Shown piece after piece: positions 1-36,996 of a stretch of 36,996 nucleotides of DNA. Position 1 is the stretch's first letter. Each line of letters starts with the position of its first letter. A program made the position numbers and the translations under genes. Origin of the DNA: Reyranella massiliensis 521 (GTDB taxonomy: Bacteria > Pseudomonadota > Alphaproteobacteria > Reyranellales > Reyranellaceae); contig CAMARK010000047.1 of the NCBI GenBank assembly GCA_945860205.1, positions 1 to 36,996 on the forward strand, written 5' to 3'. Under the pieces are notes generated by a model that was not told the DNA's origin, searched no databases, and worked only from the letters and a program-made list of their open reading frames with translations.

Positions 1-47
1 CGGCCCTTTGGCTTGAGAGTGCGAAGTCGGGTGTCCGTGAGAGACAT
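1..47 (-). CDS. Tyrosine recombinase (phage/island integrase), N-terminal fragment cut by window edge
   Basis: Reading leftwards from the ATG whose complement is 45-47 gives MSLTDTRLRTLKPKG and then runs out of the window. This opening (S-L-T-D-T-x-[IL]-R-x-L-K-P) is the characteristic start of P4-type integrases, the beginning of the arm-binding domain (DUF4102) that recognises sites flanking the core attachment site. Catalytic residues lie outside the window. The start sits about 200 bp from the 3' end of the neighbouring hydrolase gene. In P4-type islands the integrase 5' end usually faces the attachment site, so the element boundary may fall in 48-247. Only 15 codons are visible, so the family call rests on a short but distinctive match. 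Confidence 0.72.
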   Translation of the reverse strand, partial: MSLTDTRLRTLKPKG

Positions 48-69
48 GACGTCACTCTAATTCAAAAAT

Positions 70-124
70 TTGGGTAACACTTGGGTAACCTTTCCCACCA
101 ACTGTGGGCGGACACATGCGGACA
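70..124. repeat. Two pairs of helically phased direct repeats upstream of the integrase
   Basis: TTGGGTAAC occurs at 70-78 and 81-89 (period 11), and GCGGACA at 108-114 and 118-124 (period 10). Spacing by one helical turn places each pair on the same DNA face, as expected for integrase arm sites or excisionase/repressor sites. The stretch 50-95 is AT-rich against the GC-rich surroundings, consistent with the integrase promoter lying here. A binding role is inference. Confidence 0.5.
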
Positions 125-227
125 GAGGCGGAAGGATAGACCAATGAAATCGGGACTCCCCGTACGTCGGTGGATGACCACGGACAGGCATTCCATCACA
201 GGGCAAGATGTAACGAACGGACGGAAG

Positions 228-247
228 CCGCGGGCGCAGGCCCGCGG
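228..247 (-). terminator. Stem-loop directly after the SGNH hydrolase gene
   Basis: CCGCGGGC (228-235) and GCCCGCGG (240-247) form a perfect 8-bp stem with a 4-nt loop, touching the stop codon of the minus-strand gene that ends at 248. No U-run follows, so it would be an imperfect terminator or a 3'-end-protecting hairpin. Confidence 0.45.
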
Positions 248-1300
248 TTACTTGAGCAGTCCCTCGCGGCGGACGTACTTCGAGATCTCGCCGGCGATCA
301 GCGCATTGCCGGCGGCACTCGTATGGCCGTCGCCGACGATGTAGGGATTGGGCCCGCCCGCTTCCCTGTTGCGATGGAAGCTCTCGGTCAGGTCGAGCAG
401 CCGGATGTTGCCGATGACGCGGGCCAGGCCGTTGGGCGGTCCCCAATAGTTCGTGGGCAGGTAGACGACGAGCAGCTGAGTGCCCATCTCAGCCGCAGTG
501 CGTTCCATCTCGCGCAGAAGGAACGACATGGCGCGGTCTTTCCTGGCCTCGTCGGCCTCGTCGAACGTGGCCCGTGCATATTCGATCCGGCCCTGGATCA
601 CGTCGAGACCATGGGTCAGCCAGCGGACCGGATTGTAATTGTTGCCCGTGAGCTGCTGCTGCAAGCGCCGGACGCCGTTGCTCCAGGGTGCGGCGAGCCG
701 GGGCCTGTCCTGCTCGTCCCATGCAACATGGGACACGTCGAGGCAGAACGGATAGTAGGACGGCGCGCACGGCATGACGTTGCGCTCGAAATGATGGGCG
801 ATCATGCCGTAGACGACCAGCCTGGGCGCGAGATCGCGGTTTCGCCGCAGGATCTGCAGCGCCTGCGTGGTGCCGTAGCTCGCCATGGCGAGGTTCGAGA
901 CGCTCGCCTTGAGTTCCCGTCCGACCGTGGCAGCATAGGTCTGGGGATTTTCCAGCGCATAACCCCAGGTGAACGAATCGCCGACCGTGAGGATATCGAC
1001 GCGGGCCGGGCTTCGTTCGCCGCGACCGTCGACGCGGGCGCCGCGATCGTTGGTGTAGACGTCGAAGGCGAAGGCCTTGCGGTCCTTGATCGCGGGATAG
1101 ATGCGCCTGTTGTGGGAGCTGGGATTGGGGATCGCGCCGATTTCGGTGTCGTAGATCACCAGCGCATCGCCCTCGGACGACATGGCGATCCCCGGGACGG
1201 TCAGATAGGCGCCGATTTCGATTCCCAGGAGCAAGCTTGCGATCGTTGATACCAACACCAGCAAGACCGTCTTCATTGGCTTGGCTTTTTTCACAGTCAC
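248..1300 (-). CDS. Membrane-anchored SGNH/GDSL-type hydrolase family protein
   Basis: The protein has up to 350 aa. One hydrophobic segment at about residues 10-35 suggests an N-terminal anchor or uncleaved signal, with the rest in the periplasm. The SGNH signatures are visible: VGDSFTWG with the putative nucleophile Ser109 (block I), and DGHTSAAGN near the C-terminus supplying Asp324 and His326 (block V). Such enzymes are esterases or O-acetyl(de)acetylases acting on carbohydrates or lipids; the substrate cannot be read. The longest frame uses GTG at 1300; an ATG at 1276, just before the hydrophobic segment, is equally plausible and neither has a clear Shine-Dalgarno. It is the first host-like gene next to the integrase edge, so cargo status cannot be excluded. 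Confidence 0.7.
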   Translation of the reverse strand: MTVKKAKPMKTVLLVLVSTIASLLLGIEIGAYLTVPGIAMSSEGDALVIYDTEIGAIPNPSSHNRRIYPAIKDRKAFAFDVYTNDRGARVDGRGERSPARVDILTVGDSFTWGYALENPQTYAATVGRELKASVSNLAMASYGTTQALQILRRNRDLAPRLVVYGMIAHHFERNVMPCAPSYYPFCLDVSHVAWDEQDRPRLAAPWSNGVRRLQQQLTGNNYNPVRWLTHGLDVIQGRIEYARATFDEADEARKDRAMSFLLREMERTAAEMGTQLLVVYLPTNYWGPPNGLARVIGNIRLLDLTESFHRNREAGGPNPYIVGDGHTSAAGNALIAGEISKYVRREGLLK

Positions 1301-1417
1301 TCGCTCGATGGATGGGCGCCATTAGCCCATCCCGCAGGGTGGGACAACGACAAGTTTCTGACGGGCGGGGCCGAGGACATGGGCCGACTCGACGGCACGG
1401 CGGAGACCGAATAAACC

Positions 1418-2056
1418 ATGCCGAATAAAATGACCCGCCTCTACCTGATATCCCCCGAGCGCATCGAGCATCCCACGATCTTCGCAGACGATCTGCGGGC
1501 GGCGTTGAATGGCGGCGATGTCGCCGCCTTCCAGCTTCGCCTGAAGGACGTGGCCGACGACGCGATCGCGCGCGCCGCCGACACGCTGCGGCCGATCTGC
1601 CAGCAGCGCGACGTGGCCTTCATCCTGAACGACCGGCCCGACCTCGCGGCGAAGCTCGATTGCGACGGCGTGCATGTCGGCCAGGAAGACATGCCCTATG
1701 CCGAGGCGAGGCGCATCGTGGGGCCCCAGCGGCAGATCGGCGTCACCTGCAAGGCCTCCCGCGACCTCGCCATGACGGTGGGCGAGGCCGGCGCCGATTA
1801 CGTGGCCTTCGGCGCCTTCTTTCCCTCGAACACCAAGGCCATCACCACGCCCGCCTCGCTCGAGATCATCGAGTGGTGGAGCGAGCTGTTCGAGATCCCG
1901 TGCGTGGCGATCGGCGGCATCACGGTCGAGAACTGCCGCCCGGTGATCGCGGCCGGCGCCGACTTCCTGGCAGTTGCCGGCGGCGTCTGGAACCACAAGG
2001 ACGGGCCCGAGGCGGCCGTCCGCGCCTTCAACGAGATCTTTTCAGCGGACCGGTAG
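1418..2056 (+). CDS. thiE: Thiamine-phosphate synthase
   Basis: At 212 aa this is the normal length for ThiE, which joins hydroxymethylpyrimidine diphosphate and thiazole phosphate to make thiamine phosphate in the cytoplasm. Family motifs appear in order along a TIM barrel: the QLRLKD pyrophosphate-contact strand, [30 protein letters not shown] (the G-x-S/T-C loop), [16 protein letters not shown], and the phosphate-binding VAIGGIT near the C-terminus. GGAG lies about 12 nt before the ATG, rather far; a second ATG four codons in is an alternative. No other thi gene is nearby and I see no THI-box riboswitch in 1301-1417. It converges on epmA and their 3' ends overlap by 15 bp. Confidence 0.9.
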
Positions 2057-3037
2057 CCACAGCACGTCTTCTATGTGCGAAGCTCCCGTCGCCAGCATCA
2101 CCAGCCGGTCGAACCCGAGCGCGATGCCGGCGCAGTCAGGCAGGCCGTGATCGAGGGCCGCCAGGAAATCGCCGTCGACCGGCCAGCGCAGGCCATAGAG
2201 CCTTTCCTTCTCGTCCATGTCGGCGGCCAGCCGTGTCCTCTGAATCGCGGGATCGGTGAGCTCGCCGAAGGCGTTGGCGAGTTCGACACCGCAGGCATAG
2301 AGCTCGAAGCGCTCGGCCACGCGCGGATCGCCTGGCTTGGCGCGTGCGAGCGCCGCCATCGCGATCGGATATTCGCAGAGGATGGTCGGTCGCCCCATGC
2401 CGAGCCGCTTCTCGATCTTCTCGAACATGACGCGGAAGAAGACATCGTCCCAGCTATCGCCCGCATGCATCGCTACCCCGGAGACATGGGAGAGTTTCTC
2501 GGCACTGCCGACCGTTGCGAACAGGTCGACGCCGGCGTGGCGCTGGAAAGCCTCGGCCACGGTCAGGCGCTCGGGCTCGGCCCGGGGATCGCAGCGATGA
2601 TCCCGCCAGCGCAACTCCTCGACGCCAGTGAACGCCAGCAGCGCCGCGCAATCGGCCATGATCGTCTCGTAGCCCACCCCGGCGCGATACCATTCCAGCA
2701 TGGTGAATTCCGGATGATGGAGAGCGGAGCCCTCGGCGTTGCGGAACACGCGCGCGAACTGGAAGAGTTTTGGGATGCCGCCGGCCAACAGCTTCTTCAT
2801 CGCAAACTCGGGCGAGCTGTGCAGCCAGCGTTCGCGTTCCTCGCCGTCGGGCAGTTCCCATTCCGTGGCGAAACCGGAGAGATGCACTTCGGCGCCCGGC
2901 GCCACCTGCAGGATCGGCGTCTCGACCTCGACGAAGCTCTCGGTCGCGAACCACTGCCGCATCGCCGCCTGCAAGCGGGCGCGGGCCGCCAGATGCGGCA
3001 GGCGTCGGCTGAGCTTATCGGGTCGCCACTCGGTCAT
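2042..3037 (-). CDS. epmA: EF-P--(R)-beta-lysine ligase (lysyl-tRNA synthetase-like)
   Basis: EpmA (GenX/PoxA/YjeA) resembles the catalytic core of class II lysyl-tRNA synthetase without the anticodon-binding domain and attaches beta-lysine to a conserved lysine of EF-P. The 331 aa fit the short EpmA form. Class II motifs can be read: motif 2 as [13 protein letters not shown] followed by [13 protein letters not shown], and motif 3 as [12 protein letters not shown] at the C-terminus; [11 protein letters not shown] is the active-site strand typical of LysRS relatives. The ATG at 3037 was chosen because homology begins there; upstream in-frame residues look like spurious extension. Its substrate gene efp lies 0.5 kb away on the other strand. 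EpmB, the lysine 2,3-aminomutase making beta-lysine, is not in the window. Confidence 0.88.
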
Positions 3038-3084
3038 GCCGGACCATCGCATGCGGCGTGGGCGCCGTGTAGGGTGCGGCCGCG

Positions 3085-3447
3085 ATGGCACCCTCCATGA
3101 CTCCCAGGCAGATTGACGCTTTCTGCAGCAAGCTGCCGGCTGCAACCCGCACCGTGCAATGGGAGGGCGTCATCGTCTTCAAGGTCGGCAGCAAGATGTT
3201 CTGCCTGATCGCGCCGCCCGACCATTCGGTTGGCCGGGTCTGCTTCAAATGCCCACCCGAGCACTACGAGGCGCTCAGCCGCTCCGAAGGTTTCCGCCCG
3301 GCACCCTATCTGGCACGCGCCAAATGGGTGGCACTCGACGACCCAAGGATCCTGACGCCGGCCGAGACCAGGGCCTACATCAAGCGGGCCCATGCCGTGA
3401 TCGCCGCCGCCCTGCCGAAGAAGAAACAGGCCGAACTGAGGCTCTAG
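3085..3447 (+). CDS. MmcQ/YjbR family protein
   Basis: The 120-aa protein matches the small MmcQ/YjbR fold (CyaY-like DNA-binding family): an N-terminal helix with CSKLPAATRTVQWEG, then VFKVGSKMFCLI, FKCPPEHYEALS, then PAPYLARAKWVALDD, ending in a basic helix. The family has no firmly established biochemical role, and DNA binding is shown for few members. The start could be ATG 3085 or ATG 3097; both lie before the conserved core. It is divergent from epmA across 47 bp, so the two promoters must be closely packed, and it is codirectional with efp 118 bp downstream. Confidence 0.8.
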   Translation: MAPSMTPRQIDAFCSKLPAATRTVQWEGVIVFKVGSKMFCLIAPPDHSVGRVCFKCPPEHYEALSRSEGFRPAPYLARAKWVALDDPRILTPAETRAYIKRAHAVIAAALPKKKQAELRL

Positions 3448-3490
3448 GCCCGGTTGCGGGGCCCCGCCGCCTTTGATAGAAGGCCGCCCG

Positions 3491-3524
3491 TCGGCCTCGG
3501 CCCGCGCCCCGCGGACGAGGCCGA
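3491..3524 (+). promoter_or_regulatory. Stem-loop in the efp leader
   Basis: TCGGCCTCG (3491-3499) pairs with CGAGGCCGA (3516-3524) in a perfect 9-bp stem, 42 bp before the efp start. No T-run follows. It may be a weak terminator for the yjbR-like gene or a leader structure; function is unknown. Confidence 0.35.
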
Positions 3525-3565
3525 ATTCCATTCATCCAAACCTACGACGAGACCCCGGTAAGCCC

Positions 3566-4135
3566 ATGAAAGTTCCCGTCAATTCCATTCGCGCCGGCAA
3601 CGTCATCGAATACAACGGCAAGCTCTGGGTCGCGTCCAAAGTCGAGCATATCAGCCCCGGCAAGGGCGGCGCCTTCGTGGCTATCGAGGCCAAGGCGCTG
3701 CGCGAGGGCAATAAGCTGCAGGAACGCTTCCGCTCCGGCGAAACGATCGAACACGTCCATATCGACGACCGCGAGTGCACCTTCTTGTTCAAAGACGAGA
3801 ACGGCTACACCTTCATGGACAAGGAAAACTTCGAGCAGCTGGCGGTCGGCTCCGACGTCCTTGACGCCGATCTCGCCCGCTTCCTCCAAGACGGCATGGA
3901 AGTCTCCGTCTCGCTCTACGAAGGCACGCCGGTCGGTATCGAACTGCCCAAGACCGTGACGCTCTCCGTCATCGAGGCCGATGCCGTGGTCAAGGGCCAA
4001 TCGGCTTCCTCGTCGTACAAGCCCGCGGTCGTCGAGGGCGGCATCCGCGTGATGGTGCCGCCGCATATCGGCGTCGGCACGCGCCTCGTCATCAACACAG
4101 AGGATGGCAGCTACATGGAACGTGCCAAGGATTAA
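3566..4135 (+). CDS. efp: Translation elongation factor P
   Basis: EF-P binds the ribosome between the P and E sites and relieves stalling at consecutive prolines. The 189-aa protein shows the KOW-like N-terminal domain with the modification loop SPGKGGAF, whose Lys33 is the expected target of EpmA, then the OB domains with the family signature around GIELPKTVTLSVIEAD and the C-terminal GTRLVINTEDGSYMERAKD. The ATG at 3566 gives the canonical MKVPVNSIRAG start. The nearby epmA supports beta-lysylation rather than rhamnosylation (which uses an Arg-type EF-P). The following gene begins within about 90 bp. Confidence 0.95.
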   Translation: MKVPVNSIRAGNVIEYNGKLWVASKVEHISPGKGGAFVAIEAKALREGNKLQERFRSGETIEHVHIDDRECTFLFKDENGYTFMDKENFEQLAVGSDVLDADLARFLQDGMEVSVSLYEGTPVGIELPKTVTLSVIEADAVVKGQSASSSYKPAVVEGGIRVMVPPHIGVGTRLVINTEDGSYMERAKD

Positions 4136-4220
4136 CTGCACCGTGGCCCTTCCCACCGATCGCCCCCCCAGAGACCGCCCCCTCGGCGATCGTCCCGTTG
4201 CGCGCATCGGCCGTGCCCCG

Positions 4221-5087
4221 ATGGCGCCGGGCCGCGAGCGCTCGGGTCCGCCCGAACGTCGTTCTCTGGCACCGCGCTCGGCCACCATCACCGTGATGAT
4301 CCGTGCCGCTTTCGCGGCGGCCAAGAACCTGAAGCGCGACTTCGGCGAGGTAGAGAACCTGCAGGTCTCGGAAAAGGGGCCGGGCGATTTCGTCAGCCAC
4401 GCCGACATCAAGGCCGAGCGCGTGCTCCGCGCCGAGCTGTTGAAGACGCGGCCGGAATACGGCTTCCTCGGCGAGGAAAGCCGCGAGACCAAGGGCGACG
4501 GCCGCAACCGCTGGATCGTCGACCCGCTCGATGGCACCACCAACTTCCTCCACGGCGTGCCGCACTTCGCCATTTCGATCGGCCTGGAGCGTGACGGCGA
4601 GATGTTCGCGGCCGTCGTCTACCAGCCGATCTCCGACGAGCTGTTCTGGGCCGAGAAGGGCAGCGGCGCCTACATCGACACGCCGGCCGCCCGTTCGCGG
4701 CGGCTGCGCGTCTCCGGTCGCAAGGATCCGGCGCGCGCCCTGGTCGGCACCGGCATCCCGCACATCGGCAAGGGCGGTCACGCCGACTATCACGCCAAGC
4801 TCGCTTCCGTGACCGAGCGCACCGCCGGCGTCCGCCGCTGGGGCGCGGCGGCGCTCGACCTCGCCTTCGTGGCGGCCGGACGCTTCGACGCGTTCTTCGA
4901 ATTTGGCCTGGCATCCTGGGACGTCGCCGCCGGTCTTCTGCTGGTGCGCGAAGCCGGCGGCTTCGTGGGCGACATTTCGGGCCAGCCCTACGTCCTGGGC
5001 GGCCCCTCGATCCTGGCCAGCAATGCCGGCTTGCGCGATCCGATGATCGAGATCCTCACAGGCAGCCGGCCAACCGAGTCACTCTAG
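4221..5087 (+). CDS. suhB: Inositol monophosphatase family protein (SuhB-like)
   Basis: This Mg-dependent sugar-phosphatase-fold enzyme probably dephosphorylates inositol-1-phosphate or a related phosphate; bacterial SuhB can also act in rRNA antitermination. Metal-binding motifs are intact: GEESRE, WIVDPLDGTTNFLHG, and ASWDVAAGLLLVREAGG near the C-terminus. From ATG 4221 the product is 288 aa; homology to the family begins around SATITVMIRAA about 22 residues in. The frame stays open upstream, overlapping the end of efp, and a GTG at 4143 would add an Arg/Pro-rich tail containing RDRP and GDRP, so the true start is uncertain. Position behind efp suggests cotranscription. Confidence 0.85.
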   Translation: MAPGRERSGPPERRSLAPRSATITVMIRAAFAAAKNLKRDFGEVENLQVSEKGPGDFVSHADIKAERVLRAELLKTRPEYGFLGEESRETKGDGRNRWIVDPLDGTTNFLHGVPHFAISIGLERDGEMFAAVVYQPISDELFWAEKGSGAYIDTPAARSRRLRVSGRKDPARALVGTGIPHIGKGGHADYHAKLASVTERTAGVRRWGAAALDLAFVAAGRFDAFFEFGLASWDVAAGLLLVREAGGFVGDISGQPYVLGGPSILASNAGLRDPMIEILTGSRPTESL

Positions 5088-5242
5088 ACGTCGCTCCAAG
5101 CGGATTTCGTCAACCGAAGACGTTATGTCCCCACCGCCAGCCGGTTGAGCAGGAGGGCTCCATTGGCTATTCTCCGCCCGTCAGCGCGCGCCCTTGCTGC
5201 AGACTGTCTCGACTCGCCAAAATCTTTGAAAGGCAATCGGTT

Positions 5243-6247
5243 ATGCCAACGTCTTCGGTCGCCGTGCGCAGTCTCGCTCTTGCGGTTTTGAGCTTTGGTG
5301 CTGCATCGGCCGCCTTCGCGCAGGGATCGAACGTCACCGCCTTCAACCCCTACTCCGGCATCGGCCTGCCGGGCGGGCCGGTGCCGCAATATGGTTCGCA
5401 GGCGGCCTATCCGATCGTCGACACCGTCGGCCCGACGGCCGGTGGGCCGGCCTTCAATCCCTGGCAGCCCGGCGCCAATGTCGGCGCGGCCTATCCGATT
5501 GCTGCCGGTGTCGTTTCTGCTGGTGTCGTCTCCACCAGCGCGGTAGCGGCCGGCGTGCCCGCGCCCAATTACGCCTACAACCCCAGCGCCTACTTGCCGG
5601 CCCCGCCGCCCGGTCCGATCGAGAGCCGCATGGTGGCGATTCCCGAGTTGGGCAACGCGCCATCGCGGCGCGAGAGCTACACGCCGGTGCCGACGTACAC
5701 GCCGCCCCCGCCGCCCGTCGCTCCGCCCGTGGCGGCCCGTCCCGAGCCGACGCCCACGCCGATGCCTGTGGCGGTGCGCGTGGTGCCGCCGCCCGCGGCC
5801 ACTCCAGCGCCTGTTGCCGCCCCCGTCGTGGCGACGCCCGCCCCCACGGTCGCTGCCCCGGCACCAGCGCCACCGCCGCCGGCACGCGCCACGGCAGCCG
5901 CCGCCCCACCTCTGCCGCCCGAGCCCGCAGTTCAGCCGCCCAGGGGCACCGTCGCCGCGACCATCGCCTTTACCGGCCAGTCGGCGGAACTGAACGACGC
6001 GGCCAGGACCGATCTTGATCGCCTGGCCAAGAACCTCGGCGATCGCAGCCTGCGCCAGATCGAGATCCGCGCCTATGCCGGCGGCGCCGATCCGGACAGC
6101 CGCAAGATCTCACTTGCCCGCGCTCTGGTCGTCCGCAGCTACCTGATCGACAAGGGCGTGAAGACCCGCATCGAGGTTGGAGCCTACGGCGGCGACAGCA
6201 GGGGCGGCAGCAGCGACCGGGTGGACATACTGGTGCCCAACTCGTGA
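5243..6247 (+). CDS. Secreted OmpA-like protein with Pro/Ala-rich linker
   Basis: The 334 aa comprise a signal peptide (cleavage predicted after AAFA, about residue 26), a Gly/Tyr/Ala-rich region to about 120, a long Pro/Ala/Val linker (about 125-235) with runs such as TPPPPPVAPP, and a C-terminal OmpA-like domain (about 245-334). The domain is recognisable from IAFTGQSAELNDAARTDLDRLA and KISLARALVVRSYLIDKGV, but the peptidoglycan-contacting GHTD is replaced by a divergent AYAGGADPDS and the terminal NRRVE by SSDRVDI. It is probably a periplasmic or outer-membrane protein; peptidoglycan binding is uncertain. GAAAGG lies about 10 nt before the ATG. The motor-like pair begins 36 bp downstream. 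Confidence 0.72.
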   Translation: MPTSSVAVRSLALAVLSFGAASAAFAQGSNVTAFNPYSGIGLPGGPVPQYGSQAAYPIVDTVGPTAGGPAFNPWQPGANVGAAYPIAAGVVSAGVVSTSAVAAGVPAPNYAYNPSAYLPAPPPGPIESRMVAIPELGNAPSRRESYTPVPTYTPPPPPVAPPVAARPEPTPTPMPVAVRVVPPPAATPAPVAAPVVATPAPTVAAPAPAPPPPARATAAAAPPLPPEPAVQPPRGTVAATIAFTGQSAELNDAARTDLDRLAKNLGDRSLRQIEIRAYAGGADPDSRKISLARALVVRSYLIDKGVKTRIEVGAYGGDSRGGSSDRVDILVPNS

Positions 6248-6283
6248 TCGATCTTCAGCCACACCACGGTCGTAGCTGAACAC

Positions 6284-7435
6284 ATGAGCAATCCCCTGCC
6301 CTATCTGATCCGGATGCTGCTGTTCCTGGTAGCCGTCGGCGTTCTCGCCTACGTCCTGCACGAGGACCTGCTGCGCGTGTTCCTGAACACGCCGATACTG
6401 AACGGCGTCATCGTGGGCGTGCTCGTGATCGGCATCTTCTTCGTCATGCGCCAGGTCATCTCGCTGTGGCCCGAGGTGCGGTGGCTGCGCCGCTTCCAGC
6501 ACCGTGAGCAGGGCGCGCCCCTGCTCGAGACCCATACGATCAACCTGCTGGCGCCGATGGCTGCCATGCTGGGCGAGCGGCAGGACAATTTCCGGCTTTC
6601 GCCGACGGCCACGCGCGCCATGCTCGACGGCATCGCCACCCGCCTCGACGAGCGTCGCGAACTCACACGCTACCTGATCGGACTGCTGATCTTCCTCGGC
6701 CTGCTCGGCACCTTCTGGGGTCTGCTGGAGACCATCGGCGCGGTTGCCGACGCCATCAACGGCCTGCAGGTCACAGGCGGCGATGCCGTGCAGATGTTCG
6801 CCAAGCTCAAGGCCAGCATCGATGGCCCGCTGAAGGGCATGGCGACGGCATTCGGCGCCTCGCTGTTCGGCCTCTCCGGCTCGCTGGTCCTGGGCTTCCT
6901 CGAACTGCAGGCGAGCCAGGCGCAGGGTCGCTTCCATATCGAACTCGAGGAGTGGCTGGCCGGCGCTACCCACCTCTCCAGCAGCAGCCTGCACGGCGAG
7001 GGCGAACAGGGCGTGTCGGCCTATGTCGAGGCGCTGCTCGAACGCACCGCCGATGGGCTCGACGATCTCACCCGCACGCTCCGGCGCAGCGAGGAGAGCC
7101 GCGAGGCAACAGCCAACGCCAGCGCCACCTTGGTGGAGCGTCTTGCCGCCCTGGCCGAGACCATGCGCGCCCAGCAAACCCTGCTTGCCCGCCTGGCCGA
7201 GCATTCGATCGAACTTCGCGGCACGGTCAACCGCCTGTCCGAGCGTTCGCCGGAAGGCGACCGCGAAACGCTGCAGATCCATCAGCGCAACATCGAGGCG
7301 AACCTCGTCCGCCTCGTCGAGGAAAGCGTGCGCAGCCGCACCGCCCTGGCTGACGAACTACGTGGCGAGTTCCGCCTGCTTGCCCGGACCATTGCCTCGA
7401 CCCGCGGTCAAAGCCTGCCTCCGGGCGAAGGCTAG
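6284..7435 (+). CDS. MotA/TolQ/ExbB-type proton channel family protein with long coiled tail
   Basis: The 383-aa protein has hydrophobic segments at about 8-27, 39-57, 131-155 and 186-207, and a polar, probably coiled-coil cytoplasmic tail from about 210 to the end. The MotA/ExbB core signature is clear in GLLGTFWGLLETIGAV (third segment) and in PLKGMATAFGASLFGLSGSLVLGFL (fourth). Such subunits form pentamers that use ion flow to turn or push a dimeric partner, here almost certainly the next gene, 6 bp downstream, which has the MotB-like plug and Asp. No flagellar genes are near, so a flagellar stator is unlikely; a Tol/Exb-like or unassigned envelope motor fits better. The roughly 170-residue tail exceeds TolQ and ExbB and recalls ZorA-like proteins. 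Confidence 0.8.
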   Translation: MSNPLPYLIRMLLFLVAVGVLAYVLHEDLLRVFLNTPILNGVIVGVLVIGIFFVMRQVISLWPEVRWLRRFQHREQGAPLLETHTINLLAPMAAMLGERQDNFRLSPTATRAMLDGIATRLDERRELTRYLIGLLIFLGLLGTFWGLLETIGAVADAINGLQVTGGDAVQMFAKLKASIDGPLKGMATAFGASLFGLSGSLVLGFLELQASQAQGRFHIELEEWLAGATHLSSSSLHGEGEQGVSAYVEALLERTADGLDDLTRTLRRSEESREATANASATLVERLAALAETMRAQQTLLARLAEHSIELRGTVNRLSERSPEGDRETLQIHQRNIEANLVRLVEESVRSRTALADELRGEFRLLARTIASTRGQSLPPGEG

Positions 7436-7441
7436 CCGGAT

Positions 7442-8641
7442 ATGGCCGGCGCCTCGTCTCGCCGCCGTGCCGGAGCCGCCGACTATACTTGGCCCGGTTA
7501 CGTCGACGCGCTCACGACGCTGTTGATGGTGCTGATCTTCCTGCTGTCTCTGTTCAGCGTCGCGCAGTTCACCCTGTCGGACACCCTGAACAATCGCGAC
7601 AGCTCCATCGCCTCCCTCAACAAGCAGATCGGCGACCTGGCAAGCCAGTTGTCGATCGAGAAGACGGCAAGCCAAGGGCTTCAACAGGATATCGAGAAGC
7701 TCACCCTGCAACTTCGTCAGTCGAGCAGCGAACGCGACCGGCTGAGCGTGGACCTCGCCACCGAACGCCGGACAGCCGACGGGCTTAAGATCGAGCGCGA
7801 CCAGCTCACCGAACGCCTGACCTCGATGCTCGCCGAGCACGAGCGGCTTGCCGACGCCCTGAAACAGAGCACCAGCGACGCAGAGGCCAAGAGCGCCTAC
7901 CTGCAGAAGGAAATCGAACGCCAGAGGCTCGAGCTCACGCGCCTGGCGGCCTCGCTTGCCGCCGCGAACGACGAGAAGGGCAAGTTCTTCACCGATCTCA
8001 CCGAGGAGCAGAAGCTTTCGGCGGAGCAGAAGGCCGCCGTCGTGCGACTCACCGCTGAATTGTCCGGACTCAAGGATGAACTCGCCCGCCTCAACGTCGC
8101 GCTCGATGCCGCCGACACGAAGGCCAAGGACCAGCAGGTCCAGATCGTCGACCTCGGCCAGAAACTCAACCGGGCGCTCGCCGCCAGGGTCGAAGAGCTG
8201 GCGCGCTATCGCTCCGAATTCTTCGGCAAACTGCGCGAGGCGCTGGCCGGCCAGCGCGATGTCCAGATCGTGGGCGACCGCTTCGTCTTCCAGTCGGAAG
8301 TGCTGTTTACCTCGGGATCGGCGGTCCTGCAGCCCGGCGGCGAGAAGCAACTCGCCAGCGTCGCCCAGCGACTGGTCGATATTTCTTCCCGCATCCCCAA
8401 GAACATCAATTGGGTGCTGCAGGTCGACGGGCACACCGACAGCACACCGATCAGCAACGCGATCTTTCCGTCCAACTGGGAGCTGTCCGCCGCCCGGGCG
8501 ATCGCGGTGGTGAAGTTCCTGCACAAGGAAGGCATCCCGAACGATCGCCTGGTGGCCGCCGGCTACGGCCAGTACCAGCCGCTGTCGACCATCGACACCG
8601 CCCGCAACCGGCGCATCGAGCTGAAGCTCACGAATCGCTAA
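7442..8641 (+). CDS. MotB/OmpA-type peptidoglycan-binding motor subunit
   Basis: The 399 aa consist of a short cytoplasmic N-terminus, one membrane helix (about 24-46), a long coiled coil (about 50-255) rich in Leu/Glu/Lys/Gln heptads, and an OmpA domain (about 275-399). The WPGYVDALTTLLMVLIFLLS entry into the membrane matches MotB, with Asp22 at the position of the proton-carrying Asp. The OmpA domain is canonical: LFTSGSAVLQPGG, VDGHTDSTPI, WELSAARAIAVVKFL, GYGQYQPLS and NRRIELKL, so it should bind meso-diaminopimelate peptidoglycan. It forms a two-gene unit with the upstream channel subunit. The stop overlaps the end of the convergent DUF1489 gene by 3 bp. Confidence 0.83.
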   Translation: MAGASSRRRAGAADYTWPGYVDALTTLLMVLIFLLSLFSVAQFTLSDTLNNRDSSIASLNKQIGDLASQLSIEKTASQGLQQDIEKLTLQLRQSSSERDRLSVDLATERRTADGLKIERDQLTERLTSMLAEHERLADALKQSTSDAEAKSAYLQKEIERQRLELTRLAASLAAANDEKGKFFTDLTEEQKLSAEQKAAVVRLTAELSGLKDELARLNVALDAADTKAKDQQVQIVDLGQKLNRALAARVEELARYRSEFFGKLREALAGQRDVQIVGDRFVFQSEVLFTSGSAVLQPGGEKQLASVAQRLVDISSRIPKNINWVLQVDGHTDSTPISNAIFPSNWELSAARAIAVVKFLHKEGIPNDRLVAAGYGQYQPLSTIDTARNRRIELKLTNR

Positions 8642-9069
8642 AGCAACCCAAGTCGTTTCAGTTCGGCTGCCATTTCCGCCGGCATGTCGCTGGTGTCGCC
8701 GTGCGACAGGTCGGGCGGCGCGCCTTTGGGATCGAGGTAGCGCCAGCCCTGGAAGGCCTTGCAGGCCTGGGGCGTCGTCGGCACCAGGGTCCGCCGGACC
8801 TTGATCCGACAGTATTTCCGGGCCTCCTCGCGGTCGAAATCCTGCTCGAAGCCGACCAGTTCCTGGCGGCAGCGGATGACCCCGCGCACCACCCAGTAGA
8901 GCGAGCCACCCGCGAGCAACTCCTCGGAGCGTTTGGGCGTATTCCTTGTGTAGACCCAGTGGGGAGAGCGCGGGCTTTGCCGGCGCTGCTTGCGGCGCGC
9001 CGACTGGACCACCTTCATATGGGCGATGTCGTCCACGCCGACAGCGAGCTTGATGAGATGCAACACCAT
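8638..9069 (-). CDS. DUF1489 family protein
   Basis: The protein has 143 aa from the ATG at 9069. It carries the family pattern: opening MVLHLIKLAVGVDDI, the central GGSLYWVVRGVIRCRQ, and the C-terminal block ACKAFQGWRYLDPKGAPPDL. DUF1489 proteins are short cytoplasmic proteins common in Alphaproteobacteria and of unknown function. The start at 9069 is preferred because homology begins with MVLHLIKL; an in-frame GTG at 9099 would add ten unconserved residues. It converges on the MotB-like gene. The 160 bp between it and the alpha-2-macroglobulin gene contain both divergent promoters. Confidence 0.82.
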   Translation of the reverse strand: MVLHLIKLAVGVDDIAHMKVVQSARRKQRRQSPRSPHWVYTRNTPKRSEELLAGGSLYWVVRGVIRCRQELVGFEQDFDREEARKYCRIKVRRTLVPTTPQACKAFQGWRYLDPKGAPPDLSHGDTSDMPAEMAAELKRLGLL

Positions 9070-9110
9070 CGCTTGCGATAGAACGCAATGCGAAGTCACT
9101 CAAGCGGGGC

Positions 9111-9187
9111 CTATCCACAGCGTGTCGGCAGCGCCACAGCCCGGAAACATTCACAATGCCCCCGGCAGTCTCCACAGTGTCTTCACA
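9111..9187. promoter_or_regulatory. Cluster of DnaA-box-like CACA motifs
   Basis: Four 9-mers resemble TTATNCACA: CTATCCACA (9111-9119, 8 of 9), ACATTCACA (9147-9155, 7 of 9), GTCTCCACA (9168-9176) and GTCTTCACA (9179-9187), all on one strand and with the last two 11 bp apart. They fill the gap between two divergent genes. They could be DnaA or another regulator's sites; only one is a strong match, so the call is tentative. Confidence 0.3.
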
Positions 9188-9228
9188 ATCGGCGGCTTAG
9201 ACTGTGTTCGCTCGCTGTGGGGGTTCTC

Positions 9229-12200
9229 ATGAATAAGTCGACGCTGACTGCTTTGATCGTGGCTCTGATGCTGGGATCGGGCATCGCGGGCTACCTCATC
9301 GGAACGCCGAGCGAGCACCTAGACCGCGCTTCGCTGCCACCCCGCACCGCCTCGACGATCACATCCACCCCGGTTGCGCCCACCGTACCGGCCGCACCTG
9401 CCGCCCCGGCTTCAGGCAGCCTGGCGCCAACGCCGATCGCCCAGCCAGCCGCCGCTCCCAACGAGCCCTTCGCCTACCGCCGCCTCGGCATCGACAGTTC
9501 GCGCGCCGATGGCGAAGCCTGCCTCGCCTTCAACAAGCCGCTGGCCACCGGCGACGTGAAATACGCCGACTACGTCCGTATCGAGCCGGAGGTGAAGTCG
9601 GCATTGCGCGTGGTCGACGACCGCCTGTGCGTCGGCGGCCTCGCCTATGGCCAGGACTACAAGGTCAAGCTGCTCCAGGGCTTCCCCGGCCGCGACGGCG
9701 CCAAGCTCGAGACCGAACGGACGGTGGATGTCGCGATGGGCGCGCGCCCGGCCGTCGTGACGCTGCCCGGCAAGGGTTTCATCCTGCCGCGCGGCTCCGC
9801 CGCCGGTCTTCCCGTTACCACCATCAACGTCTCCAAGGTCGGCTTCGCCGTCTATCGCGTCAACGAACGCGCCATCGAGCGCTTCGCCGGCGACCGCTAC
9901 GACGCCACCTTCCCCGGCTCGGAGCCGATCACCGAGTCGTGGTCGCTGCGCTCGTGGCTGAACGGCTCCAACGGCGTCCGGCTGTGGCGCGGCACCATGG
10001 AGGTGCGCAACGTTCCCAACCAGCCGGTGATCACCGCCTTCCCGATCCGCGAGACGATCAAGGACTGGAAGCCCGGCGCGTACTTCGTCGTGGCCTGGAA
10101 CTCGGCACGCCCGCCGTCACAGAACGACGACGATGACGAGGATCAATCCAGTTCCAGCGCTTCGGGCCTCTGGGTGATCGACACCGACATCGCGCTCACC
10201 ACCTTCAGCGGCGACGACGGCCTCAACGTTTTCGCCCGCTCGCTGCAGAGCGCCCAGCCGCTGGCCGGCCTCGAGGTCGTCCTGCTGTCGCGCGGCAACG
10301 AGCCCATCGCCAAGGCCGTCACCGCGGCCGATGGCCGGGTGAACTTTGCCGCCGGCCTGATGAAGGGCCGGGGCGCGGCGGAGCCCGCCGCCGTGATGGC
10401 CTCGGACGCGGCCAAGCAGGAATTCTCCCGCATCGAGCTCAGCAAGGCCGCGTTCGATCTCTCGGATCGCGGCATCGATGGGCGCGCCCAGCCCGGGCCG
10501 GTCGACGCGTTTCTTTATACTGAACGCGGCATCTACCGGCCCGGCGAGACAGTGCGGCTCATGGCGCTGTTGCGCGACCAAGGGGCCACGGCGCTCGCCG
10601 ACATACCCGTGACCCTGATCGTGAAGCGGCCCGACGGCACCGAGTTCACGCGCTTCACCCATGCGCTGCAGGCGGCGGGCGCCGTGCACCAGGCGATCGC
10701 GCTGCCGAAATCGTCGCGCCGCGGCCGCTGGTCGGTGGCCGCCCACATCGACCCCCGGGCCGCGCCGGTCGGCCGCGTCGATTTCTCGGTCGAGGATTTC
10801 GTCCCTGAGAAGCTCAAGGTCGAGCTCACCTCCGACCAGGCGATCCTGCGCCTCGGCCAGGCCAACGGCTTTGCCGTGTCGGCCGACTTCCTCTATGGCG
10901 CGCCGGCGTCAGGCCTCTCGGTCGAGGCCGACATGCGCGTCACCGTCGACGAGCAGCCCTTCCCCGCCTTCGCCAAGTACCGGTTCGGGCCGGAGTCGGA
11001 GCGCGAGAAGTTTGAGCCGCCGTTCATCACACTGACGGCGCCGGAAACCGACGACGCCGGCAAGTCGCGCCTCGAATGGGGTGGCGATCAGGTGAAGGAC
11101 ACGGTCCTGCCGCTCAAGGCGCAGCTCACGGCGCGCGTGTTCGAGCCCGGCGGCGGCCGCGCCACCAAGGCCGACAAGATCGTGCCGATGCGCAGCCGCG
11201 ACGCCTATCTCGGGATCAAGCCCGCGTTCGAGGGCCGCTACTCGCGCGAAGGCATCGATACCGAATTCGACATCGTGGCCGTCGATGCCGCTGGCGCGCA
11301 GATCGCCCGGCCGAACGTCGAATATCGCATCGACCGGATCGAATATGCCTACCAGTGGTACCAGGTCGACGGCCGCTGGCGTTGGCAGGCGATCCCCAAC
11401 GAGCGCCTGCTGATTGCCGACACGATCGCCCTCCAGGCCGACGCGCCGGTGCGCCTCGCACGCCGCCTCACCTGGGGCCCGCATCGCCTCACCATCACCG
11501 ACAAGGAAAAAGACACGTCCAGCAGCACGACGTTCTACGTCGGCTGGTATGGCGGCGGCACTGCCGAGGAGACGCCCGACACGCTCCGCGTGGCGAGCGA
11601 CAAGCAAAACTACGCCCCGGGCGACACCGCGCGGCTGCGCATCGAAGCGCCGTTTGCCGGCGAGGCGCTGATCGCCATCGCCACCGACCGCATCGTCGCG
11701 ACCTACGCCGTCCAGGTTCCCGCCGGCGGCACCACGATCGACGTGCCGATGAAGGCCGAATGGGGCGCCGGCGCCTACGCGCTGGTGACGGCGTGGCGGC
11801 CGCTGTCGGCGCCAGCCGACCGCACGCCGACGCGCGCCATCGGCGCCGTCTGGCTCGCCCTCGATCCGGCGCTGCGTACCCTCGGGGTCCAGATCGGCGC
11901 GCCCGAAAAGGTGACGCCGCGCCAGCGCATCGAGGTGCCGGTGCGCGTCGCCAACCTCAAGGGTGAGGAAGCCTTCATCACCCTGGCGGCGGTCGACGAG
12001 GGCATCCTGCAGCTCACGCGGTTCCGCACGCCTAATCCGGCCGAGTTCTACTTCGGCAAGCGCCAGCTCGGCATCGCCATGCGCGACGACTACGGCCGCC
12101 TGCTCGACGGACGCGCCGACGATCTCGGCCGTATCCGGACCGGCGGCGATTCCGGCGACATCGGCGGCCTCGATATCGTGCCGACCCGCACCGTTGCGCT

Positions 12201-14190
12201 GTTCAGCGGCCCGGTGAAGCTCGACGACAAGGGTGAGGCCAGGATCGCGCTCGATATCCCCGACTTCATCGGCCAGCTCCGGCTGATGGCAGTCGCATAC
12301 GGCAAGACCCGTGTCGGCTCGTCCGAGCATCGCCTGTTCGTGCGCGATGCCGTCACCGCCGACGTCGTGCTGCCGCGCTTCCTGGCACCGGGAGACAACG
12401 GCCGCGTGGCGCTGTCGCTGCACAATGTCGAAGGCCAGGGCGGCGACTACCGGGTGACGATGGAAGCCACCGGCGCCGTAGCGCTTGAACGCCCTTTGGC
12501 CGAGACGCGACGGCTCGCCGCCAACCAGCGCGATCTGCTGACCTGGACACTCCGCGCCGGCGATCCCGGCTTCGGCAAGGTCACGGTCTCGGTGGCGGGA
12601 CCGGGCAACTTCGCGGTCAAGCGCGACTGGGACATCCAGGTGCGGGCGGCGCAGACGCCGAGCGCCATCGACACCGTGGCCCAGCTTGAGCCGGGCCGCG
12701 AACTCACGCTCGACCGCAACGTGACGGCGCCCTTCGCCCCGGGCACAGCGGTGGCGAGCGTGGCACTGTCGCGCACGCCCGGCATCGATGTGCCGGCCCT
12801 GCTGCGCGCGCTCGACAAGTATCCCTATGGCTGCATCGAGCAGACCACCAGCCGCGCCCTGCCGCTGCTCTACTACAACGACGTGGCTCTGCTGGGGTAC
12901 GGGCCGGCCGATCCCCGCATCGGCGATCGTGTCCAGGATGTGGTCTATCGCATCGTCGACATGCAGCTCTACGACGGCTCGTTCGGCATGTGGGGGCCGT
13001 TCGGCAATGCCGCCGCCGAGTGGCTGCAGAGCTACGTCCTCGACTTCCTGCTGCGCGCCCGCGACCAGCAGATGGCAGTGCCGGCGGCGTCGCTGCAGCG
13101 CGGCCTCACCTGGCTCAACCGCACCGCCGACCGCCTGTCGCCCAACGCCCAGGCCTATGCCTGGTTCGTGCTGGCCAAGGCCGGCCTCGCCGATCCCGGC
13201 CGGGTCCGCTACTTCCAGGACACGAAGGGAGCCGAGATCCGGGGCGGCCTCGCCTGGGCCCAGCTCGCCGCGGCACTGAACCAGGTCGGCGAACCCGGCC
13301 GGGCGCGCCTGGCTTTCGAGCTCGCCCGCCGGAACATCGACGAGCGTGATCCCAACGATTACTACGGCTCGCCGCTGCGCAACCGTGCCGCGCTTCTCGC
13401 GCTCGCCTCGGAAGCCGGCGGCCGCGAGGGCGTGACCCTGGTCATGGCCTCGGTGCGTGAGCGCCTGACCGCCCGGATCGAGGACACCACCACGCAGGAA
13501 CAGGCGTGGCTGGTGCTGGCTGCGCGCGCGTTGGCCGGTGGCGGCGACTTCGCCTACGCGGTCGACGGCGTTAGCGCCAAGTCGGCCACCGAACCAGTCG
13601 TGATCAATCCTGACCAGGCCACGATCAACCGCGGGCTCCGCGTCAGGAACGACGGCGACAAGGCCGTCTGGATGCAGGTGACGGCACGCGGCGTGCCGCG
13701 CGATCCACAGCCGGCCGGCGCCAACGGCCTCAGCGTCACCCGGCGCCACCTGACGTTCACCGGCGAACCGGCCGATCTCTCCAAGGTCCGCCAGAACGAC
13801 CGCCTGATCGTGTCGGTGAGCGGCCGCAACCTCGAGGGTGGCTACCACGAAGTGGCGCTGCTCGACCTGCTGCCGGCCGGCTTCGAGATCGAATCGGTGC
13901 TGAACGAGGAGACGGCGAAGTCCTTCCCGTTCCTGTCCAAGCTCACCGTGCCCAGGATCGCCGAAGGTCGCGACGACCGCTTCTTCGCGTCCTTCAACCT
14001 GGGCGACCGGACCTACCGATCCTGGTGGGACAGCGAAAACCGCTTCGGCAACTCCTACCACGTGGCCTACATCGTCCGTGCCGTCACCCCTGGTACCTTC
14101 GCGCTGCCGGCGGTGAACGTCTCCGACATGTACGCCCCGCGCGTCTATGCCCGCAGCGCCATGGGCCGCGTCACGGTCGCGCCGCGCTGA
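9229..14190 (+). CDS. Bacterial alpha-2-macroglobulin family protein (YfhM-like), thioester-containing
   Basis: The 1653-aa protein begins with a signal-anchor (about residues 7-27) followed by a Pro/Ala linker and then macroglobulin domains. The thioester motif is intact: YGCIEQTTS with Cys1202 and the Gln three residues on, followed by the alpha-helical thioester-domain repeats. Bacterial A2Ms trap attacking proteases in the periplasm by a bait-and-crosslink mechanism and are thought to protect the envelope when the outer membrane or wall is breached. No lipobox Cys follows the signal, unlike E. coli YfhM, so it should be anchored in the inner membrane. GGGGG 6-11 nt before ATG 9229 supports this start over an upstream in-frame one. 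pbpC follows after 4 bp, the classical pairing. Confidence 0.93.
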   Translation: MNKSTLTALIVALMLGSGIAGYLIGTPSEHLDRASLPPRTASTITSTPVAPTVPAAPAAPASGSLAPTPIAQPAAAPNEPFAYRRLGIDSSRADGEACLAFNKPLATGDVKYADYVRIEPEVKSALRVVDDRLCVGGLAYGQDYKVKLLQGFPGRDGAKLETERTVDVAMGARPAVVTLPGKGFILPRGSAAGLPVTTINVSKVGFAVYRVNERAIERFAGDRYDATFPGSEPITESWSLRSWLNGSNGVRLWRGTMEVRNVPNQPVITAFPIRETIKDWKPGAYFVVAWNSARPPSQNDDDDEDQSSSSASGLWVIDTDIALTTFSGDDGLNVFARSLQSAQPLAGLEVVLLSRGNEPIAKAVTAADGRVNFAAGLMKGRGAAEPAAVMASDAAKQEFSRIELSKAAFDLSDRGIDGRAQPGPVDAFLYTERGIYRPGETVRLMALLRDQGATALADIPVTLIVKRPDGTEFTRFTHALQAAGAVHQAIALPKSSRRGRWSVAAHIDPRAAPVGRVDFSVEDFVPEKLKVELTSDQAILRLGQANGFAVSADFLYGAPASGLSVEADMRVTVDEQPFPAFAKYRFGPESEREKFEPPFITLTAPETDDAGKSRLEWGGDQVKDTVLPLKAQLTARVFEPGGGRATKADKIVPMRSRDAYLGIKPAFEGRYSREGIDTEFDIVAVDAAGAQIARPNVEYRIDRIEYAYQWYQVDGRWRWQAIPNERLLIADTIALQADAPVRLARRLTWGPHRLTITDKEKDTSSSTTFYVGWYGGGTAEETPDTLRVASDKQNYAPGDTARLRIEAPFAGEALIAIATDRIVATYAVQVPAGGTTIDVPMKAEWGAGAYALVTAWRPLSAPADRTPTRAIGAVWLALDPALRTLGVQIGAPEKVTPRQRIEVPVRVANLKGEEAFITLAAVDEGILQLTRFRTPNPAEFYFGKRQLGIAMRDDYGRLLDGRADDLGRIRTGGDSGDIGGLDIVPTRTVALFSGPVKLDDKGEARIALDIPDFIGQLRLMAVAYGKTRVGSSEHRLFVRDAVTADVVLPRFLAPGDNGRVALSLHNVEGQGGDYRVTMEATGAVALERPLAETRRLAANQRDLLTWTLRAGDPGFGKVTVSVAGPGNFAVKRDWDIQVRAAQTPSAIDTVAQLEPGRELTLDRNVTAPFAPGTAVASVALSRTPGIDVPALLRALDKYPYGCIEQTTSRALPLLYYNDVALLGYGPADPRIGDRVQDVVYRIVDMQLYDGSFGMWGPFGNAAAEWLQSYVLDFLLRARDQQMAVPAASLQRGLTWLNRTADRLSPNAQAYAWFVLAKAGLADPGRVRYFQDTKGAEIRGGLAWAQLAAALNQVGEPGRARLAFELARRNIDERDPNDYYGSPLRNRAALLALASEAGGREGVTLVMASVRERLTARIEDTTTQEQAWLVLAARALAGGGDFAYAVDGVSAKSATEPVVINPDQATINRGLRVRNDGDKAVWMQVTARGVPRDPQPAGANGLSVTRRHLTFTGEPADLSKVRQNDRLIVSVSGRNLEGGYHEVALLDLLPAGFEIESVLNEETAKSFPFLSKLTVPRIAEGRDDRFFASFNLGDRTYRSWWDSENRFGNSYHVAYIVRAVTPGTFALPAVNVSDMYAPRVYARSAMGRVTVAPR

Positions 14191-14194
14191 TCCC

Positions 14195-16258
14195 ATGATC
14201 GGTCGGCGCCTCTTCGTCGGAGTTGCCCTCGCCGCCGCTAGCCTGGCGGCGGGGTTTCTGGCACTCGACCGGCTGTTCCCGCCCAACCTCGGGCGCTACC
14301 AGGAACGATCGACCGAGATCGTCGACGCCAACGGCCGCTTGCTGCGCGCCTTCACCACGGCCGACGGCAAATGGCGGCTCAAGACGACTGCCGACGATGT
14401 CGATCCGCTCTATCTGTCGCTGCTCAAAGCCTACGAGGATCGCCGCTTCGACCAGCACATGGGCGTCGACCCGCTGGCGGCGGCGCGTGCGGCTGGCCAA
14501 TGGATCGGGCGCGGCCGCATCGTCTCGGGCGCGTCGACCCTCTCGATGCAGGCCGCCCGCCTGCTCGAACCGCACCGGTTCCAAGCAGGGGCACGCAGCC
14601 TGTTCACCAAGACGATCCAGTCGGCCCGCGCGCTGCAGCTCGAGTGGCGCTACTCCAAGCGCGAAGTGCTGGCGATCTATCTCACGCTGGCGCCGATGGG
14701 CGGCAATCTCGAAGGCGTGCGTGCGGCCTCCTTCGCCTATTTCGGCAAGGAGCCGAAGCAACTCAGTGCGGCGGAAGCGGCCCTGCTGGTCGCCATTCCG
14801 CAATCGCCGGAGCGCCGCCGGCCCGACCGCGCCGCCGACAGGGCCCAGGCGGCACGGGACCGCGTCCTGGTGCGCGGCCTGGAGCACGGCGTCGTCGATC
14901 AGGCCGCCTACGACAGGGCGATCAGCCGGCCGGCGCCGGCGCGCCGGCTTGCCCTGCCAATGCAGGCGCCGCATCTGTCGGCGTGGCTTGCCGGCCAGTC
15001 GCCAGGCACGGTGGTGCCGACGACGCTGCGCTTCGAGCTCCAGACCGCACTGGCCCAGCTCGCGGCCGAGGAGCGCGGCCAGTTCGCGGACAAGGCCGAG
15101 ATCGCCATGATCGTGCTCGACAACCGCACCGGCGGGGTCGTGGCCTGGCTGGGTGGCTCCGATTTCTTCGGCCGCACCGGCCAGGTCGATCTGGTGCGTG
15201 CGCATCGCTCGCCGGGCTCGGCGCTGAAACCGCTGATCTACGCCATGGCCTTCGACGATCGCACCTTGCACCCCGACACGCTGGTCGAGGATGTGCCGGT
15301 GCGTTTCCGCGACTGGCTGCCGCGCAACTTCGACCGCGACCATCAGGGCGCGGTCACCGTGCGCCGCGCGCTGCAGCAATCGCTGAACGTGCCGGCGGTG
15401 CTGGCAATGGAAAAGGTCGGCCCGCAGCGCTTCCTCTCGACCTTGCGCACGGCAGGCGTCGCGCCCGGCCTGCCGCCGGGCGATGCCGGCAACTCGCTGG
15501 GTATCGCGCTCGGCAGCGCAACGATCTCGCCGCTGGAAATGGCCGGGCTCTACGCCGGCCTCGCCAATGGCGGCAGCTTCGCCCCGCCCATCGTGCGTCG
15601 CGACCGGCCGGTGCCCGCGCCGGTCCGGCTGATCGGCCCGACCGCCGCCTGGTATGTCGCCGAGGTGCTGGCCGATGCGCCGCTGCCCGAAGGCTTCGCG
15701 TCGCTGCCCGTGGCACTGCGCGACCGTCGCATCGCCTACAAGACCGGCACCTCCGCCGGCTTCCGCGACGCCTGGGCAGCGACCTACAGCGCCAACTGGA
15801 CGGTCGTCGTCTGGGTCGGCCATGCCGATGGCACGCCGCGTCCCGGCCAGCTCGGCCGCCTCGCGGCGCTGCCGGTCGCCCTGAAAGCTTTCAGCCGACT
15901 GCCCGCCGAGGACAATCGCGCCACCCCGCCGCCGCCCGACGTGCTGCGCGTCGCCTCCCACCGCGAGCTGCCGCCGCGCATGCGCTCGCTCGCGCCGGCA
16001 GTCGAAGGCCCAAGCGAAAACCGGGGCGGGCCGCGCATCGCCTATCCGCCGGCCGATGCCCGCATCGAACTGGGCGCCCGCGAGGCCGTGCCGCTGCACG
16101 CCCTGGGCGGCGAAGGCCGCCTGCGCTGGCTGGTCGACGGCCGCCCGCTCGACAGCGCCAAATGGGTGCCCGACGGCCCCGGCCAGGCGCGCGTGGCCGT
16201 CGTCGACGAGGCCGGCCGCTCGACCTCGGTGACGGTGCGCATCGTCGAACGGCGCTGA
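14195..16258 (+). CDS. pbpC: Penicillin-binding protein 1C
   Basis: The 687-aa bifunctional class A PBP is membrane-anchored at about residues 5-25. The glycosyltransferase (GT51) domain has AYEDRRFDQHMGVD with catalytic Glu81 and GASTLSMQAARLL. The transpeptidase has S342-x-x-K345 in RSPGSALKP, the SLN triad member at 396-398, and KTGTS from Lys516. The C-terminal 90 residues resemble the BiPBP_C domain specific to PbpC. PBP1C polymerises and is presumed to crosslink or repair peptidoglycan, and its genomic link with A2M suggests a shared response to wall damage. ATG 14195 lies 4 bp after the A2M stop, implying one transcript and translational coupling. Confidence 0.94.
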   Translation: MIGRRLFVGVALAAASLAAGFLALDRLFPPNLGRYQERSTEIVDANGRLLRAFTTADGKWRLKTTADDVDPLYLSLLKAYEDRRFDQHMGVDPLAAARAAGQWIGRGRIVSGASTLSMQAARLLEPHRFQAGARSLFTKTIQSARALQLEWRYSKREVLAIYLTLAPMGGNLEGVRAASFAYFGKEPKQLSAAEAALLVAIPQSPERRRPDRAADRAQAARDRVLVRGLEHGVVDQAAYDRAISRPAPARRLALPMQAPHLSAWLAGQSPGTVVPTTLRFELQTALAQLAAEERGQFADKAEIAMIVLDNRTGGVVAWLGGSDFFGRTGQVDLVRAHRSPGSALKPLIYAMAFDDRTLHPDTLVEDVPVRFRDWLPRNFDRDHQGAVTVRRALQQSLNVPAVLAMEKVGPQRFLSTLRTAGVAPGLPPGDAGNSLGIALGSATISPLEMAGLYAGLANGGSFAPPIVRRDRPVPAPVRLIGPTAAWYVAEVLADAPLPEGFASLPVALRDRRIAYKTGTSAGFRDAWAATYSANWTVVVWVGHADGTPRPGQLGRLAALPVALKAFSRLPAEDNRATPPPPDVLRVASHRELPPRMRSLAPAVEGPSENRGGPRIAYPPADARIELGAREAVPLHALGGEGRLRWLVDGRPLDSAKWVPDGPGQARVAVVDEAGRSTSVTVRIVERR

Positions 16259-16340
16259 TCATCTATGCCCTTGTCAGGCGGGCCGAAGTCCTGATTTATG
16301 GGCGTGGCCGCCTACCGGCCGGGACAGGAGCCTTCCAGCA

Positions 16341-16820
16341 ATGGCGTCAAAGAGCCTCGTTCTTATTTTTGCGACGGCAATCGCGTTCGGCCTTCCGGTA
16401 CGGGCGCAGGAAGTCGCGCCGAACGCCTGGCGGGTCGAATGCTCGGGCGACGGCAAGACGATCGATTGCCGCGCCGTGCAGCAGCTGGTCGCCCAGGAGA
16501 ACAAGCAGCTCGTCATCCAACTCACCGCGCGGCTCGGCCCGGACAAGGCGCCGGTGCTCGGCCTGCAGCTTCCCCTCGGCATCAACCTCGCCGAGCCGAT
16601 CCAGCTCAAGGTCGACGCCGGCAAGGAGGAACGCTTTCCGGTGCAGACCTGCACCACCGCCGGCTGCCTGCTCAGCATTCCGCTAAAAGACCCGCTGCTG
16701 GCGTCCATGCGCACGGGCACACTGCTCAAGGTCATCGTCTTCGACGCCAACAAGCGCGCGATCACGATCGACGTGCCGCTCCTGGGCTTCGGCCTCGCGT
16801 TCGACAAGGCCACGAAGTGA
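16341..16820 (+). CDS. Invasion-associated locus B (IalB) family periplasmic protein
   Basis: The 159-aa protein has a signal peptide (cleavage likely after PVRA, residue 22) and the IalB-like pattern: WRVEC near the start of the mature part, a second Cys in TIDCRAV, the central LGLQLPLGINL, then QTCTTAGCLLSIPL with two more Cys, likely giving two disulfides. The family was named from Bartonella invasion but is widespread in free-living Alphaproteobacteria, where its role is unknown. GGAG lies about 11 nt before the ATG. It follows pbpC by 82 bp and converges on the HMG-CoA lyase gene. Confidence 0.8.
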   Translation: MASKSLVLIFATAIAFGLPVRAQEVAPNAWRVECSGDGKTIDCRAVQQLVAQENKQLVIQLTARLGPDKAPVLGLQLPLGINLAEPIQLKVDAGKEERFPVQTCTTAGCLLSIPLKDPLLASMRTGTLLKVIVFDANKRAITIDVPLLGFGLAFDKATK

Positions 16821-16827
16821 AGCAGGC

Positions 16828-17733
16828 CTAGGCGGCTTTTGCCTTGAGGGCCTGCGCCACTTTCGACGCCGGCTCACGCCCCAGCGCCAGGCAGATCTCG
16901 CGGCCGGCTTTGGCGATGGCGTCGAGATCGACACCGTGGGCGATGCCGAGTCCGTTCATCAGGTAGAGCACGTCCTCGGTGCCGACATTGCCCGATGCGC
17001 CTTTGGCGTAGGGGCAACCGCCGAGACCGGCCACGGCGGTGTCGAACACGGTGATGCCGCGTTCCATCACCGCCATGATGTTGGCCAGCGACTGGCCGTA
17101 GGTGTCGTGGAAATGCGCCGCGATCTTTTCCCGCGGCATTCTTGCTGCCACGGCATCGATCATGGCGACGCAGTCGGCGGGCGTGCCGACGCCGATCGTG
17201 TCGCCGAGTGAGACCTCGTAGCAGCCCATCTTGAACAGCCGCTCCGACACCTCGGCGACTTTCGCGGGCGCCACCTTGCCGTCGTAGGGACAGGCGATCA
17301 CGGTCGAGACGTAGCCGCGTACCTTCATGCCGTGCTTTTGCGCCGCCTCCATGACCGGGGCAAAGCGCTCGAAGCTCTCGTCGATCGAGCAATTGGTGTT
17401 CTTGCGGCAGAAGGCTTCCGAGGCCGCCGTGAAGATCGCGATCTCCTCGCATTTGGCCTCGACCGCACCGTTCATGCCCTGCTTGTTGGGCACCAGCACG
17501 GGATAGCTGACACCCGGCTTGCGCTTGATACGGGCCATCACCTCGTCGGTGCTGGCCATCTGCGGCACCCACTTGGGCGACACGAAGCTGCCCGCTTCGA
17601 CGGCGGAATGGCCGGCAGCCGACAGGGCGTCGATCAGCGCGACCTTGGCCTCGACCGGCACGGGCCTGGCCTCGTTCTGCAGGCCGTCGCGCGGGCCCAC
17701 TTCGACCAGTCGCACCCGCTTGGGATAATTCAT
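16828..17733 (-). CDS. Hydroxymethylglutaryl-CoA lyase
   Basis: The 301-aa TIM-barrel enzyme cleaves HMG-CoA to acetoacetate and acetyl-CoA, the last step of leucine degradation. VEVGPRDGLQNE at the N-terminus is the metal/substrate-binding opening of the family. GLGGCPYAKGASGNVGTED contains the catalytic-Cys signature of HMG-CoA lyases, separating it from isopropylmalate and homocitrate synthases, and HFHDTYGQ provides metal-ligand histidines. GGAGG 5 nt before ATG 17733 fixes the start. It lies 26 bp behind the TauE/SafE gene, so both are probably cotranscribed, and 5 kb from the methylcrotonyl-CoA carboxylase cluster whose product it would use after hydration. Confidence 0.92.
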   Translation of the reverse strand: MNYPKRVRLVEVGPRDGLQNEARPVPVEAKVALIDALSAAGHSAVEAGSFVSPKWVPQMASTDEVMARIKRKPGVSYPVLVPNKQGMNGAVEAKCEEIAIFTAASEAFCRKNTNCSIDESFERFAPVMEAAQKHGMKVRGYVSTVIACPYDGKVAPAKVAEVSERLFKMGCYEVSLGDTIGVGTPADCVAMIDAVAARMPREKIAAHFHDTYGQSLANIMAVMERGITVFDTAVAGLGGCPYAKGASGNVGTEDVLYLMNGLGIAHGVDLDAIAKAGREICLALGREPASKVAQALKAKAA

Positions 17734-17759
17734 CGTCGCCTCCCGGACTTCGCGCGATC

Positions 17760-18506
17760 CTACGCGATTCCTCGGAGCACGAGATACAGGCCGAGCAGAA
17801 ACAGGCCGGCAAAGAACACCCTGCGGAATGTAGCTGCGTCCAACCGCTGTCGCAGCCCCTGCCCCAGCCACATGCCGAACAGTGCCGGTGCGAGCGCCAG
17901 CAGCGAGAGGCCCGCCGATATCGATGAGAAAGCCTCCATCCGCAGCAGGCCTGCCGCCAGCGCCAGCGTCGAGACGGTGAAGGAGAGGCCCAGCGCCTGC
18001 ACCAGCTCGCCCTTGGCGAGGCCGATCGCCTGCAGGTAGGGCACGGCCGGCAGCACGAACACGCCGGTAGCGCCCGTGAACAGTCCCGTCGTTGCGCCCA
18101 CCAGCGGCCCCAGCCAGATCTCATGCCGGTGCGCGACCACAAGTTTTACGCCAGCCAACCCAATCAGGGCGTAAAGCACCAGGGCGACGCCTAAAGCGAC
18201 CACTGCGAGACCGGCATTGTCGCCGGCCAGGATGCCGGCCCCGGCAAGAGTGCCCGCGACGACGCCCGCCATCATGCTGCAGAGCCGCCGGAACAAGGCG
18301 GCTGGACTGGCCCCGGCAAAGAGCTGCCAAACATTCGTTACCAATGACGGCACGACCAGCACCGCCGCCGCCTGCGCCGGCGCAAGCACGAGCGAGAGCA
18401 ACCCCATGGCGATGGTCGGCAAGCCCATGCCGATCACGCCTTTGGTTAAGCCCGCGACCACAAAGGTGAGACCGGCGAAGATCCAGACAGGTGCCGCGAA
18501 TTCCAT
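17760..18506 (-). CDS. TauE/SafE family membrane transporter/permease
   Basis: The 248-aa protein is almost wholly hydrophobic, with about seven or eight predicted membrane segments in two halves. The N-terminal repeat carries the family motif AGLTKGVIGMGLPTIAMGLLS, and the second half begins with GPLVGATTGLFTGATGVFVLP, the inverted duplicate. TauE/SafE proteins are proposed exporters or importers of sulfonates, sulfite or organic anions; the substrate cannot be assigned. The ATG at 18506 was chosen because homology begins at MEFAAPVW; an upstream ATG at 18542 lacks support. It is divergent from the LysR regulator across about 100 bp and precedes HMG-CoA lyase. Confidence 0.85.
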   Translation of the reverse strand: MEFAAPVWIFAGLTFVVAGLTKGVIGMGLPTIAMGLLSLVLAPAQAAAVLVVPSLVTNVWQLFAGASPAALFRRLCSMMAGVVAGTLAGAGILAGDNAGLAVVALGVALVLYALIGLAGVKLVVAHRHEIWLGPLVGATTGLFTGATGVFVLPAVPYLQAIGLAKGELVQALGLSFTVSTLALAAGLLRMEAFSSISAGLSLLALAPALFGMWLGQGLRQRLDAATFRRVFFAGLFLLGLYLVLRGIA

Positions 18507-18604
18507 GCACCGACCCTGGGGTGCGGTGCACGGGAGCGACAATGCGGAAGGCCCGGTGTCAGCCTCAGGCCTGGCCGAAGGCTGCCGGCACTCTATGGAG
18601 AGTC

Positions 18605-19507
18605 ATGCGCTTCGATCTCATCGACCTTCGCCTGGTCCTGCACGTCGCCGACGCCGCCAGCATCACCCATGGCGCCGCGCGGGCGGGCATGGCGCTGGCC
18701 TCGGCCAGCGAGCGCATCCGCGCCATGGAGGAAACGCTGGGAGCGGCGCTGTTCGAGCGCAAGCGGCGCGGCGTCAGCCTCACCCCGGCGGGCACCGCCC
18801 TCGTCCATCATGCCCGCGCCGTCACCCGCCAGATCGAATTGATGCGCGGCGATCTCGACCAGTACGCCAAGGGCCTGCGCGGCCGCATACGCGTCTATTC
18901 CAACACCGCCGCGACGCTCGAATTCCTGCCGCGCACCCTGGGCACCTTCCTGGCGGCACATCCCAACGTCGACGTCGACCTCGAGGAGCGCCCGAGCACC
19001 GAGATCGTGCGCGCAGTGGCGGGTGGCCGCGCCGACATCGGGATCGTGGCAGATGCCGTCGATGCCGCGGCCGAGCTGCAGACGTTTCCCTATGTCGAGG
19101 ACCGGCTGGTCCTGGTCGTGCCGCATCGGCATCCGCTCGCCAAACGCCGCCAGATCGCATTCCGCGAGGCGGTGGCCTGCGACTTCGTCGGCCTCACCGC
19201 CGGCAGCGCGCTCCAGGACCATGTCGATGGCCACGCCGCCCGTGCCGGCGGGCGGCTGAAACTTCGCGTCCGGTTGCCCGGCTTCGACGCGGTCTGCCGG
19301 GTCGTCGAAAGCGGCATCGGGGTCGCCGTGGTCTCGAAAGCTGCCGCCGAGCGGTGCCGCAAGTCTATGGCGATCCGTCCCGTCTCGCTCAGCGATCCCT
19401 GGGCGCGCCGCCATCTCCGGATCTGCGTCCGCGACCTCAGGTCTCTGCCCGCCCACGCCCAGCGCCTGGTCGGGCATCTCGGCGGGATTTCCACGGCCGC
19501 CCGATAG
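18605..19507 (+). CDS. LysR-family transcriptional regulator
   Basis: The 300-aa protein has an N-terminal winged helix-turn-helix (about residues 1-60: LIDLRLVLHVADAASITHGA, then ASASERIRAMEETLGAALFERKRRGVSLTPAG) and a periplasmic-binding-like effector domain (about 88-295). GGAGAG just before ATG 18605 supports the start. LysR regulators commonly control the divergent gene, here the TauE/SafE transporter and the HMG-CoA lyase behind it, usually through sites in the shared gap 18507-18604. The effector is unknown. Confidence 0.9.
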   Translation: MRFDLIDLRLVLHVADAASITHGAARAGMALASASERIRAMEETLGAALFERKRRGVSLTPAGTALVHHARAVTRQIELMRGDLDQYAKGLRGRIRVYSNTAATLEFLPRTLGTFLAAHPNVDVDLEERPSTEIVRAVAGGRADIGIVADAVDAAAELQTFPYVEDRLVLVVPHRHPLAKRRQIAFREAVACDFVGLTAGSALQDHVDGHAARAGGRLKLRVRLPGFDAVCRVVESGIGVAVVSKAAAERCRKSMAIRPVSLSDPWARRHLRICVRDLRSLPAHAQRLVGHLGGISTAAR

Positions 19508-19543
19508 GCTACAATCGGCGCCTGTTCGTACGGGAGATACGTC

Positions 19544-20473
19544 ATGGCGCAGCAACTCAGCAATCAACGCATCGCCTGGTTCAACGGCAAGTTCGTGCCC
19601 GAAGGCGATGTCGTGATCCCGTTCCGCGACCGCAGCTGGAAGTACGGCGACGGAGCCTTCGACATGACGCGCACCTTCAACGGCCAGCCGTTCCGCCTGA
19701 AGGAGCATATCGACCGCTTCTACCGCTCGCTGCGCTACCTCGAGATCGATCCCGGTCTCTCGCCCAAGGAAATGGTCGCCCACAGCGAGGAAGTCGTGGC
19801 CCGCAACGAGCACCTGCGCGCCGAGGTCGGCGACTGGTGGCTGGGCCAGCGCGTCAGCCGCGGCGTCGATGCCGTGGGCGACGAGGGCTGGGAACACACC
19901 GGACCCAACGTGGTGATCGAGATGACGCCGCTGCCGTTCGCCAAGCGCGCCAAACAGTATCGCGACGGCGCCGAGGTCATGACCACGACGGCGCGTCGCA
20001 TCGCACCGTCGATGCTGTCGCCGCGCGCCAAGACGCACAACTATCTCAACATGATCATGGCCGAGAAGCCGGTGAAGGCGCTCAACCCCGATGCCTGGGC
20101 CCTGCTGCTCGACGAGAACGGCAACCTGGCCGAGGGCATGGGCAGCAACATCTTCATCGTCCGCGAGGGCGCGCTGTTCACGCCGTCCGAGCGCTACGTG
20201 CTGCCGGGCGTCAGCCGGCAGATGACGATGGACATGGCCAAGCGCATCGGCGTCACCTGCACGCAGGGTGACATCGACATGTTCGACGCCGCCAACGCCG
20301 AGGAGATGTTCCTGACCTCGACCAGCCTCTGCATCCTGCCGGTGAAGAATTTCAATGGCGCCCAGGTCGGCGACGGCAAGACGCCCGGCCCCATCACCAA
20401 GCGGCTGATCGACGCCTATTCCAAGGATGTCGGCTGCGATTTCGTGGCCCAGTACCTCAAGTTCCTGCAGTAG
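19544..20473 (+). CDS. Class IV aminotransferase (branched-chain aminotransferase-like)
   Basis: This 309-aa PLP enzyme has fold type IV. The N-terminal RDRSWKYGDGAFDMTRTFNG is the family entry strand, Lys163 in SPRAKTHNYLN is the expected Schiff-base lysine, and Glu197 in NLAEGMGSNIFIV contacts the PLP ring nitrogen; EEMFLTSTSLCILPV is the phosphate-binding loop region. Members transaminate branched-chain amino acids, D-amino acids or amines, and the residues seen do not decide among them. A branched-chain role would suit the leucine genes nearby, but that is inference. GGGAG precedes the ATG. Confidence 0.85.
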   Translation: MAQQLSNQRIAWFNGKFVPEGDVVIPFRDRSWKYGDGAFDMTRTFNGQPFRLKEHIDRFYRSLRYLEIDPGLSPKEMVAHSEEVVARNEHLRAEVGDWWLGQRVSRGVDAVGDEGWEHTGPNVVIEMTPLPFAKRAKQYRDGAEVMTTTARRIAPSMLSPRAKTHNYLNMIMAEKPVKALNPDAWALLLDENGNLAEGMGSNIFIVREGALFTPSERYVLPGVSRQMTMDMAKRIGVTCTQGDIDMFDAANAEEMFLTSTSLCILPVKNFNGAQVGDGKTPGPITKRLIDAYSKDVGCDFVAQYLKFLQ

Positions 20474-20478
20474 CGCCC

Positions 20479-20493
20479 CGCCTGCAACAGGCG
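20479..20493 (+). terminator. Small stem-loop after the aminotransferase gene
   Basis: CGCCTG and CAGGCG pair around a 3-nt loop 6 bp beyond the stop codon. There is no T-run, so termination by it alone is doubtful. Confidence 0.3.
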
Positions 20494-20580
20494 TAGACTC
20501 CGCGGTGTGGTAGATCGCGGCGACGTCGCGTTTACGACCGGCTCGCGACCTTCGAACGTTTCGTTCAGGAGGAGGCAGTC

Positions 20581-21456
20581 ATGGCCATGCAGGACCACGT
20601 CCGGAACCCCTTGGAATGGGCTTGGGATCATCTCAAGCAGACGGGCCACGCCGTGGAGGCGACGGCCCATACGATGGAGGGCAGTTGGGAGGACCGCGAC
20701 GCGGCGCCGCCCAGGGTCCGCCGCATCGACGCCTCGGACATCGGCGACGCGCTGGCCCGAGGCTTCAAGGATTTCGGCGCCTGCCGGACCGACGTCATCT
20801 TCCTTTGCCTGATCTATCCCATCGCCGGCCTGATTATCTCCCGCATGGCCTTCGACTACGGGATGGTGGCGTTGATCTTCCCCCTGGTGGCGGGCTTCGC
20901 GCTCATCGCGCCGCTGTTCGGCGTCGGCCTCTACGAGATGAGCCGACGGCGTGAACTCGGCCTCGAGACGGGCTGGATGGATGCCTTCAGCGTCGTGCGT
21001 GCGCCCGCGATTGGCGCGATCCTGGTGATGGGTCTGTTACTGCTGGCCCTCTTCTGCGTGTGGCTGTTCGCCGCCAATCTCATCTACACGATGACACTCG
21101 GCCCTGACCTGCCGGTATCGGCCACCGCTTTCGCCCGCGATGCCCTGACGACCCCCGAGGGCTGGACGATGATCGGCGTCGGCATCGGCGTGGGCTTCCT
21201 GTTCGCGCTGGTGGTGCTGATCATCAGCGTTGTCGCGTTCCCGTTGCTGCTCGACCGCAACGTCGGCGTCGGCACCGCCATCGCCACCTCGGTCCAGGCC
21301 GTGCGCACCAATCCCGGCCCGATGGCGATGTGGGGGCTGATCATTGCGGGCTCGTTGCTCTTGGGCGCGATCCCGTTGCTGGTCGGCCTCGCCGTCGTGC
21401 TGCCTGTGCTGGGCCACGCGACGTGGCATCTCTATCGCAAGGTTGTGGTGCACTAA
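20581..21456 (+). CDS. DUF2189 family integral membrane protein
   Basis: The 291-aa protein has a polar N-terminus of about 70 residues and then some six hydrophobic segments (about 76-92, 96-115, 142-165, 196-222, 250-268 and the last near 270-284). VRRIDASDIGDALARGFKDF leading into the first segment and the GVGLYEMSRRRELG loop are the DUF2189 hallmarks. The family is of unknown function and often lies near oxidase or transport genes. AGGAGG 6 nt before ATG 20581 is a near-ideal ribosome site, suggesting strong expression. Confidence 0.82.
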   Translation: MAMQDHVRNPLEWAWDHLKQTGHAVEATAHTMEGSWEDRDAAPPRVRRIDASDIGDALARGFKDFGACRTDVIFLCLIYPIAGLIISRMAFDYGMVALIFPLVAGFALIAPLFGVGLYEMSRRRELGLETGWMDAFSVVRAPAIGAILVMGLLLLALFCVWLFAANLIYTMTLGPDLPVSATAFARDALTTPEGWTMIGVGIGVGFLFALVVLIISVVAFPLLLDRNVGVGTAIATSVQAVRTNPGPMAMWGLIIAGSLLLGAIPLLVGLAVVLPVLGHATWHLYRKVVVH

Positions 21457-21470
21457 AGAAACAAGACAGT

Positions 21471-21497
21471 ATCATCGCGGGAACAACCCGCGATGAT
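21471..21497 (+). promoter_or_regulatory. Perfect 11-bp stem-loop between the DUF2189 gene and the uracil permease gene
   Basis: ATCATCGCGGG (21471-21481) and CCCGCGATGAT (21487-21497) pair perfectly around AACAA, ending 12 nt before the permease ATG and just before its GGGGGGAAAG ribosome site. No T-run follows. It could terminate the DUF2189 transcript or control access to the permease start. Confidence 0.5.
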
Positions 21498-21509
21498 TTG
21501 GGGGGAAAG

Positions 21510-22784
21510 ATGTTGAGCTGGACCGTGAAACAGCCGGTCGACGGCATCGTCGTTGCGCCGAACGAGCGGCTGCCGTGGCCGCAGACCGTGGCACTCGGCA
21601 TCCAGCATGTGGTGGCGATGTTCGGCGCCACCGTGCTGGGGCCGCTGCTGATGGGCTTCGATCCCAACGTCGCCGTGCTGATGAGTGGCGTCGGCACGCT
21701 GATCTTCTTCGCAGCGGTCGGCGGCAAGGTGCCGAGCTACCTCGGCTCCTCCTTCGCCTTCATCTCGGTGGTGGTCGCCGCCACCGGCTATGCCGGCCAG
21801 GGCGCGAACGCCAACATCGCGATGGCGCTGGGCGGCATCGTGATCTGCGGCGCGCTCTATGCGCTGATCGGGCTCGCCGTGATGGCCACCGGCGCCGGCT
21901 GGGTCGAGCGGCTGATGCCTCCCGTGGTGACCGGCGCCGTCGTGGCGGTGATCGGGCTCAACCTCGCGGCCGTTCCGATCAAGAACATGGCGCCGACCTC
22001 GTTCGACTCTTGGATGCAGGCGGTCACTTTCACCGCCATCGCGCTGGTCGCCGTCTTCACGAGGGGCATGACCCGCCGGCTGCTCGTCCTGGTCGGATTG
22101 ATCCTGGCCACGATCGCCTATGCCGCACTGACCAACGGGCTGGGTTGGGGCAAGCCGATGAGCGGCGCCCTGATCGCCGGCGCCGCCTGGTTCGGCGCCC
22201 CCGCCTTCGTGACCCCGGTGTTCGACGCCAGGGCGATCGTGTTGATCGCGCCTGTCGCGCTGATCCTGGTCGCCGAGAACCTCGGACACCTGAAGGCGGT
22301 CGGCGCCATGACCGGCCAGGGTATGGAGCGCTACATCGGCCGGGCGTTTCTGGGCGATGGCGTGGCCACCATGGTCGCGGGCGGCGTCGGCGGCACCGGC
22401 GTCACCACCTATGCCGAGAATATCGGCGTGATGGCGGCCACGCGCATCTATTCGACGGCGCTGTTCGTGGTGGCCGGCCTGTTCGCCATCCTGCTGGGCT
22501 TCTCGCCCAAGTTCGGCGCGTTGATCCACACCATTCCGCTCCCCGTGATGGGCGGAGTCAGCATCGTGGTGTTCGGCCTGATCGCCATCGCCGGCGCCAA
22601 GATCTGGGTCGACAACAAGGTCGACTTCACCGACAGCCGCAACCTGATCGTGGCCGCCATCACGCTGGTGATCGGCACTGGCGACTTCACGCTGAAGTTC
22701 GGTGACTTCGCCATGGGCGGCATCGGCACCGCAACCTTCGGCGCGATCATCCTCAACGCGGTGCTGGGAATGGGGCGGCGCTAG
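21510..22784 (+). CDS. uraA: Uracil/xanthine permease (NCS2 family, UraA-like)
   Basis: This 424-aa, roughly 14-segment nucleobase:cation symporter starts with RLPWPQTVALGIQHVVAMFGATVLGPLLMG, including the QH motif of the first segment. VAENLGHLKAVG carries the substrate-binding Glu of segment 8, and GGVGGTGVTTYAENIGVMAATR contains the NCS2 signature in its uracil-type form (ENIGVM with a second Glu) rather than the xanthine-type QNNG. Import of uracil is therefore more likely than purines. The strong GGGGGG before ATG 21510 fixes the start. Its stop is one base from the convergent mccA stop. Confidence 0.9.
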   Translation: MLSWTVKQPVDGIVVAPNERLPWPQTVALGIQHVVAMFGATVLGPLLMGFDPNVAVLMSGVGTLIFFAAVGGKVPSYLGSSFAFISVVVAATGYAGQGANANIAMALGGIVICGALYALIGLAVMATGAGWVERLMPPVVTGAVVAVIGLNLAAVPIKNMAPTSFDSWMQAVTFTAIALVAVFTRGMTRRLLVLVGLILATIAYAALTNGLGWGKPMSGALIAGAAWFGAPAFVTPVFDARAIVLIAPVALILVAENLGHLKAVGAMTGQGMERYIGRAFLGDGVATMVAGGVGGTGVTTYAENIGVMAATRIYSTALFVVAGLFAILLGFSPKFGALIHTIPLPVMGGVSIVVFGLIAIAGAKIWVDNKVDFTDSRNLIVAAITLVIGTGDFTLKFGDFAMGGIGTATFGAIILNAVLGMGRR

Positions 22785-22785
22785 C

Positions 22786-24795
22786 TCAGGAGGCCTCGAA
22801 CTCCACCAGTTCGGCGCCCTCGGGCACCTGCTCGCCGACGGCATAGCGCACGCTCTTGATCGTACCGTCGGCAGGAGCCGCCAGCGTGTGCTCCATCTTC
22901 ATGGCTTCCAGCACCAGCAGGGGCTGGCCCTTGCTCACCGTGTCGCCGGCCTTCACGCGCAGGTCGATGATCTTGCCGGGCAGCGGCGCCCGCACCGTCG
23001 CCTCGGCGGCACCGGCCACCTCGTACATCGAGAGGTCGAACGGATCGACCAGCCTGAGGCGCCGGCTGCGGCCATCCGAGAACAGCGTGTAATCGACGCC
23101 GCCGTCGGTCGCGATACGCCGTACTGCCGTCGCCACGAACGTCTCGCCGCCAAGATCGATCGCCAGCCGGCCGTCGTCGGTGCGCTGTACGCGCGCCGCC
23201 TGCGTACCGCCGGGCAGTTCGAGGCTGAGGCCACCGCCGCGCAGCCGCCGAGCGATCACGGTCACGTCGCGGTCGCCATCCTTCCAGCGCACCTCGTCAT
23301 GGCCTTCGTCGAGCAGCCTGAAACCGTTCTGCTGGTTCCAGGGCGAATGGGGATCGCCCGCCGTCGGCTCCCGGTCCTGCCACTCGACCAGCCGCGCCAG
23401 CGTGGCGATGGCAAAGGTGCGGTCGTCGGCCAGTGCCGGGGCGGGAAACAGCGTGTCGCGATGGCGCTCGATGAAACCGGTATCGATTTCACCGCCGACG
23501 AAGGCCGGATGCGAGCACAGCGCCTTCAGGAGCGCGGCATTGGTGGCCACGCCCACCACCTCGGTCTCGCCCATCAGCACCGCCATGCGCCGCATCGCCG
23601 AGGCGCGGTCGCGGTCGTGCACGATCACCTTGGCGATCATCGGATCGTAGAAGGGCGTCACCGTATCGCCCTGGCGCACGCCGGTATCGACGCGGACGTG
23701 CTGATTCTCCTGTGGCAGCTTCAGATGAACGAGCGTGCCGGTCGAGGGCAGGAAATTCCGCGCCGGATCCTCGGCGTAGAGCCGGACTTCGACCGCGTGG
23801 CCGAAGATGCGGAGCTGGTCCTGCGTCAGCGGCATCCGCCCACCCGCCGCGACAACCAATTGCCATTCGACAAGATCCTGGCCGGTGATGGCTTCGGTCA
23901 CGGGATGCTCGACCTGAAGCCTTGTGTTCATCTCCATGAAGAAGAACGTGCCGTCCTGGTCGGCGATGAACTCCACCGTGCCCGCGCCCTCGTAGCCGAT
24001 GGCCTTGGCCGCCGCGACCGCCGCCTCGCCCATCGCCTTGCGTCGCGCCGGGTCCATGTCGGGGGCCGGCGCCTCCTCGATCACCTTCTGATGGCGGCGC
24101 TGGATCGAACAGTCGCGCTCGAACAGGTAGAGGCACGAGCCATGTCCATCGGCGAAGACCTGGATTTCGATGTGGCGCGGCCGCGTGAGATACTTCTCGA
24201 CCAGCACGTGGTCGTCGGCGAAGGCGGCCTTGGCTTCGCGCTTGGCGCCGGCCAAAGCGTCGGCGAATTTGTCGGCAGCCTCGACCACGCGCATGCCCTT
24301 GCCGCCGCCGCCGGCCGACGCCTTGATCAGCACGGGAAAGCCAATACGGGCGGCTTCCTTCGCCAGCAGGTCGGGCGACTGGTCGTCGCCGTGATAGCCC
24401 GGCACCAGCGGCACCTTGGCCTTTTCCATGATCTTCTTGGCTTCACTCTTGGAGCCCATGGCGCGGATGGCAGCAGGCGGCGGGCCGATGAAGACCAGTC
24501 CCGCCTTGGCGCAGGCCTCGGCGAAGCCGGCGTTCTCGGAGAGGAATCCGTAGCCCGGGTGAATCGCCTCGGCGCCGGTGCGCCTGGCCGCGTCGATTAT
24601 GCGGTCGGCCAGCAGGTAGCTTTCGCGGGCTGGCGACGGGCCGATATGGACGGCCTCGTCGGCCATCGCGACATGGCGCGCGCCGCGGTCGGCGTCGGAA
24701 TAGACCGCCACCGTCTTGATGCCGAGCCGCCGCGCCGTCTTGATGACGCGGCAGGCGATCTCGCCACGGTTGGCGATCAGGATCTTGGAAAACAT
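22786..24795 (-). CDS. mccA: Biotin-dependent acyl-CoA carboxylase alpha subunit, probably 3-methylcrotonyl-CoA carboxylase
   Basis: The 669-aa protein combines biotin carboxylase (residues 1 to about 450) with a C-terminal biotinyl carrier domain. The ATP-grasp glycine loop is GGGGKGM, followed by HIEIQVFADG, RDCSIQRRHQKVIEEAPAP and EMNTRLQVEHPVTE. The carrier has EAMKMEHTL with Lys633 as the biotinylated residue. It carboxylates biotin for transfer by the MccB-like partner 1.3 kb upstream, converting 3-methylcrotonyl-CoA to 3-methylglutaconyl-CoA. ATG 24795 with AGGG 6-9 nt upstream is chosen over a GTG two codons earlier. Geranyl-CoA or propionyl-CoA carboxylase are less likely given the pairing. 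Confidence 0.88.
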   Translation of the reverse strand: MFSKILIANRGEIACRVIKTARRLGIKTVAVYSDADRGARHVAMADEAVHIGPSPARESYLLADRIIDAARRTGAEAIHPGYGFLSENAGFAEACAKAGLVFIGPPPAAIRAMGSKSEAKKIMEKAKVPLVPGYHGDDQSPDLLAKEAARIGFPVLIKASAGGGGKGMRVVEAADKFADALAGAKREAKAAFADDHVLVEKYLTRPRHIEIQVFADGHGSCLYLFERDCSIQRRHQKVIEEAPAPDMDPARRKAMGEAAVAAAKAIGYEGAGTVEFIADQDGTFFFMEMNTRLQVEHPVTEAITGQDLVEWQLVVAAGGRMPLTQDQLRIFGHAVEVRLYAEDPARNFLPSTGTLVHLKLPQENQHVRVDTGVRQGDTVTPFYDPMIAKVIVHDRDRASAMRRMAVLMGETEVVGVATNAALLKALCSHPAFVGGEIDTGFIERHRDTLFPAPALADDRTFAIATLARLVEWQDREPTAGDPHSPWNQQNGFRLLDEGHDEVRWKDGDRDVTVIARRLRGGGLSLELPGGTQAARVQRTDDGRLAIDLGGETFVATAVRRIATDGGVDYTLFSDGRSRRLRLVDPFDLSMYEVAGAAEATVRAPLPGKIIDLRVKAGDTVSKGQPLLVLEAMKMEHTLAAPADGTIKSVRYAVGEQVPEGAELVEFEAS

Positions 24796-24802
24796 TGGCA
24801 CC

Positions 24803-25342
24803 CTATTTTTTCATCGCCGGCCAGAAGTCCGTGCACGGCGTCTCGATCCAGCGCGTGTCGTCGCCCAGCGCCCGCACCCAGCCCATCCAGAAGATGAAAT
24901 CGTCCAGCGCCTCGCGCGGGACATCCGGCCGTTCGCGCAGGAACGCGGCCTTCGCCTCTTCCGTGGCGGCGCCCGGAACGAGCACCATCTTCCACGGCAC
25001 GCGAGCGCAATAGGCAGCGGCGCCCTGGGCGCGCGCCTCGGCGGCGCGGGTGCCCAGGAAGGCGTCGTAGGCGAAGGTGCCGGCCAGCGCGTCGGGCTTT
25101 TCCGTGATCTGCTTCCAGCCCGCGTCCTCGGCGATGCAGCGGGCATGGCGACGATCGATCGCCGTCGCGACCTTCTTCCAGGTGGCGACATCGCCGGCAC
25201 CGCAAAGCTCGACGGCGATCGTGGCCTGCGCCATCGCCGGCCCCACCATCTCCAGAACCTTGCCGGCCGTGAACAGCTTCTCCTCCGGCTGCGCCCAGCA
25301 CGGCGTGGCGAAGAGAAGCGACAAGGCGAGCAGGAACCGCAT
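24803..25342 (-). CDS. Small exported protein of unknown function within the mcc cluster
   Basis: I do not recognise a family. The 179-aa product has a clear signal peptide (RFLLALSLLFATPCWA, cleavage near residue 17) and a mature part of about 160 residues with several Cys (in ELCGAGD, RHARCIAED, AAYCARVPW and ETPCTDFW), which could form two disulfides in the periplasm; the C-terminal half is Trp-rich. Its ATG overlaps the TGA of the upstream hydratase gene as TGATG, so it is translationally coupled, and mccA starts 7 nt after its stop. It is therefore an integral cistron of the operon, which is odd for an exported protein among cytoplasmic CoA enzymes. Confidence 0.72.
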   Translation of the reverse strand: MRFLLALSLLFATPCWAQPEEKLFTAGKVLEMVGPAMAQATIAVELCGAGDVATWKKVATAIDRRHARCIAEDAGWKQITEKPDALAGTFAYDAFLGTRAAEARAQGAAAYCARVPWKMVLVPGAATEEAKAAFLRERPDVPREALDDFIFWMGWVRALGDDTRWIETPCTDFWPAMKK

Positions 25343-26139
25343 CACGGCGCCCACTTCGGCCGGCGCTTTTCCAGGAACGCGCTCATGCCTTCCAGCGCCT
25401 CCTCGGTGACGCATTGATGGGCGACATGCTCGCCCAGGAGATCCGCCGCCTGCGAATCGTGCGTCAACGCATCGACCTCGGTGATCAGCTTCTTGACCAG
25501 GGCCTGCACCGAGGGCGCGCCGCGCATCAACTCGGAGGCCAGCGTCGCCACCGTCTCGTCGAGCGCCTCGGCCTCGACCACCTGATCGACCAGGCCGACA
25601 CGGAGCGCAGTCGCCGAATCGAACAGGCCGCCATGCATCAGGAGCTGGCGCGCCACCCGGGGGCCCACCGCCTGGATCAGCACGGGAATGGCGATGCCCG
25701 CCAGCAGACCGTTGCGGGCCGAGGTGAGGCCGAAGCGGACGCTCGATGCGGCGATGGAAAAATCGCAGGCCAGCATCAGGCCGACGCCGCCGCCGACCGC
25801 GGCTCCATGAACACGGGCAATCGACGGCTTGGGGAAGTCGTAGATCGCCTGCACCGCGCCCATCAGCGCGTCGGAGCCGACGCGGCGCGTGATGGCGTCG
25901 AGGGTGGGCCAGGTCAGCACCCAGTTGAAATCACCGCCGGCCGAGAAGACGGGCCCCTCGCCCGCGACCACCAGCACTCGCACGGCGGTGTCGGCGGCGA
26001 AGCCCTCGACCGCATCGACGATGGCGCGCGCGGTGTCGGCGTCGAGGGAGTTCATCTCCTTCGGCCGGTTGAGGGTGAGCGTCGCCACGCCCGCCTCGAC
26101 CCCAGTCTTCACGGTTGGCGTCATGATGAAAGAAGTCAT
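25342..26139 (-). CDS. Enoyl-CoA hydratase/isomerase family protein (LiuC-position)
   Basis: The 265-aa crotonase-fold protein lies where methylglutaconyl-CoA hydratase is usually found, between mccB and mccA. Oxyanion-hole elements are present: FSAGGDFNWV and HGAAVGGGVGLMLACDF. However, the two glutamates that activate water in classical hydratases are not seen: the first position is Gly120 (as in known LiuC-type proteins) and the second, usually Glu in S-E-V-R-x-G-L, is Ser140 in TSARNGL. Activity may be altered or use another residue. The start at 26139, 7 nt after the mccB stop, gives MTSFIM; an ATG at 26124 is possible. The stop overlaps the next gene. Confidence 0.82.
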   Translation of the reverse strand: MTSFIMTPTVKTGVEAGVATLTLNRPKEMNSLDADTARAIVDAVEGFAADTAVRVLVVAGEGPVFSAGGDFNWVLTWPTLDAITRRVGSDALMGAVQAIYDFPKPSIARVHGAAVGGGVGLMLACDFSIAASSVRFGLTSARNGLLAGIAIPVLIQAVGPRVARQLLMHGGLFDSATALRVGLVDQVVEAEALDETVATLASELMRGAPSVQALVKKLITEVDALTHDSQAADLLGEHVAHQCVTEEALEGMSAFLEKRRPKWAP

Positions 26140-26146
26140 TCTCCGA

Positions 26147-27754
26147 TTACATCCGGAAGACACCGAACTTGGTCGGGCCGATCGGCTGGTTCATCGACGC
26201 CGAGAGTGCCAACCCCAGCGCCATGCGCGTATCGACAGGATCGAGGATGCCATCGTCCCACAGCCGCGCCGTGGCATAATAGGGATGGCCTTCGCGCTCG
26301 TATTGCTCCCGGACCGGCTGCTTGAAGGCTTCCTCGTCCTCCATCGACCACGTCCCGCCCTTGGCTTCTATATTGTCGCGCCGGACCGTGGCCAGCACGC
26401 TGGCCGCCTGCTCGCCGCCCATCACCGAGATACGGGCCGAGGGCCACATCCACAGGAAACGCGGGCTGTAGGCGCGGCCGCACATGCCGTAATTACCGGC
26501 GCCGTAGCTGCCGCCGACGATCACCGTGAACTTCGGCACATTCACGGTCGAGACCGCCGTCACCATCTTGGCGCCGTCACGGGCGATGCCGCCGGCCTCG
26601 TATTTCTTGCCGACCATGAAGCCGGTGATGTTCTGCAGGAACAGCAGCGGAATGCCGCGCTGGCCGCACAGTTCGATGAAGTGCGCGGCCTTCAGCGCCG
26701 ATTCGTTGAACAGGATGCCGTTGTTGCCGACGATGCCGATGGGATAGCCCCAGATGCGGGCAAAGCCGGTCACGATCGTGGTGCCGTAGAGGTGCTTGAA
26801 CTCGTCGAGTTCGCTGCCGTCGACCAAGCGCGCGATGATCTCGCGGATGTCGTAGGGCGTGCGCGTGTCCATCGGCACCACGCCGTAGAGCTCGTCGGCG
26901 GCATACTTGGGCTCGCGCGGCGCCAACAGCGACACCGAGGGGGATTTCTTCCAGTTGAGGTTGGCAACGATGCGCCGCGTGAGGCCGATGGCGTGGCCGT
27001 CGTTCTGCGCATAGTGGTCGGCAACGCCCGACGTGCGTGCATGGACGTCGGCGCCACCCAGCTCCTCGGCGCTCACGATCTCGCCGATCGCGGCCTTCAC
27101 CAGCGGCGGGCCGGCGAGGAAGATCGTGCCCTGCTTGCGCACGATCACCGTCTCGTCGCTCATCGCCGGCACATAGGCGCCGCCCGCCGTGCACGAGCCC
27201 ATTACGACGGCGATCTGCGGGATGCCCTGCGCCGACATATTGGCCTGGTTGTAGAAGATGCGGCCGAAGTGGTTTTTGTCGGGAAACACTTCCGGCCATT
27301 GCGGCAGGTTGGCACCGCCCGAATCGACCATGTAGATGCAGGGAAGCCGGTTCTCCATCGCCACTTCCTGGGCGCGGAGGTGCTTCTTCACCGTCATCGG
27401 ATAGTAGGTGCCGCCCTTCACGGTGGCGTCGTTGCACACGATCGCGCATTCGACGCCGCTCACCCGGCCGATGCCGGTGATCACCCCCGAGCCCGGCGCC
27501 TCGTTGTCGTACATGTCCATGGCCGCCAGCGGCGACAGTTCGAGGAACGGCGAGCCGGGATCGAGCAGGGCCCGCACCCGCTCCCGCGGCAGCAGCTTGC
27601 CGCGCGAGACATGGCGCTGGCGCGACGCCTCGCCGCCGCCGAGGCGGACCTGTTCGGTGCGGCGGCGAAGATCCTCGACCTGGGCGCGCATCGCCTCGGC
27701 ATTGCGCTTGAAGGTGTCGGAGCGGGTATCGACTTCGGAGGTGAGGATTGTCAT
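26147..27754 (-). CDS. mccB: 3-Methylcrotonyl-CoA carboxylase beta (carboxyltransferase) subunit
   Basis: The 535 aa match MccB length. Carboxyltransferase signatures can be read along the chain: [84 protein letters not shown], and [20 protein letters not shown] near the C-terminus, where acyl-CoA and biotin sites meet at the subunit interface. It transfers carboxyl from biotin on MccA to 3-methylcrotonyl-CoA in leucine catabolism. No clear Shine-Dalgarno precedes ATG 27754; a 6-bp inverted repeat lies there instead. It begins the tight mccB-hydratase-small protein-mccA block. Confidence 0.93.
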
Positions 27755-27757
27755 GGC

Positions 27758-27773
27758 CGGGCAAAACTGCCCG
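27758..27773 (-). promoter_or_regulatory. Inverted repeat at the mccB start
   Basis: CGGGCA and TGCCCG pair around AAAC, 4 bp upstream of the mccB ATG, in the place of a ribosome-binding site. It may be an operator half-site pair or a translation-controlling hairpin; nothing shows which. Confidence 0.35.
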
Positions 27774-27792
27774 TACCGGGCCTCGCGTGCAA

Positions 27793-27848
27793 GGCCAGTG
27801 ACGGGAGGCCAGTGACGGCCAGCGACGGCCAGCGACGGCCAGCGACGG
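27793..27848. repeat. Tandem 10-bp direct repeats between the TRAP-type gene and mccB
   Basis: GGCCAGYGAC is repeated head to tail at 27807, 27817, 27827 and 27837, with an extra copy at 27793 offset by 14 bp. The 10-bp period matches one helical turn. The array fills the region just upstream of mccB. It may be a regulator array or a simple slippage repeat. Confidence 0.75.
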
Positions 27849-27853
27849 AAAGA

Positions 27854-28930
27854 TCAGGGCAGCTGCGAGAGCCTGCGCCAGTTGGCGCCCTGCGCGACGA
27901 AGGCGCGCTGGTTTGCAAGCGCCGCGGCAAAATCCGGATCGCGCTCGGCCTGCTCCCTCAGCACCGTGCTGGCGTGCATGCGAAAGGCCGCGAGCAACTC
28001 CGGCGACCACTGCTTTATGACGACTCCCGAAGCGCGCAACTTCTCGAGCGCCAGTCCCTGCACATTGGGCGACCGGCTCAGCATCCACACGATGTTGGCC
28101 CGGCAGGCGGTTTCGATCTGCGCACGCTGCGCGGGAGACAGCTGCTCCCACTTGTCCTTGCGCATCAGGAAGTCGAGCACCGCCGAAGGCTGCTGCCAGC
28201 CCGGCATGTAGTAGGGCAGGCCGAGCTTGTCGAAGCCGAGCGAGGCGTCGATGGCGGGCGTCGACATCTCGCCGCCGTCGACCTTGCCCTGCTGCAATTG
28301 ATAGAAGAATTCGCCGGGGGGCAGCGGCACCACGGTGGCGCCGAGCCGGGCCACGACTTCGGCCGCGAACTTGCCGAAGCGCAGCCTCTGTCCCTTGAAA
28401 TCGGCGACGGTGTTGAGGTCGCCGCGAAACCAGCCGCCGCCCTTGCCGCCCTGCATGCCGCAGGGAATGCCGGTGACGCCGAGCTTCTCGTAGGCGTCGC
28501 GGTGGATGCGGCCGCCGTCGCCCTCGAGCATCCACGAGGTCATGTCCTCGGGGCCGGGGCCGAACGGGACGGTGGCGAACACGCCGAACACCGGGGCCTT
28601 GGCGGCGGCATAGCCCGACCAGGTGAAGGCAGCTTCGAGGTCGCCCGCGATGACGGCGTCGAGCATGTCGGCCGTCGGAACGATCCGACCCGGCTCGACG
28701 ATCTTGATCGCGAGGGTGCCGCCCGACATCTGCTTGACCGTCTTGGTGAAAAGTCGAACCCCTTCACCGGAGCCTGGAAGCGCCGGATTGAAGGCAGTCT
28801 GCATCTTCAGGATGCGCGCCGGCGGCGGCCCGATGTCGGCGGTCTTGGTCTTATCCTGGGCGAAGGCGACATTCGACGCCGCGAGAATCGCTGCGGCGAT
28901 GGCGAGAATTTTCGAGACCTTACGGCGCAC
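27854..28930 (-). CDS. TRAP transporter solute-binding protein (DctP/TtpA family)
   Basis: The 358-aa exported protein has a signal peptide (MRRKVSKILAIAAAILAASNVAFA, cut about residue 24; shown here only in part: AIAAAILAASNVAFA). The TRAP-binding core is read from KMQTAFNPALPGSGEGVRLFTK and, centrally, FKGQRLRFGKFAAEVVARLG with the substrate-carboxylate Arg, followed by PPGEFFYQLQQGKVDGGE. This resembles the keto-acid-binding TakP/TtpA branch. No membrane subunits (DctQ, DctM) are in the window, so it must borrow them or be encoded apart. The only in-frame start is GTG at 28930. It sits between the dehydrogenase and mccB genes, suggesting uptake of a branched-chain keto acid or similar carboxylate, an inference. 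Confidence 0.85.
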   Translation of the reverse strand: MRRKVSKILAIAAAILAASNVAFAQDKTKTADIGPPPARILKMQTAFNPALPGSGEGVRLFTKTVKQMSGGTLAIKIVEPGRIVPTADMLDAVIAGDLEAAFTWSGYAAAKAPVFGVFATVPFGPGPEDMTSWMLEGDGGRIHRDAYEKLGVTGIPCGMQGGKGGGWFRGDLNTVADFKGQRLRFGKFAAEVVARLGATVVPLPPGEFFYQLQQGKVDGGEMSTPAIDASLGFDKLGLPYYMPGWQQPSAVLDFLMRKDKWEQLSPAQRAQIETACRANIVWMLSRSPNVQGLALEKLRASGVVIKQWSPELLAAFRMHASTVLREQAERDPDFAAALANQRAFVAQGANWRRLSQLP

Positions 28931-28967
28931 GACCGACCATCCGTCGCCCGGCTCCCCCTGTTCCCCC

Positions 28968-28983
28968 GGCCGCTTATGCGGCC
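28968..28983. terminator. Stem-loop between the acyl-CoA dehydrogenase and TRAP-type genes
   Basis: GGCCGC (28968-28973) and GCGGCC (28978-28983) pair around TTAT in the 112-bp gap. On the plus strand it is followed by TTCTT, on the minus strand by a G-run, so it is not a good terminator for the minus-strand genes around it. Confidence 0.3.
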
Positions 28984-29042
28984 TTCTTCACACCCGCTGA
29001 GTTTCGCATGCGGATGGGCAAGGAACAAGCGAAAGGCGGGCC

Positions 29043-30179
29043 CTACAAGGCTGCCAGTCCACGGCCGATCAGGATCCGCTGGACGTCGCTGGTGCCTTCG
29101 TAGATCTGGCAGACGCGAACATCGCGCCAGATCTTCTCCACCAGGTAGTCGGAAACGTACCCGTAGCCGCCGTGGATCTGTATCGCTGCCGAGCACACTT
29201 CCTCGGCCATCTCGGAGGCATATAGCTTGGCCATTGCGGCCTCCGTGAGGCATTGGCGATCGGCATCGCGCAGGGTGGCGGCATGCCACACCATCTGCCG
29301 GGCGACCGCGATCTTGGTCGCCATGTCGGCCAGGCGGAACTGCACGGCCTGGTGGTTGATGATCCTGGTCCCGAACGCCTCGCGCTCGCCGGCATAGGCC
29401 CGCGCGGCCTCGAACGCCGCCCGGGCCATGCCAACCGACTGGGCCGCGATCCCGATGCGGCCGACCGACAGGTTGGCCAGCGCCACGCGGTAGCCCTCGC
29501 CCTCCCCGCCCAGCATCGCATCGGCGCCCACGGCGCAGTCCTCGAAGGCGATCTGGCAGGTGTCGGACGATTTCTGCCCGAGCTTCTTCTCGACCGAAGC
29601 GACCCGGTAGCCCGCCGTCCCGGTCGGCACGATGAAGCAGGAGATGCCGCGCTTGGGCGAGGCCGGATCGGTCACGGCGAACACCAGCGCCATGTCGGCG
29701 GTGCGGCCCGAGGTGATGAACTGCTTCACCCCGTTCAGCACCCAGCCGTTGCCGCGCCGCTCGGCGCGGGTCTTGAGGTTAGAAGCATCGGAACCGGCGT
29801 GCGGCTCGGTGAGGCAGAAGGCGCCCAGCACCTCGCCGCGGGCCAGCGGCTTTAGCCACTTCTCCTTCTGCTCCGGCGAGCCGTAGGCCAGCAGCGCCGC
29901 GCAATCGGGCGAATTGTTGACGCTCATCACCGTCGAGAGCCCGCCGTCGGCCGCGGCGATTTCCTCCAGCGCCAGCACGTAGGAGATAATGTCGGCGCCG
30001 GCGCCGCCCCATTCGGCCGGCACGCACATGCCCATGAAGCCCATGCGCCCCATCTCGGCCAGCAGCGGCCGCGGGATCTCGCCCGCCGCCTCCCAGGCGC
30101 GGACATGGGGCAGCACCTGCTCGCGCGCAAAGGCGCGGGCGGTGTCGCGGATCAGGATCTGTTCTTCGCCGAGGATCAT
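29043..30179 (-). CDS. Acyl-CoA dehydrogenase, short/branched-chain type
   Basis: The 378-aa flavoenzyme removes two hydrogens from acyl-CoA and passes electrons to electron-transfer flavoprotein. The FAD/substrate region reads FCLTEPHAGSDASNLKT and the middle domain KQFITSGRTADMALVF; IQIHGGYGYVSDY and CQIYEGTSDVQR close the C-terminal domain. Glu361 in IYEGTS is the catalytic base position of butyryl- and 2-methylbutyryl-CoA dehydrogenases; isovaleryl-CoA dehydrogenases place their Glu elsewhere and have Gly-Ala here. So despite the leucine-type context it may act on butyryl-like or 2-methylbutyryl-CoA. Start ATG 30179 is 13 bp after the SDR stop, indicating cotranscription. Confidence 0.9.
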   Translation of the reverse strand: MILGEEQILIRDTARAFAREQVLPHVRAWEAAGEIPRPLLAEMGRMGFMGMCVPAEWGGAGADIISYVLALEEIAAADGGLSTVMSVNNSPDCAALLAYGSPEQKEKWLKPLARGEVLGAFCLTEPHAGSDASNLKTRAERRGNGWVLNGVKQFITSGRTADMALVFAVTDPASPKRGISCFIVPTGTAGYRVASVEKKLGQKSSDTCQIAFEDCAVGADAMLGGEGEGYRVALANLSVGRIGIAAQSVGMARAAFEAARAYAGEREAFGTRIINHQAVQFRLADMATKIAVARQMVWHAATLRDADRQCLTEAAMAKLYASEMAEEVCSAAIQIHGGYGYVSDYLVEKIWRDVRVCQIYEGTSDVQRILIGRGLAAL

Positions 30180-30192
30180 CGTCTTGTCCGCC

Positions 30193-30864
30193 CTACCAGG
30201 GAATCTCGCTGCCGTCGTAGTTAATGAAGCGGCCGTTGTCGGCCGCCTTCAGCCCGTCGATCACCTTCACCATGGCGGGCACGCTCTGGTCGATGGTGAG
30301 CGTGGCCGCGGCCCCGCCCATGTCGGTCTGCACCCATCCGGGATGCAGCACGACACAGATCAGATTCTTGTCCGCCGTATCGACCGACAGTCCCTTCCAT
30401 TCCATGTTGAGCGCGGCCTTGCTGGCGCGGTAGGCGTAGCGGCCATTGTCGGCCAGCGCGATGCTGCCCAGCCGGCTCGAAATCGCGATCAGCTTGCGAT
30501 CCTTCGACCGCGCGACGTGATCGACGAAGGCCTCGGCCATCACCAGCGGCGCCAGCGTGTTCACTTCGAAGGTTTCCCGCCAGGTCGCGGGATCGATTGA
30601 ACCCAGGATGGTCGCTTCCTTGCCCGAGATGCCGGCATTGCAGATCAGCACGTCGATCGCCTCACCCGCGAGTTTCCTGGCGAGCGACTTGACCGCCTCG
30701 TAGTCGGTCACTTCGAGCCCATGGGCGTGGATGTCGCCCTCGAGGCCCCTTAGCGCCTCGACCTTGCGGGCACAGGCATGCACCTTCCAGCCCCGGGCGG
30801 CATATTGCTTCACGAAGTCGAGGCCGAGGCCGCGCGCGGCGCCGGTGATCAGAACGGTGCTCAT
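30193..30864 (-). CDS. Short-chain dehydrogenase/reductase
   Basis: The 223-aa Rossmann protein has the NAD(P)-binding TGAARGLG (residues 7-14), a CNAGIS variant of the NNAG motif (75-80), and the catalytic Ser130 with Tyr145-x-x-x-Lys149 in YRASKAALN. It resembles the C-factor/YciK-like group with short C-terminus. The substrate is not predictable; leading the cluster, it may reduce or oxidise a hydroxyacyl or keto-acid intermediate. AAAGGA about 7 nt before ATG 30864 supports the start. It is the last core gene before the prophage remnant, with 507 bp of noncoding DNA behind its start. Confidence 0.87.
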   Translation of the reverse strand: MSTVLITGAARGLGLDFVKQYAARGWKVHACARKVEALRGLEGDIHAHGLEVTDYEAVKSLARKLAGEAIDVLICNAGISGKEATILGSIDPATWRETFEVNTLAPLVMAEAFVDHVARSKDRKLIAISSRLGSIALADNGRYAYRASKAALNMEWKGLSVDTADKNLICVVLHPGWVQTDMGGAAATLTIDQSVPAMVKVIDGLKAADNGRFINYDGSEIPW

Positions 30865-30980
30865 GGGATGTCCTTTCGTCCTGTCCCTTTAAGGGGAGCG
30901 GCCAGGCGTGGGAACAGGAATTGGGGGAATGGGGATTGAGGAAACGGGAAACGGGCGAGCGGCGGAACGCCGCCCGCCCG

Positions 30981-31044
30981 GTGTCCCGACCGGCAGTGTC
31001 ACACCCCAAGGTGTCACACCAAGTTGAGACAAATGTTGTGACAC
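30981..31044. repeat. Iteron-like 15-bp direct repeats with an inverted partner
   Basis: GTGTCACACC begins at 30996 and 31011, with a degenerate copy GTGTCCCGAC at 30981, all exactly 15 bp apart. The inverted form TGTGACAC lies at 31037-31044. GTGTCACA...TGTGACAC makes a bipartite site of the sort used by repressors, and the spaced direct copies resemble iterons. Position beside phage genes suggests a phage control region; function is not demonstrated. Confidence 0.6.
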
Positions 31045-31213
31045 AGGCCAATCGCCCACCTGTGCCCTCGCGGGAATCTGCCCCTGCGGCCCCACCTCGG
31101 GCAGCCACAGAAGACCGTCGAATCAACACTCGGACGCGTTTTTCGCGCCTCGGTCCACCCCACCTGCCGGACGGTCCTCGGCGGGGGCAGCCTTGTGCTT
31201 GCTACTCACGGCT

Positions 31214-31228
31214 CAGTACCTGGTACTG
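31214..31228. promoter_or_regulatory. 15-bp palindrome, operator-like
   Basis: CAGTACCTGGTACTG is perfectly symmetrical except for its central base. Short odd-length palindromes like this are typical of dimeric repressor sites. No adjacent regulator gene is visible. Confidence 0.4.
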
Positions 31229-31312
31229 GGCAAGGCCGTGGGACGGCCCCTCATCCTCCAGGGATCGTACCCGGCGGGCGCGCCGGGCGGGGCATGGTCA
31301 AAGATTCAAAGC

Positions 31313-31344
31313 GCCGATCGTTGAACTGATCGGGGGATCGGCGA
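31313..31344 (-). terminator. Stem-loop downstream of the virion-protein gene
   Basis: CGCCGATC (31313-31320) pairs with GATCGGCG (31337-31344), about 28 bp beyond the stop of the minus-strand gene ending at 31372. No clear U-run follows on the minus strand, so it is a terminator candidate only. Confidence 0.4.
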
Positions 31345-31371
31345 TCTCAGCTAGGAGTCAGAAGCTGGTCC

Positions 31372-31860
31372 TCAGGACAGGAGCGTCTTCACGATCCCGA
31401 GCGTCGGATCGACGTTGCCCGCCGCCGTCTCGTAGGTGCGGGCCTGGGCCTGCCGCCCGGCGCCCCTCACCCGGTTCTCCCAGGCGTTGCGCAGCCCGTC
31501 GTAGCGGAGCGAGAGCGCGTCGCCCGCTCCTGCCGCCGCGACGTCGCCCAGGAGATCGAGCGGCGTGCCCGAGAGATCGGTGCCCTGCGCCGCCAGCCGC
31601 GCCTGAAGCTGGCCGAGCCGCTGACCCGCCTTCTGCCGGGCGGTGTCGGCGTCGGCCGCCCCCGCCTGCTCGGCCTGCTGCGCCCTCACCTCGTCGACCG
31701 CCGCCGCGTTGCGCTGCTGGGCGGCGAGGAAGTCGAAGTCGTTGCGTTGGCCGGCGGCGCGCTGCAGCTGCTGGGTGACGCCGATGGCTTGCTGGGCAAT
31801 GCCCATGGCGGTCGACAGCAGCGCCGTACCGCCCGTGATCATGGATACCGGATCGCACAT
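31372..31860 (-). CDS. Phage internal virion protein-like (MCDPV-type)
   Basis: The 162-aa protein opens MCDPVSMITGGTALLSTAMG, the typical start of podovirus-like internal virion (gp14-like) proteins: a short hydrophobic stretch, then a long Ala/Gln/Arg-rich helical region (QQRNAAAVDEVRAQQAEQAG), then QGTDLSGTPLDLLGDVAAAG and SLRYDGLRNAWENR, all standard for the family, which forms part of the ejected DNA-translocation channel. ATG 31860 was chosen for the conserved MCDP start; an ATG two codons earlier is close to GAAGG. It normally lies many genes downstream of the terminase; here only a gene fragment separates them. The first codon overlaps the end of a RelA/SpoT-like fragment. Confidence 0.75.
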   Translation of the reverse strand: MCDPVSMITGGTALLSTAMGIAQQAIGVTQQLQRAAGQRNDFDFLAAQQRNAAAVDEVRAQQAEQAGAADADTARQKAGQRLGQLQARLAAQGTDLSGTPLDLLGDVAAAGAGDALSLRYDGLRNAWENRVRGAGRQAQARTYETAAGNVDPTLGIVKTLLS

Positions 31861-32149
31861 AACCATCAGCCTTCGGTTCGGAGATGTAATCGTTCTCCTT
31901 GATGACCGTGCTGGGAAGCCTCTCCTTGAGAACCTCGACCAACAAACGTGTTTCAGCAATGGTCGCCAATATTACTCGACAGCCGCCGAGATCCTGAAGT
32001 TTGTGAAGCTTCACGGAGATTCGACGCAGCTTGCGCCGAATCGCCTGCATCCTCTTTAGCCGTGCCGCAGTGATCGCATCGAGACCGTTTGCCCTGACGT
32101 AATAGCGCACGGAGGCGCGAATACTCCGCATCGGGTATGTGTTGCGGCA
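31859..32149 (-). pseudogene. RelA/SpoT-fold gene fragment, truncated at both ends
   Basis: In one minus-strand frame, from about codon CRNTYP (32149) to DGY (31859), the translation matches the (p)ppGpp synthetase/ToxSAS fold: TYPMRSIRASVRYYVR, ITAARLKRMQAIRRKL, KLHKLQDLGGCRVIL (compare M-Q-D-I-G-G-C-R), then ENDYISEPKADGY where the family continues R-S-I-H. The frame then passes into the virion gene in another frame, so the catalytic half with its glutamate is absent. The 5' end is also missing: only about 45 bp separate it from the terminase stop. By hand count 31861-32100 is about 55% G+C against about 75% at 31501-31560, suggesting foreign origin. Whether it came from a host enzyme or a phage-defence toxin such as CapRel cannot be told. 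Confidence 0.65.
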
Positions 32150-32193
32150 AGGTCTCTCCGCTCGGGCCGTTGGCCCTCGGTCGAGACGACGGG

Positions 32194-33735
32194 CTAGGAG
32201 TCACCCCACCAATAGTCCTCGTCGAGCTTGGCGAAGGGGTCGTAGTCGGTTTTGTAGAATTGCTGCGTCGGCGGCAGGTCCCAGGAGCCGCCGGTCACGG
32301 GATGGGCGAAGGTGAGCGCGAGCGCATCGGCGAGGTCGGGCGACGCGAGGCCGCGCTTTTTCATGTCGTCCTTCTTTTCGAGCTGGATCTCGTTCTTGCC
32401 GTTGAAGCCGTATTCGACGCCGCAGAGGTCGGCGCGCAACTCGGCATCGGGCGGCACGATGCCTTGCGCCAGCCAATCCTTCATGTTGCCCCACATCTCG
32501 GCGCGCTTGTTGGCGTAGAGCGGCTTCGCCCCATCGGAATCCCAGCGCTCCGCGGCGCCGCCGAAATTGACGCCAAAGACGAAAGGCACGCCCAGCTGGC
32601 GCAGGCGATCGACGACGCCCGCACCGACGCCGCCCTCGTCGACGAACACGGCGCGCACGCCCTCGGCCGCCGCCCGCTCGGCGACGCGGCCGGCCAGGGT
32701 CATCAGGTCGAGACCCTGGTGCTTCTCGATCGGCCAGGATCTGGCATCCCGCCCCCGGCGCAGGAAGATCACGCTGCGGTCGTCGCCGAAGCGCGCCACG
32801 TCGACGCCCATGAGCAGCGGCAGGCCTGTATCGGTGGCGGGATCGAGGAGGCGCGTCATGGCGCCCACGACCCGCTCGCCGTCGATGAACTGCATGGTGC
32901 CGGCGCGGGGGAACTGGCCGCGCACGCGGACGCGCACGAAGTCGGAGTCCTCGCCATAGTCGGCCACCCAGCGCGCGAGTTGCTGCTTGTCGGTGAGCGA
33001 GACGGTGCGCGAATCGACCTGGCTCGTGTGCCAATTCTCGCGAAAGCGATTGAAGCACTCGAAGAAGCGGCCCGAGGTGCGGGTCGGATTGCCGAAGGCG
33101 ATCCAGATGATTTCGGTGTCCGCATCGGTCATCGCGCCTTCCGCCGTTTCCCAGATCGAATCGGCGATGGCGGATGCCTCGTCGAACACGACAAGGATGC
33201 GGCTGCCCTTGTTGTGAAGGCCGGCGAAGGCTTCGGCGTTGTGCGCGGCCCACGGCACGAGGTCGATGCGGCCGGCACCTTCGGGCACGGGCAGGCGCGA
33301 GGCGAGCGAGGTCGCGCCCAGCTCGTTGAAGTCGTGGGTGGTGACGAGGCCGTGCCACTTGCCCAGCTCGACCCAGGTCTTGGTTTTCAACTGGGTCTCG
33401 GTGTTTGCGGTGACGACCCCGCGTGTAGAAGGCATCGTGGCCGAGGCCCACAGCAGCAGCCACGCCACCAGCGCCGACTTGCCGACACCGTGGCCCGACG
33501 CAACGGCGATGCGGACGGGGCCCCCGGCTCCATTGGCGCCCGCTTCGAGCTGGCGGGCGATCTCGCGCAGCACGTCGGCCTGCCACGGCTCCGGGCCGGC
33601 ATGATCGCAGAGCGGGCCTGGCTCGCCCCAGGGAAAGGCCCAGGTGACGAAGCCCAGCGGATCGCGGCGGTAGCGTTCGACACGGATCAGGCGCTCGCGC
33701 TGGAGATCAGCCTCCTTGCTTTTTGCTTTTGGCAT
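32194..33735 (-). CDS. terL: Phage terminase large subunit (ATPase/nuclease)
   Basis: The 513-aa protein is apparently complete. Its N-terminal ATPase has Walker A GHGVGKS (residues 81-87) and Walker B ILVVFDEAS with the acidic pair at about 185-186; IWIAFGNPTRTSGRF is the coupling segment. The C-terminal RNase H-like nuclease has MGVDVARFGDD (Asp312), AVFVDEGGVGAGV and the late acidic LASPDLADALAL. It packages phage DNA into the capsid. ATG 33735 preceded by GGAG at 7-10 nt is preferred over an in-frame ATG at 33786; this start overlaps the 3' end of the small-subunit-like gene by 29 bp, as phage genes often do. Confidence 0.92.
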   Translation of the reverse strand: MPKAKSKEADLQRERLIRVERYRRDPLGFVTWAFPWGEPGPLCDHAGPEPWQADVLREIARQLEAGANGAGGPVRIAVASGHGVGKSALVAWLLLWASATMPSTRGVVTANTETQLKTKTWVELGKWHGLVTTHDFNELGATSLASRLPVPEGAGRIDLVPWAAHNAEAFAGLHNKGSRILVVFDEASAIADSIWETAEGAMTDADTEIIWIAFGNPTRTSGRFFECFNRFRENWHTSQVDSRTVSLTDKQQLARWVADYGEDSDFVRVRVRGQFPRAGTMQFIDGERVVGAMTRLLDPATDTGLPLLMGVDVARFGDDRSVIFLRRGRDARSWPIEKHQGLDLMTLAGRVAERAAAEGVRAVFVDEGGVGAGVVDRLRQLGVPFVFGVNFGGAAERWDSDGAKPLYANKRAEMWGNMKDWLAQGIVPPDAELRADLCGVEYGFNGKNEIQLEKKDDMKKRGLASPDLADALALTFAHPVTGGSWDLPPTQQFYKTDYDPFAKLDEDYWWGDS

Positions 33736-34249
33736 TTCGCTTCTCCGTCGGGGCGTTCGCGGCTCGTTTGGCCTCGTCGTACGCATCGGCGCGCGGCGCC
33801 GAGGCGGCGAGGCGCTGGGCGAGATCGAAGGGCAAGGGTGGTGCTGCCGACGGCTGCCTGGCGCCGTAGACCTCGGGCCGGTGGGCGCGCAGCAGGAACT
33901 GCAGCAGCTTGTTGTCGTACTGCTGCGTCGAGCCGACGTGCTTGCCGTTGCGGTAGAGCGGCCGTTCGGTGCCGTGCAGGGCGCGCTGCATGGCGTCGTC
34001 CTGCAGGCGGTCGATGCCGAGCTGCAGCGCCTCGTCCCATTGCGCGGCGAAAGCCTCGTCGCTCGCCCTGCGGCGGTAGAGCGTGCGGCGCTCCAGGCTG
34101 GCGCGCGTGGCGGCGAAGGTCACCGAGCCGCTGCGGGCGAGAAAGTGCAGGAAGTTCTTCAGCACCAGCTCGCTGAGGCCACGTTGCGGCGGCTCTCGGT
34201 CGAGGGGCGGCGCGGGATCGGGCGCAGGACTGCGGACCGGTCTGGTCAT
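33707..34249 (-). CDS. Phage terminase small subunit-like protein
   Basis: The 180-aa product from ATG 34249 (GGAG 8 nt upstream) has a Pro/Arg-rich N-terminus, then a helix-turn-helix-like block FAATRASLERRTLYRRRASDEAFAAQWDEAL, followed by LQDDAMQRALHGTERPLYRNGKHVG and YDNKLLQFLLRAHRPEVYG. This arrangement is typical of small hypothetical proteins directly before terL that act as DNA-recognising small terminase subunits. The C-terminus is basic and overlaps terL. The longer open frame up to 34528 runs through the terminator and promoter and is not believed. Confidence 0.72.
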   Translation of the reverse strand: MTRPVRSPAPDPAPPLDREPPQRGLSELVLKNFLHFLARSGSVTFAATRASLERRTLYRRRASDEAFAAQWDEALQLGIDRLQDDAMQRALHGTERPLYRNGKHVGSTQQYDNKLLQFLLRAHRPEVYGARQPSAAPPLPFDLAQRLAASAPRADAYDEAKRAANAPTEKRNAKSKKQGG

Positions 34250-34273
34250 GGCGAGATCTCCGGAAAAGACACG

Positions 34274-34308
34274 AAAAAGCCCGCCGCGGAGGGGATTCCG
34301 GGCGGGCT
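34274..34308 (-). terminator. Intrinsic terminator upstream of the terminase genes
   Basis: On the minus strand AGCCCGCCCGGA pairs with its complement (34297-34308 with 34278-34290, one bulged base) around a 6-nt loop, followed immediately by TTTTT and a further U-rich stretch. This is the best rho-independent terminator in the window, located 25 bp before the small-subunit start rather than after a gene. Confidence 0.78.
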
Positions 34309-34344
34309 GGACGGGCGGATACGCGATCCGCCAGAGTAGGCTTT

Positions 34345-34373
34345 TTCTTAGCCTATTCCTGCTGAACTTGCAA
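34345..34373 (-). promoter_or_regulatory. Sigma70-like promoter
   Basis: On the minus strand TTGCAA (34368-34373) and TAAGAA (34345-34350) are separated by exactly 17 bp in an AT-rich island. Transcription would start near 34338 and meet the terminator after about 65 nt. The -35 matches 4 of 6 and the -10 4 of 6. Confidence 0.45.
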
Positions 34374-34453
34374 CTTTTCCTGAAAAGAAAATATGAACGG
34401 GCGTTCAGGGGATGGCTGAAGCGGGATGCGTTCAGGTTTGTCTCACCCAACAG

Positions 34454-34583
34454 CCTCATCCTGAGGAGCCGCGCAAAAGGCGCATGTGAATGCGCCGACG
34501 CGGCGTCTCGAAGGATGGGAACGAGCACCGCGCCTGCTGTCCATCCTTCGAGACGCGCCCTGCGGGCGCTCCTCAGGATGAGG
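34454..34583. repeat. Long inverted repeat of dispersed palindromic elements
   Basis: CCTCATCCTGAGGAGC (34454-34469) with GCGTCTCGAAGGATGG (34503-34518) forms one arm, and CCATCCTTCGAGACGC (34541-34556) with GCTCCTCAGGATGAGG (34568-34583) the exact inverted copy; the arms differ only in their centres, the left holding a GGCGCAT-GTGA-ATGCGCC hairpin. From memory, this CCTCATCCTGAGGAGC type is scattered widely in alphaproteobacterial genomes. It lies just beyond the smpB stop. Confidence 0.82.
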
Positions 34584-34593
34584 TTTTCCCCGT

Positions 34594-35064
34594 CTAAGTC
34601 CTGTTCAGCAGCCGGCTGCGCTGACGCTGCCAGTCGCGCTCCTTGATCGTGGCGCGCTTGTCGTGCGCCTTCTTGCCGAGCGCCAGCGCGATCTCGAGCT
34701 TGGCCCGGCCCTTTTCGTTGAAATAGACTTGCAGCGGCACGACGGTGCGGCCCTGGCGCTGGATGGCGCCGATCAGCTTGTTGACCTGGCTGCGGTGCAG
34801 CAGGAGCTTGCGCGGCCGGCGCGGCTCGTGGTTGTTGCGGTTGCCGCTGGAATATTCGGGGATGGTGGCGTTGACCAGCCAGGCCTCGCCCTCGATCGCC
34901 GTGACATAGGACTCCGCGATCGTGCTGCGGCCGCCGCGCAGCGACTTGACCTCGGTGCCCGTCAGCGAGAGGCCGGCCTCGAAGGTTTCCTCGATGAAGT
35001 AGTTGTGCCGCGCCTTGCGGTTCTGGGCGACGACGGTCTGCCCAGGCTCGGGTTTCTTGGCCAA
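34594..35064 (-). CDS. smpB: SsrA-binding protein (trans-translation)
   Basis: The 156-aa SmpB binds the tRNA-like domain of tmRNA and delivers it to stalled ribosomes. Motifs are standard: [28 protein letters not shown], the [11 protein letters not shown] region, [14 protein letters not shown], and the basic C-terminal [18 protein letters not shown] tail that enters the mRNA channel. Start is TTG at 35062-35064: an in-frame TAG lies two codons upstream and no ATG fits, with GAG 7 nt before. dapA is 137 bp upstream on the same strand, the usual alphaproteobacterial neighbour. The tmRNA gene itself is not in the window. Confidence 0.94.
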
Positions 35065-35113
35065 TTTCTACTCGGCCAGTAGATAAGAATACGAAACGAT
35101 GAGCGCGCCGGAG

Positions 35114-35155
35114 GCGCGCGGTCCGGAAGAGTCATGAGTCTTCCGGACCGCGCGC
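35114..35155. repeat. Perfect 17-bp inverted repeat between dapA and smpB
   Basis: GCGCGCGGTCCGGAAGA (35114-35130) and TCTTCCGGACCGCGCGC (35139-35155) pair perfectly around an 8-nt loop; both ends continue into further GCGCGC-containing hairpins. No U-run follows on either strand. A dispersed palindromic element, possibly acting as a terminator or RNA stabiliser between two same-strand genes, is likely. Confidence 0.72.
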
Positions 35156-35201
35156 ATCCTGCGCGCTTCATGCTCATTAGCGGACCGTAGCATTCCAGTC
35201 A

Positions 35202-36080
35202 TTAGTTGATCAGGCCGGCGTGAATCATGGCCTCACGCACCGCCTTCTTGCTGCTCTCGGCGATCGGCACCATCGGCAGGCGCATCTCCGCACTCGCCTG
35301 GCCGATCAGCTCGGCGCCGAACTTCACCGGGCCGGGGCTGGTCTCGCAGAACATCGCCTTGTGCAGCGGCATCAGCCGGTCCTGCAGCTCGAAGGCCTTG
35401 TCGAGGTCGCGCTTCTTCCAGGCGTCATGCATGTCGCCGCAGAGACGCGGCGCCACGTTGGCGGTCACGGAAATGCAGCCGTCGCCGCCCTGGGCCAGGA
35501 AGCCCAGCGCGCTCGCATCCTCGCCCGAGAGCTGGATGAAGCCCTTCTTTGCCTTCAGACGCGTGAGCGTCGGACGCGCCATGTCGTAGCTCGCGTCCTT
35601 GATGCCGACGATGTTCTTGACCTGCGAGAGACGAATGACCGTCTCGACCTGCATGTCGCCGCCGGTGCGGGGCGGCACGTTGTAGAGCAGGATCGGGATG
35701 TCGACGGCCTCGGCCACCGCCTTGAAATGCTGGAACAGGCCTTCCTGGGTTGGCTTGTTGTAGTAGGGCACGACCAGCATGGCGGCGTCGGCGCCGGCCT
35801 TCTTGGCGTGCTGGGTGAGTTCGATCGCCTCCGCGGTCGAGTTCGAGCCGGTGCCGGCGATCACCGGCACGCCCGAGCCTTTGGCCGCGGCAATGCAGAT
35901 GTCGATGACGCGCTTGTGCTCCTCCATGGAGAGCGTCGGCGATTCGCCGGTGGTGCCGCAGGGCACCAGCCCGTCGGTGCCTTCCTTGATCTGCCAGGCC
36001 ACGAACTTCTCGAATCCCTTTTCGTCCACCGCGCCGTTCTTGAACGGGGTGATCAGCGCCACGAGCGATCCGGTGAACAT
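35202..36080 (-). CDS. dapA: 4-Hydroxy-tetrahydrodipicolinate synthase
   Basis: The 292-aa TIM-barrel lyase condenses pyruvate with aspartate semialdehyde, the first committed step to lysine and diaminopimelate. Lys161 (VGIKDAS) is the Schiff-base lysine, Tyr133 (LLYNVPPRTG) the proton-relay residue and Thr43-Thr44 (CGTTGES) the dyad next to it. AGGAAATTCC places a good ribosome site before ATG 36080. In this window it leads smpB on the minus strand and is divergent from the transglycosylase gene over 125 bp. Confidence 0.96.
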   Translation of the reverse strand: MFTGSLVALITPFKNGAVDEKGFEKFVAWQIKEGTDGLVPCGTTGESPTLSMEEHKRVIDICIAAAKGSGVPVIAGTGSNSTAEAIELTQHAKKAGADAAMLVVPYYNKPTQEGLFQHFKAVAEAVDIPILLYNVPPRTGGDMQVETVIRLSQVKNIVGIKDASYDMARPTLTRLKAKKGFIQLSGEDASALGFLAQGGDGCISVTANVAPRLCGDMHDAWKKRDLDKAFELQDRLMPLHKAMFCETSPGPVKFGAELIGQASAEMRLPMVPIAESSKKAVREAMIHAGLIN

Positions 36081-36205
36081 GGAATTTCCTCCGATTTTTC
36101 TTCGAAATTCAGTCTAGGCCCCGCCCCCTGCCCCTGCAAGGCGGGCAACTTGCCCCCAAGAAACTGCCATTGTGATGCCGCAAGTCCCTGCCTACGATTC
36201 GTAGC

Positions 36206-36996
36206 GTGAAAACACATCTTGCCCCCTTGATGCTGATCCTCGCCGTGAGCCTGGGCTTGCCTGCCTTTGCCCAGCAGGGCGGCGTCACGATTTTGCGGGG
36301 CCAAGGTAGCGATCAACCGGCGCCCACCACGCCCGATACCGGCGTCCGGCGCGTGCCGACCGACCGCAACGCGGCCCCGCGCCCCACGCAGGCGCCTGTC
36401 CCCACCGCACCGATTGCCGCCTCGCCGGGCGGCATGGTGCCGGCAGCCCCGCCCAGCGAGGTGGCCCAGGCGATCGTCTCCTCGAAGCCGCTCGACGCGG
36501 CGGAGGCGGCCGCTCTCGCCTCGGCGCTAAAAGCCGTGGATGAGAGCCGCTGGGCCGATGCCCGCGCGATGGTGGGGAACTTCCGCAATCCGGCGCTCAC
36601 CCGCATCGTCGACTGGAGCGTCCTGCGCACCGCGCCAAAGAACGAGGCCGACTTCGCCACGACCTGGCGGTTTTTGCGCGAGAGTCCGGACTGGCCGGAG
36701 CCGGAGGTGCTGCGGCGCCAGGCCGAGGAGCGCATCGGCCTAGAAACGCCGGCCAACGACGTGTTCCGCTACTTCACGGCCTTCCCGCCGCTCACCAGCT
36801 CCGGCCACATGCGCCGGCTCGAGGCCGCCAACACGGTGAGCCCGAACGACGTGGCCAAGTTCGCGCGCGACAGCTGGCAGAACGCGACCTTCCGCAATTC
36901 GGACGAGAACGATTTCTTAAACCGCTACGGCTATCTCCTGACCGGGCCCGACCAGATCGCCCGCTTCGACCGCATCCTGCGCGAAGGTCGTCCGCA
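36206..36996 (+). CDS. Soluble lytic murein transglycosylase, 5' part
   Basis: The frame is open from GTG 36206 to the window end (263 codons) and continues outside. A signal peptide (LILAVSLGLPAFA, cleavage near residue 22) leads to a Pro/Thr/Ala-rich linker, then the alpha-superhelical U-domain of Slt70-like enzymes: RWADARAMVGNFRNPALTRI, TTWRFLRESPDWPEPEVLRR, and RYGYLLTGPDQIARFDRIL. The catalytic C-terminal domain with its Glu lies beyond the edge. It would cleave peptidoglycan glycan strands in the periplasm. An in-frame ATG at 36230 is an alternative start that leaves a shorter signal; no clear ribosome site decides. Confidence 0.85.
   Translation, partial: MKTHLAPLMLILAVSLGLPAFAQQGGVTILRGQGSDQPAPTTPDTGVRRVPTDRNAAPRPTQAPVPTAPIAASPGGMVPAAPPSEVAQAIVSSKPLDAAEAAALASALKAVDESRWADARAMVGNFRNPALTRIVDWSVLRTAPKNEADFATTWRFLRESPDWPEPEVLRRQAEERIGLETPANDVFRYFTAFPPLTSSGHMRRLEAANTVSPNDVAKFARDSWQNATFRNSDENDFLNRYGYLLTGPDQIARFDRILREGRP

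What the first reader, a model, noticed from the sequence alone, without database searches (positions are those of the whole stretch)
5243..8641. Non-flagellar ion-driven motor pair with long coiled subunits
A MotA-like channel with a roughly 170-residue cytoplasmic tail and a MotB-like subunit with Asp22, a 200-residue coiled coil and a canonical OmpA domain form a two-gene unit, preceded by a divergent secreted OmpA-like protein. The architecture recalls ZorA/ZorB of the Zorya phage-defence system, but no ZorC, ZorD or ZorE follows. It could be an uncharacterised envelope motor, and the upstream OmpA-like protein could be a partner.
Basis: partly seen in the sequence, partly recalled or inferred. 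Interest (0 to 1): 0.6.

Follow-up and report, generated by a model that had tools for sequence, protein, structure and literature searches.

The report
Conserved uncharacterised ion-driven envelope motor
These genes encode a small ion-powered motor anchored to the cell wall that most alphaproteobacteria sampled here carry as an ordinary chromosomal gene pair; its closest known relative is the motor of a phage-defence system, yet it looks like basic cell-envelope equipment, and I found no report of what it does.

Summary
At 5243-8641 lie a secreted OmpA-like protein, a MotA/TolQ/ExbB/ZorA-type channel subunit with a ~150-residue cytoplasmic helical tail, and a MotB-type subunit with one TM helix, a ~225-residue periplasmic coil and a canonical peptidoglycan-binding OmpA domain. 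Asp22 is invariant (48 of 48 aligned), as are channel residues T143 and S193 (43 of 43, 61 of 61).

The pair is neither TolQR/ExbBD nor a flagellar stator: it forms its own clade (100/100), nearest to ZorA (95/90, only 84 columns). It is not a Zorya system: no Zorya-type neighbour, no phage hit, core-like spread (189 of 289 class genomes, against 8 of 249 for true ZorA3), next to efp and inositol monophosphatase (84 of 100 testable loci). It is independent of flagella (23 of 35 non-flagellate, 27 of 41 flagellate genomes).

Most likely it is a housekeeping, peptidoglycan-anchored 5:2 ion motor of the envelope. A lead: in Sinorhizobium meliloti it lies beside a Sel1 gene that by gene-order count is rgsF, a growth-zone factor. 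The B family is named in NCBIfam (PRK09039) without a function; ten paper searches listed no study of the pair.

The parts
5243..6247 (+). Secreted proline-rich protein ('O') with a C-terminal degenerate OmpA-like domain; 36 bp upstream of the channel gene
   Evidence: family present just upstream of the channel gene in 89 of 111 testable loci
5969..6193 (+). Degenerate OmpA domain of O: Asp of the HTD motif absent in 98 of 98, Arg kept in 96 of 98
6284..7435 (+). Channel (A) subunit, MotA/TolQ/ExbB/ZorA fold, 383 aa
6710..6712 (+). T143 codon in TM3, aligned by motif with the Thr of ExbB/TolQ (GLxGTxxG); invariant
6860..6862 (+). S193 codon in TM4, at the position of the TM4 Thr/Ser of ExbB/TolQ/ZorA by motif; invariant
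6986..7432 (+). Cytoplasmic tail, two long helices (247-321, 324-375); L251 and R360 invariant, several near-invariant residues
7442..8641 (+). MotB-type (B) subunit, 399 aa; NCBIfam NF006543 (PRK09039.1-2), 397.5 bits against a cut-off of 305
7505..7507 (+). Asp22 codon in motif W-P-G-[FYW]-V-D, predicted ion-carrying Asp; 48 of 48
7559..8245 (+). Periplasmic helical coil (about residues 40-268); B length varies strongly between orthologues
8303..8611 (+). Canonical OmpA peptidoglycan-binding domain; D333 and R352 invariant (48 of 48)
3563..4135 (+). efp (elongation factor P), conserved upstream neighbour
   Evidence: 84 of 100 testable loci
4221..5087 (+). Inositol monophosphatase family gene (start codon uncertain), conserved upstream neighbour
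   Evidence: 89 of 100 testable loci
8638..9099 (-). DUF1489 gene, convergent, overlaps the last 4 bp of the B gene: downstream limit of the unit; not part of the motor

Best explanation
A housekeeping, peptidoglycan-anchored ion-driven motor of the 5:2 kind, inherited mainly vertically in Alphaproteobacteria and nearest in sequence to ZorAB. Five A subunits would form a wheel around two B helices (inferred). Ions pass by B-Asp22 along the A-T143/S193 ring (residues shown, flow inferred). B spans the periplasm with its coil and holds the wall with its OmpA domain (binding residues shown, binding inferred). With B fixed, the A ring and its conserved tail turn relative to the wall (inferred), and the tail or the periplasmic accessory proteins pass on the work. 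I think the most likely task is envelope upkeep at zones of wall synthesis and division, as a second machine beside Tol-Pal: in S. meliloti the pair sits near a gene that is, by gene-order count, the growth-zone factor rgsF. The growth-zone role is a weaker inference (about 0.4) than the motor itself (about 0.9).
For: Fold; invariant D22, T143, S193, D333, R352; own clade 100/100, motor+ZorA 95/90, away from TolQ/ExbB 99/97 and MotA 95/78. Spread: A in 189 of 289 class genomes at E<=1e-3, B-family match over cut-off in 168 of 289. Reading both tables by eye, 182 of 184 genomes with A at E<1e-20 have B at E<1e-30, against 1 of the other 105. Synteny efp+IMPase 84 of 100, B next in 115 of 115. 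A distances correlate with EFP (r 0.483) and IMPase (r 0.451), permutation maxima 0.142 and 0.186, n 93. Kept in genomes of 0.7-1.4 Mb. Independent of flagella and alongside PF01618 proteins in 75 of 76 genomes. No phage match; the 5 plasmid-collection hits are 3.5-4.6 Mb replicons. S. meliloti pair 44% and 41% identical, with a signal-peptide Sel1 gene two genes upstream of A; RgsF=SMc03995 is periplasmic, Sel1/TPR, knockouts failed, foci at pole and septum (PMC7327166, passages).
Against: No measurement of ion flow, stoichiometry or phenotype. The tree has 84 columns, long branches and an unsettled bootstrap; ZorA is not one clade in it, and the one ZorA1 row gave no hit to the A profile. 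Best Foldseek E is 1.2e-3; TolQ, ExbB, ZorA and MotA lie close on Z (12.0 to 10.2) with unrelated helical proteins up to 9.5, so structure does not choose among them. 100 of 289 class genomes have no A match. In 5 of 5 small-genome loci looked at, B is not next to A. The Sel1 gene is near the motor in only 11 of 133 loci, 9 on the same strand, and not in the window. O is missing in 22 of 111 loci, one of them from the window's own genus (L033). Identity of the Sel1 gene with rgsF rests on counting genes.
Confidence: 0.6

Rival explanations
1. A stripped Zorya-like anti-phage sensor: ZorAB core with effectors encoded elsewhere or not yet known.
For: Nearest relatives in sequence are ZorA (PADLOC ZorA3 8.1e-11, ZorB3 8.6e-23; A profile hits 8 of 8 ZorA3 frames at 5e-9 to 3e-14; tree). 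Both have a helical cytoplasmic A tail and a PG-binding B subunit (PMC11890865 passages).
Against: Core-like spread and housekeeping synteny, while true ZorA3 (E<1e-100) is in 8 of 249 genomes and ZorA1 (E<=1e-60) in 1 of 200; 0 PADLOC hits in 9 flanking ORFs; none in 50,697 phage records; kept in sub-megabase genomes.
Confidence: 0.08
2. Work is output on the periplasmic side, as in Tol/Ton: the B coil or O pulls on outer membrane or wall, with O in the place of Pal and a TPR/Sel1 protein in the place of CpoB.
For: The linked accessory genes are periplasmic (O; Sel1 protein); RgsF belongs to a network with TolQ (PMC7327166 passages).
Against: B carries an intact wall anchor, the architecture of MotB/ZorB; no TonB/TolA-like protein among the 9 proteins scanned with Pfam; the conserved A tail points to a cytoplasmic output.
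Confidence: 0.25
3. An alternative flagellar stator used under special conditions.
For: MotB-type periplasmic domain closest in fold to MotS/PomB domains.
Against: Own genome and a genus relative have no FlhA match; presence is 23 of 35 in genomes without and 27 of 41 in genomes with FlhA; outside the MotA clade.
Confidence: 0.02
4. A passive or regulated ion leak or mechanosensor that reports wall state through the A tail rather than a rotary motor.
For: No rotor partner is known; the tail has conserved residues up to its end.
Against: The channel and anchor residues of working motors are kept.
Confidence: 0.05

Closest known systems
ZorA/ZorB core of Zorya phage-defence systems
   Same: TM3/TM4 motifs most alike, conserved Asp and Ser/Thr ring, helical cytoplasmic A tail, PG-binding B domain; nearest in the tree
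   Different: No Zorya-type neighbour; A is 383 aa while the PADLOC ZorA1/ZorA3 models hit are 487-1063 positions, B 399 aa against ZorB models of 215-293; core-like spread with housekeeping synteny
NCBIfam PRK09039 family (NF006542-NF006546), 'peptidoglycan -binding protein'
   Same: The window's B subunit passes NF006543 (397.5 of 305 bits), the S. meliloti one NF006544 (692.4 of 362)
   Different: The family name carries no motor role, partner or function
TolQR / ExbBD
   Same: Pentamer-subunit fold (Z up to 12.0), GLxGTxxG motif in TM3
   Different: Separate clade (99/97); B has an OmpA wall anchor and long coil; the own genome has one other PF01618 protein, not further identified
Flagellar stators MotAB/PomAB/MotPS
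   Same: B ends in the same OmpA-type domain (Foldseek MotS 4.0e-10, PomB 2.0e-9)
   Different: A outside the MotA clade; no dependence on flagella
Non-flagellar 'GIT' motors incl. AglRS, surveyed in PMC12505986 (passages read)
   Same: Non-flagellar relatives with varied extra domains
   Different: That paper could discern no OmpA homology in GIT B subunits; the word Alphaproteobacteria does not occur in it; AglRS sequences were not compared here

Membership tests
5:2 ion-driven motor superfamily | A subunit with MotA/TolQ/ExbB/ZorA helical fold | tested here: met
   AF2 model; Foldseek and VIA lists led by this fold; Foldseek E not below 1.2e-3
5:2 ion-driven motor superfamily | Conserved Asp in the B TM helix and Thr/Ser ring in A | tested here: met
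   D22 48/48, T143 and S193 43/43 and 61/61; 115 of 115 loci with a following B ORF carrying the Asp (the finder asks for the motif, no locus failed)
5:2 ion-driven motor superfamily | A5B2 stoichiometry and ion-driven rotation | not testable with these tools
   Only single chains can be modelled here
Zorya system | ZorA/ZorB homologous core | tested here: inconclusive
   Nearest known relatives, but far below the NCBIfam ZorA_2 cut-off (18 of 100 bits), and the single ZorA1 frame was not hit
Zorya system | ZorC/ZorD or ZorE effectors encoded alongside | tested here: not met
   Neighbours are IMPase, efp, DUF1489, alpha-2-macroglobulin, PBP1C; 0 PADLOC hits in 9 flanking ORFs
Zorya system | Patchy, defence-like distribution | tested here: not met
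   189 of 289 class genomes against 8 of 249 (ZorA3, E<1e-100) and 1 of 200 (ZorA1, E<=1e-60) phylum genomes
Flagellar stator MotAB | A subunit within the MotA clade | tested here: not met
   Tree
Flagellar stator MotAB | Found with flagellar genes | tested here: not met
   23 of 35 genomes without FlhA carry A at E<=1e-3; own genome has no FlhA match
TolQR/ExbBD | A subunit within the TolQ/ExbB clade | tested here: not met
   Tree
TolQR/ExbBD | TolA/TonB-type transducer and tol/ton gene neighbours | tested here: inconclusive
   None among 9 proteins scanned in 2042-16258; recurrent neighbours over 87 loci were named only by eye from representatives
NCBIfam PRK09039 (NF006543) | Score over the curated cut-off | tested here: met
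   397.5 bits, cut-off 305
OmpA-domain wall binders (for protein O) | meso-DAP-binding Asp and Arg | tested here: not met
   Asp absent in 98 of 98, Arg present in 96 of 98; which residues bind is recalled knowledge of OmpA

The most novel reading that the evidence does not exclude
Alphaproteobacteria have a second, Tol-Pal-like energised envelope machine akin to ZorAB: an A5B2 motor anchored to the wall, with a periplasmic OmpA-like partner that no longer binds meso-DAP canonically and, in Rhizobiales, the Sel1/TPR growth factor RgsF in a CpoB-like role, powering wall growth and division. Zorya defence would then share a motor with a housekeeping growth machine.
Probability: 0.3. Interest if true: 0.85.

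Novelty: new variant of a known kind. Interest (0 to 1): 0.62.

Why it matters
An ion-driven motor kept across a large bacterial class, down to sub-megabase genomes, has no assigned job. It would add a further lineage to TolQR, ExbBD, MotAB and ZorAB, gives a housekeeping relative against which the origin of Zorya can be tested, and lies near a gene tied to polar growth in a laboratory model (S. meliloti), so its function is directly testable.

Tried and rejected
Flagellar stator: rejected by tree and by presence without FlhA. TolQR/ExbBD: rejected by tree; the own genome has another PF01618 protein, which I did not identify further. Zorya defence: rejected on spread, synteny and neighbours. 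EF-P link: 74 of 98 O frames hold PPP (mean Pro 14.6%), which would suit a gene beside efp, but some loci keep efp+IMPase+motor without an O match (L227, L229-L231) and the S. meliloti locus has no efp match; kept only as an idea. Promoter/terminator scan: nothing above shuffles (0 against 0.4; 4 against 3.1). PDB sequence search with the A profile: 44 hits up to E 1, all to the tail region, no motor protein. First tree had TM3 anchors set wrongly in some rows, which made a false gamma grouping; replaced. The 'O' column and the O count used a crude frame picker that often chose a wrong frame, with stops inside (the window's own included); only one search is used for O. Families not shown in the fold lists are not taken as absent.

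Dropped before counts: L116 (same contig as L115); EXB_L281 and AX_L304 from the tree. Not dropped: a few unnamed and named loci look like the same record (L045/L117, L042/L144), so locus counts include near-duplicates. The co-occurrence figures (182 of 184; 1 of 105) and flagella figures were counted by eye; the 184 leave out 5 of the 189 A matches (G032, G089, G094, G204, G237) as weaker than 1e-20, while the flagella count keeps G032.

Papers: ten searches listed no study of this pair; some lists were capped (10 of 290 shown, 20 of 408). Only listings were seen except: PMC12505986, PMC12204202, PMC11890865 and PMC7327166 (passages), PMC10954123 (abstract and outline). PMC7327166 was found by recall, not by search.
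Full report
What is there. Three same-strand genes lie at 5243-6247 (O), 6284-7435 (A) and 7442-8641 (B). O has a signal-peptide-like start (by eye), a proline-rich middle and an OmpA domain (Pfam 5.5e-9). A scores below the Pfam MotA_ExbB cut-off (16.1 of 22.9 bits) and below NCBIfam's ZorA_2 (18 of 100); its best PADLOC hits are ZorA models at about 1e-10, mainly over TM3-TM4. B passes NCBIfam NF006543, 'peptidoglycan -binding protein' (397.5 bits, cut-off 305). The unit ends in a convergent DUF1489 gene; further on come an alpha-2-macroglobulin and PBP1C, upstream inositol monophosphatase, efp and the EF-P ligase epmA.

Anatomy. The A model (61 rows, pLDDT 82.7, pTM 0.60) shows helices 5-24, 26-33, 37-73, a long TM3 (107-160), a long TM4 (168-234), then tail helices 247-321 and 324-375. 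Foldseek's best rows are TolQ, ExbB and ZorA (best E 1.2e-3). VIA-align gives TolQ 12.0 (rmsd 3.9, 194 aligned), ExbB 11.8, ZorA 11.3 and MotA 10.2, not clearly apart, with unrelated helical proteins up to 9.5. The fold class is therefore clear, the subfamily not. The B model (pLDDT 79.1, pTM 0.41) is helix 21-186, 193-268, then an OmpA fold that matches MotS, PomB and MotB periplasmic domains from 4e-10.

Conservation. T143 and S193 are invariant in two alignments (43 and 61 rows), B D22, D333 and R352 in 48 of 48. By motif alignment T143 and S193 stand where ExbB/TolQ have their TM3 and TM4 threonines and ZorA its Thr and Ser; the role of these residues is recalled knowledge of the family, and PMC11890865 passages describe the Asp and Ser/Thr ring for ZorAB. 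The tail is as conserved as TM1-2 (mean top-residue frequency 0.55-0.65 against 0.59) and L251 and R360 are invariant. B length ranges widely (median 424, maximum 850 aa over 115 complete frames; some of the shortest, down to 153, may be frameshifted).

Spread and inheritance. A matches 189 of 289 class genomes at E<=1e-3 (161 of 235 good-quality ones; 147 of 223 genera). The B family matches over its cut-off in 168 of 289 and in 0 of 14 control genomes, 9 of which match weakly below it. By my reading of both tables, 182 of 184 genomes with A at E<1e-20 have B at E<1e-30; of the other 105, one does. In a phylum draw of 249 genomes, matches at E<1e-80 outside the class occur in 4 genomes of two families. 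Class families f13, f64 and f146, unnamed, gave no match there. Over 119 fetched loci (40 unnamed, 79 named), 100 had enough upstream DNA: efp within 6 kb on the same strand in 84, IMPase in 89, both in 84, neither in 11. Of 115 with enough downstream DNA, 115 have B next; the finder looks for a tryptophan-to-aspartate motif, but no locus failed it. O's domain lies just upstream of A in 89 of 111. A distances correlate with those of EFP and IMPase at least as well as these with each other (0.483, 0.451, 0.367), as expected of mainly vertical descent. No phage record matches. The five plasmid-collection hits are 3.5-4.6 Mb Sinorhizobium/Shinella replicons; the one whose gene table I read carries core genes.

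Place among motors. On 84 ungapped TM3/TM4 columns and 77 rows the pair's A subunits (28 class rows, 3 from outside the class, 1 divergent) form one clade (100/100); motor plus ZorA stand together (95/90), apart from TolQ/ExbB (99/97) and MotA (95/78). Cautions: few columns, long branches, bootstrap not settled, ZorA not one clade. Profile searches agree in part: at E<=1e-3 the A profile hits 8 of 8 ZorA3 frames at 5e-9 to 3e-14, no flagellar MotA, and 3 of 30 TolQ-type frames at 2e-5 or weaker; but it does not hit the single ZorA1 frame.

Not defence, not flagellar, not Tol. True ZorA3 (E<1e-100) is found in 8 of 249 genomes and ZorA1 (E<=1e-60) in 1 of 200, against core-like spread here. FlhA is not found in the own genome and in a genus relative; 23 of 35 genomes without FlhA and 27 of 41 with it carry A. 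PF01618 proteins exist in 75 of 76 genomes anyway, so this motor is extra.

The O protein. Its domain keeps the Arg of the OmpA site (96 of 98) but in no case the Asp of the HTD motif (0 of 98; Ala in 86), whereas B's domain keeps both. O thus probably does not hold meso-DAP as OmpA does. It is missing in 22 of 111 loci, so it is an accessory, not a core part.

A lead to function. In S. meliloti Ak57 the order is thiE, Sel1-repeat gene, IMPase, A, B; A and B are 44% and 41% identical to the window's. Krol et al. 2020 (PMC7327166, passages read) report RgsF=SMc03995, a periplasmic TPR/Sel1 protein whose gene could not be knocked out, with polar and septal foci, whose depletion gives short round cells, and call it the only Rgs protein substantially conserved outside Rhizobiales. 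RgsC=SMc04010 is there a 605-aa M15 peptidase; in Ak57 a 605-aa DUF882 protein lies 15 genes from the Sel1 gene if the insertion sequence is skipped and the one missing locus-tag number counted. So the Sel1 gene is very probably rgsF, and A and B by count SMc03993 and SMc03992: inference, not a look-up. A Sel1 protein of this kind lies within the fetched DNA in 11 of 133 loci, 9 on the same strand, including four loci of two unnamed families (f10, f121) with O present. It is not in the window.

Reading. Shown: genes, fold class, invariant channel and anchor residues, co-occurrence, class-wide spread, synteny, separate clade near ZorA. Inferred: A5B2, ion flow, rotation of A against a wall-fixed B, output by the tail or periplasmic partners, and a role at zones of wall synthesis. 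PMC12505986 passages say that no OmpA homology was discerned in its non-flagellar B subunits, and the word Alphaproteobacteria does not occur in that text; the ten searches named under Tried and rejected listed no paper on this pair. The library lacks most subscription papers, so this is no proof that none exists.

Noticed in passing
window 9229-16258: Alpha-2-macroglobulin gene followed by penicillin-binding protein 1C, downstream of the motor in the window and in L032 and L033 of the same genus, but not found by the same query in the other 38 loci.
   Followed up: partly
window 2042-4135: EF-P ligase epmA lies opposite efp, and the proline-rich protein O is encoded just beyond; 74 of 98 O frames hold PPP. 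A link of EF-P to O's translation is possible but unproven.
   Followed up: partly
L222-L225 (G347, G409, G443, G424): Four genomes outside the class carry the A-B pair with strong scores but without efp/IMPase matches in the fetched 20 kb: possible transfer.
   Followed up: partly
L237-L241 (G005, G132, G234, G085, G103): In small genomes the A gene stands without an adjacent B match, while the same genomes do have a B-family match.
   Followed up: partly
L297-L302 (mostly family f168): A further group of ~330-370-aa MotA-like proteins between ZorA and the other motors in the tree; some genomes hold several; partners not examined.
   Followed up: no
L307 (CP090106.1): A 3.7 Mb S. meliloti record labelled 'plasmid pSymB' carries core genes such as tkt, gap, phosphoglycerate kinase, rpmE and zapA, so it is probably the chromosome mislabelled.
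   Followed up: no
L157, L168: B frames of 804 and 850 aa, presumably with very long coils.
   Followed up: no
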